Assembly: GCA_013372975.1 (NCBI GenBank) | Contig: JABXIS010000021.1 | Span: 1-64,000 of the forward strand | From: Alphaproteobacteria bacterium | GTDB lineage: Bacteria; Pseudomonadota; Alphaproteobacteria; Sphingomonadales; Kordiimonadaceae | Direction: 5' to 3' | Length of the DNA: 64,000 nt | In this document: one piece after another, positions 1-64,000 of the stretch | How positions within the stretch are numbered: position 1 is the stretch's first letter | How the letters are laid out: the number at the start of each line of letters is the position of its first letter | Notes under the pieces: model-generated | Databases searched by the model: none | What the model was told of the DNA's origin: nothing | Seen by the model: the letters and a program-made list of their open reading frames with translations, nothing else | Position numbers and translations under genes: made by a program

Positions 1-531
1 CGTGCGGTTGGCATAGGCGAAATAGGCGGTCACTTGGTTGATCTCCAGGATTTCGCCGTCATCAAAGCCCGCAGCACGCAAGGCTTCGATATGGTTTTCG
101 CTCACCGCACCGGGCGTGCGGGTCAACAAAGCGGCATAATCCAGTGCCGTAACCTCACGGGCGCTCAGATGGCCCGGATCAATCAGGCTTTGCGCGTCGC
201 CTTGTTCGAGCGCGGCACGAATGGCCATGGAGCGGGCATCGTCTGCAAGCAGGCGCCTGAGCCCGGCGAAATGATGCTCCACGCAATAGGTGCAGTCATT
301 CAGCAGGCTCACATAGGTGCCGATAACTTCCAGAAACCATTTGGGCAGGCTGTTGGCCGAGTGGTGCAGCACATATTTATAGAGGGTCATATGCCCCTCC
401 AGCGTATGTGGCCTGAGGCTGTGGGCCATCAGGATATTATCCACATTGTCGTCAGGGCCTTTGACCCGCTCATAGATAGTGCGCAGTTTCCCGGCTGCCT
501 CTGCAAACGGGATCGTTTTGATCCAGCTCAT
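1..531 (-). CDS. AhpD-like carboxymuconolactone decarboxylase family protein (3' end off window)
   Basis: Reading the minus strand from an ATG at 531 gives 177 codons open to the window edge, so the C-terminus is missing. A GGGAGGA ribosome site lies just upstream. The protein has the AhpD redox motif CxxCxxxH (Cys80, Cys83, His87, in NDCTYCVEHH), followed by the helical tail of the peroxidase-related branch of the carboxymuconolactone decarboxylase family. Family knowledge suggests thiol peroxidase or disulfide chemistry in the cytoplasm; the physiological substrate is unknown. The terminator of the preceding XRE gene separates it from that unit, so it is probably transcribed on its own. Confidence 0.85.
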   Translation of the reverse strand, partial: MSWIKTIPFAEAAGKLRTIYERVKGPDDNVDNILMAHSLRPHTLEGHMTLYKYVLHHSANSLPKWFLEVIGTYVSLLNDCTYCVEHHFAGLRRLLADDARSMAIRAALEQGDAQSLIDPGHLSAREVTALDYAALLTRTPGAVSENHIEALRAAGFDDGEILEINQVTAYFAYANRT

Positions 532-585
532 TATGTCCTCCCCGAGCATCCCCATGCTTGTTGGGTCAGATGATAGTTGCAAATG

Positions 586-625
586 CAATAAAAAGAAAGG
601 CCGCCCGGTTGTGTGCCGGGCAGCC
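586..625 (-). terminator. Rho-independent terminator after the XRE regulator gene
   Basis: On the minus strand a GC-rich hairpin (arms GCCCGG at 603-608 and CCGGGC at 616-621, extended by GGC/GCC after one mismatch) is followed by a T-rich run. It lies 28 bases past the stop of the XRE gene. Confidence 0.8.
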
Positions 626-653
626 CCTTCACCTTAGGGAAAGGTTAGTTGCT

Positions 654-890
654 TTATGCGCCTGTTTCGTCGCTGAGGGGCTGATACTCGAATACTTCCT
701 CAAGCGGTTTTCCCAGCGCCCCAGCGATCTGGAACGCGGCCTCCAGGGACGGCGAATATTTACCCTGTTCGATGGCGATGATGGTCTGTCGGGTCATGCC
801 GATTTTTTTGGCCAGCTCGGCCTGGGTCATCTCTCCCGCCATGAACCTGAGTGTGCGGATATTGTTTTTGATGCTGGTGGGTTTGACCAT
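654..890 (-). CDS. Small XRE-family (HTH_3) transcriptional regulator
   Basis: A 78-residue protein that is almost entirely one Cro/CI-type helix-turn-helix (about residues 6-62): [29 protein letters not shown] is the two-helix DNA-binding element, cut here only for illustration of its span. Such minimal YozG-like regulators usually sit beside a small membrane protein gene and control their own operon. Here the upstream gene stops at 892, one base before this start at 890, so the two are translationally coupled. Three similar ACATTG-type motifs in the upstream region (1374-1464) are candidate binding sites. The signal sensed is unknown. Confidence 0.9.
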
Positions 891-891
891 A

Positions 892-1317
892 TCAATATCC
901 CCTGCGGTAAAAATACAGGCGCAGCAGGAAGGTGATTGTGGTTGATATCACCATCACGGCCAAGATCGCGTGGGCGATCACGAAGGCGCTATATTCCGAT
1001 ATCACCATGACCAGCAGCCCGATCAGCCCAAAAGTCTGGGTATAACTTCCCACACGTTCGGCCTTCAGTTCGATCAGCCTGTCGCGCTCGTCCTCTTCCA
1101 GCTCGTCACCCTGAAAATGGGCGACGATGCCGGTGATTATGGCGGCGGCCATCACCAGTGCAATATAGCTGCCGAACATGATCCACATGGTGCCGCTGAA
1201 CTCTGCAACCGCTGTTTCACCGGCCATGGCGCGTCCATACACATCAAACCCATACCAGCCAAAAACGATAAAAGTAACGGCCAGCACGCTGATTAACATT
1301 TTTTCGGTAAATCCCAT
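892..1317 (-). CDS. Small four-helix membrane protein paired with XRE regulator
   Basis: A 141-residue protein with four hydrophobic segments (about 5-25, 40-65, 90-108 and 113-133) and a charged central loop rich in Asp/Glu ([11 protein letters not shown]). I chose the ATG at 1317 because GGAGA stands just upstream; a longer frame to 1377 lacks this. It is the first gene of a two-gene unit with the XRE regulator. The arrangement resembles DUF2178-like membrane protein/regulator pairs, where the membrane partner's role is not established. I cannot assign a function. Confidence 0.75.
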
Positions 1318-1373
1318 ATTGGGTCTCCTTCTCCTCGCACTCCCTCGCTGTCGTGTCTCGGGTGCGCATTCAA

Positions 1374-1464
1374 GCAATGTAAAGTATCATATTCTTATTG
1401 TCTGATATTTTTTACATTGCTGTGTGTAGATAATATTTAACCCAATGTCTAGTATTTTTTACAT
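1374..1464 (-). promoter_or_regulatory. Candidate operator region with repeated ACATTG motifs
   Basis: Upstream of the membrane protein/XRE unit, GCAATGTAAA (1374-1383) is the exact reverse complement of TTTACATTGC (1411-1420). TATTTTTTACAT occurs at 1406-1417 and again at 1453-1464, 47 bases apart. Three related half-sites ahead of a regulator gene suggest autoregulation; this is inference. Confidence 0.5.
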
Positions 1465-1475
1465 ATTTGAGGCGC

Positions 1476-1507
1476 AAAAAAAAGGGCCGCCAGATGGCAG
1501 CCCTTTT
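1476..1507 (-). terminator. Rho-independent terminator after fadB
   Basis: Arms AAAAGGGC (1480-1487) and GCCCTTTT (1500-1507), with three more inner pairs around an AGAT loop. On the minus strand the hairpin runs into eight T. It ends the fad operon 24 bases after the fadB stop. Confidence 0.85.
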
Positions 1508-1530
1508 CGGTCATTCTGTTGTCGCGGCCG

Positions 1531-3747
1531 TTACGCGGCTTTGGCCGGGATTTTGCCGCGACTGTCGCCCTTGGTGTAGAAGGTCTCGCCGTTTGCTGCC
1601 ATATCACGCAGCAGCTGTGGCGGCGTGAAACGTGGGCCATATTTCTGGGCCAACCGATCCGCTTCCATCACAAATTCATGGATGCCCATGGTGTCCATAT
1701 AGCTGAAGGGGCCGCCGGTGAAGGGCGCGAAGCCCCAGCCGAAGATGGCACCAATATCGCCTGATGCGGTGTCGCGGAGAACGCCTTCCTCGAAACAGCG
1801 CGCGCATTCAATTGCCTGGCGCACCATCATGCGGCTTTGTACTTCGGCGAGGCTTGGCTGCTCATCCGCCAGCGGGAAATGTTCCTGAAGGCCTGGCCAC
1901 AGATATTTTCTGCCGCCGTCTTCCGGATACACATAGTTGCCCTTGCCATTCTTGCGGCCGAAACGCTCCAGCTCCACCACCATCTTCTCAACGAAGCCGT
2001 CGGCGGGGCTTTCAACATAAGCGTCGCCCAGAGCTTTTTTGGTGGCCATGCCAACCTTGTAGGACAGGTCGAGCGCCACTTCGTCACCCACCGCGAGCGG
2101 GCCAACAGGCATGCCAGCCATCTTGCCGGCATTTTCAATCAGCGCCGGGTTCACGCCTTCTTTCACCATGGCGTAACCTTCGGTCACATAGGTGCCGAAA
2201 CAGCGGCTGGTGTAGAAACCGCGGCTGTCGTTCACCACAATCGGTGTCTTCTTGATCTGGGAAACATAATCGAGCGCGAGCGCCAAAGTCTCGTCGTCGG
2301 TCTTTTCACCCATGATGATTTCCACCAGTGGCATCTTGTCTACCGGTGAGAAGAAGTGAATGCCGATAAACTGGTGCGGGCGGGTGAAGTTTTTCGCCAG
2401 CCCCGTAATCGGCAGCGTGGAGGTATTTGAAGCAAACACAACATCCTTGCCGATCACCGCTTCGGTTTTCTCGGTTACGTCTTTCTTGATATCTTCGGCC
2501 TCAAACACAGCTTCGATGATCAGGTCGCAATCTTTCAGGTCATCATAATTGTCGGTCGGGATGATGCGCTCGAGGAGGGCATCGCCTTTCTCTTGCGTAA
2601 CCTTGCCGCGCTCCATGCCTTTCTTGACCAGGTTGCGGCTATAGTCCTTGCCCTTTTCGGCGGCGGCCATCTCGCGGTCCAACAAAACCACTTCCATGCC
2701 AGCCTTGGCAGAAACATAAGCCACACCTGCACCCATCAGGCCCGCGCCCAGCATACCAAGGCGTTTCACCTGCTTGCGCTCAAAGCCTTGTGGGCGAAGC
2801 GAGCCCTTCTCAACGGCCTGCTTGTTGATGAACAGGCTGCGGATCATGTTTGGTGCTACAGGGCCCGACAAAAGCTTCATGAAATATTTGCTCTCGATCC
2901 GGATCGCGGTGTCGAAATCAACGATGCCGCCTTCATACAGGCATGACAGGATCGCTTCCACAGCGGGATAATTGTGCTGTGTTTGCTTCTGCGCCATGGC
3001 GTTCGCGCCCACGAAGGTTTGCACGCTGGCCGGGTTCATGGCGCCTGCGCCGCCCGGGTATTTGAAGCCCTTCTTGTCCCATGGTGCCAATGCAGATGGA
3101 GATTTTTTGACCCATGCCTTGGCTTTTTCAACAACTTGATCGGTTGGTGCCATTTCCTGCACGATGCCAAGGCCCATGGCGATCTGGCCGTTGTATGGCT
3201 TGCCGGTGGTGATGGCTTGTGCGGCCGCCTGAATGCCTGTCAGGCGTGGCAGGCGCTGTGTGCCGCCGGCACCGGGCAGCAGGCCAACCATCACTTCAGG
3301 GAAGCCAAGCTGCATTTTGGGTGTGTCTGAAATCACACGATAGTGGCACGCAAGCACCAGTTCGAAGCCGCCACCCAGCGCAAGGCCGTTCACGGCCGCC
3401 GCGAAAGGCTTGGTGCCTTCTTTCATCAGAATTTTGCGATCCTTGTCGCCTGTTTCCATGCGACGCAGAATTTTATTGAGGCGGAAAGCACCTTCAAAGG
3501 CCTGTTCAGGCGTTTGATTGGCGTCCTGGCTGCCGAGCATGTTGAGGTCAGCGCCTGCAAGGAAAGCATCCTTGCCGGAGGTGATCACAGCGCCTTTGAC
3601 AGCGTCGTCGGCAAGCACCTTGTCGACACAGGTTTCAAGGTCTTCAATCAGCTGTGCGTTAAACACATTCATGCTGGCGTTTGGCAGGTCAATCGTCAGA
3701 AGCGCGATGCCGTCGCCGTCTACTTCATAGCGGATGGTCTCAGTCAT
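1531..3747 (-). CDS. fadB: Fatty acid oxidation complex alpha subunit (enoyl-CoA hydratase / 3-hydroxyacyl-CoA dehydrogenase)
   Basis: A 738-residue fusion of the usual length. Residues about 10-190 are a crotonase domain with the oxyanion-hole segment [11 protein letters not shown] and the catalytic-Glu region [14 protein letters not shown]. Residues about 330-510 are the NAD-binding part of 3-hydroxyacyl-CoA dehydrogenase, starting with the Rossmann motif GAGLMGAG and including [10 protein letters not shown]. The rest is the dehydrogenase C-terminal domain. It would hydrate enoyl-CoA and oxidise the 3-hydroxyacyl-CoA in beta-oxidation, in complex with the thiolase encoded just upstream. It is the last gene of the merR-acyl-CoA dehydrogenase-thiolase-fadB unit. 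FadB versus FadJ naming is not decidable here. Confidence 0.95.
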
Positions 3748-3771
3748 TGGTTTAAACTCCCCTTGCGCTTC

Positions 3772-4977
3772 TTACACACGTTCGATGATGGTTGCGGTGC
3801 CCATGCCTGCGCCAATACAAAGCGTGGCAAGGGCCGTTTCTTTACCGGAACGTTCCAGTTCATCCAGAACGGTGCCCAGGATCATCGCGCCGGTCGCACC
3901 CAATGGGTGGCCCATGGCGATCGCGCCGCCGTTTACGTTGATCTCTGAATGATCAATGTTCAGGGCTTCCATGAAGCGGAGAACCACAGAGGCGAAGGCC
4001 TCGTTCAGCTCCCACACATCGATGTCGGATGTGCTCATGCCAGCGCGCTTCAATGCTTTTTCGGCCGCGAAGGATGGGCCGGTGAGCATGATGGTAGGCT
4101 CGGAACCGACAGACGCCATCGAGCGGATGCGAGCGCGAGGCTTGAGGCCAAGCTTTTCGCCCATTTCCTTGGAGCCTACGAGAACAGCAGACGCGCCGTC
4201 CACGATGCCGGACGAGTTGCCCGCATGGTGCACGTGATTGATGCTTTCAATCTCAGGGTATTTCTGGATCGCTACGTTATCGAAGCCGAACTCACCCATC
4301 TGCACGAAGCTTGGCTTCAGCGCGCCAAGGCTTTGCATGGTGGTTTCGGGGCGCATGAATTCGTCATGGTCGAGCACGTTCATGCCCACAACATCTTTCA
4401 CAGGCACGATGGATTTTGCGAAACGCTTGTCATCCCACGCTGCTTTCGCACGCTTCTGGCTTTCAACGGCATAAGCATCCACATCGTCACGGCTGTGGCC
4501 GTATTTGGTGGCGATCAAGTCTGCTGAAATGCCCTGCGGCACAAAATAGCTGTGGAAGGCAACCGCCGGATCGGCGGGCCATGCGCCCCCGTCAGAGCCC
4601 ATCGGAATACGGCTCATGCTTTCAACGCCGCCGCCGATGGCCATGTCAGCTTCGCCAGACATAACTTTGGCCGCAGCCACATTCACAGCCTCAAGGCCTG
4701 AGGCGCAGAAGCGGTTCAGCTGGAAGCCTGCAGTGGTTTCTGCGTAACCGGCGTTGATGGCTGCAACGCGGGCAATGTTGGCGCCCTGTTCGCCCACCGG
4801 TGCAACGCAGCCAAGGACAACATCGTCTACATTTTCAGTGTCCAGATCGTTGCGGTCCCTTACGGCCTCAAGAACCTGGGTTGCCAGTTGCATTGGCGTG
4901 ATTTCGTGAAGGCTGCCGTCCTTGCGGCCACGGCCGCGCGGTGTGCGTACAGCATCATAAATATAGGCTTCGGTCAT
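3772..4977 (-). CDS. fadA: Acetyl-CoA C-acyltransferase (beta-ketothiolase)
   Basis: A 401-residue thiolase with all catalytic landmarks: the nucleophilic Cys in [12 protein letters not shown] (about residue 90), the NEAF loop (ELNEAFAS), the catalytic His in [15 protein letters not shown], and the second Cys in LCIGAGMG. It cleaves 3-ketoacyl-CoA to acetyl-CoA and a shortened acyl-CoA. It lies 24 bases upstream of fadB and 31 bases after the acyl-CoA dehydrogenase gene, so the four steps of beta-oxidation are covered by three adjacent genes. A biosynthetic (phaA-type) role is less likely because of the fadB partner. Confidence 0.95.
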
Positions 4978-5008
4978 TTCGGATTAACTCCCATAAAATC
5001 CTTGAGGC

Positions 5009-6802
5009 TTAGAAGTTTGCAGCGTCGAGCGCCATGACGTCTTCTGCGCCGGTCTCAAGCTCTGCAAGCAATGCTTTGATCTCTGGCATGCGGCGTTTCA
5101 CATAGTAGCGGCCCGTCGCAAGCTTGTTCTCATAGAAGGTAGGGTCGCTTGTGCCTGCGTCCAGCGCATCGGCGGAAACTTTTGCCATTTGGGTCCACAT
5201 CAGGCCGAGGAGCACATGGCCAAACAGGTGCATGAACGGGGTGGAAGCCGCGCCCGCATTATCCGGGTTTGCCATACCGTTTTGCATCAGCCACATGGTG
5301 GCTTGTTGAAGGTCTTTCATGCCTTGGCCCAAGGCGTCCGTGAACGGGCGAAGGCGATCATCGCCTTTGGCGCTTTCACGGATTTCAGTGGCGTATTTGA
5401 AGAAGGCTTGCATGCCGCGGCCGCCGTTTGCCGGCAGTTTGCGGCCCACAAGGTCAAGCGCCTGAATGCCGTTTGCGCCTTCGTAAATCTGGGTGATGCG
5501 GGCGTCGCGCACAAATTGCTCCATGCCCGTTTCAGCAATATAGCCGTGGCCGCCAAACACCTGCTGGCTGGACACGCAATATTCAAAACCGCGGTCTGTG
5601 AACACGCCTTTGATGATCGGGGTCAGGAGGCTAACCATATCATCTGCCCACTGGCGCTCTTCTTCGGTTTCTGCCTTGTGTGACAGATCAACGAGAAGGC
5701 CACACCACAGGGATGCCGCGCGCGATGCCTCGTTGAAAGCCTTGGCGTTCATCAGCATACGGCGCACGTCAGGGTGCACGATGATCGGGTCGGCGGCGCC
5801 GTCCGGGTTTTTTGGGCCTGTCAGTGACCGGCCCTGGATACGGTCGCGCGCATATTCAACGGCGTTCTGGTACGCCACTTCCGAGTTGCCTAGGCCCTGC
5901 ATGCCCACGCCGATACGGGCCGCATTCATCATGATGAACATGGATTTGAGGCCCTTGTTCGGCTCACCAATCAAATAGCCTTCGGAACCCTCATAGTTCA
6001 GCACGCAGGTTGAGTTGCCGTGGATGCCCATCTTTTCTTCGATGGAGGCCACATTCACATTGTTGAACTCGCCCGGCGTGCCGTCCGCGTTCAATTTGAA
6101 TTTCGGCACGATAAAGAGCGAGATTCCCTTCACGCCCTTTGGCGCATCCGGGAGGCGTGCGAGCACCAGGTGGATGATGTTTTCCGCCAGGTCATGATCG
6201 CCTGCCGAAATGAAAATCTTGGTGCCGGAAATCGCATAGGAACCATCGGCGTTCGGCTCAGCTTTCGTGCGTAGCATGCCAAGATCCGTACCGCAGTGTG
6301 GCTCCGTGAGGTTCATGGTGCCTGTCCACTCGCCCGCAACCATCTTTGGCAGGTAGGTCTGCTTTTGCTCATCTGTGCCGTCGATGTTGATGGCTGCCAT
6401 CGCACCAGCCGACAGGCCCGGATACATGGCGAATGCGTGGTTCGAGCTGATCATCATTTCTTCAAAGCAGAAACCAAGAACGTGCGGCAGGCCCTGACCG
6501 CCATATTCAGGATCAGATGTCAGGCTGGACCAGCCGTTTTCTACGAATTTCTGGTAGGCTTCCTTGTAACCCTTCGGCGTTGTTACCGTGCCGTCCTCGT
6601 GGCGGGTGCAGCCTTCACGATCACCGCTATAGTTGATCGGCTGAAGCTCATTCTCGCAGAATTTTGCACCTTCCTCGAGGATGGCGCTGACAAGATCCGG
6701 TGTGGCTTCCGCATAACCCGGCAGGTTTGAATATTTGCCGATATTCAGCACTTCATTCAAAACAAAGAGCTGGTCTTTCACTGGGGCGCGATAGATTGGC
6801 AT
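5009..6802 (-). CDS. Acyl-CoA dehydrogenase, long (about 600-residue) family
   Basis: A 597-residue FAD-dependent acyl-CoA dehydrogenase. It has a short N-terminal extension, the N-terminal and middle domains (MNLTEPHCGTDLG substrate/FAD region, about residues 160-175), and the C-terminal helical domain with the catalytic Glu in QIYEGANGIQALDL, then an extra C-terminal acyl-CoA dehydrogenase extension. This is the architecture of the DmdC-like/FadE-like branch common in alphaproteobacteria. It performs the first oxidation of beta-oxidation; an electron-transfer flavoprotein would be the acceptor but is not encoded here. It is the first enzyme gene after merR. Chain-length specificity cannot be read from the sequence. 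Confidence 0.93.
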   Translation of the reverse strand: MPIYRAPVKDQLFVLNEVLNIGKYSNLPGYAEATPDLVSAILEEGAKFCENELQPINYSGDREGCTRHEDGTVTTPKGYKEAYQKFVENGWSSLTSDPEYGGQGLPHVLGFCFEEMMISSNHAFAMYPGLSAGAMAAINIDGTDEQKQTYLPKMVAGEWTGTMNLTEPHCGTDLGMLRTKAEPNADGSYAISGTKIFISAGDHDLAENIIHLVLARLPDAPKGVKGISLFIVPKFKLNADGTPGEFNNVNVASIEEKMGIHGNSTCVLNYEGSEGYLIGEPNKGLKSMFIMMNAARIGVGMQGLGNSEVAYQNAVEYARDRIQGRSLTGPKNPDGAADPIIVHPDVRRMLMNAKAFNEASRAASLWCGLLVDLSHKAETEEERQWADDMVSLLTPIIKGVFTDRGFEYCVSSQQVFGGHGYIAETGMEQFVRDARITQIYEGANGIQALDLVGRKLPANGGRGMQAFFKYATEIRESAKGDDRLRPFTDALGQGMKDLQQATMWLMQNGMANPDNAGAASTPFMHLFGHVLLGLMWTQMAKVSADALDAGTSDPTFYENKLATGRYYVKRRMPEIKALLAELETGAEDVMALDAANF

Positions 6803-6851
6803 TTGGGTTCCTCAACTATGTTGGTTGTTCGTTCAAATTGGCTGATGATTG

Positions 6852-7295
6852 TTACGGCTGATATTTGCCAAGGGGTTGGCCTGTGTCCCGGCGCACCCAC
6901 AGCCCGCGATCCTTGTCGCGGATCAGGTTGGCGATCAGCTCGCAGAATTCCTGAAGTTCTTCGATGGTGGCGTTGATATCGTCACGCTGGGCCTCAAGAG
7001 CCCTGATGCGGTCGCGGCAGCGATCTACGGTTACAGCGCGCTGTGTTTCCCGGCCGTCGCCCACATTATAAAGATCAAGCATTTCGCCAATCTCGGACAG
7101 CGAAAAGCCAACGCGTTTGCCGCGCAATATCCAGGCAAGGCGGACGCGGTCCTCGGCACTATAGATACGGTTCTGGCCCTGGCGTTCGGGTGCGATCAGG
7201 CCCTGGTCTTCATAGTGACGCAGGGTGCGTGGCGTGACGCCAAAATCGCACGCCAGTTCCTTGATGCTGTATGTTCTATTGTCGTCAGACGGCAT
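6852..7295 (-). CDS. MerR-family regulator of the fatty-acid/acyl-CoA oxidation operon
   Basis: About 147 residues from the ATG at 7295, which follows a GGAAGGGA-type site; in-frame ATGs at 7322 and 7355 are possible but overlap the operator. The N-terminus is a MerR winged helix (SIKELACDFGVTPRTLRHYE, then NRIYSAEDRVRLAWI). The C-terminal half is a coiled coil (about residues 80-125) without the Cys ligands of metal-sensing MerR proteins. This is the form seen in LiuR-like regulators of branched-chain and fatty acyl-CoA catabolism. It heads the unit with acyl-CoA dehydrogenase, fadA and fadB, so it probably controls them and itself. Confidence 0.88.
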   Translation of the reverse strand: MPSDDNRTYSIKELACDFGVTPRTLRHYEDQGLIAPERQGQNRIYSAEDRVRLAWILRGKRVGFSLSEIGEMLDLYNVGDGRETQRAVTVDRCRDRIRALEAQRDDINATIEELQEFCELIANLIRDKDRGLWVRRDTGQPLGKYQP

Positions 7296-7328
7296 TAGTC
7301 CCTTCCCTCTAATGTGTTTCATTAGATA

Positions 7329-7351
7329 GTTAACGTTTACGTTAACGTCAA
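7329..7351 (-). promoter_or_regulatory. Palindromic operator candidate upstream of merR (LiuR-like box)
   Basis: The sequence contains two overlapping palindromes. GTTAACG (7329-7335) and CGTTAAC (7340-7346) flank TTTA. TTTACGTTAACGTCAA (7336-7351) is a 16-base palindrome with one mismatched pair. As I recall it, the operator reported for LiuR-type MerR proteins has this ACGT-centre-ACGT shape; the match needs checking. It sits directly upstream of the merR start, as expected for MerR autoregulation. Confidence 0.6.
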
Positions 7352-7515
7352 CCACGAACCGATCACAATTGCTAGGGGCTTGGTTTTCCTTTATATTTTC
7401 TGGACGCAGGAGTTTGATTTATCGGCTTTTGCACTAGATTATTGGGGGAAATGCATGCGACTCGGCGACGGGAATGTCCGGGTTTGTGCATGGAATGGTA
7501 GCGGGGAGGCTAACG

Positions 7516-7881
7516 ATGGCACCAAAGTTTGAAAGTTTCCGGGAGTTTTTTCCCTATTATCTGGCAGAGCATGCCGATCCGGTATGCAGGGGCCTGCATT
7601 ATATTGGCACCACGCTTTCTGCAGCGCTCCTGATCTACGCCCTCTATACGCAGAACTGGTGGTTCCTTCTGGCAGTGCCCTTGTGCGGGTATGGTTTTGC
7701 CTGGGTTGGCCATTTTGTGTTTGAGAAAAACAGACCTGCCACGTTCGATTATTGGCGTTGGTCCCTGATCGGTGACTATAAGATGTATGGCCTTTGGATC
7801 AGTGGGCGATTGGCCCCCGCGATGGAAGAAGCGCTTGCGCAGCATGGCCGCCGCAACAGCAAGGGTATAAAAGGCGCCTAA
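7516..7881 (+). CDS. Mpo1/DUF962-family membrane protein
   Basis: A 121-residue protein read from the ATG at 7516, which has GGGAGG eight bases upstream; an earlier in-frame ATG at 7474 lacks a site. The FPYYLAEHADPVCRGLHYIG start and GYGFAWVGHFVFEKNRPATF segment, with conserved His residues, are the signature of the DUF962/YGL010w family. The yeast member Mpo1 is a dioxygenase of 2-hydroxy fatty acids; bacterial roles are unproven. Two to three transmembrane helices (about residues 25-70) are apparent. It is a single gene between the divergent merR unit and the TauE gene. A link to the neighbouring fatty acid oxidation genes is possible but only inferred. Confidence 0.85.
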   Translation: MAPKFESFREFFPYYLAEHADPVCRGLHYIGTTLSAALLIYALYTQNWWFLLAVPLCGYGFAWVGHFVFEKNRPATFDYWRWSLIGDYKMYGLWISGRLAPAMEEALAQHGRRNSKGIKGA

Positions 7882-7980
7882 CTATCACTTTCTGGTTGCC
7901 TTTGATTGCAATTTTAAGATTCTTTCGGTAGGACAAAGAGATAACTGATCCGCTGTCCTGTTTTTTGGAAGCAGTCCTAT

Positions 7981-8922
7981 ATGCCTCTTTATCTGCCCAT
8001 AGCCGAGCTTTCGATGAACATCTTTTTGGTCATCGGCATGGGTGCGGTCGTAGGCTTCCTGTCGGGCATGTTTGGTGTGGGCGGTGGCTTCCTCATGACA
8101 CCCCTTCTTATCTTCGCCGGTGTGCCACCGGCTGTTGCTGTGGCAACCGAATCCAACGAAATTACCGCTGCCAGTGTTTCTGGCGTGCTCGCCCATTGGC
8201 GCCGACAGGGTGTCGATGTGAAGATGGGCATCGTGCTGATTGTCGGCGGTGCGATTGGCTCTTTTTTTGGTGCGCAAGTATTCACCTATCTGCGGTCATT
8301 GGGGCAGGTGGATCTGATGATTTCGCTGGCCTATGTGGTGTTCCTTGGGTCTGTTGGTGGCTTGATGTTCTGGGAAAGTATGCGGGCCATCCTGAGGCAG
8401 CGACGCGGTTATGTGCCACCCAGGAAACCGCGCGAGGAACGCCATAAAGCCTGGATTCATGCGCTGCCGTTCAAGATGCGGTTCCGTAAATCACGCCTGT
8501 ATATCTCCGCCCTGTTGCCGTTGGCGATTGGCTTTCTGGTTGGTGTTTTGGCGGCGATCATGGGTGTGGGCGGCGGCTTCGTGATGGTGCCTGCCATGAT
8601 TTATATCCTGGGTATGCCTACGAATGTGGTTGTGGGGACATCCTTGTTCCAGATTATTTTTGTCACTGCGCTGACCACGATTTTCCATTCTGTAAACACA
8701 CAAACGGTGGATATCTTCCTTGCGGTGCTGCTGTTGTTTGGTGCGGTTGTAGGCGCACAGGTTGGCGCCCGCATGGGGCTGAAGCTGAAGGCCGAACAGC
8801 TGCGGGCGCTCCTCGCCCTGATGGTGCTTCTCGTGTGTGTGAAAATGGGTCTTGGCCTCGTGGTTCAGCCGGACGAGCTATATTCTGTTGCTGATGTTGA
8901 GGAAATCGGAGGGAGCCACTGA
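7981..8922 (+). CDS. TauE/SafE-family sulfite/organosulfonate exporter
   Basis: A 313-residue integral membrane protein with about eight hydrophobic segments and the two repeated TauE halves: GFLSGMFGVGGGFLMTPLL near residue 22 and GVLAAIMGVGGGFVMVPAM near residue 190. The family exports sulfite, sulfoacetate or related anions. A start at 8014 (MNIFLVIG) is also possible. Its stop overlaps the next start by one base (TGATG), so it is translationally coupled to the TIGR02186 gene, a pairing widespread in alphaproteobacteria. With the TusA-like gene converging on the pair, the neighbourhood points to sulfur handling. Confidence 0.9.
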   Translation: MPLYLPIAELSMNIFLVIGMGAVVGFLSGMFGVGGGFLMTPLLIFAGVPPAVAVATESNEITAASVSGVLAHWRRQGVDVKMGIVLIVGGAIGSFFGAQVFTYLRSLGQVDLMISLAYVVFLGSVGGLMFWESMRAILRQRRGYVPPRKPREERHKAWIHALPFKMRFRKSRLYISALLPLAIGFLVGVLAAIMGVGGGFVMVPAMIYILGMPTNVVVGTSLFQIIFVTALTTIFHSVNTQTVDIFLAVLLLFGAVVGAQVGARMGLKLKAEQLRALLALMVLLVCVKMGLGLVVQPDELYSVADVEEIGGSH

Positions 8923-9677
8923 TGATGCGGTTTCTTGGCCTGATCCTCTTTGCAGCCGCGGTTTTGACTGCACCGGCGCAGGCGTTGGTAACAGACCTGT
9001 CCAACAAGCGGATCGAAATTCGCTACAGCTTTGACGGGGCAGAATTGATCCTGTTCGGCGCCGTGGGGACCACACCTATAGATATCAGGCGCGAAGACTA
9101 TGACGTGGTTATTGTGGTACGCGGGCCGGAATCGCCTGCGGTTGTGCGCCGCAAGGGCAAAGCCGGTGTGATCTGGGTCAATCAGGATCAGATGCTTTTC
9201 CCTCACGCGCCAGGCTATTATGCGGTTGCCGCGTCCCGTTCCTTGTCTGAGATCGCCAATTCAATCGCTTTTGCGTCTTACGGTATCGGGTTCCAGAACC
9301 TGCCGTTGGTGGCTGATAGTGGCAAGGGCCTCATGATGCCTGACCCGGAATTCAGGGATGCCCTTTTCCGCCTCAGGTCATCTGAAGGATTGTACCGACA
9401 AGAGCAGGATCAGGTTACGATCATCAATCAGGGCCTTTTCCGCACGGATGTTCACCTGCCGGCCAACGTTCCTGTCGGTGAATTTGTCGTGGAAACATTC
9501 ATCTTCCAGCACGGCAGCATGCGCTCTCGCAATCGAATAACCTTGAATGTGGACAAAGAGGGGTTTGAACGTGCCGCCTATAATTTTGCCCACGGCTTTC
9601 CACTTCTCTATGGCTTGACAGCGGTGCTTGTTGCATTGACAGCTGGTTGGCTTGCGGGGGTTCTTGGCAAGAAATAG
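8922..9677 (+). CDS. TIGR02186-family membrane-anchored periplasmic protein
   Basis: A 251-residue protein with a cleavable signal peptide (about residues 1-21, ending AQA), a large periplasmic region and one C-terminal transmembrane helix (about 227-247). The DLSNKRIEIRYSFDGAELILFGA opening, summarised here by its first part, matches the alphaproteobacterial TIGR02186 family, which is almost always next to a TauE/SafE exporter. It is translationally coupled to that exporter here. The family has no assigned biochemical activity; a periplasmic accessory role to the exporter is inference. Confidence 0.88.
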   Translation: MMRFLGLILFAAAVLTAPAQALVTDLSNKRIEIRYSFDGAELILFGAVGTTPIDIRREDYDVVIVVRGPESPAVVRRKGKAGVIWVNQDQMLFPHAPGYYAVAASRSLSEIANSIAFASYGIGFQNLPLVADSGKGLMMPDPEFRDALFRLRSSEGLYRQEQDQVTIINQGLFRTDVHLPANVPVGEFVVETFIFQHGSMRSRNRITLNVDKEGFERAAYNFAHGFPLLYGLTAVLVALTAGWLAGVLGKK

Positions 9678-9687
9678 CGGTCAGGCG

Positions 9688-9948
9688 CTAATTCTTTTCC
9701 GTAGATTGGCCTTTTTTGATTTCAAAAAGAAACTGATCGCCTTCCTGGCGCGCCATCACGAGCGTGTGGCCAGCCATGGTGCAGAAGGCAGGCATGTCCT
9801 GCACTACATTGGGATCGGAAGCGACAACAAGGAGCATATCGCCAGCCTTCAGGTCATCAAGCTTGCGCCTAGCCCGAAGAACCGGCATCGGACACAGCAT
9901 GCCTGTTACATCAAGGCGCGCTGCAAACCGCTCGTCCGTATCGCTCAT
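9688..9948 (-). CDS. TusA/SirA-family sulfurtransferase-like protein
   Basis: An 86-residue protein from the ATG at 9948, preceded by AGGGA at a good distance; a TTG at 9966 would add six residues. The conserved CPMPVL motif places the sulfur-carrying Cys at residue 19, followed by the two-layer alpha/beta fold of TusA. Such proteins relay persulfide sulfur; true TusA serves tRNA 2-thiouridine synthesis, but several paralogues exist, so I do not assign tusA. It converges on the TauE/TIGR02186 pair with only ten bases between stops. Confidence 0.88.
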   Translation of the reverse strand: MSDTDERFAARLDVTGMLCPMPVLRARRKLDDLKAGDMLLVVASDPNVVQDMPAFCTMAGHTLVMARQEGDQFLFEIKKGQSTEKN

Positions 9949-10074
9949 TTTATTGTCCCTAGCCAAAAATACATCTGGGACCGGGGCCTGCCCGGAACGC
10001 CGTATCTTCTTGCACTATAAGATCAATTTCTCAATAGCGCGTTAACGGTACGTGGGATTGATCCGGGTGCGGTT

Positions 10075-10905
10075 CTAGAATAGCCAGACCACGCCAACAT
10101 ATGAACTAAGCTGGTATCGGTTCCCGGTTGCGCTTTTCACGATGGGGCTGATGGCCGCACTATTTTGCAATTGAGCAAGGCGGGCGGCGCCCTTCAGAAG
10201 CCAGTTTTTTCCAAGCCGGTATTCACCAGACACTTCACCATATATTTCATACAGCCCTCCCTCGGCCTGGTAGGCCACGAATTCCGGGTTGTCGCCGCCA
10301 ATGCCAAAAAAAGCATTGGTGAATTTGTCCGAGCCCCATTTGGCGCCCAATATGGGTGAAACCTTGAAGCGCGAATTGAGCTCAAATGTATAGCCACCCT
10401 CAAGCTCTATGTTGAATCCCTTATGAACGCCGCCCAGACCCTTGTATGCTTCGGCCGCCAGAAAGAATTTATAGAGCGAGGTGGCCGCAAACAGGCCCAG
10501 CTCGAAAGTGTCGCCGACTTCTTTTGCCCCCGTTGACAGGCGCAAAGGCTCGTCATCCTCACGTCCCAAATTCCAACGGCCTAGTGCTCCAGCCCTCAGG
10601 AAACGGGACGAATGAAGAACGGCGCCAAAGGTATTATTGTCGATAAACAGCGTATCTCTATATGAGGCTTTAAGTTGCAGAACAGACGTAGCTGTATGTT
10701 CGTCCGCGCCCAGATAGTCAGGCGTTATAGCAATGCCTAGCGTTAGCGATCCGCTCCAATGGTCTTTCTTGCGTTCATCGTCAATCTCGATGCTTTCAAT
10801 ATACACCGGCTTGCCAGTGTTTTTCAGGTCCACGGGGCTGGCAAATGTGGCGCCCGTGTACACAAGCAGGGTGATGAAAGCCGCGCAACGAATTAGCGAC
10901 ATCAT
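10075..10905 (-). CDS. MipA/OmpV-family outer membrane protein
   Basis: A 276-residue protein with a signal peptide (about residues 1-22, ending TFA) and a mature part of alternating amphipathic strands. It ends in an aromatic residue (GVVWLF), the usual signal for beta-barrel insertion. The SGSLTLGIAITPDYLGAD motif, with repeated Tyr/Gly strands, is typical of MipA/OmpV, first described as a scaffold for murein enzymes in Escherichia coli. The start lies 20 bases after the stop of the secreted EEP-fold gene, so the two are likely one transcript. The specific role is unknown. Confidence 0.88.
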   Translation of the reverse strand: MMSLIRCAAFITLLVYTGATFASPVDLKNTGKPVYIESIEIDDERKKDHWSGSLTLGIAITPDYLGADEHTATSVLQLKASYRDTLFIDNNTFGAVLHSSRFLRAGALGRWNLGREDDEPLRLSTGAKEVGDTFELGLFAATSLYKFFLAAEAYKGLGGVHKGFNIELEGGYTFELNSRFKVSPILGAKWGSDKFTNAFFGIGGDNPEFVAYQAEGGLYEIYGEVSGEYRLGKNWLLKGAARLAQLQNSAAISPIVKSATGNRYQLSSYVGVVWLF

Positions 10906-10925
10906 TTTCTGTTCCTTTGAAATGT

Positions 10926-11906
10926 TTATCGCGAAAGATTGGCCGAAGGCGTTAGCCTGTAATGCACTTCATACCCCAGATGGTCGGAAAAGGGTTTTCC
11001 ATTGACCTTGCCTGTAAAATTGCGAGCGACGAAAGTTGGCGTAATACCATATGCCTGTCCTGGCGCAGCAAAATGTTTATCGTTGGTGTTATAGAGGATC
11101 ATGTCGGTTTTTGTGGCAGGATCTACTGTGCAAACTGCCTCAAGGGCGAGGCAGTTTTCGCCAATGTCAACAAATCCAACCTGCTCTTTGAAGTAATTGT
11201 ACCTTGCCTGATATTTTGTGTTGAAGTCGCCAGCCAATATCTGTGGATTACCGGCTTTCATCTTGTCGAGAAACCAGACCAGCGTATCCGTTTGTTTCTG
11301 GTGTGCCTTGAGGGTCCATTTTTTCGGTGCAGCAGCCGTGCCACGTGAATTGAAATGGGAATTGATGACATCAAGGGGTACGTCAAGGCCGGGCACATCA
11401 AGGCGCACCATCATAATGGCCTTGTTGGCAAGGCAATCAATGCCTGCGCATGTGTCCGAATCAAAGGCTTTGTGATGCGCTTCCAGAATGGGGAAATCAG
11501 ACAGGATCACAAGCCCGCTGCCAGTAAATTTCTGGGGATTGGTGAAAGTGCTATATTGCTTTCGGGTTTGTTGTGACCAATGCGCTTTTCCTCTTTTGGA
11601 GGTGTCTTTGCGCCCAGGGCCATGAACCACAAAAGGGTAGCCTGTTTGTTCAATTATCACGTCGGCCTTGCTATTAAATACTTCCTGCAGCAGCACGACT
11701 TGCGGGTGCGTACCTTCTTTTCGGCGTTCGCGTAGTTCCTGTGCGATGGCTTCATACTGATCGCTACCACCCTTCTTGGCCACAGAAGGCAAGGCATTGA
11801 TGTTGTAGCTAAGTACGCGAATGTCCTGAGAGTTGTAGGCTGCGCTTGCAGCCTGTCCCAACAAGGCAATGGCGAATGCAATTGAAATTTTCCTGGCCAA
11901 ACTCAT
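10926..11906 (-). CDS. Secreted endonuclease/exonuclease/phosphatase-fold protein
   Basis: A 326-residue protein with a signal peptide (about residues 1-22) and a full EEP domain: RVLSYNINALP, the metal-binding Glu in VVLLQEV, DVINSHFNSRG, the AGDFNTK motif, and the terminal SDHLGYEV catalytic His. This is the layout of bacterial sphingomyelinase-type phosphodiesterases and extracellular nucleases. Four Cys, in DTCAGIDC and NCLALEAVC, could form disulfides, fitting an extracytoplasmic enzyme. It lies between the LuxR-type regulator and the MipA-like gene, all reading the same way. Lipid versus nucleic acid substrate is not decidable from sequence. Confidence 0.87.
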   Translation of the reverse strand: MSLARKISIAFAIALLGQAASAAYNSQDIRVLSYNINALPSVAKKGGSDQYEAIAQELRERRKEGTHPQVVLLQEVFNSKADVIIEQTGYPFVVHGPGRKDTSKRGKAHWSQQTRKQYSTFTNPQKFTGSGLVILSDFPILEAHHKAFDSDTCAGIDCLANKAIMMVRLDVPGLDVPLDVINSHFNSRGTAAAPKKWTLKAHQKQTDTLVWFLDKMKAGNPQILAGDFNTKYQARYNYFKEQVGFVDIGENCLALEAVCTVDPATKTDMILYNTNDKHFAAPGQAYGITPTFVARNFTGKVNGKPFSDHLGYEVHYRLTPSANLSR

Positions 11907-11995
11907 GGTCGCTGTCTTCCGATTATCACTTTCTTATCAGAAACGGATAGCGGGGAAATATGCCTCCATTATGACAATCAATAGGGTGCGTTTTT

Positions 11996-12778
11996 TTAAT
12001 CTTCCAGGATGCCAAGGCGCAGGGCGCTGGGTAAAATTTCCCGCGTGGATGTGACTTCGAGGGCATCTTTAAGTTCCTTGATATGGAACGACACGGTGGG
12101 CGCACTAACCCCCATTCGGGCGGCAATCTGCCCATTGGTCATTCCCGCATTCAACTGTTGCAGAACCTCTAGCGGGCGCCCCTTGATACCAACGCTTGCA
12201 GCTCGTTCGCGCCGCTCCAGAGGTTGGTAGAATGTATGCATATAAAGACTGGCCAGATGTACTTCGTCTCCGTGCATTTTCATGATCTCTTTGAGGCGGT
12301 CGATCCGCTCTTCGCAGTGCAACGTTACCTCACCATGGCCGCGGCCGAAGGGGTGCCTCAGCGGGAAACCGACAGCGGAGAATATGCCATAGTGCTCTGC
12401 GCGCTGCAGAATAAAGTCGAATCCCTTGAAGTTTGGATCTTTGGGGTCAAGAAGTTCTCTCGCCATATAAAGAGGCTGCATAGAGCGCTGTTCGATCTGA
12501 TGGATCATTGGATCCACTTTTTCGTATCGGCGGCTTAGATATTCTTCCACGCCCTCTTTGGGCATGCTGGTGATCCAGGTGCGCCCTGCAAGGGCAACGC
12601 GAACGTGGGTATCCTTGCCATTCTCTGTTTCAACGGCGGAATTGATCGGTGCATAGCTATAGCCATAGGTAGCACATTTGAAGCCACGTGCTTCTACGAA
12701 ATCCAGGAAAAGTTGCCATACATCATGGCTTGTCTGGGCCGACTCTAGCTGGCCTATAAGGGTGCTAACGCTATCCAC
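11996..12778 (-). CDS. LuxR-family regulator with autoinducer-binding-like domain (solo)
   Basis: A 260-residue protein with an N-terminal domain (about 15-175) resembling the acyl-homoserine-lactone-binding domain and a C-terminal LuxR helix-turn-helix (about 195-255, NGQIAARMGVSAPTVSFHIK). The EYLSRRYEKVDPMIHQ segment keeps the Tyr and Asp-Pro of the ligand pocket, but the two Trp residues usual in TraR/LuxR (before this segment and after it in PLYMAREL) are replaced. No luxI-type synthase is in the window. It is therefore a solo that may bind another ligand. The secreted EEP-fold and MipA-like genes lie immediately downstream and are plausible targets. Confidence 0.87.
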   Translation of the reverse strand: MDSVSTLIGQLESAQTSHDVWQLFLDFVEARGFKCATYGYSYAPINSAVETENGKDTHVRVALAGRTWITSMPKEGVEEYLSRRYEKVDPMIHQIEQRSMQPLYMARELLDPKDPNFKGFDFILQRAEHYGIFSAVGFPLRHPFGRGHGEVTLHCEERIDRLKEIMKMHGDEVHLASLYMHTFYQPLERRERAASVGIKGRPLEVLQQLNAGMTNGQIAARMGVSAPTVSFHIKELKDALEVTSTREILPSALRLGILED

Positions 12779-12914
12779 AAAACAGCCTCCGGTGGTGATC
12801 GGTATGTATCTATTTGTTTATATTGATTTTAGTTCAATTGTCCCCGAAGGCGAATATAGACAAACTTGGTTGGCTTGTCGCCTGCCGATTGCATTTTTTA
12901 CAGCCCCAAATATA

Positions 12915-12945
12915 AAAGCCCGCCCTTGGGTGAAGGGCGGGCTTT
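12915..12945 (-). terminator. Strong rho-independent terminator (13-base-pair stem)
   Basis: AAAGCCCGCCCTT (12915-12927) and AAGGGCGGGCTTT (12933-12945) are perfectly complementary around a five-base loop. On the minus strand the stem is followed by TTATATTT. It forms the 3' end of the structured region behind the small gene at 13040. Confidence 0.88.
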
Positions 12946-13017
12946 GACCGGGATTGGGTATGTCCCGGTCACGGACGGGATGGTTGGGTGCCGGGTGCTG
13001 AGAGAAGTCCCGTCCGT
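12915..13017 (-). ncRNA. Candidate structured RNA: three consecutive hairpins ending in a terminator
   Basis: Read on the minus strand, three perfect stems follow each other without gaps. The first pairs ACGGACGGGA with TCCCGTCCGT (10 base pairs, positions 13008-13017 and 12971-12980). The second pairs TGACCGGGA with TCCCGGTCA (9 base pairs, 12963-12971 and 12945-12953, with one base shared with the first stem). The third is the 13-base-pair terminator. The block starts 22 bases after the stop of the small gene at 13040, so it may be its structured 3' untranslated region or a small RNA released from it. I recognise no known RNA family. Confidence 0.45.
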
Positions 13018-13039
13018 TAACTCAAAACTATATTCTGTC

Positions 13040-13264
13040 CTAGTGGATGACTGCTTTCTCCGGCCGGAAGCTATCTGCGGCAATGTTGGTCAGATGCTCA
13101 TGGATGCCAATCCAGAGATCGAATCCCTCATCGTCGCCCATGGCTTTCATTTTCGCCAAGGCTTCATCTGCATAGTCGAGCGCTTTGGGGCCCAAATTTT
13201 TGAGAAGGTTCTCGGCAACCAGGCCGAAGTAGAAATTTGGGTCGAATGGCAGCGACTGTTGCAT
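13040..13264 (-). CDS. Small conserved-looking hypothetical protein (74 residues)
   Basis: A 74-residue soluble, acidic, helical protein: FGLVAENLLKNLG, then a region with DYADEALAKM and GDDEGFDLWIGIHEHL. An AGAGGAG ribosome site stands eight bases before the ATG at 13264, and a strong terminator follows, so it is a real gene. There is no signal peptide or membrane segment. I do not recognise the family and give no function. It is a single-gene unit upstream of an unusual run of three hairpins. Confidence 0.75.
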   Translation of the reverse strand: MQQSLPFDPNFYFGLVAENLLKNLGPKALDYADEALAKMKAMGDDEGFDLWIGIHEHLTNIAADSFRPEKAVIH

Positions 13265-13480
13265 TTGATGAACTCCTCTAAGCAGCGTTTAAACTCGCCT
13301 CCTTATCAGCAACTGTCGTGCCAACTTTTAAGGGTGAGGATTCTCAAGGGGTTGCAGCGGCGCATCGCGGTTGAACTACGCGTAGAGGGTGTGAGAGGTA
13401 AAATGCTGCCGGGTCAGGCTTGCCGCTTTTACCCACCGGAGGGAAAGGCTTGCCGTGTCAGGTTGGGACAATGTCGGTGT
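13265..13480. other. Intergenic region between bioD and the small gene
   Basis: About 216 bases that must hold the promoter of the small gene (minus strand) and the 3' end of bioFD. AGGCTTGCCG occurs twice (13416-13425 and 13446-13455), 30 bases apart. No gene or clear terminator is visible. Confidence 0.4.
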
Positions 13481-14170
13481 TTAGCTGGCGGCCAGCACTG
13501 ATGTCAGGTCCGGCGCATTTTGCCACGGATTCTGGCCCGTAATGCGGGGCACCGTCAGGACACGAAGGCCGGTCAATTCCGTCAGCTCCTCGGCTGTAGC
13601 CAGCAGGTCCGGGTTGGCATACAGCGTGCCGGGAGCGCTTTCACTCAAGATAATCGCGCGGGTTTTCAAGCCACGTGCCGTCATCGCTTCCAGCGTGGCA
13701 ATGGTGTGGGATAACGTGCCCAGATAGCTACCCGTGACCAGGATGCTTCCGAGGCCAAGGTCTGCGATCCAATCCGCCACCAGCTTGCCTTCGGTGAGCG
13801 GTACAAAAGACCCGCCGACACCTTCAATCAGGGTGAACTGGTCAGTGGCAAGTGCCCTCCGGCAATGATCCAGAATAGCACCATAGGAAAGCGTGCGGCC
13901 TTCCTTTGCTGCTGCCATGGTTGGGGCAAGCGGTGCCTTGAAGCGGAAAGGGGAAAGCGTATTCCAGGTTTCGGCCGTGGCTGGCATGCCAAGGGCCTCG
14001 GCAATCACAGCCGTGTCGCTGCCGTCCATGGTTTGGTCGGTCACGCCACTGATCACGGGCTTCAGTGCCAGAATCTGCAGTCCCTTTTTTCTAGCCTGAT
14101 GGCAAAGGGTGGCTGTTATCAGCGTTTTGCCGATCTCGGTGCCGGTGGAGGTGATGAAAAGGCCGCTCAT
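13481..14170 (-). CDS. bioD: Dethiobiotin synthetase
   Basis: A 229-residue ATP-dependent carboxylase-ligase. The P-loop is TSTGTEIGKTL (residues 7-17), the diaminopelargonate-binding region is LKPVISGV, and EGVGGSFVPLTEG is the conserved second loop. It closes the ureido ring of dethiobiotin from 7,8-diaminopelargonate, CO2 and ATP. Its start overlaps the bioF stop by four bases, so bioF-bioD are translationally coupled, divergent from bioB-bioA. Confidence 0.95.
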   Translation of the reverse strand: MSGLFITSTGTEIGKTLITATLCHQARKKGLQILALKPVISGVTDQTMDGSDTAVIAEALGMPATAETWNTLSPFRFKAPLAPTMAAAKEGRTLSYGAILDHCRRALATDQFTLIEGVGGSFVPLTEGKLVADWIADLGLGSILVTGSYLGTLSHTIATLEAMTARGLKTRAIILSESAPGTLYANPDLLATAEELTELTGLRVLTVPRITGQNPWQNAPDLTSVLAAS

Positions 14171-15345
14171 GCGCCGAGCCCCAGTTGTTCGCAGGCGCCG
14201 ACCAGATTCTTGATGTCTTCATCCCTGTGGGTTGCCGAAAAACTGAACCTCAGGCGTGATGTGCCTTCCGGCACGGTGGGTGGGCGAAAGGCAATAACCT
14301 TGAAGCCGGCTCGAGCAAGCGCTTCAGATGCCTTCAGTGCATTCACTTCCGAACCGATCACAAGTGGCACAATCGGGCTTTCGGGTTTTGGCAGGCCCAT
14401 GGCCTTGGCAAAATCCTGAGCCAGCTTCACGGGGCGTGCAACCCGATCCTGCTCCCGTTCAATAATCTCGAGTGCCTTGATCGACGCGCCCACGGCGGCG
14501 GGTGGCAAGCCCGTTGTATAGATGAAGGACCGGGCGCGTGTTCGCATCAGGTCAATCACGGGTTTGGACGCCGCCAGATATCCGCCATAGGACCCGACAG
14601 CCTTCGATAAGGTCCCCATCTGCAGAGGCACAAGCCCTTCGGCCCTGCAAGCATGGGCCGAGCCGCGCCCGCCGCCGACGGTACCCAGAGCATGGGCGTC
14701 GTCGTTCATCAACCAGGCGTCATTCTGCCGTGCCAACAGGCCGAGGGCTCGGAGAGGAGCGATATCACCATCCATGGAATAGATGCCGTCTACCACGATA
14801 ATGCACCTGCCGTGGTTCGCGCGGTGCTCTGCCAACAATTCAGCGGCATGATCCACATCGTTGTGACGGAAGAATTTCACTGTCGCGCGGGATAGTGCCA
14901 TACCTGCGTGAATGCAGGTATGGACAAGTTCATCCGCCAGGATCAGATCATGCTTGCCAACCAGCGTGGGGATGATGCCCACATTCGCCAGATAGCCCGA
15001 TCCGAAAACGGCGGCGTCTTCGGTGCCTTTGATGCGGGCAATGGTTTGTTCGAGCTTGCGGTAAAGTGGGTGGTTCCCGGTTACGAGCCTGCTGGCGCCA
15101 GATCCCGCGCCATATTTGTCGGTGGCCGTTTTGGCGGCTTCAATCACATCAGGGTGGGTGGAAAGGCCAAGATAGTCATTGTCTGTAAAGCTGATCAGAG
15201 GCGCGCCACCATTCACCGAAAGCGCCATATGGCTCGTGCGCGCCGTGTCCACAAGGGTGCGGCGCTGGTTTTTGGCTTCCAGTTCTGCAAGCTTGGAACC
15301 GGCGAAAGCATCAAGGCTGTTTTCTATTGGGCGCGTGTTATCCAT
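14167..15345 (-). CDS. bioF: 8-amino-7-oxononanoate synthase
   Basis: A PLP enzyme of the alpha-oxoamine synthase family, 392 residues from the ATG at 15345, which matches family length. In-frame ATGs at 15357 and 15411, and a TTG at 15378 preceded by AAGGA, are alternatives; none has a convincing site, so the start is uncertain. Landmarks: SFTDNDYLGLSTHP, GAGSGASRLVTGNH, the DDAHALGTVG aspartate, and the PLP Lys in MGTLSKAVGSYGGY. It condenses pimeloyl-ACP or -CoA with alanine. It is coupled to bioD downstream and faces bioB across a short divergent promoter region. Confidence 0.93.
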   Translation of the reverse strand: MDNTRPIENSLDAFAGSKLAELEAKNQRRTLVDTARTSHMALSVNGGAPLISFTDNDYLGLSTHPDVIEAAKTATDKYGAGSGASRLVTGNHPLYRKLEQTIARIKGTEDAAVFGSGYLANVGIIPTLVGKHDLILADELVHTCIHAGMALSRATVKFFRHNDVDHAAELLAEHRANHGRCIIVVDGIYSMDGDIAPLRALGLLARQNDAWLMNDDAHALGTVGGGRGSAHACRAEGLVPLQMGTLSKAVGSYGGYLAASKPVIDLMRTRARSFIYTTGLPPAAVGASIKALEIIEREQDRVARPVKLAQDFAKAMGLPKPESPIVPLVIGSEVNALKASEALARAGFKVIAFRPPTVPEGTSRLRFSFSATHRDEDIKNLVGACEQLGLGA

Positions 15346-15473
15346 GGCAGGACCCATAAGGGCAGGAAAGGGCGCAGTCAATGGGCCTTTTTCCTTGACT
15401 TCACGGCCCATCCCAGCACATTAGCGACCAAATCAAGCCGGTCATGATAATCGCCCGGCCAAGGAGAAAAAGC

Positions 15474-16454
15474 ATGAACGCCCCTGCCCATATTGATGCG
15501 CCAAACGCCCCGATCCGTCACGACTGGACACGCGCCGAAGTTATGGCCTTGTTTGAAAAGCCTTTTATGGATTTGGTCTTTGAAGCGCAGCGCGTTCACC
15601 GCCTTTATCATGATCCAAACAAAGTACAGCTCAGCCAGCTTATTTCCATCAAGACAGGTGGTTGTGCGGAAGACTGTGGCTATTGCTCACAATCCGCCAA
15701 ACACAAAAAAACAACAGGCCTTGAAGCGACCAAGTTGATGGAAGTGGAGCGCGTTCTGACGGCTGCGAAGAAAGCCAAAGAAGGCGGCGCTTCCCGCTAT
15801 TGCATGGGCGCAGCCTGGACCAGCCCCAAGGACCGCGACATGGACACGCTCGTGGCCATGGTGGAAGGGGTGAAGGACCTGGGGCTAGAAACATGCATGA
15901 CCCTGGGCATGCTGGATGACTGCCAGACCAAACGCCTGAAGGAAGCGGGCCTCGACTATTATAACCACAATGTGGATACGTCTGAGGAGTTTTACGGCGA
16001 AATTATCACCACCCGCACCTATCAGGAGCGTATCGATACCCTGAACCGGGTACGCGAAGCGGGCATCAATGTCTGTTCTGGCGGCATTGTGGGCATGGGC
16101 GAGAAAGTTGAGGATCGCGCAGGCATGCTGATCACGCTTGCGAATCTGGATGAGCACCCCAACAGCGTTCCGATCAACATGCTTGTGGCTGTGCCGGGCA
16201 CGCCGCTTGAGAATGTAGAGCGTATGGACCCGTTTGATTTTGTACGTGCGATTGCGGTTGCTCGTATCATGATGCCAAAGGCGGAAGTTCGCTTGTCTGC
16301 GGGCCGTCAGGAAATGGATGAAAGCACGCAGGCTCTGTGTTTCCTTGCCGGGGCCAGCAGCATCTTTTATGGCGAGCAGCTTCTGACCACGCCAAATCCG
16401 GAAAACAACAAGGATATGGCCCTTTTTGGCAAGCTGGGCTTGAGCCCGGCTTAG
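15474..16454 (+). CDS. bioB: Biotin synthase (radical SAM)
   Basis: A 326-residue radical SAM enzyme. The ATG at 15474 follows a near-perfect AAGGAG site, which decides it against the upstream frame. The 4Fe-4S motif CxxxCxxC is in [16 protein letters not shown] (about residues 61-72). The 2Fe-2S ligands Cys and Arg lie further on, for example in [11 protein letters not shown] and in [11 protein letters not shown]. It inserts sulfur into dethiobiotin. It is followed 16 bases later by bioA. No pimelate-making genes (bioC, bioH or equivalents) are in view. Confidence 0.97.
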
Positions 16455-16469
16455 GTTGGGCGCCTGAGA

Positions 16470-17732
16470 ATGGCTTCTTCTCCTACATGGTTCGAGGAAG
16501 GTGTCGAGCATATCTGGTTGCCCTACACCCAGATGAAAACCGCGACACCACCGTTGCCTGTAAAATCCACCGATGGCGTGCGCATCACGCTGGCGGATGG
16601 GCGCGAGCTGATTGACGGCATCTCAAGCTGGTGGGCCGCCGCGCACGGCTATAACCATCCGCATATCATGGACGCCATGAAGGCCCAGCTTGAAGCCATG
16701 CCCCACTGCATGTTCGGCGGGCTGGTGCATGAACCCGCGCTCAGGCTGTCAAAACGTCTGGCCAACCTGCTGCCGGGGGACCTGAATCGTGCCTTCATTG
16801 CGGAATCAGGGTCGGTTTCGGTGGAAGTGGCCATGAAAATGGCGGCGCAATATTTCATAAACAAGGGCGAAAAGCGCAGCAAGTTTGTGCATTTCCGAGG
16901 CACCTATCATGGCGACACCTTGGGCACCATGGCAGTATGTGACCCGGAAGAAGGCATGCATGGCCTATTCAAGGGCATGCTTGCTGACAATTTGTTGACC
17001 GACCTGCCGCGAAGCCCCGAAGAAGCCGAACGGTTTGCAGCTTTCCTTAAGGTGAATGCCCCTGATGTGGCGGCGGTGATCACGGAACCCTTGGTGCAGG
17101 GCGCCGGTGGTATGGTGTTTCATCCAGCGGAGACACTTCAATGGATCAGGCAGGCGTGTGACGCGGCGGGTGTGTTGATGATTGTTGATGAAATCTTCAC
17201 CGGCTTTTACCGCACAGGCACCATGTTCGCCATTGATCAGGCCGGCATTGTGCCTGATATGGTGACCCTGTCCAAAGCCCTCTCGGGTGGTGTGACGCCG
17301 CTCAGTGTTTGTGTGGCACGGGACGCTATTTTCGACGCCTTCTATGACGATGATCCCATGAAAGCCCTGATGCATGGCCCCACCTATATGGCGCATGCCC
17401 TAGGGTGCGCGGCAGCAAACGCCTCGCTTGATCTGTTCGAGCAGGAAGATTATGCGGCCAAAGTGGAAGCTATTCAGCATCAGTTGATGGCTGAACTGGC
17501 CCCATGTGGCTTTATGGCCAATGTCAAAAGCGTGCGGGTGAAGGGTGCGATTGGGGTGGTTCAGCTTGAGGATGCCTCGGGCCTCGAGCAGCTCAAGCCC
17601 CTGTTCGTGGAAAAAGGCGTATGGATACGCCCATTCCGTGACATTGTGTATCTAACCCCACCTTTGGTGATCGAGCCGGATGACCTGGGCGTGCTCACCT
17701 CGGCCATCCGGGAAGTTCTTTCTGGCACTTAG
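16470..17732 (+). CDS. bioA: Adenosylmethionine-8-amino-7-oxononanoate aminotransferase
   Basis: A 420-residue class III aminotransferase. GISSWWAAAHGYNHPHI near residue 50 is the BioA-specific substrate region, FRGTYHGDT and DEIFTGFYRTG are the family motifs, and the PLP Lys is in VTLSKALSGG. It makes 7,8-diaminopelargonate using S-adenosylmethionine as amino donor. It forms an operon with bioB. Its stop overlaps the end of the convergent DUF547 gene by four bases. Confidence 0.95.
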   Translation: MASSPTWFEEGVEHIWLPYTQMKTATPPLPVKSTDGVRITLADGRELIDGISSWWAAAHGYNHPHIMDAMKAQLEAMPHCMFGGLVHEPALRLSKRLANLLPGDLNRAFIAESGSVSVEVAMKMAAQYFINKGEKRSKFVHFRGTYHGDTLGTMAVCDPEEGMHGLFKGMLADNLLTDLPRSPEEAERFAAFLKVNAPDVAAVITEPLVQGAGGMVFHPAETLQWIRQACDAAGVLMIVDEIFTGFYRTGTMFAIDQAGIVPDMVTLSKALSGGVTPLSVCVARDAIFDAFYDDDPMKALMHGPTYMAHALGCAAANASLDLFEQEDYAAKVEAIQHQLMAELAPCGFMANVKSVRVKGAIGVVQLEDASGLEQLKPLFVEKGVWIRPFRDIVYLTPPLVIEPDDLGVLTSAIREVLSGT

Positions 17733-18880
17733 TTGCCCTCAGGGGCCTCTTCTGGTGTCTGGGGTGCTACTGCGATCTCGTCGTCCATCTCTTCGGATGT
17801 ACCATGTTCAACCGTTTCGATATCAACTATGCCACGGCGCCTTTTGTGGCGTTCGGTTACACCTTGCAACAGCCTGTGAACATGAGGCGGATATTTGCCG
17901 CTTGAGAGGCCGTTGCCGCGGTCAGAGATAAAATTGGCCCCATCAGGGCCCGTTACATTGCCGTTGAACAGGTCGGCGATGTACCAATCGTTGATAACAG
18001 GGTCGACCTCTTCCACCCAATCCAACTGGCGACGAAAGTCTCCGCGCGCATACTTTTTCAGGTGCTCCAGTATGTCGCGTTCAAAGACCGGGAATTTCTG
18101 CGCCACGATTTTGTAATATTCAGATACGCGCACACGCCGGTCGCCGCTCATGCGGGTGCCACGCACGCTGTTTACGAAGGCAACAGCGTTGTCTTCAAGG
18201 TCGGCGTAAACGCTGTCACCTGTGAAGGCTTTTGTCCGGATATCAGGGGTACCAACGGCCCCCATGAAAAAGCCGTATATCACCACTGGGTCATTCCAGT
18301 TTGACAGGACATGCTGGCGAATATCTGTGAGAGATATTTTCTGCCCCATCACGCTGAATTGACGTTCACAGGCAAAGCGTTTTGGCTTTTTCTCGCAGTC
18401 ACCATACAGGCGATCAAGCAACACAACAGGATACCGGTCTGCCACTTCCGCAATCACGATTGCATTGTGGAGGTTGAGCCAGTAGGCCAGTTGCTCATTC
18501 CTGTTCAGTTTGGCCAGGTCAATCCGGTCAGGCAAAGCCAGAAGCGTATCGCGCACTTCCCGCACCACCATCTTTTGTTCATCTGTTTCGATGAAGTGAT
18601 ACATGATCCGATTGCCTTCCAGGCGGGATGGCTTGGGATTGTCCTTGATCACCCGCGTGCCGGTGCTAGCATCTGGCTTGTAAGCCGGTCGATGGTCTGA
18701 CTTACCAAGTGGCAGGACCGTTTTCTCAAGAAGATAATCCATATCTTCATATTTGAGATCGATCTCGGAAGCCGGATTGTGGCCTGTTGGAAAAGTTGGC
18801 TGATTTGCCGCCAGCGCATTATAGCTTACGCCAAGGAATGCACACGTTATGGCCGTGCGCGCACCCTTCAGGATTTGCAT
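17729..18880 (-). CDS. DUF547-domain secreted protein
   Basis: A 383-residue protein with a signal peptide (about residues 1-24, ending ALA), so probably periplasmic or secreted. The central DUF547 domain (about 130-260) contains its typical AYWLNLHNAIVIAEVADRYP core. A conserved WIEEVDP-like segment (LDWVEEVDPVINDWYIAD) follows. The C-terminus is acidic and low in complexity. DUF547 proteins are common in proteobacteria and plants but lack a proven activity. It is a single gene, overlapping the convergent bioA by four bases. Confidence 0.85.
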   Translation of the reverse strand: MQILKGARTAITCAFLGVSYNALAANQPTFPTGHNPASEIDLKYEDMDYLLEKTVLPLGKSDHRPAYKPDASTGTRVIKDNPKPSRLEGNRIMYHFIETDEQKMVVREVRDTLLALPDRIDLAKLNRNEQLAYWLNLHNAIVIAEVADRYPVVLLDRLYGDCEKKPKRFACERQFSVMGQKISLTDIRQHVLSNWNDPVVIYGFFMGAVGTPDIRTKAFTGDSVYADLEDNAVAFVNSVRGTRMSGDRRVRVSEYYKIVAQKFPVFERDILEHLKKYARGDFRRQLDWVEEVDPVINDWYIADLFNGNVTGPDGANFISDRGNGLSSGKYPPHVHRLLQGVTERHKRRRGIVDIETVEHGTSEEMDDEIAVAPQTPEEAPEGN

Positions 18881-18965
18881 TGTGGACCCCCATGTCTCGC
18901 ATCGAATTTTTTTTATCGTTATAAGGGAAATATAGGGGGCATGGCGGGTGTTTACAAGGTCAGGC

Positions 18966-20072
18966 CTAGACCTTGAGAATGATATTTCGGCGCTGCATCA
19001 CGGCCACGGGTATCCATGTTGCCACGATCACAAGAACGGCAGACACAAGTATGGCGCCTTCCATGCTGATCGTTCCCCCCAGTCCATCCACCAGATGATG
19101 GTTTAAACGGTTCAAAAGCATCGGCCCCATCAGGTAGGTATGCACTACATAGGCCGTGATGGCATTGATTCCAAAAGCCTGCGCAAACTTTACCATCCAG
19201 CTGCGATGGCCCTTAATGTCGATGGCCCAGATCAGGAATGCGAACAGCAACAGTGCAAGCCCAGTGGTGGCAAAAACAAAAGTGGATGACCAGACGGCTT
19301 TCACGATGGGGTGGAAGGGGGCGAGGCCATAGCCAAGTGCAGTAAGAATACTGCCAGCCAGGATAAGCCGCACTACGGTGTTGATGGTACCCCCTCTGGT
19401 TTTGATATAGAGCCCCGCAAGTGCACCCAGAAGGGCCTGTGCGACAGAAGGTAAAGTGCCCAGCACACCTTCAGGTTCAAACGGCAACGGTGCAGTGGGG
19501 TGATAGATCATGTCGCCTAAAATGGCGCGATCAAACCAGCTTGAGAAATTCTGGCCGGCTGCCAAAAGATCACGTGTGGCATCCGGGAAATTCAGCATAA
19601 GCAGGCCGTGGTAACCAATCAGGATCAACAGCGCCATCATAGCAAGGCTGCGCGGGCTGAAGCTGAGATACAGGATCGCAGCAGCGAAGAATGTCAGTCC
19701 AATACGCTGGAGCACACCCAGTAAGCGGATAGGGCCATCCAGATCGGCAAAAGACAGTGTGAGCCCAAGACCAATCAGGAACAGAAGCGCCGCCCTTTTT
19801 AAAAGCCGCAGGGCAATGGCGCTGGAGAGGCCTCCGGTTGCTTTTGCACCCGCAAGGGCAAAGGGCAGGGATACACCCACCATGAAAATGAAAAAGGGAA
19901 ATACGAGATCAGCAACTGTCAGACCTGCCCAAGCTGCATGCAGCAGGGGCGCGTATACGTCTTTGCCGGTGCCATAGTGATAGACTGCGATGCTGTTCAC
20001 CAGCACCATACCAATCACGCTCAGGCCCCTCAACACGTCCAGTGACAGCAATCGTTCTTTCTTTTCAACCAT
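18966..20072 (-). CDS. Heparan-alpha-glucosaminide N-acetyltransferase-like membrane protein (DUF5009/NagX type)
   Basis: A 368-residue polytopic protein with about ten transmembrane helices. It opens with RLLSLDVLRGLSVIGMVLVN, the signature of the YeiB/NagX/DUF5009 acyltransferase group, and has FPFFIFMVGVSLPFAL in helix 2 and GINAITAYVVHTYLMGP near the C-terminus. Members move acetyl groups across a membrane to amino sugars. In bacteria they often accompany N-acetylglucosamine catabolism, but no such genes are adjacent here, so the substrate is open. Confidence 0.82.
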   Translation of the reverse strand: MVEKKERLLSLDVLRGLSVIGMVLVNSIAVYHYGTGKDVYAPLLHAAWAGLTVADLVFPFFIFMVGVSLPFALAGAKATGGLSSAIALRLLKRAALLFLIGLGLTLSFADLDGPIRLLGVLQRIGLTFFAAAILYLSFSPRSLAMMALLILIGYHGLLMLNFPDATRDLLAAGQNFSSWFDRAILGDMIYHPTAPLPFEPEGVLGTLPSVAQALLGALAGLYIKTRGGTINTVVRLILAGSILTALGYGLAPFHPIVKAVWSSTFVFATTGLALLLFAFLIWAIDIKGHRSWMVKFAQAFGINAITAYVVHTYLMGPMLLNRLNHHLVDGLGGTISMEGAILVSAVLVIVATWIPVAVMQRRNIILKV

Positions 20073-20178
20073 GACCTCAATCCCCGCCTTACTAAATGAT
20101 CACGTTGTCATTATCAGAAAAAGGGGCTGGGGGCGATTGTTTTATATAATGACCGGAGAATGGATTTGGATGACAGGG

Positions 20179-20628
20179 CTATTCGTCAAGCACACGCGTC
20201 ATATCGATTTGGTCAAGCCCCTTGCCATACCCATCGGGAATGCAGCCGGTTTCTTTGAATCCGAAACGCTCGAAAAAGGGCGCGCTATGCTGGCTTGTAT
20301 CAATCACAACAGTATCTGCACGACCACTACGCCGGATGGCATCGAGGCGAACGTCCAACAACTGCGCCCCCAGTCCCCGTTTGTGATGTGTCCGCGAAAC
20401 CATGCCCCAGCAAAGCCCTGCGGCCCGCTTCTCTGTGTCGATGACATATCCCCCGCAGGCCATCAAAGAACCCTCTTCTTCCAGAACCAGATAGGGGCCG
20501 GGCAGTGCCTGCAGATATGCTTTGAAATCTTCAATTTCGTTTGCTGCGAAATAGTCTGGCACATTCCCTGCCATGATCTCCATGCAGGCATCGAAATCGC
20601 TTTCTTTATAGGATCGGATAGCAGGCAT
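20179..20628 (-). CDS. GNAT-family N-acetyltransferase
   Basis: A 149-residue single GNAT domain. RSYKESDFDACMEIM is the N-terminal strand-helix, VLEEEGSLMACGGYVID the central strands, and MVSRTHHKRGLGAQLLDVRL the acetyl-CoA pyrophosphate loop (RGLGA). The C-terminal ERFGFKETG is typical. The acceptor substrate is unknown. It is probably a single gene, separated from the Bax inhibitor gene by a terminator. Confidence 0.88.
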   Translation of the reverse strand: MPAIRSYKESDFDACMEIMAGNVPDYFAANEIEDFKAYLQALPGPYLVLEEEGSLMACGGYVIDTEKRAAGLCWGMVSRTHHKRGLGAQLLDVRLDAIRRSGRADTVVIDTSQHSAPFFERFGFKETGCIPDGYGKGLDQIDMTRVLDE

Positions 20629-20645
20629 ATGGCTCTCTGGGCAAT

Positions 20646-20674
20646 AAAAAGCCCGGCGGGTAAGGCCGGGCTTT
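20646..20674 (-). terminator. Rho-independent terminator after the Bax inhibitor-1 gene
   Basis: Arms AAAGCCCGGC (20648-20657) and GCCGGGCTTT (20665-20674) around a seven-base loop. On the minus strand the stem is followed by TTATT. Confidence 0.85.
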
Positions 20675-20696
20675 CGGTGTTTCTTATAGTGCGTGA

Positions 20697-21422
20697 CTAT
20701 TCACGATTGCCGAGGAAGCTCAGCAGATACATGAACAGGTTCACGAAATCCAGATACAGGCTCACGGCACCCATGATGGCGCCTTTGGCAACAGCTTCGC
20801 CAGTGGCCATCATATAATAGCTTTGCTTGATGCGCTGTGTGTCATAGGCGGTAAGGCCTGCGAAGATCAGCACACCAACAACTGAAATCACGAACTGCAT
20901 CATGGACGATGCCATGAAGATATTCACGATGCTGGCAATGATCAGGCCAATGAGGCCCATGAACAGGAAGGTGCCCATGCCAGACAAATCTTTCTTGGTG
21001 GTGTAGCCATAGAGGCTGAGCGCACCAAAGGAAGCAGCCGTGATGAAGAATGTGCGTGCAACGCTTTCACCGGTATACACCAGGAAAATAGAGGCAAGCG
21101 ACAGGCCCATCACCGTGGCAAAAGCCCAAAAGATCATCTGCAACGTGCCAGAGCTCATCTTGTGAACACCAAAGCTCATCACCATGACGAATGCCAGTGG
21201 TGCAAGCGCCAGTACCCAGCGCAGTGGTGAACCATAAACAGTTTGAACCAGTTCCTGGCTGCCCAGCAGCGCGTTACCGAACAGCATTGCAACAATGCCG
21301 GTCAAGAGGACGCCGGACGCCATATAGTTATAGACCTTCAGCATGTAGGCGCGGAGGCCTTCATCGAATTCAGCCGTTTGGGCGGCAGTGCCGGCCCGGA
21401 ATGTTGTATTGTATCGTTCCAC
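20697..21422 (-). CDS. Bax inhibitor-1/YccA-family membrane protein
   Basis: A 241-residue protein with seven hydrophobic segments covering residues about 30-235 and the family-typical FNLTAYDTQRIK-like segment (FAGLTAYDTQRIK) and YLDFVNLFMYLLSFLG at the C-terminus. Bacterial homologues (YccA, YetJ) are linked to FtsH modulation or pH-gated calcium leak. It is a single gene with its own terminator. Confidence 0.93.
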   Translation of the reverse strand: MERYNTTFRAGTAAQTAEFDEGLRAYMLKVYNYMASGVLLTGIVAMLFGNALLGSQELVQTVYGSPLRWVLALAPLAFVMVMSFGVHKMSSGTLQMIFWAFATVMGLSLASIFLVYTGESVARTFFITAASFGALSLYGYTTKKDLSGMGTFLFMGLIGLIIASIVNIFMASSMMQFVISVVGVLIFAGLTAYDTQRIKQSYYMMATGEAVAKGAIMGAVSLYLDFVNLFMYLLSFLGNRE

Positions 21423-21518
21423 GATAAATGCTCCCCACAGGGTTACTTACAGTTGACCCAAATATGGTTATTCCGACTGCCATTTGCAACAGCAATCGGA
21501 ATGATTTGATCCGATTTT

Positions 21519-24068
21519 CTATTCGGTCCGCAAGACCGCGTTAGGTTTAATGCCTAGTGCACGGTAGCTTGAACCAAGCCCGAAAAGCACAGTTACCAAG
21601 AGGCTCGTGGCCACTGTGAAAATCATTGGTTTGGGCAGGAAACTGAACTCCATATCCATCACCTGCTCCACCACAATCCAGCCCGTGAGGCTGCCAAGGC
21701 CAAGCGCAATACCAGCCGTGATCAGGCCGATGAGCGTATATTCCAGAAGATACGCGCGAAGAATTTGGCTTCTCACGGCACCCACCACTTTCAGGATCAC
21801 GCTTTCATACACACGCTGGCGGAAACCGGCGGCAATTGCGCCCGCCAGCACCAGGATGCCTGCGATGATTGCCACAGCGGCCGTGGCGCGCACGGCAGTG
21901 CCGATCTGGTCCATCATCGTGTTCACACTGGAGAGCACTTCTTTCATGCGAATGGCGGTGATGTTCGGGAAAGTCCGCGTGATCATGCGGTGGGTTTCAT
22001 GTTCGCCCGCGTCAGTTGCCTTCATGGTTGCCATGAAGGTATGCGGCGCTGCAGCAAGGGTATTGGGATCAAACAGGATCACAAAATTGAAACCGAATGT
22101 ACCCCAGTCGATCTCCCGAAGGGACCTAACAGTGGCAGTGATCTCCCGGCCCAGAACGGTGATGCTGATGGTATCTCCGACCTTCAGGCCCAAGCCATCT
22201 GCTGCTTCCTTGCCAAGGCTCACTTCTGGCGCGCCTGTATAGTCCGCTGGCCACCATTCGCCATCAACGATATGGCTGCCGTTCCCAAGCTCGGGCATAT
22301 AGGAAAGGCCGCGATCGCCACGAAGGATCCAGCGCACATTCTGGGCAACTTCAACTTCTGATGCTTTCACGCCATTCAGTTTGGTTACACGACCGCGCAG
22401 GTTCGGGATAACGACCAGCTCTTCCACACCTTCGACACCACGTGCCGCAGTTTGGAAGTCTTCCAACTGATGGCGCTGGATATCCAGCATGAAGAAGGCA
22501 GGGGCTTCTTCCGGCACCTGTTCGGTCAGCCGTGCTTCCAGGTTGCCCTCGATCAGTGCCAATGTGGCAAACAATGTCAGGCCAAGACCCAGTGAGATAA
22601 CAACCGCGCCTGTTGCTGCGCCCGGCCGGTGCAGGTTGGCGACAGCCATGCGAATAAGCGGGTTGCGGGATCGAGGTGCCTTGGAAGCCCCGCGTTCAAT
22701 CAGCCAGCTTGTCAGGCGCAAGAGTACAAGTGTTGCCGCTGCCCCGCCCATAAAGCCTGCAGCCAGCATCCGGCGGTCAGACATGCCGACGGCCAAAAGG
22801 ACAACAGCGGTGGCGGCCCCAAAGATGGCCGCCACATAGATAAAGCGCGGCCACCGGCTTTCAGGTGAAACCAGTGCCCGGAAAAGCCGAACGGCTGGCA
22901 AGTCGCGTGCCTTGCCCAGCGGCCAAACGGTGAAAGCTACAGTAATCATCAGGCCGTAAAGGGCGGATAACATCAGTGCCATGGGGTATACGCCGCCACC
23001 CGGTTTTACAGGCAGCGTATCCGGCAGAAACAGCGCCAATACGCCAGGTAGCATCGCACCCACAATCATGCCAACAGCGATGGCCACAAGACCGATCAGC
23101 ATTATCTGGAAGAAATAGGTTTTGAAAACCACGCTGCCGTCAGCGCCCAAAATCTTGAGTGTGGCGATGGTACGGGTTTTGCGGTCCATATAGCCGCGAA
23201 CCGCATTGCCAACGCCCACACCGCCAACAACAAGGGCTGAGATACCCACAAGCGTGAGGAAGATACCCATCTGGTCGATGAAGTTCCTCAGTCCCGGCGC
23301 ACTGTTGGAACGATCACGTACGCGCCAGTTTGCGTCCGGGAAGGCTTCCTTCAGGGCTTCGTTGGTGGCCTTGATGTCAGACCCGTCAGGCAGTTTCAGT
23401 TTGTAATAATAGTTTACAAGGCTGCCGGTGGTCACAAGGCCGGTCGCTTCAAGGGCTGCGCGCCGGATCATCACCGATGGCCCAAGCTGGAAGCCCATGT
23501 TGGCTTTGTCTGGCTCTTTGTCGATGAAGGCGCGGATATCTGCCTTGATACCGCCAAATGTAAGCGTATCGCCCACCTTCACTTCAAGGCGTTCAGCCAG
23601 CAAGGGATCAATCGCTGCGCCCCATTTGCCCGCATGTTGGGCGAAAAGTGCTTCGTTATCGAGGGCGGGTGTGGTGTTGAAATCGCCGTACAGCGGGTAT
23701 CTTTCGTCAACAGCCCGCAGCTCCACGAGGGTTGAGCGCGGTTCACCGCCCGAGGCCGCCACATCCACATGAGCCATGGTGCGCAGGCGAGCGCTATCAG
23801 AAAGCGTGCCACGTTCTTCAAGCCATGCCCGTGGCTCCGGCGCCAATGTCGCCTGAAAGATATTGATCTCCATGTCGCCACCAAGGATGGATTGTCCTTC
23901 GCGCTCCATGCCGTCCTGGATGGCACGCGTGAGCGAACCAACGGCAGCAATGGCAGTCACGCCTAAAATCAGGCATGCCATGAAAATCTTGAAGCCTGAA
24001 AGGCCACCACGAAGTTCCCTAAGGGCCAGTCTCAGCGCCACTGGCATGGCGGGGCTGCGGCTGATCAT
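21519..24068 (-). CDS. FtsX-family ABC transporter permease (YbbP type)
   Basis: An 849-residue permease with an N-terminal helix (about 22-42), a large MacB-like periplasmic domain, FtsX domain 1 (about 265-390), a second periplasmic domain and FtsX domain 2 (about 730-845). The duplicated FtsX layout and length match YbbP. Its start overlaps the stop of the ATPase gene by four bases. With the divergent TesA-like esterase this is the classic ybbA-ybbP-tesA neighbourhood. Substrate is not established; an envelope lipid or lipoprotein is often suggested. Confidence 0.92.
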   Translation of the reverse strand: MISRSPAMPVALRLALRELRGGLSGFKIFMACLILGVTAIAAVGSLTRAIQDGMEREGQSILGGDMEINIFQATLAPEPRAWLEERGTLSDSARLRTMAHVDVAASGGEPRSTLVELRAVDERYPLYGDFNTTPALDNEALFAQHAGKWGAAIDPLLAERLEVKVGDTLTFGGIKADIRAFIDKEPDKANMGFQLGPSVMIRRAALEATGLVTTGSLVNYYYKLKLPDGSDIKATNEALKEAFPDANWRVRDRSNSAPGLRNFIDQMGIFLTLVGISALVVGGVGVGNAVRGYMDRKTRTIATLKILGADGSVVFKTYFFQIMLIGLVAIAVGMIVGAMLPGVLALFLPDTLPVKPGGGVYPMALMLSALYGLMITVAFTVWPLGKARDLPAVRLFRALVSPESRWPRFIYVAAIFGAATAVVLLAVGMSDRRMLAAGFMGGAAATLVLLRLTSWLIERGASKAPRSRNPLIRMAVANLHRPGAATGAVVISLGLGLTLFATLALIEGNLEARLTEQVPEEAPAFFMLDIQRHQLEDFQTAARGVEGVEELVVIPNLRGRVTKLNGVKASEVEVAQNVRWILRGDRGLSYMPELGNGSHIVDGEWWPADYTGAPEVSLGKEAADGLGLKVGDTISITVLGREITATVRSLREIDWGTFGFNFVILFDPNTLAAAPHTFMATMKATDAGEHETHRMITRTFPNITAIRMKEVLSSVNTMMDQIGTAVRATAAVAIIAGILVLAGAIAAGFRQRVYESVILKVVGAVRSQILRAYLLEYTLIGLITAGIALGLGSLTGWIVVEQVMDMEFSFLPKPMIFTVATSLLVTVLFGLGSSYRALGIKPNAVLRTE

Positions 24069-24805
24069 TTGCCGCCGACCTTGCCGAAGGTTGCGCCTTC
24101 ACCGGTGACGGATTGGGTGTTGCCCGTGTCGTCAACGATGCGGCCATCCGACATGGAGATCACGCGGTCACAGCGGTCTGCCAGCGCCGGGTCGTGTGTG
24201 ACCAGCACGAGGGTTGAACCCCGCTGTTCAGACAGGTCAAAAATCAGGTCAATGATGGCGTGGCCGGTTTTACCGTCCAGGTTGCCTGTCGGTTCGTCAC
24301 CGAAAAGGATCGCAGGTTCGGGCGCAAGCGCGCGGGCCAGTGCAACACGCTGCTGCTCGCCGCCTGAAAGCTGTGCCGGGTAATGGTCCATCCGGTGGGC
24401 AAGGCCTACGGCTTCCAGTTCACGCGCGGCACGGTCAAAGGCATCGTTAATGCCGGCAAGTTCAAGCGGCACTGCCACATTTTCAAGCGCCGTCATTGTA
24501 GGGATCAGGTGAAAGGCCTGCATCACTATGCCCACGCGGGAAAGCCGGTGGCGGGCGAGATCGTCTTCGCTGGCCTTTTCAAATGCCAACCCGTCCAGCG
24601 TTACGGAGCCAGTGGTGGGCTGTTCAAGGCCAGTCATCAGGCTCATGAGCGAGCTTTTGCCGCTGCCTGACGGGCCGACGATGCCCACACTTTCGCCTTT
24701 TTCTATTTGGAAACTGATGCCTTTAAGGATGTTTACAGGCCCCGCACCGCTTTCAAGCGTGAGGGTCACATCCGATAAATTGATGATGCTGTTTTTTTCA
24801 GCCAT
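24065..24805 (-). CDS. ABC transporter ATP-binding protein (YbbA/LolD-like)
   Basis: A 246-residue nucleotide-binding subunit. Walker A is GPSGSGKSSLM (about 43-53), the signature LSGGEQQRVALARAL, and Walker B ILFGDEPTGNLDG. The PTGNLDG form places it in the MacB/LolD/YbbA branch that works with FtsX-type permeases; its partner is the coupled gene downstream. It starts 75 bases from the divergent esterase, leaving a short shared promoter region. Confidence 0.94.
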   Translation of the reverse strand: MAEKNSIINLSDVTLTLESGAGPVNILKGISFQIEKGESVGIVGPSGSGKSSLMSLMTGLEQPTTGSVTLDGLAFEKASEDDLARHRLSRVGIVMQAFHLIPTMTALENVAVPLELAGINDAFDRAARELEAVGLAHRMDHYPAQLSGGEQQRVALARALAPEPAILFGDEPTGNLDGKTGHAIIDLIFDLSEQRGSTLVLVTHDPALADRCDRVISMSDGRIVDDTGNTQSVTGEGATFGKVGGK

Positions 24806-24879
24806 TGTAATTAACTCTCTTCGCTGCCAGATATTCTGTTTATGTTTCTAACTAATCTGTAAAAATGGGAGCTTGCCCT

Positions 24880-25557
24880 GTGAAGGTCAATCGCACGTTC
24901 AAACTTTTTTTCTACATGCTTTCTGCGGTTTGGGGCGCTTCTTTTGCGGCTATTGGCCCTTCTCATGCGGTAGACGGTGAAAAGGAAGGGGCGCCCTTTG
25001 AGATACTGGCGTTTGGGGACAGCCTCACAGCTGGTTATGGCCTCGCGGCGGGCGAGGGCTTCACAGATCAGCTTGAAGCTTGGTTGAATGCCAATATGGA
25101 CAGGTCTGTTACAATCACAAATGGCGGCGTATCAGGCGATACCACAACAGGTGGTCGCTCTAGGCTTGAATGGGGCATGGCACCGTTCGCAGAAGGCAAA
25201 CCCGATCTTGTGATCCTGACACTCGGCGGCAATGATGGCCTGCGGGGCATTGACCCAAAGATCACGCGCGAAAATATCGACGCCATGGTGAAAACACTGA
25301 CTGAAAAGGGCCATCGTGTATTGATCGGCGGCATGCTGGCGCCTCCTAATCTGGGGCCGGATTATGCTGCTGTGTTTGACCCAACTTATACAGAAGTGGC
25401 GGAGAAATATGGCCAGCCGCTTTATCCTTTCTTCCTTGATGGCGTGGCGGCGGATACGGCGCTCAACCAGGCTGACGGTATTCACCCGAACGCTGAAGGC
25501 GTGAAAATTATCGTGGGCAAGATTGGTCCTGTGGTTAAAGGGCTGCTGGAACGCTAG
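24880..25557 (+). CDS. Periplasmic arylesterase / TesA-like GDSL lysophospholipase
   Basis: About 225 residues from the GTG at 24880, chosen because GGGAG lies eight bases before it; the ATG at 24865 overlaps that site. A signal peptide (to about residue 30, ending SHA) precedes an SGNH domain: AFGDSLTAGYGL (Ser), NGGVSGDTT (Gly), LTLGGNDGLRG (Asn), and the C-terminal DGIHPNAEG (Asp/His). TesA homologues hydrolyse acyl-thioesters and lysophospholipids. Its position opposite the ybbA/ybbP pair is conserved in proteobacteria. A bidirectional terminator follows. Confidence 0.92.
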   Translation: MKVNRTFKLFFYMLSAVWGASFAAIGPSHAVDGEKEGAPFEILAFGDSLTAGYGLAAGEGFTDQLEAWLNANMDRSVTITNGGVSGDTTTGGRSRLEWGMAPFAEGKPDLVILTLGGNDGLRGIDPKITRENIDAMVKTLTEKGHRVLIGGMLAPPNLGPDYAAVFDPTYTEVAEKYGQPLYPFFLDGVAADTALNQADGIHPNAEGVKIIVGKIGPVVKGLLER

Positions 25558-25564
25558 GCACAAA

Positions 25565-25588
25565 AAAAGGAGGCCGCAGCCTCCTTTT
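25565..25588. terminator. Bidirectional terminator between arylesterase and chemoreceptor genes
   Basis: AAAAGGAGGC (25565-25574) pairs with GCCTCCTTTT (25579-25588) around CGCA. T runs occur on both strands, so it can end both convergent genes. Confidence 0.88.
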
Positions 25589-25610
25589 CCGTAAAATATG
25601 GTATGGGCTT

Positions 25611-27371
25611 TTAGCCGCGCATGTCTGCCACGAAGGACCGTACGCGGGTTTGCAGGTCCGATGACATATCCACCAGCGCTACAGCAAACTCTTCCACCGT
25701 TTCCATGGTGGAGGCGTTGGCTTGTGCCGCCATGCCCACAGCATCGATGTTTTCGGATACTGTGATTGTGAGGTCAGAGGCAGACGCCGCCGCGCGGCCT
25801 ATTTCTGATGTCGCCGCGGATTGCTGGTGCACCGCGGCCGCGATCTCGTTGGCGATATGATCGATGTTGGAAATGCGGTCTGTTACGTTCCGAACCGCCT
25901 CAATGGTGGTGCGGGTTGCGGCCTGCATTTCCTCAATCTGGTTTTCAATCTCCTGCGTTGCCTTGCCTGTCTGGTTCGCAAGGCTTTTCACCTCACTGGC
26001 CACAACGGCGAAGCCTTTGCCCGCGTCACCCGCGCGCGCGGCTTCGATGGTGGCGTTCAAGGCCAGAAGGTTGGTCTGTTCAGCGATATCGTTGATCAGT
26101 TTCACCACTTCACCCACGCGCTGGGCAAGGCCGTCAAGGGCATCCACCTGTTCCACTGCATTCGATGCCGCTTTGTTGGCATCGCGCGTGGAAGAGGAGG
26201 CTTCCGTCACGCGGCTGTTGATCTCACCGATCGAGGCGGTCATTTCCTCCGCCCCTGATGCAACCGTCTGCACGCTATGGCCCGCAGATTCCGATTTCTG
26301 CGTACATTCGCGAGATTTCTGTGCCGTATCGCGGGCAGAGCCCCCGACCATCTGCGCGGATTGTTTCAGCATTTCAGCTTTTTCGAGCACGTTTGCCACT
26401 ACGCCAGAAACATGCTCTTCAAACTGCTGTGCCATCTGTTCGCGCGCGCGTTTCTGGGTTTCGGCCACCTCTTGTTCCATCTGCTCGCGCAGGCGCTGGC
26501 CTTCAATTTCGCGCTCGCGTTCCTCGGCAACTCGCTGGCGGTCTTCCTCCGCGCGGGCGATATCTTCTTCGCGGCGGCGTTCGCTTGTTTCCTTGAAGAC
26601 AACAAGCGCTTTCGCGATTTGGCCAATTTCATTGTTTTTGTCAGTATAGGGCACATCAATGCCGCTGGTGTCCTCCACCTCGGAAAGCTGTTCGGTCACA
26701 TTCGCGATTTGACTTACAGGCATCACCACGTTGGCGAGATTATGTTTCCTGAGGAACAGGGAGAAGCCAATGCTGCCAAGGCCTGCCAGAATGATCAGGA
26801 ATTCACCGATGCGCGCCCACATGATGTTGCTGGCGTTTTCCTCTGCTGCCAGCGTTTCAATGCTTTCCGACACCCCTTCCATATCGCCGATCAGGCCATC
26901 AAACACTTGTGCGAAAATTTCAAATTCTTTCATGTCCAGCGCTTCGAAATTATCATTCATGGCGCTGATCAGTTTGTCAGCTTCGCGCAGGTAGTTATCC
27001 AGCGGTTGGTGTACCCGGCGCAGGGCTTTCTGAATGTCTTCCGGCAGATCAAGTTTCTCGTTGGCTGCGATGGCCTGGCGGAAGTTGGCTGCATTTTCGC
27101 GGTAGCCATCGGCCACGTCATTCATCAGGGCACGGTCCTGTACCACGGCTGCCTGATACATATTATAAACATCGGCGCGAATGCCATCATGCATCATGTC
27201 GGCAAACATATGGTTGCGCATGGCTTTTGTTACCGTCTCGCTGCGGTCAAGCCCGCTCGAAAGTATCATGACCCCGAAAGTGGCAAGGATGGTGATAACC
27301 GCGATCAGTCCGATATTGATATAGGCCGTGATCGAGAACTGTTGTTCCAGTTTGGCGTCGGTGTTCAGCAT
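25611..27371 (-). CDS. Methyl-accepting chemotaxis protein
   Basis: A 586-residue chemoreceptor from the ATG at 27371 (AGGG upstream); a TTG frame opening at 27422 is less likely. It has a first transmembrane helix (about 16-38), a helical ligand-binding domain of about 145 residues, a second helix (about 187-210), a HAMP-like linker, a long Glu/Arg-rich coiled coil, and a signalling domain with the hairpin tip [23 protein letters not shown], given here as its conserved core. It would control CheA, but no che genes are nearby. No C-terminal pentapeptide for CheR tethering is present. The ligand is unknown. Confidence 0.94.
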
Positions 27372-27442
27372 GGTGTGTGCCCTGTGTTTCTCTGGTGATA
27401 AATAAGCCTGAGTGCTGGCCAACTTATTGTTTTTATTTTACT

Positions 27443-28603
27443 TTACTGGTTTGAAAAGCCAATTTCAAATCGTATTCCCAAGGATAGTGCATCCTTCACA
27501 TCCGCCACCCCGCCGGGGTTGACGGTATATTGGATATCTGGCTGCACGGCGATCCAATCGTTGATCGCCATCCTATAGGTCAGTTCAAAGACAGTTTCGT
27601 GGCTGCTGGGGTTGTCACCCGCAAGCAGCGCCGCATCTTCAAACGCGTTGGAGTTTACCGCGCGGGAAACGGCAAAACCAAATTCATCATCCGGCCGGGC
27701 GGCAAACAGCCCACTGGTGGTGGCGCCCGCCTGGAAGGATTGGCTAAATTGGTTGATCTTGCTGTCGGCAAACCCGGCACGCAGGAAAGCATTCCATTCG
27801 CGCCCGCCAGCGCTGCCCAGCGTTTTTTCCCAAAAGGCATAGAGGCCCTTATTGTGCCTGTCTGGCCCACCCAAAAGCGTTTCGGTTTCGCTGGTGTAAT
27901 ACCATGTGCCCACGCCAAGCCGCCCGAGGCTGTCGCTCGCCATATCCAGTTCGGCGGCCAAGAGTGCGCCTTCCTCGTCATTCAACCGGATGACATTGCG
28001 TTTGGGCCTGTCCGGGTCATTTGGAACCGCATCCAACACCGCAACCCGCATCGCCACGCCATCCGACAGTTGATACTGAAGGCGTGCCGCCAGCGATGTG
28101 GACGGGAAAATCGACGGGCCGTTTTCCCCGCTTTGGGAATAATCAGGGCCAATGCCGTGGCTGCTGCCGATAAACAGGCCAGAATTTTCCTTGGCATCAA
28201 ACTCCGAATTCAGGTCATAGAGGCCAAGCTTGATTGAGCCCCGGTCATCGCCGAACGACTTTTCCATCCAGGCTTCATACAGCCGGAAGGCGCGCGTGGC
28301 ATCGATGTTGCTGACTGTCTGGGCATCACCCACAATGGTTTCCGAGAAAACATTGTTGTTGTTATAAAGCCCATAGACAAAGAATTTGGTGCCGGACCAA
28401 CCGGCAAGGGCGTCCATGTCAAATTCGGCTGTTACATCCAGATTGTCCAGATAAGCTGAGTTCTGCCTCAGGCCCCCTGAAGCATTGTGCCAAACTTCCC
28501 CTGTATAAGCGGCTTCCAAAACGATGCCTTCTTCCGCCATGACGGCGCTTGCGGGTGAAATGAACGATAATCCGATAAGAAAAGGCGTTATTCTACGCGT
28601 CAC
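27443..28603 (-). CDS. OprB-family carbohydrate-selective porin
   Basis: A 386-residue outer membrane protein with a signal peptide (about residues 1-23) and many beta strands. Landmarks are LFIGSSHGIGPDYSQSG, RLQYQLSDGVAMRVAVLD, WNAFLRAGFAD and a C-terminal strand ending in SLGIRFEIGFSNQ. OprB proteins admit sugars such as glucose. The terminal residue is Gln rather than the usual aromatic, though Phe lies three residues earlier. It is separated from the chemoreceptor by about 70 bases and reads the same way, so coordinated nutrient sensing and uptake is possible but unproven. Confidence 0.88.
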   Translation of the reverse strand: MTRRITPFLIGLSFISPASAVMAEEGIVLEAAYTGEVWHNASGGLRQNSAYLDNLDVTAEFDMDALAGWSGTKFFVYGLYNNNNVFSETIVGDAQTVSNIDATRAFRLYEAWMEKSFGDDRGSIKLGLYDLNSEFDAKENSGLFIGSSHGIGPDYSQSGENGPSIFPSTSLAARLQYQLSDGVAMRVAVLDAVPNDPDRPKRNVIRLNDEEGALLAAELDMASDSLGRLGVGTWYYTSETETLLGGPDRHNKGLYAFWEKTLGSAGGREWNAFLRAGFADSKINQFSQSFQAGATTSGLFAARPDDEFGFAVSRAVNSNAFEDAALLAGDNPSSHETVFELTYRMAINDWIAVQPDIQYTVNPGGVADVKDALSLGIRFEIGFSNQ

Positions 28604-28806
28604 TGATACACTTCCCTAACCTGTCCCCGGTGTGCATTTCCGACTATTACGGTCAATATTTAACAAACGATAAATCGGCTTCATCTTTATTTGTTTTTTC
28701 TGTGAATAATTTTCTCGCTTGGCGATTCCCTTCGCAATGTAAATGCGCTACAATTGGTGTATCGCGGGTGTGTGACCCACGAAATCTTGTTAAAGGGAGG
28801 TCGGCT

Positions 28807-29403
28807 ATGGTGCGTTTGTTTGTCGGCCTGGAAATTCCGGAAAATATGAGATCTGCGCTTTTTGATGCCCGCGGGGGGGTCGAAGGCGCACATTGGCAAC
28901 GGGATGACCAGCTTCATCTAACCCTTGCCTTCATTGGCGATGTTCCCAAACGAACATTTCACGAAATTGAAGGTGAACTTTCCCGGATCGTTTTGACGCC
29001 CTTTGAGCTCTCGCTCAGGGGCGTTGGTCTTTTTGGGAAACCCAAACAACCCAAAAACCTGTGGGCCGGTGTGTCAGACAGAGCGCCTCTGGTGCATCTG
29101 CATGACAAAATTTGCCATTCTCTTGAAATGGTGGGTCTTGAGATAGACAGGCGGAGATACAAACCGCATGTGACGCTGGCGCGCTTCCGTCGGCATGCGC
29201 AGGCCCGGATCGGTGATTGGTTGACGCAGCATGAAAACCTGCAAACCCCGTCGATGACGGTGGAGCATTTTACGCTGTTTTCCAGTCAACTCACTCATGA
29301 AGGGTCGTACTATACGGTGGAAAGCCGGTTTGGCCGCGCACTTGAAAGTGAACCCGAATATGAAGAAGACTTTGGGTTCGCAGGGCTGGAACCAGCTTGG
29401 TAG
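28807..29403 (+). CDS. thpR: RNA 2',3'-cyclic phosphodiesterase
   Basis: A 198-residue 2H phosphoesterase from the ATG at 28807, with GGGAGG eight bases upstream; a longer frame back to 28630 has no start signal. The two catalytic motifs are HLTLAFIGD (about residue 41) and HVTLARFRR (about residue 125). It opens 2',3'-cyclic phosphate ends of RNA, as LigT/ThpR does. It is a single gene convergent with the hydrolase gene. Confidence 0.93.
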   Translation: MVRLFVGLEIPENMRSALFDARGGVEGAHWQRDDQLHLTLAFIGDVPKRTFHEIEGELSRIVLTPFELSLRGVGLFGKPKQPKNLWAGVSDRAPLVHLHDKICHSLEMVGLEIDRRRYKPHVTLARFRRHAQARIGDWLTQHENLQTPSMTVEHFTLFSSQLTHEGSYYTVESRFGRALESEPEYEEDFGFAGLEPAW

Positions 29404-29407
29404 CAAG

Positions 29408-30283
29408 CTACCTTGCCGTCGCGGAATTTTCTGAGGTGGCTTCTGTCATCACCTGTTTGATGGCCGCCATAATTTCTGTGCCCGAATTCCAGGGCAGGAA
29501 ATGATTTTGCCCCTCCAGGGTGATCACGTCTGGCTTGCGGGCTGTGAAGGCTTTTGTCATGAATTCCACGTTTTCATAAGGCACTAATGTGTCTGCGGTG
29601 CCGTGCACGATGCAGACGGGCATGCTGATGGCTGGCAGTTTTGGTGCCAGCGTGCGCAACTCGCCCTCGAGCGCGATCAACTCCTTGTTGGCATTCCGGT
29701 ATTCCCGGGTCAGCAACCAGGAAATGGGCGGAATATTGCCCACATGCTGGATCGCCATCACTTCCTCCAGATCCGGGTCCAGCGATCCGGCCGCAATGAC
29801 AATGCCCTTGATCCTGTCACCATACAGTGCGGCTGCAGCGGCAACGATTGGACCGCCCAGTGAATGCCCTACGAGGATCGGCTTGCCGCCCGGCATATCA
29901 ATGAGCGGCGCCAGTGCCTGTGCCTGTTCCATCAGCGAAGTTTGGGCGCCAGAGGGTCGGGTTTTGCCAAAGCCGGGGCGGTCAACCGCATAAAACAGAA
30001 AACCTTTCGGGGCATTTTTGATAAAGCCATACCAGTTTGCAGCTTCGCCCGGCGTGCCATGCACAAGGATCACTCGTTGGCCCATCGGGTCGCCGCCTTC
30101 AAGATAACTGAGCTGGTAAAGCTTGCTGCCCTTCGCCGTAATACTGTGGCGCATGACATGTTCGTCGCTGTCGAAACGCGGCTGCAGCGAAAGCAAGACA
30201 GAGAAGCCCGCAATCAGCAGGAACGGCAGCAGCAAAAGGCTGCACCAAAATTTCTTCGATGCCAACAGGGTCCTTACACGCAT
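29408..30283 (-). CDS. Membrane-anchored alpha/beta hydrolase
   Basis: A 291-residue protein from the ATG at 30283, which follows GAGGA; the frame is open to 30364 without a better start. One N-terminal hydrophobic segment (about 12-33) acts as an anchor or signal. The hydrolase core has an oxyanion region VILVHGTPGEAANW, the nucleophile elbow VGHSLGGPIV, VCIVHGTADTLVPYENV (acid) and GQNHFLPW (His). The substrate is unknown. Confidence 0.88.
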   Translation of the reverse strand: MRVRTLLASKKFWCSLLLLPFLLIAGFSVLLSLQPRFDSDEHVMRHSITAKGSKLYQLSYLEGGDPMGQRVILVHGTPGEAANWYGFIKNAPKGFLFYAVDRPGFGKTRPSGAQTSLMEQAQALAPLIDMPGGKPILVGHSLGGPIVAAAAALYGDRIKGIVIAAGSLDPDLEEVMAIQHVGNIPPISWLLTREYRNANKELIALEGELRTLAPKLPAISMPVCIVHGTADTLVPYENVEFMTKAFTARKPDVITLEGQNHFLPWNSGTEIMAAIKQVMTEATSENSATAR

Positions 30284-30388
30284 GGGTTCCTCGCTTATCG
30301 TTTTTCCGGGCCGGACCAGATGAGTTGAAAGATAAGCGGCGGTCAGGCGAGCGTCTTTGCACAAGATGTCACAAGCCCGTGAGCACGC

Positions 30389-31258
30389 CTAAACACCAAA
30401 GCGGTCGAGAATGGTTTCGGCCTGCCGCACATATCCGCCGCCGAACAGCCGGACGTGTACCAGAAGCGGCCATAGCTGATAAAGCGCGCAGCGGTCTTCA
30501 TGAAAGCCGGGGTCGATAGGACAGCCCGCGTGATAGGCGTCGAAAAAAGCGGGGTCCAGTCCGCCCATCAGGGCGATGAAAGCAAGGTCCATTTCGCGGT
30601 GGCCATACGAAATGGCCGGATCAATAAAACCAGCAGCTTGGGTGCCATCGATCAGCATGTTGCCTGCCCACAGGTCGCCGTGCAGCAGGCTGGCGGGCGG
30701 TGTGGCGGGAATCAGACCAGGTAGTTTCACCGCCAGTTTTTCTACCCGCGCCATAAAGGCGCTATCAACCTTCGAGGTATTCATGCAGGACCGCGCCATG
30801 GCGAGCATGCGGCGGTCGCGGAAGAAATCCACCCAGCTTTCAGTTTGTTTGTTTTCCTGAGGCAGCGGCCCGATGACAGTATCCTTGCCAAAACCATAGG
30901 GTTTCTTGCCACTTGCCGTCACCTGATGAAGTGCAGCGACATGGCGTGCCACGTCTTCCGCAGCAGCGCGTCCATCGGTGATGCCCTTGTGCACGATGTG
31001 TTCCATTACCAAGATGCCAGGAGCCTGAAACAATACCTCGGGTACCGGCAAGCTGCTTTCTGCCGCCAGATGTTTCAGCATCATGGCTTCGATTGCTGTT
31101 GTGTCAGGCTGATCTGCACGCGGGCGTTTGGCCACCAGCTTGCGCCCGTCCTTCAAGGTAAGGCAGGACACATCGGCAATATCGCCACCCCGCATAGGCC
31201 GGGATCCGATGATCTGGCTGCCGATTGCCTTTTCCAGCATTTGCCTGAGCGGAGCCAT
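30389..31258 (-). CDS. Fructosamine-3-kinase-like (YniA-type) protein kinase-fold enzyme
   Basis: A 289-residue kinase-fold protein. LVAKRPRAD supplies the ATP-binding Lys, SLLHGDLWAGNML is the catalytic loop with Asp and Asn, and FIDPAISYGHREMDLAF is the metal-binding Asp-Pro-Ala motif. This set defines the fructosamine kinase family, which phosphorylates ketoamine-glycated proteins and aids deglycation. Its stop-to-start neighbour is the low molecular weight phosphatase six bases upstream, an arrangement seen in other bacteria. Confidence 0.92.
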   Translation of the reverse strand: MAPLRQMLEKAIGSQIIGSRPMRGGDIADVSCLTLKDGRKLVAKRPRADQPDTTAIEAMMLKHLAAESSLPVPEVLFQAPGILVMEHIVHKGITDGRAAAEDVARHVAALHQVTASGKKPYGFGKDTVIGPLPQENKQTESWVDFFRDRRMLAMARSCMNTSKVDSAFMARVEKLAVKLPGLIPATPPASLLHGDLWAGNMLIDGTQAAGFIDPAISYGHREMDLAFIALMGGLDPAFFDAYHAGCPIDPGFHEDRCALYQLWPLLVHVRLFGGGYVRQAETILDRFGV

Positions 31259-31264
31259 GGCCGT

Positions 31265-31741
31265 TTACCCGAAATGTTTGTTTTTGATTGCGGCCAGAAG
31301 GCCGTCTGAAGCCTCGGCCGCGGCCTCGAAGCATAGGTCAAACTGGTTGCGTTCGCCATAGTATGGGTCTGGCATTATTTCATAAGGGTGGTCTGGTGCA
31401 TGGCTCATGAACAGGCTGATCTTGTGCTGTTCGCTCGTGGGGCAGCGGTCCATCAGGTCAGCCAGATTGTCGTGGTCCATGGCAAGGATATAGTCAAATT
31501 CTTTGAAGTCGGTATCTCGTACCTGACGCGAGCGTTGGGAAGAAATATTAACGCCATTTTTGCGGGCGGTATCCTGAGCGCGCGGGTCCGGGGGTGATCC
31601 CGAGTGATAGCCGATGGTGCCTGCGCTATCGATCCCGATCTGCCCCAATAGGTCAGCTTTTTCTACTGCAGCCCTGAAGGTGCCTTCCGCCATCGGAGAC
31701 CTGCAAATATTCCCCATGCAGACAAAAAGAACTTTCACCAT
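31265..31741 (-). CDS. Low molecular weight protein-tyrosine phosphatase
   Basis: A 158-residue enzyme of normal size. The P-loop VCMGNICRSPMAEG (C-x5-R, Cys at residue 8) opens the protein and the general acid Asp is in MPDPYYG (about residue 125). It dephosphorylates phosphotyrosine or, in the fructosamine-kinase context, possibly sugar-phosphate adducts; this second idea is inference from linkage. It forms a two-gene unit with the downstream kinase-fold gene and is divergent from the sirtuin gene. Confidence 0.94.
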   Translation of the reverse strand: MVKVLFVCMGNICRSPMAEGTFRAAVEKADLLGQIGIDSAGTIGYHSGSPPDPRAQDTARKNGVNISSQRSRQVRDTDFKEFDYILAMDHDNLADLMDRCPTSEQHKISLFMSHAPDHPYEIMPDPYYGERNQFDLCFEAAAEASDGLLAAIKNKHFG

Positions 31742-31822
31742 ATGCTTTCGTTTTCCCGCAAAATTCGCCTATAACGTCCCCAAGGTTTTATGAGCCTATC
31801 GCGGAGGGGAGCAAAAAGCCAC

Positions 31823-32536
31823 ATGGTGCGATACCAAAATATCGTCATCCTGACGGGCGCCGGTGTTTCGGCGGAATCAGGCGTGCGCACTTTCCGCGAT
31901 AACGATGGCCTGTGGGAAGAGCACCGCGTGGAAGATGTGGCCACCCCAGAGGCTTTCGCGCGGGACCCAAATCTGGTGCAGCGCTTCTATAATCTGCGGC
32001 GTGCGCAACTGGGCACTGTCGAGCCGAACCCGGCGCACCGGGCCATAGCCCGTTTGCAAGCCGAACATGATGGCATGGTTACAATCGTTACCCAGAATGT
32101 AGACGATTTGCACGAGCGCGGTGGCGCGCGGGAAGTTATCCATATGCATGGCGAACTCAAGCAAGTGCGCTGTGTTCACTGCGGTATGGTGCACGCATGG
32201 CAGGGCGATTGCACACAAGGCACGGAATGCCCGAGCTGTGGGGCCAAGCCCGCTCTCAGGCCCAATATAGTCTGGTTCGGAGAAATGCCGTTCCATATGG
32301 ATTTGATCTATAGCCGTTTGCGGGCGTGTGACCTGTTTATCTCGGTTGGCACCAGTGGCAATGTTTATCCGGCTGCCGGATTCGTGGCCGAAGTGCGCAG
32401 GCTTGAGGTGGCCCATACCATTGAAGTGAATCTGGAGCCCAGCGCGGGCGTTAGTTATTTTGAAGAATGCCGCCATGGGCCTGCCGGCACATTGATGCCT
32501 GGGTTGGTGGACGAACTCATAGGGAAGGATGATTGA
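31823..32536 (+). CDS. cobB: NAD-dependent protein deacylase (sirtuin, class III type)
   Basis: A 237-residue sirtuin from the ATG at 31823; the ATG at 31790 is an alternative. TGAGVSAESGVRTFRD binds NAD, TQNVDDLHERGG and the catalytic His in VIHMHGELKQ follow, and four Cys (CVHCG, CPSCG) form the zinc site. FYNLRRAQL contains the Tyr-x-x-Arg pair that recognises succinyl and malonyl groups in SIRT5/CobB-like enzymes. It therefore probably removes acyl groups from lysine, not only acetyl. Its stop overlaps the next start (TGATG). Confidence 0.93.
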   Translation: MVRYQNIVILTGAGVSAESGVRTFRDNDGLWEEHRVEDVATPEAFARDPNLVQRFYNLRRAQLGTVEPNPAHRAIARLQAEHDGMVTIVTQNVDDLHERGGAREVIHMHGELKQVRCVHCGMVHAWQGDCTQGTECPSCGAKPALRPNIVWFGEMPFHMDLIYSRLRACDLFISVGTSGNVYPAAGFVAEVRRLEVAHTIEVNLEPSAGVSYFEECRHGPAGTLMPGLVDELIGKDD

Positions 32537-32835
32537 TGAGTAACAGACCGATTGAAATGACGGTGTCAGAACGCACCGAGGCGATGGCAAGCCTTGAAGG
32601 TTGGGCATATGATGCGGCCGACAAGGCGATTAAGAAAACTTTTCAGTTTGCGGATTTCTCCGAAGCCTGGGGTTTCATGAACCGTGCTGCACTGCTAGCA
32701 GAAAAAATGGATCACCACCCGGAATGGTTCAATGTCTATAACCGTGTAGAGGTGAAGATGACCACACATGACGCGGATGGCGTGACATCGCTCGATATTG
32801 CGATGGCAACCGCGATGGAAAGTTTCGCTGCATAG
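32536..32835 (+). CDS. phhB: 4a-hydroxytetrahydrobiopterin dehydratase
   Basis: A 99-residue pterin-4a-carbinolamine dehydratase. The active-site signature is KMDHHPEWFNVYNRVEVKM, and the family end ATAMESFA is present. It regenerates pterin after aromatic hydroxylation; no hydroxylase gene is in the window. GGAAGGA precedes the ATG, which overlaps the sirtuin stop by one base, so the two are coupled. Confidence 0.94.
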   Translation: MSNRPIEMTVSERTEAMASLEGWAYDAADKAIKKTFQFADFSEAWGFMNRAALLAEKMDHHPEWFNVYNRVEVKMTTHDADGVTSLDIAMATAMESFAA

Positions 32836-32844
32836 GAGGGATAT

Positions 32845-33258
32845 ATGCTCAAGTCTTGGACAATGGCTTTGGCTGCAATGATTGTATCCGTGCCGGCGAT
32901 GGCAGGTGCGAAAGTGGTGATGAAATCAGATGCCGATATCCTCGGCAATAAAATCAGTTACCCCGATGGTCAGGCAGAAATCACAAGCGTGGTAGCGGTG
33001 CAGAAACCAGGAGAATGCAATGGCTGGCACAGCCATCCCGTACCCACGTTCGGGCTTGTTCGCAAAGGTGAGCTGACAGTTCGGTATCAGAACGGCGATA
33101 CCAAACATTTGAAAGCGGGCGATATGCTTATCGAAGTTCAGAATATGGGCCATGAGGGCTGCAATACTGGTAGCGAGGATTTGGAAGTGTTGGTGTTTTA
33201 TGCGGGGTCAGACAGCGTGCCCAACACGATCAAGATGGAAGACCAGCGCCCGCACTAG
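32845..33258 (+). CDS. Secreted cupin-domain protein
   Basis: A 137-residue protein with a signal peptide (about residues 1-20, ending AMA) and one cupin barrel. NGWHSHPVPTFGLVRKGEL is cupin motif 1 with its two His and Glu, and the later GDMLIEVQNMGHEGCN supplies the motif 2 His. A metal site is likely. GGAGG stands four bases before the ATG. It is nine bases after phhB and probably the last gene of the sirtuin unit. Function is unknown. Confidence 0.86.
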   Translation: MLKSWTMALAAMIVSVPAMAGAKVVMKSDADILGNKISYPDGQAEITSVVAVQKPGECNGWHSHPVPTFGLVRKGELTVRYQNGDTKHLKAGDMLIEVQNMGHEGCNTGSEDLEVLVFYAGSDSVPNTIKMEDQRPH

Positions 33259-33274
33259 AGCAGGCGCTTTCTGC

Positions 33275-33745
33275 CTAATGTAAAACCTGCAGGCCCACAT
33301 GGATGATTGCGGTGCGCGATTCGAAATGAGGCACCAACATGATCTTGTCCGTGTGGGCATGGTCAGAGGCCAGAGGCAAGTATAGCGTGTAAACGCTTTC
33401 GCGGCCTTCTTGCGGGCCTGTGTAAGGTACCTTGAAATAGTGCGGATGGCCGTCTTCGTATGTCTTTTTCATAAACGACCAAAGTGTACTTTTCGGCCCC
33501 TTGCCCGGCAGGCTGGAAAGCGTGCTGCCGGTATAATCCCGATGCAGGAATTCTGCCACAGATGTGCCCACCAGGCGGTACTGGAAATCCAGCGGGTCTG
33601 GCTTCACATCCATAACTACAATATGTGTGACATGTTTCCCAAGAGCACGAAGGGAAAAGTCGTTTCTGGAAGGCAGGCCCCCTTCTTCCATGTGATAACG
33701 GGCCCAGTGTTTCAACAGCGCCTGCTGCGGCTCTGACATATTCAT
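33275..33745 (-). CDS. PAS_5-domain protein, copy 1
   Basis: A 156-residue protein read from the ATG at 33745, which follows AAGGAGG. It resembles the PAS_5 (PF07310) family of alphaproteobacteria: LPSRNDFSLRALGKH, then DFQYRLVGTSVAEFLHRDYTG, the PAS core, and VYTLYLPLASD. It has no output domain, so it may sense a small molecule or bind a partner. The protein encoded at 33879-34388 is a clear paralogue. A cupin gene converges on it. Confidence 0.8.
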   Translation of the reverse strand: MNMSEPQQALLKHWARYHMEEGGLPSRNDFSLRALGKHVTHIVVMDVKPDPLDFQYRLVGTSVAEFLHRDYTGSTLSSLPGKGPKSTLWSFMKKTYEDGHPHYFKVPYTGPQEGRESVYTLYLPLASDHAHTDKIMLVPHFESRTAIIHVGLQVLH

Positions 33746-33878
33746 CGACGCCTCCTTCGCCGTTCTGGCGAGCATCTGTTTTTCTTCGACCCCGAGGCAC
33801 CCTTAACAGAAAATTTACTTTATCACAGACAGGCGTGAGAGTGGAGTCAATTAGTCCAAAAATGGAACTAAATTTGAT

Positions 33879-34388
33879 TTACAGGTGTGCATGCGGCGCC
33901 CGCGGGCCTGTGGCTTTGATGCCGGTCGGCTTGCTTAGGTAGATCGACCCCACAAGCGACGGCTGAAAATCTGGCACGAGCATTAGCTTTTCGGGGGCAC
34001 CCTTTCCATCTGCAAGCGGCAGGTAAAGGGTGCGTAAAATGCGTCGACGACCGTCTGGGCCTACAAAGGCCACGCGGGCCATGTTGGGTTCCCGTGTGGA
34101 CATGGCTTTGGTTGCGCCGTGCCAGAACGCGCTGCCACGTCCACAGTCTGATTTTTCGGAGAGTGCGGCACCTGTTTTAGTGTCCTGAATAAGATCAGAG
34201 AGGCTGGTGCCGATAAGGCTGTATTCGAAATCTTCCGGATCGGTGCGAACCTGCAAGATCGCGATCTCTGCGGCATGTTTGCCAAGAGCGCGTAACGTGA
34301 AATCCTGCCGTGTCGGCAATGATCCTGAAGTGGCCTGTATGTTTCGCCAGTGGCGGAGAATATATGTCTGTGTATTTGACATGGTCAT
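33879..34388 (-). CDS. PAS_5-domain protein, copy 2
   Basis: A 169-residue protein from the ATG at 34388, preceded by AAGGAG. It shares with copy 1 the order LPTRQDFTLRALGKH, DFEYSLIGTSLSDLI, and TLYLPLADG...KLMLVPDF, so the two arose by tandem duplication. It has an extra short C-terminal tail (TGIKATGPRAPHAHL). Copy 2 has about 130 bases before copy 1 and about 200 bases upstream, so each may have its own promoter. Confidence 0.8.
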   Translation of the reverse strand: MTMSNTQTYILRHWRNIQATSGSLPTRQDFTLRALGKHAAEIAILQVRTDPEDFEYSLIGTSLSDLIQDTKTGAALSEKSDCGRGSAFWHGATKAMSTREPNMARVAFVGPDGRRRILRTLYLPLADGKGAPEKLMLVPDFQPSLVGSIYLSKPTGIKATGPRAPHAHL

Positions 34389-34590
34389 AGACAGCTCCTT
34401 CACCTTTTGGTGCTGTGTGCCTAACGGGACCCTGAACAAATCTATACAAGAAATTAACTATATCACGAATGCATCTTTTGCGCGAATAATTTTGGAAACA
34501 AATTGATGTTTTAATGTTTCGAGAAAATGGAGTTTAGTAAAGTTTATATTTTTCAAGTACCTGGCGAATATCTTGGCGAAAATGTATGTG

Positions 34591-35562
34591 CTACTTCTGG
34601 GCGATCCAGTTCATGATCAAGTTGTGGGCAACAGCAAAAGGCGGTGGCACAAGCCTGAAGGGATGATCACCTTTCATGCTGGCCAGTACATCCTCTTTCG
34701 TGATCCAGATAGCGTCATCCAGCTCAGCTTCCTGCAGTGTGATGTCGCCTTCTTCCACCCATGCCTCGGCGCCGATCATCAGCGTTGAAGGCCAGGGCCA
34801 GGGCTGGCTGGTGACATAGTGAACCTTTGTCGCCTTCAGGCCTACTTCTTCCCAAATTTCGCGCGCGACGGCCTCTTCCATGCTTTCGCCCGGTTCCATG
34901 AAACCTGCGAGGGCGGAATAGTGGCCTTCGGGCCAGCCCTTGCCGCGGCCCACAAGTGCCTTGTCCCCGCGGTAGACCAGCATGATCACAACAGGATCGG
35001 TGCGTGGAAAATGATGAGCGTGGCAGGAAGGGCATTCGCGCTCGTAGCCAGCCTTCACCATCACGCTTTCAGCGCCACATTTGGCGCAAAATCGATGACT
35101 TTCATGCCACAAAAGCATGCTTTTGGCCTGCGCGATGATGCCCAGAGACGGATGAGGCTGCTCGCCCGACAGTTTGAAGGCAATGCCCCTGCCGTCCCGA
35201 AACTTGCAGGCTTCTGTATCGAAATGGCCCTGAAAATCATCTGCGCTGCCATCCAGCATGGTGGCATACCGCGGGGCAGTGCCTTCAAGGCCCAGAAAAA
35301 CGGTCGTGGCCGTAGGGAACGTTTTGAGGATGCCTGTGCCCTGCCATGCGATATCGCCCGTGTCATCTGTCAGGATGCGGCAATCCCCCGGTATCTTTAT
35401 GCGCGTGCCATCGTCTGCTTCCCGGCTCTCGCCGGCGAGGAGAACGACTCGTGCATCGTCCCTTTGCAGGAAGGCGCCGAAAACCTCAGGATCTGTACGC
35501 ACATGTTCGGCACGGTCTAGCGGATTTCCGGAAAAGGCGGTCTGGACAGCTGCAAGCGCCAT
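34591..35562 (-). CDS. nudC: NAD(+) diphosphatase / RNA decapping Nudix hydrolase
   Basis: A 323-residue protein from the ATG at 35562, with AAGGAG six bases upstream. A zinc ribbon (CAKCG...CPSCHAHHFPR), the Nudix box GFMEPGESMEEAVAREIWEE and the NudC-specific SQPWPWPSTLM motif are all present. It hydrolyses NADH/NAD to NMNH and AMP and can remove NAD caps from RNA. The divergent SRP RNA gene lies just beyond its start. Confidence 0.95.
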   Translation of the reverse strand: MALAAVQTAFSGNPLDRAEHVRTDPEVFGAFLQRDDARVVLLAGESREADDGTRIKIPGDCRILTDDTGDIAWQGTGILKTFPTATTVFLGLEGTAPRYATMLDGSADDFQGHFDTEACKFRDGRGIAFKLSGEQPHPSLGIIAQAKSMLLWHESHRFCAKCGAESVMVKAGYERECPSCHAHHFPRTDPVVIMLVYRGDKALVGRGKGWPEGHYSALAGFMEPGESMEEAVAREIWEEVGLKATKVHYVTSQPWPWPSTLMIGAEAWVEEGDITLQEAELDDAIWITKEDVLASMKGDHPFRLVPPPFAVAHNLIMNWIAQK

Positions 35563-35612
35563 AAAATGCTCCTTAAATTGCGTATACATTACCTAGGGCG
35601 AGCATATTCCCC

Positions 35613-35641
35613 TTGCAAGTGTGATTAAGAATCGCCATATA
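35613..35641 (+). promoter_or_regulatory. Promoter candidate for the SRP RNA gene
   Basis: TTGCAA (35613-35618), a 17-base spacer and CATATA (35636-35641) place a start about seven bases on, at the 5' end of the folded SRP RNA. Fair match to a housekeeping promoter. Confidence 0.5.
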
Positions 35642-35646
35642 CACCC

Positions 35647-35742
35647 CCGGGAGAGCCGGCGGACATTCCGCTCGCCAACCCGGTCAGGTCCGAAAGGAAG
35701 CAGCCGTAACGAGTTAGGCATGGGTCGTTTTGGCCCTCCCAC
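35647..35742 (+). ncRNA. ffs: Signal recognition particle 4.5S RNA
   Basis: The conserved apical segment GGTCAGGTCCGAAAGGAAGC, followed by AGCC, is present from about 35682. The terminal helix forms from GGGAGAGCC (35649-35657) and GGCCCTCCC (35732-35740), with one mismatch, enclosing a single long hairpin of about 96 bases as in bacterial SRP RNA. The apical tetraloop reads GAAA where many bacteria have GGAA. Ffh binds this domain to target membrane proteins. The position just upstream of dnaX is common in alphaproteobacteria. Exact ends are estimated. Confidence 0.93.
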
Positions 35743-35885
35743 CCTACCAAAACCATGAAATGGTGAATGAATACGCCGGAAACGCGTGTTCATTTTTTTT
35801 ATCCGCGAAAATCGATTTCTTGGCCTTTCCCGCGCTGGCCAGACCTGCTAGTCATGGTCCTTCAGTTTGAGAGGGATGAGGCTTT

Positions 35886-37652
35886 ATGAGCGAGACCGCA
35901 AAACAGGCAGAATATCGGGTTCTGGCACGGAAATACCGGCCATCGGATTTTGGCAGTTTGATCGGCCAGGAAGCGATGGTGCGCACGCTCTCGAACGCCA
36001 TTGATACAGGCCGTCTGGCGCATGCCTTTGTGCTCACGGGCGTTCGCGGGGTGGGGAAAACCACCACGGCGCGGATTATCGCCAAGGCGCTGAATTGTAC
36101 CGCCCATGATGGCCCGTCTATCAACCCTTGCGGCGAATGCGAAAACTGTAAGTCGATTGCCGAATCGCGCCATGTTGATGTGCTGGAGATGGATGCGGCG
36201 TCCCGCACCGGCGTGGATGATATCCGCGAGATTATCGAAAGCGTGCGGTATGCACCGACGAACGCGCGCTATAAAATATATATCATCGACGAAGTGCACA
36301 TGTTGTCGAAGAATGCCTTCAATGCGCTTCTTAAAACGCTTGAGGAGCCGCCCGAGCATGTGAAGTTTATCTTTGCGACCACCGAAATTCGTAAGCTGCC
36401 GGTAACGGTACTTTCGCGCTGTCAGCGGTTTGACCTGAAGCGGGTGGAGGCCGACACGCTGATTGCCCATCTGGCGAAGCTGGTAGACACAGAAGGCTGC
36501 AAGGCCGAAGACGGTGCGCTGAAGCTGATCGCCCGTGCGGCTGAAGGCTCTGTGCGGGATAGCCTGTCGCTTCTGGATCAGGCCATCGCCCACGGCGCAG
36601 GCGAAGTATCCGAAGGCCAGGTGCGGGATATGCTCGGGCTTGCTGACCGTGCGCAGGTTCTGGACCTGTTCGAACAAGTCATGAAGGGCAATATCCAGGA
36701 AGCGCTTGCGACACTAAGAAGCCAATATGACGCGGGCGCTGACCCGGCGGTGGTGTTGAATGATCTTCTGGAAGTAACCCATTGGCTGACGCGCCTGAAG
36801 GTAACGCCCGAGACAGGCACAGATACCCTTGTTTCGGAAGCGGAACGAAAACAGGGCGGCGCCATGGCAACCGAACTTGGCATGCCGCACCTGACACGGG
36901 CGTGGCAGATGCTGCTGAAAGGTGTGGGTGAAGTGAAAGTGGCGCCAAGCCCCATTGCGGCGGCTGAGATGGTGCTTATTCGCATGGCGTATGCGGCCAA
37001 CCTGCCTAACCCGGCGGATTTGGTGAAACAGATGCAAAATGGCGGCACGCAGGCGGTGGGCGGCGGTGCGCCTGCGGGCGCGGGTGGCGGCAATGTTACG
37101 GCCATCGGCGGGAACCAGGTACAAGCGAGCGCCGCGGGCGGCCCCACGGCCAACATGCAATCGGCGCAGGTGGTGGCGCTGCATTCAAATGATCATGGCG
37201 ATCACCCACTTCACCCCATGCCGATTGATTTTGAAAAGCTCGTGGCCCTGTTTGTGGCAGAAAAAGAGCCCACGCTTGCCGTGGTGCTGAAGGACCATGT
37301 GCGCCTGATCAGCTACAAGCCGGGCGCCATCAGCTTCAATACCACGCGCAAAACCCCGGCTGACTTTGTGATGCGGGTGAAACAGTGCCTCAAGGAGTGG
37401 ACAGGCGCTGACTGGAATATCACGATCACCAAGGAAGAAGAGGGCGAAGACACCCTTCGCACCAAGGAGATCAAGCGGGACCAGAAACGCCGCGAGGAAG
37501 CGCTGGCCGAGCCGATTGTGAAAGCGCTGTTGAGTGCTTTCCCTGATGCCGAGTTGCTGGCTGTGCGGGATGCGCGCCCGAAAGACGAGCTAATGGTCGA
37601 GGATGCGATAGACGGCATGATCGACGACGAAACCGGCGATTTTGATTTTTAG
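35886..37652 (+). CDS. dnaX: DNA polymerase III subunits gamma and tau
   Basis: A 588-residue clamp-loader ATPase. Walker A is GVRGVGKTTTARI (about 48-60), the zinc Cys cluster lies between CTAHDG and CENCKS, DEVHMLS is Walker B, and TVLSRCQRFDL holds the SRC motif. After about residue 370 comes a Gly/Ala-rich linker and a tau C-terminal domain (about 430-560) that would bind DnaB and the polymerase. It loads the sliding clamp at the replication fork. I looked for the A-rich slip site that makes gamma in Escherichia coli and saw none at the right place. ybaB follows after 15 bases. Confidence 0.96.
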   Translation: MSETAKQAEYRVLARKYRPSDFGSLIGQEAMVRTLSNAIDTGRLAHAFVLTGVRGVGKTTTARIIAKALNCTAHDGPSINPCGECENCKSIAESRHVDVLEMDAASRTGVDDIREIIESVRYAPTNARYKIYIIDEVHMLSKNAFNALLKTLEEPPEHVKFIFATTEIRKLPVTVLSRCQRFDLKRVEADTLIAHLAKLVDTEGCKAEDGALKLIARAAEGSVRDSLSLLDQAIAHGAGEVSEGQVRDMLGLADRAQVLDLFEQVMKGNIQEALATLRSQYDAGADPAVVLNDLLEVTHWLTRLKVTPETGTDTLVSEAERKQGGAMATELGMPHLTRAWQMLLKGVGEVKVAPSPIAAAEMVLIRMAYAANLPNPADLVKQMQNGGTQAVGGGAPAGAGGGNVTAIGGNQVQASAAGGPTANMQSAQVVALHSNDHGDHPLHPMPIDFEKLVALFVAEKEPTLAVVLKDHVRLISYKPGAISFNTTRKTPADFVMRVKQCLKEWTGADWNITITKEEEGEDTLRTKEIKRDQKRREEALAEPIVKALLSAFPDAELLAVRDARPKDELMVEDAIDGMIDDETGDFDF

Positions 37653-37667
37653 TAACGGAGTACCCCT

Positions 37668-37991
37668 ATGAAGAATCTTTCAGAGATGCTCAAGAAGGCG
37701 CAGGAAATGCAGTCCAAAATGGGCGACATGCAATCCGAGCTGGACGCGCTTGAGGTAGAAGGCACCGCAGGTGCAGGCATGGTGAAGGTGGTGCTTTCAG
37801 GCAAGGGCGATATGAAGTCGGTTAAGCTGGACCCTTCGATCTTTTCTGCCGAGGACAAAGAAGTGGTGGAAGACCTGATCGTCGCCGCCCACAATCAGGC
37901 CAAGGCCAAAGTGGCAGACGCGGCACAGGCCAAGATGAAAGACCTGACCGGCGGCCTTGACCTGCCACCCGGCTTCAAAATGCCGTTCTGA
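37668..37991 (+). CDS. ybaB: YbaB/EbfC-family nucleoid-associated protein
   Basis: A 107-residue protein of the usual size and composition: an N-terminal helix with repeated Gln/Met (MLKKAQEMQSKMGDMQSEL), the VEGTAGAGMVKVVLSGKGDM core, and a Gly/Pro-rich C-terminus (GGLDLPPGFKMPF). It binds DNA and belongs to the dnaX-ybaB-recR block. In most bacteria recR follows directly; here two genes stand between. Confidence 0.95.
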   Translation: MKNLSEMLKKAQEMQSKMGDMQSELDALEVEGTAGAGMVKVVLSGKGDMKSVKLDPSIFSAEDKEVVEDLIVAAHNQAKAKVADAAQAKMKDLTGGLDLPPGFKMPF

Positions 37992-37999
37992 TTTCCGTG

Positions 38000-38410
38000 A
38001 TGCTCAAGAAGTCAGACAGAACAAAAACTTTAGAGCAACTCGACGGCGAAAAATGGGGAAAGCCTTCATTTCCTTCCAGTCTTGTTGTCCGCTGCCATGC
38101 TTTGCGGCAGAAGCCTATTGGGAACTTCGATGCTTCCGACCTTCGTATCATGATTGGCCAGAAGTTTGGACGGCAATGGTTGTTGCCACTTGCTATTGAG
38201 TTGTTGGAACAGAATCCTTTGCTGGAAAGTGATTTTTATGCCGGAGACTTGTTGCAGCAGTGTCTCCGGGCATCCGATGAGTATCCCGAATTCAATATTC
38301 AGTTGAGAGAAATTTGTTGCCGAGCGGATAAAGAGATCGGGATGACTGGAGAGTATGTTGATCCTGCACTGATCAAACAGATTTACGAGTTTGCCAAAAC
38401 ACATGCCTGA
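38000..38410 (+). CDS. CdiI-like contact-dependent inhibition immunity protein (orphan)
   Basis: A 136-residue soluble protein from the ATG at 38000 (a GTG at 37997 is possible); no clear ribosome site, so it may depend on ybaB translation nine bases earlier. The order TLEQLDGEKWGKPSFPSSL, then RCHALRQKPIGNFDASDLRIMIGQ, then LLPLAIELLEQNPLLESDF and YAGDLLQQCLR, matches the CdiI_2 immunity family (PF18593) as I know it. Such proteins neutralise a CdiA or polymorphic toxin tip. No toxin or CdiB gene is present, so immunity is only inferred. It interrupts the usual ybaB-recR order. Confidence 0.75.
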   Translation: MLKKSDRTKTLEQLDGEKWGKPSFPSSLVVRCHALRQKPIGNFDASDLRIMIGQKFGRQWLLPLAIELLEQNPLLESDFYAGDLLQQCLRASDEYPEFNIQLREICCRADKEIGMTGEYVDPALIKQIYEFAKTHA

Positions 38411-38669
38411 TACCTGCTATGTCTACATCCTTGGTAGCATGAAGGACGGCAAGGCTCGCACCTATGTGGGCTGGACAACGGATGTGGAAAAGCGCCTGGC
38501 GGCCCATAACGCAGGCACCGGCGCCAAATCCACCCGCGGACGCACGTGGGTGTTGCTGCACACCGAAGACTTTAAAACGCGGCCCGAGGCCATGAGCCGG
38601 GAATGGCACTTGAAACGCGACCGGAAATTCCGCAAAAAGCTGGTGGAAGATTTTTTGAAAGAACAATAG
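38403..38669 (+). CDS. GIY-YIG endonuclease-domain protein (UPF0213 type)
   Basis: An 88-residue protein from the ATG at 38403, which overlaps the preceding immunity-like gene by eight bases; a TTG at 38391 is unlikely. CYVYILGSMKDGKARTYVGWT carries the GIY-YIG equivalent, cut here by one residue, followed by DVEKRLAAHNAG (catalytic Arg) and the C-terminal Glu in AMSREWHLKRDRKFR. This is the short stand-alone UPF0213 form, whose target is unknown. Its stop touches the recR start with no gap. Translational coupling links it to both neighbours. Confidence 0.88.
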   Translation: MPDTCYVYILGSMKDGKARTYVGWTTDVEKRLAAHNAGTGAKSTRGRTWVLLHTEDFKTRPEAMSREWHLKRDRKFRKKLVEDFLKEQ

Positions 38670-39278
38670 ATGCCACGATCCCACGGCAGTGAAATTGATA
38701 CGCTTATCCAGCTTCTGGCGAAATTGCCGGGGCTTGGGCCCCGGTCTGCGCGCCGGTCCACGCTGCAACTTTTGAAGAAGCGTGACACTGTGATGAAGCC
38801 GCTGGCGGATGCCCTTCATATGGTGGCGGACAAGATCGTGATTTGTGACGCTTGTGGCAATATCGATACCCACAACCCCTGCCATGTGTGCGAGGACGGC
38901 AGGCGGGATCGCACCACTGTGTGTGTGGTTGAAGATGTGGCTGATCTGTGGGCGCTTGACCGGAGCGAGACCTACAAAGGCCTATACCATGTGCTCGGTG
39001 GTACACTGTCGGCGCTTGATGGCATCGGACCCGATGAGCTGAATATCGCCCCGCTGATCGAGCGGGTGGAAACCGGCGAAGTGGCTGAGGTGATCCTCGC
39101 GCTTAACGCTACGGTGGACGGCCAAACCACCAGCCATTATCTGGCGGAGCGGCTGGACGGTTCGGGCGTGAAGGTTACAGCACTTGCGCACGGTGTGCCG
39201 GTGGGCGGCGAGCTGGATTATCTGGATGATGGCACGCTGGCGGCGGCCCTTCGGGCGCGCGGCAACATCACGCTTTAA
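38670..39278 (+). CDS. recR: Recombination protein RecR
   Basis: A 202-residue protein with the N-terminal helix-hairpin-helix ([15 protein letters not shown]), the zinc finger [16 protein letters not shown] and the Toprim domain with [15 protein letters not shown] and [15 protein letters not shown]. It acts with RecO and RecF to load RecA at gaps. It starts directly after the GIY-YIG gene. Its last four bases overlap the end of the convergent asparagine-synthetase-like gene. Confidence 0.96.
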
Positions 39279-41008
39279 CCCTTGAAGCCAAATCGTTGGC
39301 CCAACAGCTCCATCGCCACAAGGCGGCTCAGTATCTGTGGGTCAGACGCTGCGTCCATCTTAAAATATCCCCGCATATAAGGCATTGCTGGATCAGGCAG
39401 AAGATTCATTTCGGGCAACTGCAGCGGCACCCCCTTCGCTGATGGCTTCAGCATCTGTTTGATCGCGGGCACCAGCGTGCGAAGCCACATGGGGCGGTGA
39501 TACGACAGCGCCATTTTAGCCCGGTAAAATGCATCAGGGCCTTCTGTAAGGTCATATCCATAGGCGCTTGGAATGGCGGCAAGTTTGGGGTCAAGCTGCT
39601 TCAATATCTGCCCCTCAAGCTGGCCAAACTGGCGTTCCCTGAAATTCAGTGTCAGCGCGGGACCGCAGAGCATGGGCTCTACAAAGGGATACAGGTTTCG
39701 GGCAAACCTGTGGTTAATCACAATATCACGCCCCGCATCGTGTGGGATACGTACTTTGGGATACAGATATTCAAGTTCCCATTGGCTCATGCGGTGGCCG
39801 GTAAAGCCGGTGAGCGCACGGAAACTTTCCTCGATATTGTCCTGATAAAGCGTGTCATCAAACCCCTTGTGCATCATCTGCGGCACCGTGCGACCGAAGG
39901 TGGATTTGAGGAAACGCTGGATGTCCGCACCGCCGGGGCCAATGTGTTGGTAATAATACTGTCTGTATATCTCGCCGCATTTTCCGTTGGCCATGAAACG
40001 GGCACCTGCAACGCGGTTATGCCGGTCTTCGATGCCCAGTGGAAATCCCACAAGGCCATCAATTTTCCAGCCATCGAAATAGAAAAGCATATCGTCGGCC
40101 GTAGGCCACTTTTCCTCTGACGGTTGTTTTACCTTCGTGCGGTCAACGTGGTTGAGTTTCAGCCCGTAATAAGCGGCGATGGCGCGGGAAGGGGCGATAT
40201 CAGGATCGCTTTCCGGGCCATACACAAACAGATTTGGTTTGAAACCCTGCTCGGCCAGGAGGCCCAGCATCAGGCGCGAATCAAAGCCGCCAGATACCGA
40301 AGAAGCAATGTCGGTAGGGGCAAGGTTGCGCAGAAAGCTAAAGCGTTTCCGCAAGGTCTCCAGTTGCCATGCAGCGAGGTCTTCGTTGGAAAGAGTTGGT
40401 CGGTCCAGTCGTTCAATCGGGGTGGGTTTTCTGATCGTTTCAAAATTGCCGTGCGGGCCCATGCGCAGGAGGCGATTTGGCAGCACGGTTCGAATGCCTG
40501 AAACAAATGTGTTTTCGCCCAGCACATAGCCAGCAAAGGCATATTCATATACGCCCTGTGTATCGAAACTGGGGTTTTGGGTCAGGAATAAGGCTTCAAG
40601 AAAGCCCGCGGATACAAACCCTTCGGTGTTGTTTGTATATAGGTTCCATGCGCAGAGGCCATCGTTCATCAGATGGAGTTGACCGCCTTTTACAATAGCC
40701 AGTGCGAATTGCCCGCTGGTTTGCGCCCAGTTAAAATTGTCGGGATCAAATTCTGAATAAAAAGCGTGTGCGGCGTTCTGGCCGGTCTGGTCGCCATAAA
40801 AGAAAGTTCCCGCCACGGCAACAAAGTCTCCGCCCGGCATTTCCACAAAAATACTGGTCCCTACTTCATTTGCTGACCAAAGCAGCATACGGTGGTTCGG
40901 GAAAGCCGGGTTTTCGATCGGCTGGAAGGATTTTGCACGCGTTTTCAGGAAGGCCTCGAGCGGGCCCATGCCAGGATTGTCCTTGGGTGCAATGGTAAAA
41001 GAACTCAC
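39275..41008 (-). CDS. Asparagine-synthetase-like enzyme lacking the glutaminase Cys
   Basis: A 577-residue protein in two parts. Residues about 1-195 fold like a class II glutamine amidotransferase, but the protein does not begin Met-Cys, so the glutaminase site is absent. Residues about 225-560 are the synthetase domain with the PPi loop [12 protein letters not shown] and the following [17 protein letters not shown] segment. It would adenylate a carboxylate and join it to an amine or ammonia supplied separately. Homologues occur in secondary metabolite or surface-polymer clusters, but neither lies nearby. Substrate is unknown. A charged, hydrophilic protein with no signal peptide. Confidence 0.8.
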
Positions 41009-41120
41009 GGCTACTTGTCTCTCCCCTTCCGCCTAGGCGAGAATAGGGGCAGGAAACAGGATTGTACATAAGGCACTGACACGGGACGAAAATTTTGCGG
41101 ATAAGCGAGGGGGAATTGAC

Positions 41121-41501
41121 ATGACCACACACAAAGGCGGTTGCCACTGCGGCACAGTTACATTCGAGTTGGATGCACCTGCGGATATCAAAGCCACGCG
41201 CTGTAACTGCAGCCTGTGCAGTATGACAGGCTTCGTCCATGTGTTTGCCACGCAGGATGAATTTCGCATTACGTCAGGCGAAGAAAACCTTACCGAATAT
41301 CGCTTCAATACAAAAACGGCGAAGCACCTGTTTTGTAAAATCTGTGGTGTGAAAAGCTTCTATGTGCCCAGAAGCCACCCGGACGGCTGGTCGATCAATC
41401 TGAACTGCATCGCACCAGATACCATCGCATCCGTTGAATTTGGCGATTTTGATGGCGCCAACTGGGAAGCAAATATTGGCAAATTGCGCGAAGACACTTG
41501 A
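41121..41501 (+). CDS. GFA-family (glutathione-dependent formaldehyde-activating-like) zinc protein
   Basis: A 126-residue protein with the GFA zinc ligands: GGCHCGTVTFE, then CNCSLCSMTGF, and FCKICGVKSFY. The family binds zinc through these Cys pairs; Gfa helps convert formaldehyde with glutathione, though most members have other or unknown roles. A GGGG-rich site and spacer precede the ATG. It is followed by a ten-C tract and two hairpins. Confidence 0.9.
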   Translation: MTTHKGGCHCGTVTFELDAPADIKATRCNCSLCSMTGFVHVFATQDEFRITSGEENLTEYRFNTKTAKHLFCKICGVKSFYVPRSHPDGWSINLNCIAPDTIASVEFGDFDGANWEANIGKLREDT

Positions 41502-41533
41502 TCGCATTTTTTCGCCCCCCCCCCGAAAGGGAT

Positions 41534-41583
41534 GAGGCCGACACTTGCGGGTGTGCCGGCCTCTTGGGGAGCCCTGAGGGCTC
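41534..41583 (+). terminator. Two hairpins after the GFA gene (possible terminator)
   Basis: GAGGCCGACAC (41534-41544) pairs with GTGT..CGGCCTC (to 41563) with a two-base bulge. GAGCCC (41569-41574) then pairs with GGGCTC (41578-41583). A U tract is missing, so the terminator assignment is weak. Confidence 0.4.
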
Positions 41584-41608
41584 AGGGAGGGAAAATCTAA
41601 TGGCCCGT

Positions 41609-41941
41609 TCAGGCGGGTGCAGCCTCACTGTCCACAGCACCGGCAGACCAGAAAATCGCCAGATGCGAAACCGGATCGAACCGCAATAATTTGAAGGGCC
41701 CTCGATAGGTTTTCTCGCCGTTCGATATTTCTAGTGATAAAGCGCACAGCTCTGTAGAGGCCTGTGTCAGGGTGGCTTCCTCACCTTCCGGTGTTTCTGA
41801 AAGTTCGCCCATAACCACCAGGCCGCGACCTTCTGCCATATGTGGCATAGCGCTATGGCGTACTGCATAAGCGCTTACAGCCCCCAGGGGATGGCGGTGG
41901 GCGTCATCGTCGATCCTGTCGATCTTGAATGCGGGTGCCAT
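41609..41941 (-). CDS. Hypothetical protein (110 residues)
   Basis: A 110-residue soluble protein with no signal peptide or membrane segment. GGAG stands seven bases upstream of the ATG at 41941, so translation is likely. It is mildly acidic. Visible features are GLVVMGELSETPEGEEATL and FKLLRFDPVSHLAIFWSAG. I do not recognise the family. It lies convergent with the GFA gene and downstream of dapE by about 130 bases on the opposite side of the hairpins. Confidence 0.6.
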   Translation of the reverse strand: MAPAFKIDRIDDDAHRHPLGAVSAYAVRHSAMPHMAEGRGLVVMGELSETPEGEEATLTQASTELCALSLEISNGEKTYRGPFKLLRFDPVSHLAIFWSAGAVDSEAAPA

Positions 41942-42069
41942 ATGGCTTCTCCATCGTCTCGATTGCTATCGTCACTCGGCGTATAGCCTATCCCCCGATA
42001 CGGTTTGTGGACCGTATTCCTTGATATTTAGAATAGGCTTCTGAGGTTAGCGTCGAAACTAGAAAGAAT

Positions 42070-43218
42070 TTAGGTGGCTTGCCCAAGAAGGCGCGCGATC
42101 ACGTCTTCATAGATATCGGTGAGTGCTTCGATGTCTGCCACCGCCACATGTTCGTCGATCTTGTGCATGGTGGCGCCCACGAGACCAAACTCGACCACAG
42201 GACACATATCCTTGATGAAGCGTGCATCTGATGTGCCGCCGGTGGTCGACAGTTCCGGTATTACGCCAAGGCGGGAGTGAGCCGCGCCTTGAACTGCGTC
42301 TGAAAGCGCTCCCGCCGGTGTGAGGAAGCTATCGCCTGAAAGCCACCAGTCGATCTCATAGTCCACGCCCGCGGTTTCCATGCGCCGGGTCAGTTCCGCA
42401 CGCAGGGCTTCAGGGGTGAATTCGTTATTGAAGCGGACATTGAAGCGGGCCTTGGCCTCCGCCGGGATCACATTGTGGCTGTCGTTACCGACATGCACAT
42501 TCACGATCTCGAGGTTTGATGGCTGGAAGCGGTCGTTGCCGCTGTCGAGCGGGCCTTCCAGCGTGGCCAGCAGCTTCACCATGTTGGGGATGGGGTTCTC
42601 GGCCATATGCGGGTAGGCCACATGGCCCTGAATGCCCTTCACCGTTACGATGCCGTGCAGGCTGCCGCGCCGCCCGATCTTGATCATCTGGCCCATTTCA
42701 GTGGGGTTTGTTGGCTCACCCACCAGACACATATCGATTTTCTCGCCGCGCTCTTGCATCCAATTGAGCACCTTTTTGGTGCCGTTCACGGCATCGCCCT
42801 CTTCGTCGCCTGTGATCAGGAGCGAGAGGGAGCCGTTGGGCTCGACCTTGGTGAGCGTTCGTTCGATGGCCACCACAAAGGCAGCGATGGCGGATTTCAT
42901 GTCAGACGCGCCGCGTCCCCAAAGCTGGCCATCGCGCACTTCCGCCGCGAACGGGTCCACTGTCCAATGGTCAGCCGCTCCCACCGGCACCACATCGGTA
43001 TGGCCTGCAAAACAGAAGTTTGGTGCCGCCGAACCGCGCCGGGCATACAAGTTGGGCACTGGCGCATAGCCTTCTTCTTCGAACACCAGTTTGTGGCATT
43101 CAAACCCCATCTCCCCAAGGATGCTGGCCAAAAGGTCAAGCGCATCGCCCGTGTCGGGTGTGACGCTTTCATGCCGGATCAGCGATTGGCTCAGGGAGAT
43201 CGGGTCAAGTTTGGTCAT
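42070..43218 (-). CDS. dapE: Succinyl-diaminopimelate desuccinylase
   Basis: A 382-residue M20 metallopeptidase-fold enzyme. Metal ligands are visible in CFAGHTDVVPVG (His), GRGASDMKSAIAAF (Asp), TGDEEGDAVNGTKK (Glu pair) and LVGEPTNPTEMGQMIKIGRRG (Glu), the last cut to its core. It releases succinate from N-succinyl-LL-2,6-diaminopimelate in lysine and peptidoglycan precursor synthesis. The gene starts two bases after the dapD stop, so the two are coupled. Confidence 0.95.
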   Translation of the reverse strand: MTKLDPISLSQSLIRHESVTPDTGDALDLLASILGEMGFECHKLVFEEEGYAPVPNLYARRGSAAPNFCFAGHTDVVPVGAADHWTVDPFAAEVRDGQLWGRGASDMKSAIAAFVVAIERTLTKVEPNGSLSLLITGDEEGDAVNGTKKVLNWMQERGEKIDMCLVGEPTNPTEMGQMIKIGRRGSLHGIVTVKGIQGHVAYPHMAENPIPNMVKLLATLEGPLDSGNDRFQPSNLEIVNVHVGNDSHNVIPAEAKARFNVRFNNEFTPEALRAELTRRMETAGVDYEIDWWLSGDSFLTPAGALSDAVQGAAHSRLGVIPELSTTGGTSDARFIKDMCPVVEFGLVGATMHKIDEHVAVADIEALTDIYEDVIARLLGQAT

Positions 43219-43220
43219 GC

Positions 43221-44060
43221 CTAGTCTCTGAGAAGTTCGTTGATGGAGGTTTTGGACCGGGTGCGTTCGTCCACGCGTTTCACGATCACGGCGCAGGCGA
43301 GGCTCGGGCCCGGTGTGCCGTCCTTGAGTGGCTTGCCAGGCAGGGCGCCGGGTACCACAACGCTGTAGGCAGGCACACGGCCCATGAACACCTCGCCGGT
43401 TTCCCGGTCAACCACCTTTGTGGAAGCGCCAAGGAACACACCCATGGATAGTACGGCGCCCTCTTCCACAACGACACCTTCAGCCACTTCAGACCGGGCG
43501 CCAATAAAGCAATTGTCTTCAATGATCACGGGGCCAGCCTGCAGGGGTTCGAGCACGCCGCCGATGCCAGCGCCGCCGGAGATATGTACATTCTTGCCGA
43601 TCTGCGCGCAGGAACCAACAGTAGCCCAGGTATCAACCATGGTGCCTTCGTCCACATAGGCGCCCAGGTTCACGAAGGATGGCATCAAGACAACACCTTT
43701 GCCAATGAAGGCCGAGCGGCGCACGATCGACCCCGGTACGGCACGGAAACCTGCCTCGGAAAACTGATCTGCACCCCAACCTTCAAATTTGGAAGGTACC
43801 TTGTCCCACCAGTTGGTATTTTCGCCGGGGCCGCCTTTGATGGCTTCCATGTCATTGAGGCGGAAGGAAAGCAGCACGGCTTTTTTCAGCCACTGGTTCA
43901 CAACCCATTCACCACTTTCCTTGGTGGCCACACGGGCTTCACCCGCATCCAGGAGGCCGAGCGCGGTATCAACAGCATCGCGGACTTCGCCCTTGGTGGC
44001 CGCATTCACCTGATCGCGGTTGTCAAAAGCATCGTTGATGATTGTCTCTAGCTGGCTCAT
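43221..44060 (-). CDS. dapD: Tetrahydrodipicolinate N-succinyltransferase
   Basis: A 279-residue trimeric left-handed beta-helix acyltransferase from the ATG at 44060, after AAGGA; an ATG at 44105 is less likely. The N-terminal helical region is followed by hexapeptide repeats (about 105-230: [20 protein letters not shown], then [28 protein letters not shown]). It succinylates tetrahydrodipicolinate, the step before DapC and DapE. dapE follows directly. The HAD gene upstream is the usual alphaproteobacterial neighbour. Confidence 0.95.
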
Positions 44061-44165
44061 GGGCGTGTCCTTACCGGTTACTCGTTTTGAAAATCGCAAG
44101 AACAATAGCGTCCGGTGCCTTCAAGTCAATCTGCTGAAAGCCCCGAATGCCCTAGAATTCCTTAC

Positions 44166-44858
44166 TTACCGGTTTAAAAAAGCGTGCAGCCAACGGGAAA
44201 GATTGTCGGTTTCAGCGTGCACTGTATCGGGATCATGATCGGCTTCACCCCATATACTGCCCGTGTTGATCCACACGGTTGCCATGCCAAGCCTGTGGGC
44301 TGGAATGAGGTTGCGGGCCATATCTTCAAACATGACCGCGCGCTTCGGGTCAATGCCATATTTGGAGATAAACTGGTCGTAAACCTCGGGCTTGGGCTTG
44401 GGTTCCAGCTTGGCTTCATGGATGTCGAAGATGTCTTCAAACTGATCGTCGATGCCCAGGCGTTTCAAAACTTGCGAGGCGTATTTTTCGTCCGCGTTGG
44501 TGAACACCACTTTCCGGCCTTGAAGTTTTTCGATGGCTGCGCGCAGGTGATCATCGCGTTCTATGGGCGAAAAATCGATGTCGTGCACGCTGTCCAGATA
44601 ATGATGGGGGTCAACGCTATGGTGCGCCATCAGGCCCTTCAGGGTGGTGCCATGTTCCAGCAGATATTGTTTCTGAACCTTCCGCGCATCAGTTGCGTTC
44701 ATGCCAAGAAGTGATTGCACATATTCGCCGATTTTTGTGTCAATCTGGCTGAAGAGATTGCATTCGGCGGCATATAGCGTGTTATCGAGATCGAATACCC
44801 AGACATCGCGTGGGCTATCAAAAGTAGGATGAAAAGTGTGTTTTGTTTGTTCTTGCAT
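44166..44858 (-). CDS. Pyrimidine 5'-nucleotidase-type HAD hydrolase
   Basis: A 230-residue HAD protein. VFDLDNTLYAAECNLF is motif I with the two catalytic Asp, VVFTNADEKYA is motif II, and FEDMARNLIPAHRLGM is motif IV. NTLY after the Asp pair is the mark of the SDT1/pyrimidine 5'-nucleotidase branch (TIGR01993). It would dephosphorylate UMP/CMP-like nucleotides or phosphosugars. It precedes dapD-dapE, an order shared by many alphaproteobacteria. Confidence 0.9.
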   Translation of the reverse strand: MQEQTKHTFHPTFDSPRDVWVFDLDNTLYAAECNLFSQIDTKIGEYVQSLLGMNATDARKVQKQYLLEHGTTLKGLMAHHSVDPHHYLDSVHDIDFSPIERDDHLRAAIEKLQGRKVVFTNADEKYASQVLKRLGIDDQFEDIFDIHEAKLEPKPKPEVYDQFISKYGIDPKRAVMFEDMARNLIPAHRLGMATVWINTGSIWGEADHDPDTVHAETDNLSRWLHAFLNR

Positions 44859-44922
44859 GGTTTCACTGATTATGCGCTTTAAGCCATTAAATCTACATTA
44901 ACCCTGCTCAGAATAGTTTTTT

Positions 44923-46647
44923 ATGGGGAAATCGAATGGTTTGGTGCAAACTATTCGAAACGAAAGGGAAATTGTGGCACCTCAGGCAAAAGAAAGACCG
45001 AATATCAGCGGTCTGGGCGGATCAAAATCCAGCGCGTTTCGGGTGAGCGCCAGCGGAGATGTTCTTGACCAGAGCACAACTGCGGACGCTCTCGTAACGC
45101 TGTGGAATGCTGATGAAGGCGCATTGCACGAGGTTGTGCATGAAGCGCTAACGTCAGGGTTGCCCACAGATGCCCGGATCGAGGACGGTGCAGGCGCCAC
45201 TTATTGGATTGTGGCCGTGCCGCAGGGCGAAGAATGCGTTGTCGTAACGCGTGATACCACTTTGCCCGATAAGGTAACCGAAGCGCTTCTGAGAAGCCGC
45301 ACAATGCTGAAGGAGCTGCTGGACGCGTCTGTTGATGTGGCCTTCGAGCTGGACCCGGAGGGTGTTTTTCGGTTTGTTTCGCCACATACAGCCTTTGGTG
45401 CGCAAACCGAGGCTTGGCTTGGCCACAGTGCCACCCAGATTTTCTGGCCAAATGGCGACGCGCCCGTACGCAATCCGTTTGCTGCCAGGACAAAAAGCCA
45501 GTTTGATAACGTACCAGTTGTTTTCTCCGGCACTGAAAAGCGTTGGCTGCATTTCAACGTGCACCCAATTGTAGGGCCGGGTGGGGATTTGCTGGGCCTT
45601 CGTGGTACTTGCCGGGACATGACCAAACGGTTCATGGCCGCGCGCAAGACCAAACAGGATGGCCTGCGGTTCATGCTGTTGCAGCGGATCACAGGGCTTC
45701 TAAACACCATTGAAAGTGCTGACGACCTTCTCGATAGCGCCTCCAGTACACTGCAGGAAGTGCTGCGGGCCGATATGGTTTGGGCCGCGGTTCACTATGA
45801 GCAAGGACTGGTGCCAAGTTCCATCGTGGGGACCTACCGTGAGATTGTTGACCTGGAAGGCATCTGGACACGGCTCAAGAAAGCGGATGCATCCGTGATC
45901 GAAGTGGCAGGTGCTGGCAGGCAGCATCTGGCGCTGATGATGCGCAGGGGGGAACGTGATCTGGGCATGATGGTCGTAAGCCGCGACACAGAAGTAAGCC
46001 CATGGTCAGATCAGGAAATCGAACTGCTTTCGGGTGTGGTTGATGTATTGACGGCAGCTTTTGGCAAGGCAGAGCTTATTGAAACCCTCTATCGGCTTTC
46101 CAGCAATGACGAACTGACGGGATTGATGAATCGCCGTGCGCTGACCGACACAATTGAAAGACGCCTCAAGCACCAAAGCCGGACAGGCCTATCAGGTTGT
46201 TTTGTGTTCATCGATCTGGATTTCTTCAAGGAAGTGAATGACACCCTTGGCCACAAAGCTGGCGATGACGCCCTCAAGATGGTGGCGGCAAAAATGCAGG
46301 CCATGATCCGTCCTTGCGATTATGCGGGCCGATATGGTGGTGACGAATTTGTGGTTTGGCTTGAGGATATGCAAGCCGATGTGGCGGCAGAGAAGATACG
46401 AGCGCTGTTGGATGAAATGCCGAATATCCGTGAAGAGATTGGTGCTGCAGATTTGCGGCTGTGTGCATCTGTTGGCATATGCCAGTCTTTGCCGGGGAAG
46501 GACCTGTCCTTTGCCGAGCTGGCTGATATAGCAGATAGCACACTTTATGAAGTGAAACAGGCGGGCAAAGGCGATATCGCCATTACAAAACGTGATGAAG
46601 ACGCTTCCGAGGGCGCAGTGAAAGAGGATGCAGAGTATGTTGGGTAA
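44923..46647 (+). CDS. PAS/GAF-type diguanylate cyclase
   Basis: A 574-residue cytoplasmic regulator. A PAS-like region (about 120-235, LLDASVDVAFELDPEGVFRFVS) and a GAF-like region (about 250-390) precede a GGDEF domain (about 400-560). The active-site motif is RYGGDEFVVW, and RPCD five residues before it is an intact inhibitory I-site, so product feedback is expected. It makes cyclic di-GMP. The next gene starts inside its last ten bases, so they are coupled. It is divergent from the HAD gene across about 64 bases. Confidence 0.93.
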   Translation: MGKSNGLVQTIRNEREIVAPQAKERPNISGLGGSKSSAFRVSASGDVLDQSTTADALVTLWNADEGALHEVVHEALTSGLPTDARIEDGAGATYWIVAVPQGEECVVVTRDTTLPDKVTEALLRSRTMLKELLDASVDVAFELDPEGVFRFVSPHTAFGAQTEAWLGHSATQIFWPNGDAPVRNPFAARTKSQFDNVPVVFSGTEKRWLHFNVHPIVGPGGDLLGLRGTCRDMTKRFMAARKTKQDGLRFMLLQRITGLLNTIESADDLLDSASSTLQEVLRADMVWAAVHYEQGLVPSSIVGTYREIVDLEGIWTRLKKADASVIEVAGAGRQHLALMMRRGERDLGMMVVSRDTEVSPWSDQEIELLSGVVDVLTAAFGKAELIETLYRLSSNDELTGLMNRRALTDTIERRLKHQSRTGLSGCFVFIDLDFFKEVNDTLGHKAGDDALKMVAAKMQAMIRPCDYAGRYGGDEFVVWLEDMQADVAAEKIRALLDEMPNIREEIGAADLRLCASVGICQSLPGKDLSFAELADIADSTLYEVKQAGKGDIAITKRDEDASEGAVKEDAEYVG

Positions 46648-47920
46648 GCTTAAATCACTCTTTGGAGGGGATAAGGCCGGTAAAAAGGGCGTCGTTTTGC
46701 CAGCGACACTGACCAAAGAGGCGGAGCAGCAGATCCTCAAGGACGGTTCGCAGGATCAGAAGCAGGCATTGGCCAAGCGTACAGATGCGCGCCCTGAAGT
46801 CCTCTATTTTCTGGCAGAAGACGCTTCCCCCGAAATTCGCCGTGCAATTGCGCAAAACCCCTCCACTCCCATACAGGCTGCAGAGAAGCTGACCAGCGAT
46901 GAGGATGAAGAGGTGCGGTCAGAACTTGCGCGCAAGATTGGCCGTTTGGTGCCTGGGCTGGAACCCGGCGAGCAAACCGCCCTTCGGGAAAAAGCAATCA
47001 GCATTCTGGAATCCCTCGCAGCAGATCAGCTACCCAAGGTGCGGGCCTATGTGGCGGAGGAAATCAAAAGTGCTGACGGTGTGCCGAAAGGGCTGGTTGA
47101 CAAGCTGGCACGAGACGTTGAGGAAATTGTCTGTGGCCCGATCCTGCAATATTCCCCGCTTTTGAATGATGACGACCTGCGCGAGATCATTGCCGCAGGT
47201 GTATCCGGTGGCGCGCTGAAGTCCATCGCCAGCCGTGCGCTTGTTAGCGAAGATGTTTCCGCCGATATTGCCGCGACACTGGATGTGCCAGCGATAGCAG
47301 CCCTTCTGACCAACACCAACGCCCAAATTCGCGAAGACACACTTGATCAGATCATTGATCATGCCCAAACGGTTGAAGATCTGCATGCGCCTGTTGCCCT
47401 GCGGCCGCAGCTTTCCATTCGGGCGATGAAGCGGGTGGCCGGATTTGTTGCCTCGGCCCTCGTACATGCCATGATGGAGCAAGCTGACCTACCGGAAGAT
47501 CAGGCCGAAGAACTGCTTGAGCGTGTGCGCGACCGGTTGCAAACCGAACGTGTGGGCGAAGATGAAGAAAAGGAGTTGGCCAAGCAGGCCATGTCCTATT
47601 TCGAGCAGGGCGTGCTTGATGACAAATTCATCCATGAACAGATTGAAGCCAACAGGCGAGAGCTTCTGTTGCAATGCCTGGCAGTGATGGCTGATATCCC
47701 GGCCAAGACGGTGCGCCAGATTATCCATTCCAAAAGTGGTCGTGCCGTAACAGCGTTAGCGTGGAAGGCGGGACTTGGCATGCGGACTGCTTATGAGCTG
47801 CAAACCAAATATGCATTGGTGCCTACGGCTCAGCTGCTTAGCGCCAAAGAAGGCAACAAATATCCGATTGATGACAACGAATTGGATTGGCACCTGAGCT
47901 ATTTTGTTGAGCAGGCCTAA
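46637..47920 (+). CDS. DUF2336-domain protein
   Basis: A 427-residue soluble protein from the ATG at 46637 (an ATG at 46628 is nearly as good); both overlap the end of the diguanylate cyclase gene. Helical HEAT-like repeats are visible in ALAKRTDARPEVLYFLAEDA, given here as its core. The second half is the DUF2336 region typical of alphaproteobacteria (YFEQGVLDDKFIHE, TVRQIIHSKSG, WKAGLGMRTAYELQ). The family has no proven function. Coupling to a diguanylate cyclase suggests a link to cyclic di-GMP signalling, as inference. Confidence 0.88.
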   Translation: MLGKLKSLFGGDKAGKKGVVLPATLTKEAEQQILKDGSQDQKQALAKRTDARPEVLYFLAEDASPEIRRAIAQNPSTPIQAAEKLTSDEDEEVRSELARKIGRLVPGLEPGEQTALREKAISILESLAADQLPKVRAYVAEEIKSADGVPKGLVDKLARDVEEIVCGPILQYSPLLNDDDLREIIAAGVSGGALKSIASRALVSEDVSADIAATLDVPAIAALLTNTNAQIREDTLDQIIDHAQTVEDLHAPVALRPQLSIRAMKRVAGFVASALVHAMMEQADLPEDQAEELLERVRDRLQTERVGEDEEKELAKQAMSYFEQGVLDDKFIHEQIEANRRELLLQCLAVMADIPAKTVRQIIHSKSGRAVTALAWKAGLGMRTAYELQTKYALVPTAQLLSAKEGNKYPIDDNELDWHLSYFVEQA

Positions 47921-47971
47921 GCGTTGGGGAGATGCAGCCTTGGCTGCACCTCGGTGTCTCGACAGAAATAA

Positions 47972-48814
47972 TCAAAACTCAATGGTCATGGATGCGAAAT
48001 CGGCGATGCTGACACCATCGAGGTAGATGTCGTTACCATTGCCGGTTTCGATCAATACGCCATAAACGGTGCCATCTTCTGCAGCACTTTCCGTGGCGTG
48101 TGCCATAAGGCTTTCGATATCAGTGAAGTCGATATGCGTGCCACTTAGGTCAAGCACATCGTCTGTGACATCGAAACCAGTGACGGTGTCGTTGCCGTGA
48201 TCAGCCTTGAAAATAAACACATCGCTTTCTTCTGTCGCATAGAAGAAATCGTTGCCGGTGGTGCCTTCGCCGCCACCGTCAATGTTATTTTCAGGTATAC
48301 TGATCAAACCGTCTTCACCGTCAATTGGTCCAGCTCCGTCACCGATGCCACCGTCCGGTTCAACCGGAATTGGGCCATCGATCGGGATTGGACCAGCACC
48401 GTCACCAATGCCACCGTCAGGCTCTACCGGAATTGGATTATCCAATTCGCCAGTTCCTTCAGATGATACGGTATCGTCGCCACCGTCCAGTGGTTCCGCA
48501 CCGTCACCGATGCCGCCGTCTGGTTCTACCGGAATAGGACCATCAAGCGGGCCCGCACCGTCGCCAATGCCACCGTCAGAATCGACGGGAATTGGCTCCC
48601 CGATTGGCCCAGCCCCATCGCCGATACCCCCATCAGGCTCGACTGGAAGTGGATCAACCAGTTCATACAAAAGCGGAACACCGGACTCTGGTGATACAGG
48701 CCCCTCAAAGTGCAAGCTGAAATGGCTGTCGTCCCAAATCGGCTCTATCATGGCACCGGGAGCGGTAAAACCGCCGAGGCTCCCCGGAAACCATGCCCCT
48801 ACTATATTGATCAA
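47972..48814 (-). CDS. Repeat-rich candidate type I secretion substrate with RTX-like C-terminus
   Basis: A 280-residue, very acidic protein with almost no Lys/Arg and no N-terminal signal peptide. Five copies of a PIPVEPDGGIGDGAGP unit fill about residues 55-165. After a Gly-rich linker (NNIDGGGEGTTGNDFFYATE) the C-terminal 100 residues have the look of RTX-type domains: DVFIFKADHGNDTVTGFD, VTDDVLDLSGTHIDF and ending ADFASMTIEF, which fits an uncleaved type I secretion signal. No transporter genes are nearby. The role is unknown; adhesion or calcium-dependent folding is possible. Confidence 0.72.
   Translation of the reverse strand: MINIVGAWFPGSLGGFTAPGAMIEPIWDDSHFSLHFEGPVSPESGVPLLYELVDPLPVEPDGGIGDGAGPIGEPIPVDSDGGIGDGAGPLDGPIPVEPDGGIGDGAEPLDGGDDTVSSEGTGELDNPIPVEPDGGIGDGAGPIPIDGPIPVEPDGGIGDGAGPIDGEDGLISIPENNIDGGGEGTTGNDFFYATEESDVFIFKADHGNDTVTGFDVTDDVLDLSGTHIDFTDIESLMAHATESAAEDGTVYGVLIETGNGNDIYLDGVSIADFASMTIEF
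48325..48650 (-). repeat. In-frame tandem repeats in the acidic protein gene
   Basis: Five imperfect DNA repeats, mostly of about 57 bases (19 codons), encode the PIPVEPDGGIGDGAGP-type units; a longer insert separates units 3 and 4. Codon choice differs between copies, so the amino acid pattern is conserved better than the DNA. Confidence 0.8.
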
Positions 48815-48850
48815 AATACCTCTCCTTTTTTGATCTATAGCGTCCCAAAT

Positions 48851-48871
48851 GCCAGCGCAGGTTGCGCTGGC
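48851..48871. other. Perfect hairpin upstream of the repeat-rich gene
   Basis: GCCAGCGCA and TGCGCTGGC are perfect 9-base arms around GGT. It lies between argB and the repeat protein gene, both on the minus strand. No T run follows, so it could be an operator, a leader hairpin or a weak argB terminator. Confidence 0.45.
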
Positions 48872-48963
48872 GGGGGCATCATCGGGGAGGTGTCATGAAC
48901 CATATATGAACGCGAAGTTCAGAAAGGCATTCAGGTTTGTTCAGATGGAAATAAATCTTTGGT

Positions 48964-49866
48964 TTAGGCTCGGATCAGGGTACCTGCACCGCGTTCTGTG
49001 AAGATTTCAAGAAGGATCGCGTGGGTTACCCGGCCATCCAGAATAACCGCGCCATTCACGCCTTTGGTCACTGCGTTCACACAGGTTTCCACTTTTGGCA
49101 TCATGCCGCCCGTGATTGTGCCGTCGGCCACAAGCTCATCTATATCCTCGCCAGTCAATTCGGTAAGCAGTTCCCCATCTTTGCTGAGAACGCCGGCTAC
49201 GTCTGTCAGCAAAAAGAAGCGGCGTGCCCCAAGGGCCCCCGCAATGGCTCCCGCCATTGTGTCGGCGTTGATATTGTAGGTATTGCCGTCAGCGCCCGCC
49301 GCGATCGGTGATATCACCGGGATAATACCGTTGGCGATACTTTGCTTGATAATGGTTGGGTCAACATGCGTTGGTTCACCCACAAAACCAAAGTCGATTA
49401 CCTTTTCGATATTGCTGTCAGGGTCCGGTTTTGTACGTTCCATCTTTGTGGCCGTAACAAGTGAACTATCTTTGCCCGAAAGCCCGATGGCACGCCCACC
49501 TACGGAATTAATGTCTGCCACAATGGATTTACAGATTGAACCACACAGAACCATTTCGGCAATATCAACAGTGGCCTTGCAGGTAACGCGCAAGCCGTCG
49601 ACAAACTCTGTCTGGATCGACAGTTTCTTGAGCATTTCACCAATTTGTGGCCCGCCGCCATGCACAACAACCGGGTTGATACCAACCTGCTTCAGAAGCG
49701 TGATGTCTTGTGCAAATTGTTTTGCCAGTGCGGGGTCGCCCATGGCATGGCCGCCGTATTTGATTACGAAGGTCTCGCCCGCGTATTTGCGCATGTAGGG
49801 CAACGCTTCCACAAGCGTTGCGGCTTTTTTCTGAAGTTTCTTCTTGTCGCGGTCCACGATGATCAT
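48964..49866 (-). CDS. argB: Acetylglutamate kinase
   Basis: A 300-residue amino acid kinase. [11 protein letters not shown] is the ATP loop, [16 protein letters not shown] binds acetylglutamate, and [17 protein letters not shown] is the second nucleotide region. The N-terminal 25 residues include an extra helix, as in arginine-inhibited hexameric forms. It phosphorylates N-acetylglutamate in arginine synthesis. It is a single gene here. The HAD-dapD-dapE block, its usual alphaproteobacterial neighbour, lies about 4 kb away. Confidence 0.96.
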
Positions 49867-49920
49867 GACCTTTGTTCCGTGAAAAAGATGTGACAGAATC
49901 GTTTAAGGCCAAGGCGGCCC

Positions 49921-50637
49921 CTAGTCAAACCTGTAACCACCAAAATTTGTAGGCCGGTCGTCAGTCAGCATCACCCCAAGTGTCATCAGGATTTCTGACG
50001 CATAATAGGTTACCCAAACGATATAGCCTGTCCAGGCTGGCACATCCATAAACTGGTCTGCACCAAGAAGAGCATCGGAAATCACGAACAGGATGGCCCC
50101 GATACCAGTGAGGCGAAAAGGGAATTTGCTAAGAAGCGCTGTTGTTGCCATTGCCGTCAGAATGGCCGTATAGGCAAACACATACATGCGCATATCGCCA
50201 AGGCTGTCATACATGAAATAGCCAGCCAGGAAGGCAAACAACCACAATAGCGATGCCAGTCGAACAGGAAGGGTGCCCACTTCATCAAATGGACGCCTGT
50301 TCGAAATATACAGCACAATGAAAATGATATGGGCGACCATGAAGCCCATAAGCCCACGCAGGAAAGCCTGTTCGTGCGGCCAGGCGATCAATATATCACC
50401 TGCGACAGATGCGGCGAGCGCAAGAAACAGGAGCGCATGGCCAAAGGTGCGAACATTCACAGCAACAAACAGGGCAAGGAAGCTGACGGCGCTGGCCTTG
50501 GTCAAAATCTGCCAGAGCGTGCCGTCAGGGTACCAGCCGCCACCATAGAGAACAGCGCCAACAAGCGACAAAACGATAAAACTTTGTCCGATGGCCTCAA
50601 GGACCGGGCGTTTGCGTCGGCTGAAAATACGTGTCAC
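49921..50637 (-). CDS. YhhN-family membrane protein (lysoplasmalogenase-like)
   Basis: A 238-residue membrane protein with about eight hydrophobic segments. SVAGDILIAWPHEQAFLRGL and the later VISDALLGADQF contain the two Asp residues conserved in the YhhN/TMEM86 family; the animal member TMEM86B is a lysoplasmalogenase. Bacterial members are assumed to be lysolipid hydrolases, but plasmalogens are rare in aerobes, so the real substrate is open. It starts 104 bases from the LplT-like gene's end and may share its transcript. Confidence 0.87.
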   Translation of the reverse strand: MTRIFSRRKRPVLEAIGQSFIVLSLVGAVLYGGGWYPDGTLWQILTKASAVSFLALFVAVNVRTFGHALLFLALAASVAGDILIAWPHEQAFLRGLMGFMVAHIIFIVLYISNRRPFDEVGTLPVRLASLLWLFAFLAGYFMYDSLGDMRMYVFAYTAILTAMATTALLSKFPFRLTGIGAILFVISDALLGADQFMDVPAWTGYIVWVTYYASEILMTLGVMLTDDRPTNFGGYRFD

Positions 50638-50740
50638 CAGAATGTCCTCCTCATGCCACTATAGGCACGACAGGTCGATAGCCACAAGTCTTTGATTCAA
50701 ATGTAGCAATCATTGTCGGCGCAGGCAAATTGCAATGCGT

Positions 50741-52045
50741 TTACAGTGCGTTCAACCGCTCCCTGAGGCGCTTGGCGGCGGGCAGGATCAGGATGTTAGC
50801 AAAGGCATAAAGGATCAAAACGCCAGTGGTGGTGAGGCCAAGAGCGATGAGGCCTGCGGCGATGATGGTGCCGCCCGCCATGAAGCCGCTGTTGACGATG
50901 TTATTGGCGGCGATCATGCGGGACCGTTCGGCGCGCGGCGTATGGGCTTGCAAGACGGCATAGAGAGGTACAATCACCATGCCGGCCGTGATTGCCACGC
51001 CGATGAGGGCCACAACAATCAGAATATTTACGGGAGAGGCAATAAACGCCGCCATAGGCAACAGAGGAGTGTTGGACATGTCCACTTCTGGCGCGGGTGG
51101 CAGCAATAGGCATAGGGCAAGGCTCACGCCGCCCAGGGCCCACAAGGCCGGGGTGGCAAGCTTGGCCGAAACCTGGCCTTTTAGAAGCTTGGCGCACAGA
51201 AGTGATCCCACACCGATGCCGACAGAAAAACCGGCGATGATCAGCGTGACAACTGTCTCGTCGCCCTGTAGGCGGTTTTTCACAATATCCGGTATCTGCG
51301 TGATGTAGATGGATCCATATAGCCAAATCCAGCTGATGCCGATGATGGCCGGGCGGGCAATAGGGCTTTGCCACGCGCTCCTGAGCTGATGCCCGGTGGC
51401 TCGGAAAATATTCAGGTCCAGCTTCAGGTCTGGCGCTGCAGGGTCGGTTTTTGGGACCATAGAGCCCGAAAGTACCCCGGTTATGGCAACAAGGATCATT
51501 AAGGCCGAGATCATCAGCCCGCCGCTATCACCTTGCAACACCACCACGCCACCGATCAGTATGCCGATCAGGATGGCGATGAAGGTGCCTGCTTCTACTA
51601 GCGCATTGGCGCCCAGAAGTTCGTCTGGTTTCATCAGGTCGGGCAGGATGCCGTATTTGATGGGCCCGAAGAAGGTGCTTTGAAGGCCAAGGCCTGACAG
51701 CACGGCCACCAATAGTGGCAGGCTGTTTGTATGGAAAGCCACCAGCCCCAGTAGCATCAGGCCCACTTCCCAGATCTTGATCCAGAATATCTGGCGCGAT
51801 TTTTCGAACTTGTCCGCCAATTGCCCGGCCACTGCAGAAAACAGGAAATAGGGCAGGATAAAGAGCCCGATTGCCAGATTGTTGAGGATGGCGGGATGCA
51901 TGCCCACTTCCGCTGCAAGGCGGAAGGTGATCAGCATGATGAGTGCTTGCCGGAACAGATTATCGTTCAAGGCCCCCAGGAACTGGGTAACAAACAGCGG
52001 CAAAAAACGGCGCGTAGCAAAGAGGGTGAGTTGCGTGCGGCCCAC
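50741..52045 (-). CDS. MFS transporter, LplT-like lysophospholipid flippase
   Basis: A 434-residue transporter with about twelve helices. VTQFLGALNDNLFRQALIML near the start and QSTFFGPIKYGILPDL after helix 5 are the marks of the LplT/Aas-associated MFS group. LplT moves lysophospholipids inward for reacylation. In many bacteria the partner acyltransferase is fused or adjacent; here none is. A YhhN-like lysolipase gene lies downstream, which would fit lysolipid metabolism, though this is inference. A CDF-like gene stops nine bases upstream. Confidence 0.85.
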   Translation of the reverse strand: MGRTQLTLFATRRFLPLFVTQFLGALNDNLFRQALIMLITFRLAAEVGMHPAILNNLAIGLFILPYFLFSAVAGQLADKFEKSRQIFWIKIWEVGLMLLGLVAFHTNSLPLLVAVLSGLGLQSTFFGPIKYGILPDLMKPDELLGANALVEAGTFIAILIGILIGGVVVLQGDSGGLMISALMILVAITGVLSGSMVPKTDPAAPDLKLDLNIFRATGHQLRSAWQSPIARPAIIGISWIWLYGSIYITQIPDIVKNRLQGDETVVTLIIAGFSVGIGVGSLLCAKLLKGQVSAKLATPALWALGGVSLALCLLLPPAPEVDMSNTPLLPMAAFIASPVNILIVVALIGVAITAGMVIVPLYAVLQAHTPRAERSRMIAANNIVNSGFMAGGTIIAAGLIALGLTTTGVLILYAFANILILPAAKRLRERLNAL

Positions 52046-52053
52046 CGGTCGTC

Positions 52054-52683
52054 CTATTCCGCTGCGGCAGTATGGTGGTGTGCAAGCTCGTGATTGGCTT
52101 GCTTGATGATCTGGAAAGAACCCATGAGGAAGATGGTGGCCATGGCCGCCGCCACAATCACATCAGGCCACCCTGTGCCCGTGGCCCAAACGCCCGAGGC
52201 CGCGATCATCACCATCACATTGCCGATGGCGTCATTGCGGCTGCAGAGCCACACAGAGCGCACGTTGGCATCGCCATCCTTGAAACGCACCAGCAACAGC
52301 ACGCTGGCGAGGTTGGCTGCAAGGGCTGCAGCACCCACCGAGCCCATGATCAGGGCCGCAGGCTGGTTCAGGTAGAAAACCGTGTAGAGCGTGGACCCGA
52401 GAACCCATAGTCCCATCACCGACAGGCTAATTCCTTTGAGGAGCGCGGCGCGCGCGCGGATAATGCCGGATTTGCCAATTACATAGAGGGAAAGCGCATA
52501 GGTGCAGGTGTCACCCAGGAAATCGAGGGCATCTGCCTTCAATGCCTGGCTTTGGCCTACGAAACCCATAGGCATTTCAACCAGGAACATGATGGCATTG
52601 ATGAAGATTACAAGGATCAGGGCCCGCTTGTAGCGTGGGTCCATGCCTTCAAATTTCACTTCATGACAACAATGTGCGCCCAT
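52054..52683 (-). CDS. Cation diffusion facilitator-type transporter
   Basis: A 209-residue membrane protein with six hydrophobic segments. GQSQALKADALDFLGDT has the Asp residues of the CDF metal site and CSRNDAIGNVMVMIA the second half-site. The N-terminal GAHCCHEVKFEG and C-terminal HELAHHHTAA are His/Cys-rich and could bind metal. The usual C-terminal cytoplasmic domain is missing. Zinc, cobalt or related metal export is likely. It stops nine bases before the LplT-like gene. Confidence 0.85.
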   Translation of the reverse strand: MGAHCCHEVKFEGMDPRYKRALILVIFINAIMFLVEMPMGFVGQSQALKADALDFLGDTCTYALSLYVIGKSGIIRARAALLKGISLSVMGLWVLGSTLYTVFYLNQPAALIMGSVGAAALAANLASVLLLVRFKDGDANVRSVWLCSRNDAIGNVMVMIAASGVWATGTGWPDVIVAAAMATIFLMGSFQIIKQANHELAHHHTAAAE

Positions 52684-52827
52684 ATTCCATCCTCTGCTTG
52701 CCCTCTATTTGGCCCCATAGGCCCTTGGTGTGCAAGGGAAATTTCTGGATGATATTCCATTACATATTTGCCAAACGGGTGCCTCTTTTGCCAAGATGGC
52801 CGGGCACTTGGGGAAAGCAGGAATTTC

Positions 52828-53877
52828 ATGATGATACGGCTGATTGGTTTGTTGTGTGTTTGGGCCACCCTGGCGCCTGTGGTTGGGGCGCGTGAGCCAG
52901 CTGCAGACGTGCCTGTGATCGATAGCCTTGAAGTATCGGCGCTGCCTGCAGGCCGACATCATTTCTATTTTCGCGCCGGGTGGTTATCCACCGGCATGCC
53001 CATTCATGTGCCCGTTGTGGTGCTGAAGGGAGCAGAACCCGGCAAGCGCCTGCTGTTGACTGCCGCCGTGCACGGTGACGAGTTGAACGGCATCGGTGTG
53101 ATCCACCGGCTTTTGGAGCAGTTGGATGCAGGCGCGCTTTCAGGCACGCTTGTGGCGGTGCCAGGGGTGAACCAGCTTGGTATGGCGGCGAACAATCGGC
53201 GCTTCCCGGTGTCTGCGGGCGGTGGCAGCTATGTAGACCTGAACCGCAACTTCCCCGGAACGGATGAAGATACGGGCCCCACGGCAGAACGTTTCCTTGG
53301 CGGGCTGTGGCAAAATTTGATCAAGGACAATGCCGATATGGCGGTGGATATCCACACGCAAACCCGCGGCACAGCATATCCCCTGTTTGTGTTTGCCGAT
53401 TTTGGCAACGCATTGTCCCAGCAGGCGGCTTTCCTTCTGGGCCCTGACATGATCAAAAATGATCCGGGGCAGAAGGGTACTTTGGAAACCAGCCTGATGA
53501 AAGCGGGCATTCCTGCCGTTACGCTGGAAGTGGGGGCGCCCAAGGTATTTCAGGCCGACCTGATCGCCCGCGCGGTGTCAGGCATCAAGAACCTGATGCG
53601 GGCCCACAAAATGCTGGATGGCGAGGCGGTCATGCCGCCTATGCGCCCGATTGTGGGTTCCAGCTACACCAATGTTTATACCGAAACCGGGGGTGTGGCG
53701 GTGTTGCATGTTGGGCTGAAAGACAGGGTGGAGAAGGGCCAGCATGTGGCCACGCTTTATGACCCCTTCGGGCAGGAGCTGAAGCGCTATACCGCCCCCC
53801 ATGACGGCTGGGTGCTTGCGGTGGCGACTGACCCGCTCAGGGAAGCAGGCACCATGCTTGTGCGCATCCTGCAGTAG
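52828..53877 (+). CDS. Periplasmic succinylglutamate desuccinylase/aspartoacylase-family metallohydrolase
   Basis: About 349 residues from the ATG at 52828 (AGGA five bases upstream; the ATG at 52831 is equal). A signal peptide (about residues 1-20) is followed by an M14-like domain: AAVHGDELNGIGV gives His and Glu, DLNRNFPG the Asn/Arg pair, MAVDIHTQTRG the second His, and AVTLEVGAP the catalytic Glu. The last 90 residues form a beta domain typical of this family. It would cleave acyl or amide groups from amino-acid-like substrates in the periplasm. Confidence 0.88.
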   Translation: MMIRLIGLLCVWATLAPVVGAREPAADVPVIDSLEVSALPAGRHHFYFRAGWLSTGMPIHVPVVVLKGAEPGKRLLLTAAVHGDELNGIGVIHRLLEQLDAGALSGTLVAVPGVNQLGMAANNRRFPVSAGGGSYVDLNRNFPGTDEDTGPTAERFLGGLWQNLIKDNADMAVDIHTQTRGTAYPLFVFADFGNALSQQAAFLLGPDMIKNDPGQKGTLETSLMKAGIPAVTLEVGAPKVFQADLIARAVSGIKNLMRAHKMLDGEAVMPPMRPIVGSSYTNVYTETGGVAVLHVGLKDRVEKGQHVATLYDPFGQELKRYTAPHDGWVLAVATDPLREAGTMLVRILQ

Positions 53878-53987
53878 GGTGTTCAGGCTAAACCGATCAA
53901 AGATATCCAAAATTTTTGTGAGCCATTTGCCGCGCAATCGCTTAGGAATGGCAGAGTAAATTTTTGAAGACTAAGGGCATCTGAACT

Positions 53988-54998
53988 ATGGCATCCGATC
54001 ATCCAAATGTTCCCCACGGCAAACTGGGCGTTCTACTGCTGTCTCTTGGCACGCCGGACGCACCAACCTATGGGGCGGTGCGGCGGTATCTGGCGGAATT
54101 TCTGTCAGACCCACGGGTGATCGAAACCCCGCGTGCCATCTGGCTGCCGATCCTCTATGGCCCGATCCTGACGTTTCGGCCCGCCAAGGCGGCCAAGGCC
54201 TATGCCAAAATTTGGGACACCGAGCGCGACGAAAGCCCGCTCAGAACCTTTGCCCGCAGCCAGGCAGAAAAACTGCAGCAGGCAGTTGGCGACGCCGCGC
54301 ATGTGGAATGGGCTTTCCGGTATGGCCAGCCTTCCACGAAAGACGGCCTGCAGGCCCTCAGGGATAAAGGGTGTGATCGCATCCTCTTGTTTGCGCTTTA
54401 TCCGCAATATAGCGCTACCACCACAGCCACGGCTTATGAGAAAGCCTTTGATGCTATGCGCGATATGCGCTGGGCGCCGAGCGTGCGCACCGTGCCAGCC
54501 TATTTTGATACGCCGGACTATACTGCCGCGCTTGCGGGCAGTGTGGAAGATAGCCTGAACACATTGGATTGGGCGCCTGACAAAATCCTGGCCTCCTACC
54601 ATTCCATTCCGAAAAGCTATTGGGATAAGGGGGACCCATACCCTTGCCACTGTTTCAAGACCAGCAGGCTCATGGCCGAAGCCTTGAAACTTGAAGACGG
54701 CAAGCTGGTAACCAGCTTCCAATCGCGCGTAGGCCCCACCGAATGGGTCGGGCCCTATACGGATAAAACGGTGGAGAAGCTGGCGAAAGAAGGCGTGAAG
54801 AAACTGGCTGTTCTGGCGCCCGCTTTCAGCGCCGATTGCCTTGAAACGCTGGAAGAGATCCAGATCGAACTGAAGGAAACATTCCTTGAGAACGGCGGTA
54901 CGCACTTCCATTATATTCCGTGCCTGAACGATGGCCCGCGCGGCATGCAGGTGATCGAGGCGGTAACACGGAACGAGCTTAAAGGTTGGCTGGAATAG
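53988..54998 (+). CDS. hemH: Ferrochelatase
   Basis: A 336-residue enzyme. LLSLGTPDAPTYGAVRRYL opens the fold, FRYGQPS and LFALYPQYSATTTA form the porphyrin side, the catalytic His is in LASYHSIPKSYWDKGDPYPC, and the acidic residue in PAFSADCLETLEEI lies opposite. It inserts iron into protoporphyrin IX, the last step of heme synthesis. It is a single gene, convergent with the membrane protein gene at 55003. Confidence 0.95.
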   Translation: MASDHPNVPHGKLGVLLLSLGTPDAPTYGAVRRYLAEFLSDPRVIETPRAIWLPILYGPILTFRPAKAAKAYAKIWDTERDESPLRTFARSQAEKLQQAVGDAAHVEWAFRYGQPSTKDGLQALRDKGCDRILLFALYPQYSATTTATAYEKAFDAMRDMRWAPSVRTVPAYFDTPDYTAALAGSVEDSLNTLDWAPDKILASYHSIPKSYWDKGDPYPCHCFKTSRLMAEALKLEDGKLVTSFQSRVGPTEWVGPYTDKTVEKLAKEGVKKLAVLAPAFSADCLETLEEIQIELKETFLENGGTHFHYIPCLNDGPRGMQVIEAVTRNELKGWLE

Positions 54999-55002
54999 GC
55001 CC

Positions 55003-55653
55003 TTATACGGCCATGCCTTCTGGCTTCTGCCTGAAGCGCCTGATACGCCCAAGGCCACACACCAATAGTATGATAGCGAGAAGCAGGCTCGCGAGCCCAT
55101 AGGGCAGCGCGGGGATATGCAGGCCCTGCACCAGGAAACGCTGGTTGGCTTCAATGCCTGCCCACTTATCGTTGCTTGCGGTGGCAAAGGCCGGGTTTGA
55201 AAACACTTCGGCGATATCGCGCCTGCTGCGGTAGCGCACAATAACCAGCCGCTGCCAACCGCCCGTGTTTGCATCCATCCAGCCACTGCCAAAAATGGGG
55301 TGGGAGGCCTGCTCAGCCAACAGTTTCACCATCACGCTGCTGAAGCGGTCAAAAGCCTCGCGGCCAGACAGGGCGGAGGGCTCGCTCGCACCATATTGCG
55401 CCTGGTGATAATATTTATAGAGGTTCACGGTGTAGAAGGGCGCGCCATCGTCCGCCTCAAGGAACGCCTGGAAGGCGGCCTTATCCTCCGGTGTTTTGAA
55501 AATATGGGGGTGGCGGTCAATCGCTGCCATATAGCGGCTGACCTCCGCGGTCGTAAGCGGGGCTGATGGGCCGCCATACCAGAAGATGCCAGCTGTGACG
55601 GTAAGAATGGATATACCGATGGCTATCCACCGGGCAGAAATATTTGATGGCAT
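55003..55653 (-). CDS. Hypothetical membrane-anchored protein divergent from the HxlR regulator
   Basis: A 216-residue protein from the ATG at 55653, with GAGGA eight bases upstream; the frame is open further back to 55860 but that runs over the regulator gene. It has one N-terminal helix (about 8-27), an extracytoplasmic domain with APFYTVNLYKYYHQAQYGA and WQRLVIVRYRSRRDIAEV that looks like a ferredoxin-like (DUF1330-type) fold, and a C-terminal helix (about 186-205). The function is unknown. It is likely regulated by the HxlR protein through the shared palindromes. Confidence 0.75.
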   Translation of the reverse strand: MPSNISARWIAIGISILTVTAGIFWYGGPSAPLTTAEVSRYMAAIDRHPHIFKTPEDKAAFQAFLEADDGAPFYTVNLYKYYHQAQYGASEPSALSGREAFDRFSSVMVKLLAEQASHPIFGSGWMDANTGGWQRLVIVRYRSRRDIAEVFSNPAFATASNDKWAGIEANQRFLVQGLHIPALPYGLASLLLAIILLVCGLGRIRRFRQKPEGMAV

Positions 55654-55681
55654 CTTCGGTTCCTCGCTTATGTTTCTTGTT

Positions 55682-55734
55682 ACTTGTTTTTTGCAAGTGG
55701 ATTGAATATCCCAATAACTTGCATTTTGCAAGTT
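55682..55734. promoter_or_regulatory. Two palindromic sites in the hxlR divergent promoter
   Basis: AACTTGCATTTTGCAAGTT (55716-55734) is a perfect palindrome with 8-base arms and a 3-base centre. ACTTGTTTTTTGCAAGT (55682-55698) repeats the outer ACTTG/CAAGT, with centres about 35 bases apart. They lie between the HxlR gene and its divergent neighbour. Confidence 0.72.
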
Positions 55735-55753
55735 GATTCGATATAGCGAAGGC

Positions 55754-56164
55754 ATGACCCATTCTTCTGAAAATTGCCGATCAAACTGCCCGATAAATTT
55801 TGTTCTGGAAACATTCGGCGACAAATGGACGCTGCTTATCGTGCGGGACCTGATGTTCAAGGGAAAACGCCACTATGGTGATTTTCTGGCGTCGGATGAG
55901 AAGATCGCGACCAACATTCTGGCTGACCGCTTGAAGCGGCTTGAGGCGCACGGCATTATTGGCAAGACACCAGACCCTGAGCACAAATCCAAGCAGCTAT
56001 ACAGCCTGACGGAAAAGGGCCGGGACTTGCTGCCCATTATGGTGGAGATTACCGCCTGGAGCGCCCGCCACGACAGCCACACCAACACACCGCCAGAATT
56101 TCTGGATGCGTTCGAGCATGACCGTGAGAGCCTTCTGAAGCGTTTCGCCGCCGCGCTTGAGTAA
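55754..56164 (+). CDS. HxlR-family transcriptional regulator
   Basis: A 136-residue winged-helix regulator from the ATG at 55754; the TTG at 55733 lies inside the palindrome and is rejected. Cys-rich NCRSNCPINFVLETFGDKWTL, shortened here, includes the conserved single Cys/Trp region and is followed by the HxlR winged helix (LADRLKRLEAHGIIGKTP, YSLTEKGRDLLP). Two Cys near residues 8 and 12 could sense oxidants or aldehydes, as in HypR/YodB, which is inference. Its target is probably the divergent membrane protein gene and itself. Confidence 0.88.
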   Translation: MTHSSENCRSNCPINFVLETFGDKWTLLIVRDLMFKGKRHYGDFLASDEKIATNILADRLKRLEAHGIIGKTPDPEHKSKQLYSLTEKGRDLLPIMVEITAWSARHDSHTNTPPEFLDAFEHDRESLLKRFAAALE

Positions 56165-56172
56165 ATAAAGGC

Positions 56173-56631
56173 TTACTGCGGCCCCATCATGCCGGAGACT
56201 TCTACGATCACTTGCACCTTGCCAGCGTGCTGGAACGTGAGGGTTACGGGGAATACATCGCCTTTTTCCAAAGGTTTTTCGAGGCCCATCAGCATGATGT
56301 GAAAACCACCGGGGGCGAAATCCACGGTTTCGCCCGGAGAAAGGGCGATGGCTTCCATATGATCCATCTTCATGATGCCGTCTTCCTCGTAAGAGCGGTG
56401 GATCATGGTTGTTCTGGCGATGGGGCTTTCTGCGTCCAGCAGTTCGTCTGTTTCGTGGCCGGTGTTTTTAACCGACATATAGGCAGCCGCAGAAACCGTG
56501 CGGCTGGTTTTCCGGGCCCAGGCTTTTTCGATCATGATCGCGCCTGCATGCCTTTCGCTATCGTGGGCGTCAGCCTCTGGCGGGAAGGCCAGAAGGGCGA
56601 GGGTGGCGAGCAGCTTGGGCAGGATTTTCAT
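56173..56631 (-). CDS. Periplasmic copper chaperone PCu(A)C
   Basis: A 152-residue protein from the ATG at 56631, with GGAGA nine bases upstream; a longer frame to 56712 is not supported. A signal peptide (about residues 1-22) precedes the cupredoxin-like domain with the His/Met copper ligands: TTMIHRSYEEDGIMKMDHM and APGGFHIMLMGLEKPL. It delivers Cu(I) to the CuA site of cytochrome oxidase. It is alone here, without a ScoI partner. Confidence 0.92.
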   Translation of the reverse strand: MKILPKLLATLALLAFPPEADAHDSERHAGAIMIEKAWARKTSRTVSAAAYMSVKNTGHETDELLDAESPIARTTMIHRSYEEDGIMKMDHMEAIALSPGETVDFAPGGFHIMLMGLEKPLEKGDVFPVTLTFQHAGKVQVIVEVSGMMGPQ

Positions 56632-56761
56632 ATTGATCGGTCTCCGAACTGTTTGGCAAAGCCATAGCGTGAGTGTTGCCACCAAACAAGGGACATCACG
56701 TCGCAGGCCCATAGATGGGGGCTGGGGTTGGGATTGTCCAGTATGGAATTTTGCTAGCGGA

Positions 56762-57727
56762 TCAGGCGGCGTCGGTGGCGCAGATCAGCTCGTGCTGGAT
56801 CGCGGGCTCAAACGCCGAATGGCCAGCCACAGGCACCATTTTCAGCGTAGCCCACGGTATGGCTTGCGCCAGCTCCCACGCGCTGGTGGGCGGGCAGATG
56901 GCATCATAACGGCCCTGAACGATGGTCACCGGAATACCGCGCAGTTTGTGGGCATCTTCCAGTATCTGGGCGTCAGACCGAAGCCAGCATTTATTTTTGA
57001 AATAGTGGGCCTCAATGCGGGCGAAGGCCAGGGCGAACACGGGGTCCACCGAATGGGCGCGCTGTTCGTCATCGGGCACCAGTGTCACGGTGCTGCCTTC
57101 CCACAGGCTCCATTCTTTGGCGAACGCCAGGCGCTCGTCGTCAAACTGTGGGTCTGTCAGGCGTTTGTGATAGGCGGTGATCAGGTCGGATTGTTCTTCC
57201 TCTGGCACCATATCGGCGAAGCGTGCCCAGGCTTCAGGGAAGATAGACCGTGTGCCGTCCTGATAGAACCAATCCAGTTCGCGCTGACGCGAGAGGAAGA
57301 TACCACGCAGGATCAGGCCCTTCACATGCTGGGGATGCGCTTGTGCATACAGTAGGGAAAGGGTGCTACCCCACGATCCACCAAACAGGAGCCACTGCTG
57401 AATGCCCAAGTGGGTTCTGATGGCTTCCATGTCGGCCACCAGATCCCAGCTTGTGTTATCGTCAAGTGAAGCGTGCGGCCTGCTGCGGCCACAGCCGCGC
57501 TGGTCAAACAGGATGATCCGATATTTGGCCGGGTTGAAGAAACGTCGCTGGATCGGGCTTGTGCCGCCACCGGGGCCGCCATGTACAAACACAATCGGTA
57601 CACCCGCCGGGTTGCCCGACTGTTCCACATAAATCTCGTGCCCACCCGAAACCGGGAGCTTCTCGCTCTTGTAGGGTTCGATCGAAGGATAAAGGGAACG
57701 GAAGGTGGTGGTACTGTCAGCGCGCAC
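56762..57727 (-). CDS. pip: Proline iminopeptidase
   Basis: A 322-residue alpha/beta hydrolase. The GTG at 57727, eight bases after AAGGA, is more likely than the TTG at 57733. VFVHGGPGGGTSP is the oxyanion region, LFGGSWGSTLSL the nucleophile (Ser), QGRYDAICPP the acid and AGHSAFEP the His. It releases N-terminal proline from peptides. The gene is single. Confidence 0.93.
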   Translation of the reverse strand: MRADSTTTFRSLYPSIEPYKSEKLPVSGGHEIYVEQSGNPAGVPIVFVHGGPGGGTSPIQRRFFNPAKYRIILFDQRGCGRSRPHASLDDNTSWDLVADMEAIRTHLGIQQWLLFGGSWGSTLSLLYAQAHPQHVKGLILRGIFLSRQRELDWFYQDGTRSIFPEAWARFADMVPEEEQSDLITAYHKRLTDPQFDDERLAFAKEWSLWEGSTVTLVPDDEQRAHSVDPVFALAFARIEAHYFKNKCWLRSDAQILEDAHKLRGIPVTIVQGRYDAICPPTSAWELAQAIPWATLKMVPVAGHSAFEPAIQHELICATDAA

Positions 57728-57805
57728 GGGCAAGGTCCTTTGTTCTGCAGCCTTTTCCCAAGGATAGGGTCAAGAAGTTAAGAAAACAAGAAACCTGTTA
57801 TCCCG

Positions 57806-58468
57806 CTATTGCCAGTTTACGATCTCGATCCCGTCCCGCTTTTCGGCATAAGCCCGCAGCTTGGGCGTGGGGTTTACCACGACGCCTTCGGTGGCCAGTT
57901 CCATGGTGGGGATGTCGCTATGGTCATCTGTATAGAAACGGATGCCATCATATTTGAGGCCTTCGGCCTTGATCAGGTCTTCCACCATCTGGCGCTTGGC
58001 ATCGCCATAACAGTTTTCACCCGGCACCTTGGCGCGGAAACGGCCAGCTTCTTCCGTGAGGCCGGTGCCCACTACATGGTCAAACCCCAAAAGTTTGGCG
58101 ATAGGTTCCACATAAAAGGCGAAACTGGCTGTGGCCAGCACTGTGATGTCACCCGCTTCGCGGTGGGCATTGAGGGCGTTGATTGCCTCGCTAAAACAGT
58201 CTTTGGGAACAATGGTTTCGGCATAGGTGCCCGCGAAGGCGCGCATCTTGTCGGTTTTCACCCGGCCGACCAGCAGCGCGAACATGATCTCCTTCAACTG
58301 TTTGCGGCTGAAGATTTTTGCCTTGTAGGCCAGCATGCACAAGATAACCACGGGCGCGAACAACAGACGCCAAGGCGCATGGCTCAAGGTGTAGCGCAAA
58401 AGAAAAGGTGTATAGGTGCCGAATTTGACAATGGTGCGATCCATGTCAAAGAGTGCGATTTTGGGCAT
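57806..58468 (-). CDS. HAD-IB family phosphatase
   Basis: A 220-residue HAD phosphatase. ALFDMDRTIVKFGTY is motif I with the two Asp, VLATASFAFYVEPIA motif II, and RFYTDDHSDIPTMELAT motif IV. The cap domain has two hydrophobic stretches (about 25-50). The class includes phosphoserine and phospholipid-head-group phosphatases. It starts three bases after the nucleotidyltransferase gene, in a three-gene unit. Confidence 0.88.
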   Translation of the reverse strand: MPKIALFDMDRTIVKFGTYTPFLLRYTLSHAPWRLLFAPVVILCMLAYKAKIFSRKQLKEIMFALLVGRVKTDKMRAFAGTYAETIVPKDCFSEAINALNAHREAGDITVLATASFAFYVEPIAKLLGFDHVVGTGLTEEAGRFRAKVPGENCYGDAKRQMVEDLIKAEGLKYDGIRFYTDDHSDIPTMELATEGVVVNPTPKLRAYAEKRDGIEIVNWQ

Positions 58469-58471
58469 GGC

Positions 58472-59266
58472 TCAGGTTTCCAGAAGGTCTTGGGCGAGTT
58501 TTACGTCAGTCGGTTTATCCACATCAATGGACAAGTGCGCGTGTTGGAGCACGACTGGCCGAATGCGCGCCCCAAGCGCCTTCGAGGCACGGGCAAAGGC
58601 GCGATCAAGCGTAAGAAGGCGCAAGAGGAAGCCGATAAACAGGAAGGGGCCAAAACGCCAGGCTAGGCGTAACACCCGCTTGCGGTCATGCTCTACCTCA
58701 GCCCAGAAAGCCAGCACGTCCCGCGCGGCTGGGCTGGTGAGCATAAAGAGGTTGCAGGTGGTGAAGGCGCCACCGGCAAACTTCAGCCACGTGCGCTTTG
58801 CTGTGGGGTGTTCTGCCAGCACTGTCTGGTCTTCCACCAGCGCCAGCGAAATGTCGGCGTCTGTCGGCTGGTGATCCAGGAAGGTGCGAATGTCTTCACC
58901 GCGCAACAGCACGTGATCGCTTGTAGTGATCAGGGTGGGCGTGTCGCTTGGGTAGCTATCGAGGAAATTGATCAGGCTGCCGCAGATGGAGCCGCCGCTT
59001 TTGACAAAATGCACATCGTCGCGCGCCTTCAGTGCCACAAAGTCTTCAATATCTGAAAGCTGGCCGGGTTCCTGCGTCAGGATAAAGGTTTCCAATACCC
59101 GCCCGCTGTTGTCGATAGCGTCCATCACACGGTTGAGCATGGCACGCTCTCCGATACGGACAGCGGCCTTATACTCTACATTGAACATATCTGCGACCGG
59201 GTCCCCTTCCGGTCGCCGTCCCGCGAGGATTACTACCCGTACTTTTTGAGCGGTTGCGGTTGGCAT
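58472..59266 (-). CDS. NTP-transferase-family nucleotidyltransferase
   Basis: A 264-residue protein with the nucleotide-binding start VRVVILAGRRPEGDP, a variant of LAGGxGxR, and TLITTSDHVLLRGEDI with the metal-binding Asp. Its C-terminal part has a hydrophobic helix (about 208-222, FGPFLFIGFLLRLL). It would activate a phosphate-bearing substrate with CTP or UTP. It overlaps the next upstream gene by 34 bases and lies directly before the HAD gene, so the three are one transcript. Confidence 0.82.
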   Translation of the reverse strand: MPTATAQKVRVVILAGRRPEGDPVADMFNVEYKAAVRIGERAMLNRVMDAIDNSGRVLETFILTQEPGQLSDIEDFVALKARDDVHFVKSGGSICGSLINFLDSYPSDTPTLITTSDHVLLRGEDIRTFLDHQPTDADISLALVEDQTVLAEHPTAKRTWLKFAGGAFTTCNLFMLTSPAARDVLAFWAEVEHDRKRVLRLAWRFGPFLFIGFLLRLLTLDRAFARASKALGARIRPVVLQHAHLSIDVDKPTDVKLAQDLLET

Positions 59267-60423
59267 TCACTAAGCCCCATGAAATTACAATATACTTCTG
59301 CTGCACGTTGCGCAGACGATCTATTTTGCAGATCGATAGAGGCTTTGAAAAGCTTTTGTTGCTCGGGCTTGAATTCCTGCGGGTTCTCGACAGACTGTTT
59401 GAGGGCTTGATCCAGCTCTTCGATCGAGCTTGCCACCGGGCCCAGCGTCCAGAATTTATATTTTGGATCACGCTTCCAGTCAGCCCCGTGGGAATTCAGG
59501 AACACGCAGGGACGCGGGCGCGCGATAAACTCGTACACCTGGCTTGATACATCACCCAGATAGATGTCAGCCGAACGCACGTGGGTCATATCAAGGCACG
59601 CCGGGCTGCCGGTATCCACAAGGATATTGTCGCAATCTTTAAAGCGTTCCTGCACATCCTTGCGCCAGCGCACCACACGGTTTGTGAGCGACGTATGCAG
59701 GCGGCGTTTGAACAGCATGATGTGCGGCGCGAAGATCAGGTTATAATCCTGATTGTTGGCGAAATACTCGAGCACGTCCTCGCCCATATCGAACCAGGAT
59801 GACAGGTGCGGATCAAAGTGCGGATTATAAAGCACGATCGGGCGGCGGTTCTTGAACGGGCGGTGCACGATATTTTCGTCCGCCAGCGCGTCGAATTTCA
59901 TATAGCCGATTACGGCGCTGTTTTCTGGCTGTACAAGGCCAAGTGCGATCATGCGGTCGCGGTGTTTGTCGCCAGGCAAAAGCACCAGATCGAATTTCGA
60001 GATATTGCTCGACCAGGCCACATCGCGATCACCGGCGCCGTGGCATACACGCACCATCTTCAGGTGCTCGAGGCCGAATACGTCACGCAGCATCAGGCTG
60101 GTGCGTTCGGGCACAACAAGGGCATCCAGGTCGCGGAAAAGCTCAAGGTTGTTCTTCAGCATGGCCACGCGTTTGAACGGTGCAACCTTGTTCAGGAGCT
60201 TATCCAAAGCGTTATAGAGCGCAGGCACGGTCAGCAGCGTGAAGTTACAATTCTCTACCGTGCCAGCATAGGCTTTAGCCAGGTCCAATTGCTCTTGTGT
60301 CGATGCAAAAACATCGATCTCAATATCGTCTGACATCCCGGCAATAGCAGGAATCATAGGCGCAAGGTGGCTTACCTGATGCGCCGCTTCATGGTTGAAT
60401 AGAAATCCGATACGATGTTTCAT
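59233..60423 (-). CDS. CDP-glycerol/polyol-phosphate transferase-like protein
   Basis: A 396-residue cytoplasmic protein like CDP-glycerol glycerophosphotransferases (TagB/TagF group) in its C-terminal half: VRVCHGAGDRDVAWSS, a helical middle, VLVDTGSPACLD-type segment (DNILVDTGSPACLDM), and GDVSSQVYEFIARPRPCVFLN. No N-terminal glycosyltransferase domain. It would transfer a polyol-phosphate from a CDP carrier to an envelope acceptor. It is the first gene of a unit with a nucleotidyltransferase and a phosphatase, which suits that role; the activity is inferred. Confidence 0.78.
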   Translation of the reverse strand: MKHRIGFLFNHEAAHQVSHLAPMIPAIAGMSDDIEIDVFASTQEQLDLAKAYAGTVENCNFTLLTVPALYNALDKLLNKVAPFKRVAMLKNNLELFRDLDALVVPERTSLMLRDVFGLEHLKMVRVCHGAGDRDVAWSSNISKFDLVLLPGDKHRDRMIALGLVQPENSAVIGYMKFDALADENIVHRPFKNRRPIVLYNPHFDPHLSSWFDMGEDVLEYFANNQDYNLIFAPHIMLFKRRLHTSLTNRVVRWRKDVQERFKDCDNILVDTGSPACLDMTHVRSADIYLGDVSSQVYEFIARPRPCVFLNSHGADWKRDPKYKFWTLGPVASSIEELDQALKQSVENPQEFKPEQQKLFKASIDLQNRSSAQRAAEVYCNFMGLSECQPQPLKKYG

Positions 60424-60812
60424 TCTTCGACTTCTTTTTTTCGCTGTCGTTTATTCTGGTTTTTGTGGCCATACTGAACAGGCGGCCAAAACGGGCGTTC
60501 TTTACTTAAAAATACACAAAAGCGCGCTACAATTGGCGCGCAAATCGTCGCATAACGCGAAAATTTGCTCGAAATGTGGCGATGTTACAACATCGTCACG
60601 TCAGGCACCTTTCTGGCCTGCCCTAGGATATACGACGAAAAAACCGTAAACATTCGGAACCAGATGTCCCCTTCTGGTACATTGGGGTTGTATGTGGTCT
60701 CGATATCGGCAAGGCTGTCGCAACACACAAACGTCTGCTGTGTGACGGTACCGTCCGGGCGGCTTCTATTTGTTGATTGTCGCCCGGGAATCAAGGGGGT
60801 AAGGCGAAAAAA
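60424..60812. other. Long intergenic region with several palindromes
   Basis: 389 bases between the divergent polymer unit and the mla operon. GCGCGC arms (60522-60527 and 60536-60541) flank TACAATTG. CGATGTT and AACATCG (60580-60586, 60589-60595) sit inside a longer imperfect palindrome to 60600. No RNA gene or open frame is convincing. The region must hold both promoters. Confidence 0.5.
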
Positions 60813-61952
60813 GTGTCTGATTTTCTGCTGGATAACGCCTTTGTGAAGGTCGAGCGCTGCGAAAATAGTGCCACTGTCCATCTTGCTGGCGACTGGATAA
60901 TCGACAATGCGGTGGCGATTGACAGCTTGATGGCCAGCGTCAAGTTGGCGGCAGGCGACAATCCGATGTTTGATTGTTCAGCAATCGGCGCCCTTGATAC
61001 AACAGGTGCTGTTCTTATTCGACGCTTCTCTGACGGGTGCGAGCATTCCGATGGTGCCCCGCTTGTCAATATTCAGGCCCGTCACACCAAGCTTCTTGAA
61101 GTCATCAGTTGTAGTCCGCCGCCTGTTTCGACAGAACCTGATCAGATTGCATGGTATCTGTTGCCGCTTTTACAGGCAGGTACGGCGACCGTTGGTGCGT
61201 TTCGTTCCGGTGGCAGGCTTCTTGGATTTCTGGGCCTTGTATTGATGCGGCTGATGGGTGCCCTGTTTGACCTTGGTCGTGTACGCCTTGTACCCGTCGT
61301 GCATCAAATGGAGGTTATCGGGCTTCAATCCATGGGCATTGTTGGGCTGATATCTTTCCTGATCGGTGCTGTGATGGTGAACCAGGGCGCGATCCAGTTG
61401 GCAAAATTCGGTGCAGACATCTTTGTGATCGATATGCTGGGGATCGGTCATCTGCGTGAGCTTGGCATTCTGCTGACGGCTATTATTATTGCTGGCCGAT
61501 CGGGCAGCGCTTTTACCGCACAGATCGGATCCATGGTGCTTCATGAAGAAGTGGACGCCATGAAAACATTAGGAATGGACCCGATCGATGTTCTGGTGTT
61601 GCCACGCCTAATGGCGATCACAATTTGCCTGCCGTTACTGGCTTTTTATGCTGATGTTGTTGGTGTTGCAGGTGGTGCGCTCATGGCTTGGATACAGCTA
61701 GATATTACACCCGCCAATTTCCTCATTTATTTCCGGGAGGTGATTACCATTGATCACTATTGGGTGGGTATCATCAAGGCACCTTTCTTTGCCGCGGTCA
61801 TTGCAACGACGGGCTGTTATAACGGCTTGAGGGTGCAGGGTAGTGCTGATGATCTGGGTGCTCGCACCACGCGGAGTGTGGTGCAATCCATCTTTCTGGT
61901 GATTGTGCTTGATGCCCTGTTTGCAATTTTCTTTACCAGCGTGGGGCTGTAG
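60813..61952 (+). CDS. mlaE: MlaE-type lipid transport permease with fused STAS domain
   Basis: A 379-residue permease from the GTG at 60813, nine bases after AAGG; an earlier TTG is unlikely. Residues about 1-100 form a STAS domain like MlaB, with FDCSAIGALDTTGAVLIRRF, here fused to the permease. The rest is MlaE with about five helices: GLQSMGIVGLISFLIGAVM, FVIDMLGIGHLRELGILL and RSGSAFTAQIGSMVLHEEVD. It moves phospholipids between membranes with the following ATPase and MCE protein. It is the first gene of a four-gene operon. Confidence 0.94.
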   Translation: MSDFLLDNAFVKVERCENSATVHLAGDWIIDNAVAIDSLMASVKLAAGDNPMFDCSAIGALDTTGAVLIRRFSDGCEHSDGAPLVNIQARHTKLLEVISCSPPPVSTEPDQIAWYLLPLLQAGTATVGAFRSGGRLLGFLGLVLMRLMGALFDLGRVRLVPVVHQMEVIGLQSMGIVGLISFLIGAVMVNQGAIQLAKFGADIFVIDMLGIGHLRELGILLTAIIIAGRSGSAFTAQIGSMVLHEEVDAMKTLGMDPIDVLVLPRLMAITICLPLLAFYADVVGVAGGALMAWIQLDITPANFLIYFREVITIDHYWVGIIKAPFFAAVIATTGCYNGLRVQGSADDLGARTTRSVVQSIFLVIVLDALFAIFFTSVGL

Positions 61953-61954
61953 CT

Positions 61955-62740
61955 ATGGCAGACCATTTGACAGACGATATCGTGGTGAAAGTGCGGGGGC
62001 TCAAAACCGCCTTTGGCCCCCATGTGGTGCATGATGGCCTGGATATGGACCTGCGTCGTGGTGAGATACAGGGCATCGTTGGCGGATCTGGTACGGGGAA
62101 ATCTGTTCTCCTCAAAGCGATTATCGGGCTGATAAAACCTGTTTCCGGTAGAATAGAGATAGGTGGCAAGAGCCGGAGTGATATGACAGACGAAGAGGAT
62201 CGCTTGTCGCGCCGGGATTGGGGTGTTCTGTTCCAGGACGGTGCCCTGTTTTCAAGCCTGACGGTTGCCCAGAATGTGCAAGTGCCTTTGCGCGAGCATT
62301 TTCATATGCCGCAGGACCTGATGGATGATCTGGCAATCAGCAAACTGACGATGGCGGGTTTCCCGTTGGATGCTGCGGCGAAGTTCCCCTCAGATCTCTC
62401 TGGAGGCATGCGTAAACGGGCTTCGCTTGCGCGGGCCTTGGCACTTGATCCTCAACTTCTGTTTTTGGATGAGCCAACCGCCGGCCTTGACCCGATCGGA
62501 GCTGCCGCTTTTGACGGGTTGGTGCATGAGCTTTGTAAATCATTGGGATTAACGGTCTTTCTGGTGACGCATGACCTCGACACATTGGTCAGAGTGTGCG
62601 ACCGTATCGCCGTATTGGGGGATCAAAAGATCTTGATCAATGCCCCTCTTGAAGAGGTGATGGCGTTTGACCATCCTTGGGTGCAGGAATATTTTCATGG
62701 GCCAAGGGCTCGGGCGGCAGGCATAAAGGAAAACGGCTAG
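61955..62740 (+). CDS. mlaF: MlaF-type ATP-binding protein
   Basis: A 261-residue ATPase. Walker A is GGSGTGKSVLL (about 46-56), the signature LSGGMRKRASLARAL, and Walker B LLFLDEPTAGLDP. The GGMRKRASLARAL signature is typical of MlaF and plant TGD3. It powers the MlaE permease encoded two bases upstream. mlaD follows after four bases. Confidence 0.95.
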   Translation: MADHLTDDIVVKVRGLKTAFGPHVVHDGLDMDLRRGEIQGIVGGSGTGKSVLLKAIIGLIKPVSGRIEIGGKSRSDMTDEEDRLSRRDWGVLFQDGALFSSLTVAQNVQVPLREHFHMPQDLMDDLAISKLTMAGFPLDAAAKFPSDLSGGMRKRASLARALALDPQLLFLDEPTAGLDPIGAAAFDGLVHELCKSLGLTVFLVTHDLDTLVRVCDRIAVLGDQKILINAPLEEVMAFDHPWVQEYFHGPRARAAGIKENG

Positions 62741-62744
62741 GGTT

Positions 62745-63716
62745 ATGGAAACGCGCGCTTCGCACATATTGGTTGGCAGTTTTGTCCTCGCCTTCATGGC
62801 TGGCCTTATTGCCTTTGCGATCTGGATCGCAAAGGTAGATCTTGATGCCGAATATCGCGAATATGACATCTATTTTGATGGCACTGTTTCTGGCCTCTAT
62901 AAGCGCAGTGTTGTTTACTATCTTGGTATTCCGGTAGGCGATGTGAGGGACATCACAGTTGCGCCGAACGACACTCAAAAGGTTCGGGTACACGTACGTT
63001 TGCGCGATGAGGTGCCTGTAACTGAAGGGGCGACAGCCAGGCTTGAATTCCAGGGGCTGACCGGCGTTGCCTACATCGAGCTGAAAGGCGGGCCAAAAGG
63101 TGCCAAACGACTTCAACCCGCTGCAGGACAGGAATATCCGGTTATCAATGCCGAGGCCTCTCCATTGCTGGAATTCTACGAGAGTGCACCCAACCTTGTG
63201 AATGAAGCAATCCGCGCTGTTGTGCAAGTGCAGCGGCTTTTGAGCAATGAAAACATTCAGAAGGTGGCGAGCATACTGGATAACGCCGACCGCATGACTG
63301 GCAATATGGCCCGCGGTACGGAAGATATCGACGCGCTGGTTGCGGAAGCCCGCAATGTTTTGGTGAAGGTAACCGAAACAGCAGACAAACTGACAAGGTT
63401 GGCTGACAATGGCAATCAGTTGCTTGAGCGTGATGGTGACCGGCTGGTGAACGAGGCGGTGGAAGCGCTAGATGCCGCACAGGCCCTTTTGGCTCGTATC
63501 GACGGCGTTGTTGCAGCCAATGAAGGTGATATCAGGCAGTTCGTATCGGGCAGTTTGCCTGAAGCGGCGCGTATGATCATGGATTTGCGTACGACGGCGC
63601 GTAGCCTGTCCCGACTTGTCACAAAAATTGAGCGTGACCCTGCAGCGCTTCTGGTTGGCCCAAATGACGCAACCTACGACCTGCAGACCCGAAAGGTGAA
63701 GGAGAAAGAGCAGTGA
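62745..63716 (+). CDS. mlaD: MlaD-type MCE-domain protein
   Basis: A 323-residue protein with an N-terminal helix (about 8-30), one MCE domain (about 38-118, YDIYFDGTVSGLYKRSVVYY and GLTGVAYIELKGGP) and a long helical tail (about 140-300) that would span the periplasm. Single MCE plus a long tail is larger than Escherichia coli MlaD and suits the alphaproteobacterial form. It binds lipid and works with the two preceding proteins. Its stop overlaps the next start (GTGA). Confidence 0.94.
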   Translation: METRASHILVGSFVLAFMAGLIAFAIWIAKVDLDAEYREYDIYFDGTVSGLYKRSVVYYLGIPVGDVRDITVAPNDTQKVRVHVRLRDEVPVTEGATARLEFQGLTGVAYIELKGGPKGAKRLQPAAGQEYPVINAEASPLLEFYESAPNLVNEAIRAVVQVQRLLSNENIQKVASILDNADRMTGNMARGTEDIDALVAEARNVLVKVTETADKLTRLADNGNQLLERDGDRLVNEAVEALDAAQALLARIDGVVAANEGDIRQFVSGSLPEAARMIMDLRTTARSLSRLVTKIERDPAALLVGPNDATYDLQTRKVKEKEQ

Positions 63717-64000
63717 CCCAGCCTGTGAAATCCAGTGGACTGGCAGCACCTCTCTTGACGGCCACGCTTCTGCTTTCAGCATGCGGGCCCTTGATTTCCT
63801 TTGGTGATGACGGGCCATCTGACACCGTCTACACATTGCGGTATGAAGGTGCTTACGCCGCTGACAGCACACAAGGCACAGTCGTTTTTGTTGATGAGCC
63901 GACCCTGGCCGAGGGCCTGAATAGCGACAAAGTAGCAGTGACACTTGAAAGTGGGCAACGCATGACCCTCGAGGGTGTCAGATGGTCGGCTCAATTGTCT
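63713..64000 (+). CDS. ABC-type transport auxiliary lipoprotein (PqiC-like), 5' part
   Basis: The GTG at 63713 overlaps the mlaD stop, and 96 codons are open to the window edge, so the C-terminus is missing. A signal peptide ends in a lipobox (LLSAC, Cys at residue 23 or so), followed by TVYTLRYEGAYA and VVFVDEPTLAEGL, the features of the PF03886 family. Such lipoproteins sit in the outer membrane and complete Mla/Pqi-type bridges. It closes the visible mla operon. Confidence 0.85.
   Translation, partial: MTQPVKSSGLAAPLLTATLLLSACGPLISFGDDGPSDTVYTLRYEGAYAADSTQGTVVFVDEPTLAEGLNSDKVAVTLESGQRMTLEGVRWSAQLS

Follow-up and report, generated by a model that had tools for sequence, protein, structure and literature searches.

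Three ACCC-loop hairpins behind a small-protein gene: a likely new small RNA family in Kordiimonas and its relatives

What is the role of three consecutive hairpins behind a small bacterial gene, where the last of them would suffice as a plain gene end? The question is raised by the minus strand at positions 12915–13017 of the window, i.e., the whole 64,000-nucleotide stretch of alphaproteobacterial DNA analyzed here. An earlier note, made from the letters of this DNA, described the block as three back-to-back perfect hairpins ending with a terminator and suggested either that the gene at 13040 gives rise to a small RNA at its 3′ end or that the block is a protein-binding, leader-like element. 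Since the hairpin shape and the loops are kept in nearly all close relatives examined, and the locus looks like a single sigma-54 unit, the three hairpins most likely form a new family of regulatory small RNAs in the Kordiimonas family, as judged by comparative sequence analysis.

The element was delimited by sequence reading, its predicted fold, a scan for hairpin clusters, and a covariance-model match. On the minus strand, hairpin 1 (12971–13017) consists of a 10-bp stem (13017–13008 paired with 12980–12971) closing the 27-nt loop CUUCUCUCAGCACCCGGCACCCAACCA, which harbors two ACCC motifs; hairpin 2 (12946–12970) has an 8-bp stem (12970–12963 paired with 12953–12946) and the 9-nt loop CAUACCCAA; hairpin 3 (12915–12945) combines a 13-bp stem (12945–12933 paired with 12927–12915) with the 5-nt loop CACCC. 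The last hairpin is terminator-like by its sequence and is followed by TATATTT, in line with the terminator expected at the end of the block. The assignments are based on the fold and on pair changes, together with the conserved loop in the case of hairpin 1 and with loop comparison in the case of hairpins 2 and 3. Of the stem lengths proposed in the earlier note (10, 9, and 13 bp), the first and the last hold, but the second stem reaches 9 bp only by borrowing one base from each neighbor, so the set of stems able to form together is 10 + 8 + 13 bp, with no spacer. Likewise, the hairpins are perfect and stand end to end, but the first one is not tight, since it closes a long conserved loop.

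The minimum free energy of the segment 12900–13040 was −63.6 kcal/mol (z = −5.57), and none of 200 shuffled sequences folded as well. A scan for hairpins with perfect pairing (stem of at least 8 bp, loop of 3–30 nt, one shared base permitted between neighbors) returned 48 hairpins in the window, and the only cluster of at least two was the three-hairpin element itself. In the control set of 30 first-order Markov sequences of 64 kb each, 856 hairpins formed four clusters of at least two and no cluster of three. A covariance model built from seven members, including the one from the window, matched positions 12908–13021 with 119.2 bits, a score to be read with that membership in mind.

The distribution of the element was followed in a sample of 29 genomes of Kordiimonas and relatives, referred to here as the family. 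Exactly one copy was found by the covariance model (E ≤ 1e-3) in 27 of them. In a 28th genome (G042), a diverged copy is situated at the expected place (26.4 bits, E = 3.9e-5 in 24.7 kb), and the remaining one (G022) has kept the upstream gene with no element detectable behind it by the model. Among 296 genomes of the order, 31 matches were obtained, of which 27 belong to the family; the other four scored 30.1–33.4 bits, and three of these were inspected, the fourth being G035. A class-level sample of 385 genomes, searched with stricter filters, yielded a single match, that in the own genome of the window, with no other family member among the matches. One of the weak matches (33.4 bits; minus strand, approximately 1501–1598 of locus L063) comes from genome G190 of another family of the order and appears to be an RNA of its own, with three hairpins and C-rich loops; a search of G190 gave no gene for the 74-aa protein described below.

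The alignment of all 27 copies (26 distinct rows) was used for a pair test, in which 96.5% of 751 cells were paired, 28 of the 30 modelled pairs had changed on both sides, including all 11 modelled pairs of hairpin 1, and the covariation score was 0.600 vs. 0.211 in shuffles, although these values lean towards the structure because the alignment was fitted to the model built from seven members. None of 500 shuffles reached any of the five measures, and alignments slid as a control were paired in 34.5–53.4% of cells. When 21 sequences were aligned by plain MAFFT, helix 2 alone was recovered, and six of its eight pairs showed two-sided changes in one sequence or more. The reason is that the lengths of stems and loops differ among the species. 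Single-sequence folds of the region downstream of the gene, which need no alignment, gave hairpins with nearly constant loops in the family and agree with the structure. There are two kinds of exception: the aligned stretch contains just two hairpins in both genomes of genus g4 (L061 and L062), and K. sediminis (L060) has a different hairpin 2. In one of the g4 genomes (G041, locus L145), an additional hairpin with a GACCC loop was seen beyond the second one, as though hairpin 3 had changed place or arisen anew. The search for the three stems in relatives, proposed in the earlier note as a check, thus found them kept through compensatory change, and the covariation in all three stems together with the loops kept across 27 genomes bears out the idea that the block is more than a plain gene end.

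In 22 of the 27 copies, loop 1 carries UCAGCACCC, and in most a second ACCC follows. The usual sequence of loop 2 is AUACCCAA or ACACCCAA, and that of loop 3 is UACCC or CACCC. At least one ACCC is present in loop 1 of 26 copies and two in 23, while loops 2 and 3 contain the motif in 24 and 23 copies, respectively (in L061 and L062, the second hairpin was counted as loop 3); all three loops have it in 19 copies, and four have lost it from loop 3. Conservation expressed as bits per column amounted to 1.29, 1.64, and 1.37 in loops 1, 2, and 3. The lowest values belong to stem 1 (0.66–0.70), although it is nearly always paired; stems 2 (1.50–1.54) and 3 (1.27–1.28) are about at the level of the loops. 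Variable letters in stem 1 combined with constant letters in the loops make a pattern of exposed recognition sites, which is clearest for hairpin 1.

In all 26 readable cases, the element directly follows, on its 3′ side, the same gene (13040–13264 in the window, minus strand) encoding a protein of 74 aa, and stem 1 begins 5–27 nt past the gene. The 27th copy was left out of the upstream counts because its contig starts at the element: in this genome (G008), the locus is split by contig ends, so that one contig ends with the gene and the first 40 nt of the element (L024) and another opens with the full element (L044). Relatives of the 74-aa gene were found in 34 of the 40 genomes searched and in all 29 family genomes (24 from the first search plus G040–G044). 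The protein of the window had no Pfam or NCBIfam match at E ≤ 1, the DUF1127 domain included in the Pfam search; a weak likeness to DUF6961, below the cut-off, was displayed by two of its distant relatives. Its predicted structure comprises three helices (mean pLDDT 87.1), with no PDB match at E ≤ 0.001.

Upstream of the 74-aa gene, there are genes reading as bioF and bioD, these names being a reading of the open reading frames; the product of the bioD-like gene (13481–14170, minus strand) matches Pfam AAA_26. A bioD-like gene was present near the 74-aa gene at 17 of the 35 loci surveyed, including two from other families (L028 and L029), so the link to biotin genes appears to be old but not constant. 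On the other side of the element, there is a LuxR-type regulator with an autoinducer-binding domain according to Pfam (11996–12778, minus strand). This next gene on the same strand begins approximately 136 nt beyond the element and stands beside it at 8 of 35 loci, most of them viewed with 1.5-kb flanks. With the block closed by a terminator-like hairpin and such a neighbor seen at a minority of the loci, the leader-like role considered in the earlier note finds no footing. The other candidate role in that note, a small RNA derived from the 3′ end of the 74-aa gene, gains strong support from the comparison, given the conserved stems and the same gene upstream at every readable locus.

Promoters served by sigma-54 are recognized by a −24/−12 site with the consensus TGGCACG-N4-TTGCW. 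Before the 74-aa gene, the sequence TGGCACGACAGTTGCT (13308–13323, minus strand) agrees with all 12 fixed positions of this consensus. At least 10 of the 12 positions are matched at all 26 loci, at least 11 at 23, and all 12 at 15. In the same 110 nt before 410 predicted genes of the own genome, at least 10 positions were matched in eight cases, at least 11 in four, and 12 in none, and over 65 nt, 3 of 412 genes reached 10 of 12; this null is raised, since the sample came in part from contigs chosen for their sigma-54 sites or activators. Outside the family, a sigma-54-like site with 10–11 of 12 positions (the best in 450 nt) was found at five of the six loci bearing the gene (L027–L031, not L026). 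Hence, the gene and its promoter look older than the RNA.

Two further upstream sequences may serve as activator sites: the palindrome-like GGCAAGCCTTTCC (13442–13454, minus strand), with a pattern derived from the loci themselves present at 21 of 26 of them, and CCCGGCAGCATTTTACC (13397–13413, minus strand), with CCCGGCA upstream at 19 of 26 loci; both counts stand without a null. The motif GGCAAGSYTTNCC, which may resemble flagellar FlbD sites, occurs at eight sites in the own genome (two for the reversed control). Only the one belonging to the 74-aa unit has a sigma-54-like site (at least 10 positions) within the following 400 nt, so GGCAAGSYTTNCC does not identify a regulon; at another (L089), a sigma-54-like site precedes the motif by 59 nt and falls within a reading frame. 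A slightly different sigma-54 pattern, TGGCAYRNNNNTTGCW, occurs nine times in the whole own genome (once for the reversed control), including positions upstream of genes that read as flagellin, flgK-like, and polysaccharide-like genes. The own genome has 12 matches to the sigma-54 activator domain, eight of them strong, although this family also matches all 14 control genomes, and it encodes Hfq.

Does the element belong to an RNA family already described? No Rfam family reached its cut-off in the element or in the loci of 20 relatives (matches listed to E ≤ 0.05), where the sub-threshold matches included sX13 with 33.5 bits at L055 (cut-off 50) and HgcG with 27.3 bits at L052 (cut-off 77). 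Elsewhere in the window, the bacterial small SRP RNA (RF00169, 55.4 bits) was found at 35648–35744 on the plus strand. The nearest likeness in Rfam is sX13 of Xanthomonas (RF02232), whose score in the window, 28.8 bits, falls short of its gathering score of 50. sX13 is reported to repress mRNAs with G-rich motifs through three apical C-rich loops and not to need Hfq (PMC3771888). The element too has three stable stems with apical C-rich loops, and its way of working is likely to be similar. At the same time, the loops of sX13 are CCCC or CCCCC, whereas those of the element contain ACCC or UCAGCACCC, and sX13 is placed at the polA locus by the same paper (PMC3771888), whereas the element is behind the 74-aa gene. 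Like the element, the alphaproteobacterial RNA ar14 (RF02344) comprises three hairpins, and its model line is C-rich in the last loop; its 22.9 bits in the window are below the gathering score of 58.8.

Other parallels concern the arrangement of the locus. In the CIN1 locus of Rhodobacter and other alphaproteobacteria, a gene for the 71-aa protein CcaF1 is followed by the CcsR small RNAs and a terminator, the promoter is of the RpoHI/HII type, and RNase E is reported to cut the precursor (PMC10253847). The loci have in common a small-protein gene directly before small-RNA-like hairpins (here at 26 of 26 loci) and an alternative sigma factor. They differ in that the 74-aa protein lacks DUF1127, the promoter looks like a sigma-54 rather than an RpoHI/HII one, and one three-hairpin RNA is present here vs. 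four there; CCUCCUCCC, presumably the CcsR-type loop motif, is absent from the loops of the element. Small RNAs from the 3′ ends of sigma-54-driven mRNAs are represented by enterobacterial GlnZ, derived from the 3′ end of glnA and excised with Hfq and RNase E assisting (PMC9731577), and by CJnc230/FlmE of Campylobacter, which comes from the 3′ end of flgE, is processed from an RpoN-dependent mRNA, and is positioned behind the same gene in relatives (PMC11187230). GlnZ and the element share an origin at the 3′ end of a sigma-54 mRNA, putative in the present case, though the genes are unrelated; FlmE is similarly placed behind the same gene in relatives, though its host gene, for the flagellar hook, is unrelated as well. 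One trait of such 3′-end-derived RNAs, a conserved structure that follows the stop codon and carries its own terminator-like hairpin, is found here. Overall, the element resembles GlnZ, FlmE, CcaF1–CcsR, and sX13 by anatomy and, on the evidence of these comparisons, is a member of no family tested.

If the ACCC loops act by base pairing, complementary sites could be expected in mRNAs. The gene set examined for this comprised 412 predicted genes from the window and 377.4 kb of the own genome (20 stretches, about one tenth of the genome). Across these genes, the loops did not prefer start regions: the start minus mid-gene energies for loops 1–3 were +0.20, −0.28, and −0.10 kcal/mol, and the shuffled-loop controls (15 per loop) gave −0.25, −0.10, and −0.07 kcal/mol with standard deviations of 0.41–0.44, so a general anti-Shine–Dalgarno action was rejected. 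GGGTG was not clearly enriched at the starts (11/412 vs. 40/2060 mid-gene stretches) and GGGTA was (11/412 vs. 14/2060), in a test biased against GGGU sites because the simple rule for calling starts favors GGAG-type sites. The complement of UCAGCACCC occurs at 53 sites in the own genome (11 for the reversed-pattern control), one of them being the other strand of the element itself; of the 30 sites inspected, four are near a possible start, and none was convincing. Pairings seen in single genomes involved, for example, a start that is presumably chromate-transporter-like, a presumably pspA-like start, and a leader assumed to be pseB-like.

Two specific candidates were also turned down. Self-pairing with the host gene would have to use GGGTG, GGGTA, or TGGGT, which occur in 7 of 26 loci at shifting places, with no conserved site. 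The flagellin leader was considered as a conserved target, and GGTTGGGT, the complement of loops 1 and 2, was present in 2 of 29 leaders (those of the own genome and of G006); the comparison covered 30 of the many flagellin loci, one from each genome and an additional one from the own genome, with one start not found. Most of these leaders (L115–L143) have in common a sigma-54-like site, an inverted repeat that is short and GC-rich, and, before the start codon, the near-constant stretch AAACGTCAT...AGGAGAGGTTAA; together, these may be a conserved leader regulator.

The same observations bear on the alternatives to a trans-acting RNA. The simplest of them, a plain terminator accompanied by chance hairpins, accounts for the terminator-like sequence of the last hairpin, but it is refuted by the conservation in 27 genomes and by the compensatory pair changes in all three stems with their conserved loops, which leaves it practically no probability. 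More can be said for hairpins that act in cis, shielding the 74-aa mRNA from exonucleases and ending it. Strong 3′ hairpins can protect mRNAs, and the attachment of the element to its gene at every readable locus, together with the terminator-like final hairpin, suits such a function. Still, protection needs stems, yet in this element the loop letters are kept, far more so than those of stem 1, and two further hairpins should add nothing to termination; the former argument is weakened by stems 2 and 3, which are conserved about as well as the loops. On balance, a purely cis-acting role is regarded as improbable, without being negligible.

Other alternatives accept an action in trans and change the partner. 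The ACCC loops might be copies of one binding site with which the RNA titrates an RNA-binding protein, in the way CrcZ titrates Hfq/Crc. The same short motif offered in up to four unpaired places and held there by differing, compensating stems speaks for such a sponge, as does the absence of a conserved mRNA target in the limited searches. Against it, loop 1 keeps UCAGCACCC in most copies, longer than a short protein site needs, and we know of no bacterial protein with a preference for ACCC loops; a protein sponge is accordingly considered unlikely. Titration of another small RNA with GGGU seeds, for which the repeated loop motifs would be suited, is more doubtful still. It has an alphaproteobacterial precedent in CrfA, described as a sponge for SisA-D in Caulobacter (PMC12559287), but no partner small RNA is known here, and the inspection of 30 of the 53 complementary sites was for gene starts alone.

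The reading which fits best, and which we hold with somewhat better than even confidence, is that sigma-54 drives an mRNA from the 3′ end of which a small RNA arises, one that works by means of its ACCC loops. Sigma-54 with an activator would start, at the site 13323–13308, one short mRNA composed of a leader, the 74-aa gene, and a three-hairpin 3′ untranslated region with its own terminator. A stable small RNA of approximately 100 nt would arise by an RNase cut in the 5–27-nt linker past the stop codon or consist of the 3′ end left uncut, and its loops would present UCAGCACCC and up to four ACCC motifs. Like other small RNAs with C-rich loops, these could pair with GGGU-type sites on particular mRNAs, so one sigma-54 signal would deliver both a small protein and a regulatory RNA. 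Transcription from this site, release of the RNA, and pairing in trans are what we infer from the conserved features of the locus.

A variation on this reading, to which only a small probability is assigned, has the three-helix 74-aa protein and the ACCC-loop RNA acting on the same thing, as a two-product device to which the RNA was added later in the Kordiimonas family. The protein might bind or mature the RNA, as CcaF1 does in relation to CcsR, albeit being an unrelated protein; or else the RNA might soak up an RNA-binding protein that reads the ACCC loops. In either version, the protein and the promoter site, which are found in other families of the order, would be the older part, and the RNA would have been gained at the 3′ end.

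A brief literature search found no description of a small RNA from Kordiimonas or its family. Returning to the favored reading of an RNA that pairs with mRNAs, the element exists in a single copy with clear bounds, 27 natural variants, and a promoter prediction, so its role and targets are directly testable. The locus adds a case of a sigma-54 mRNA on which a small protein and a small RNA are apparently combined, and the RNA seems to have been acquired at the 3′ end of a gene that is older.
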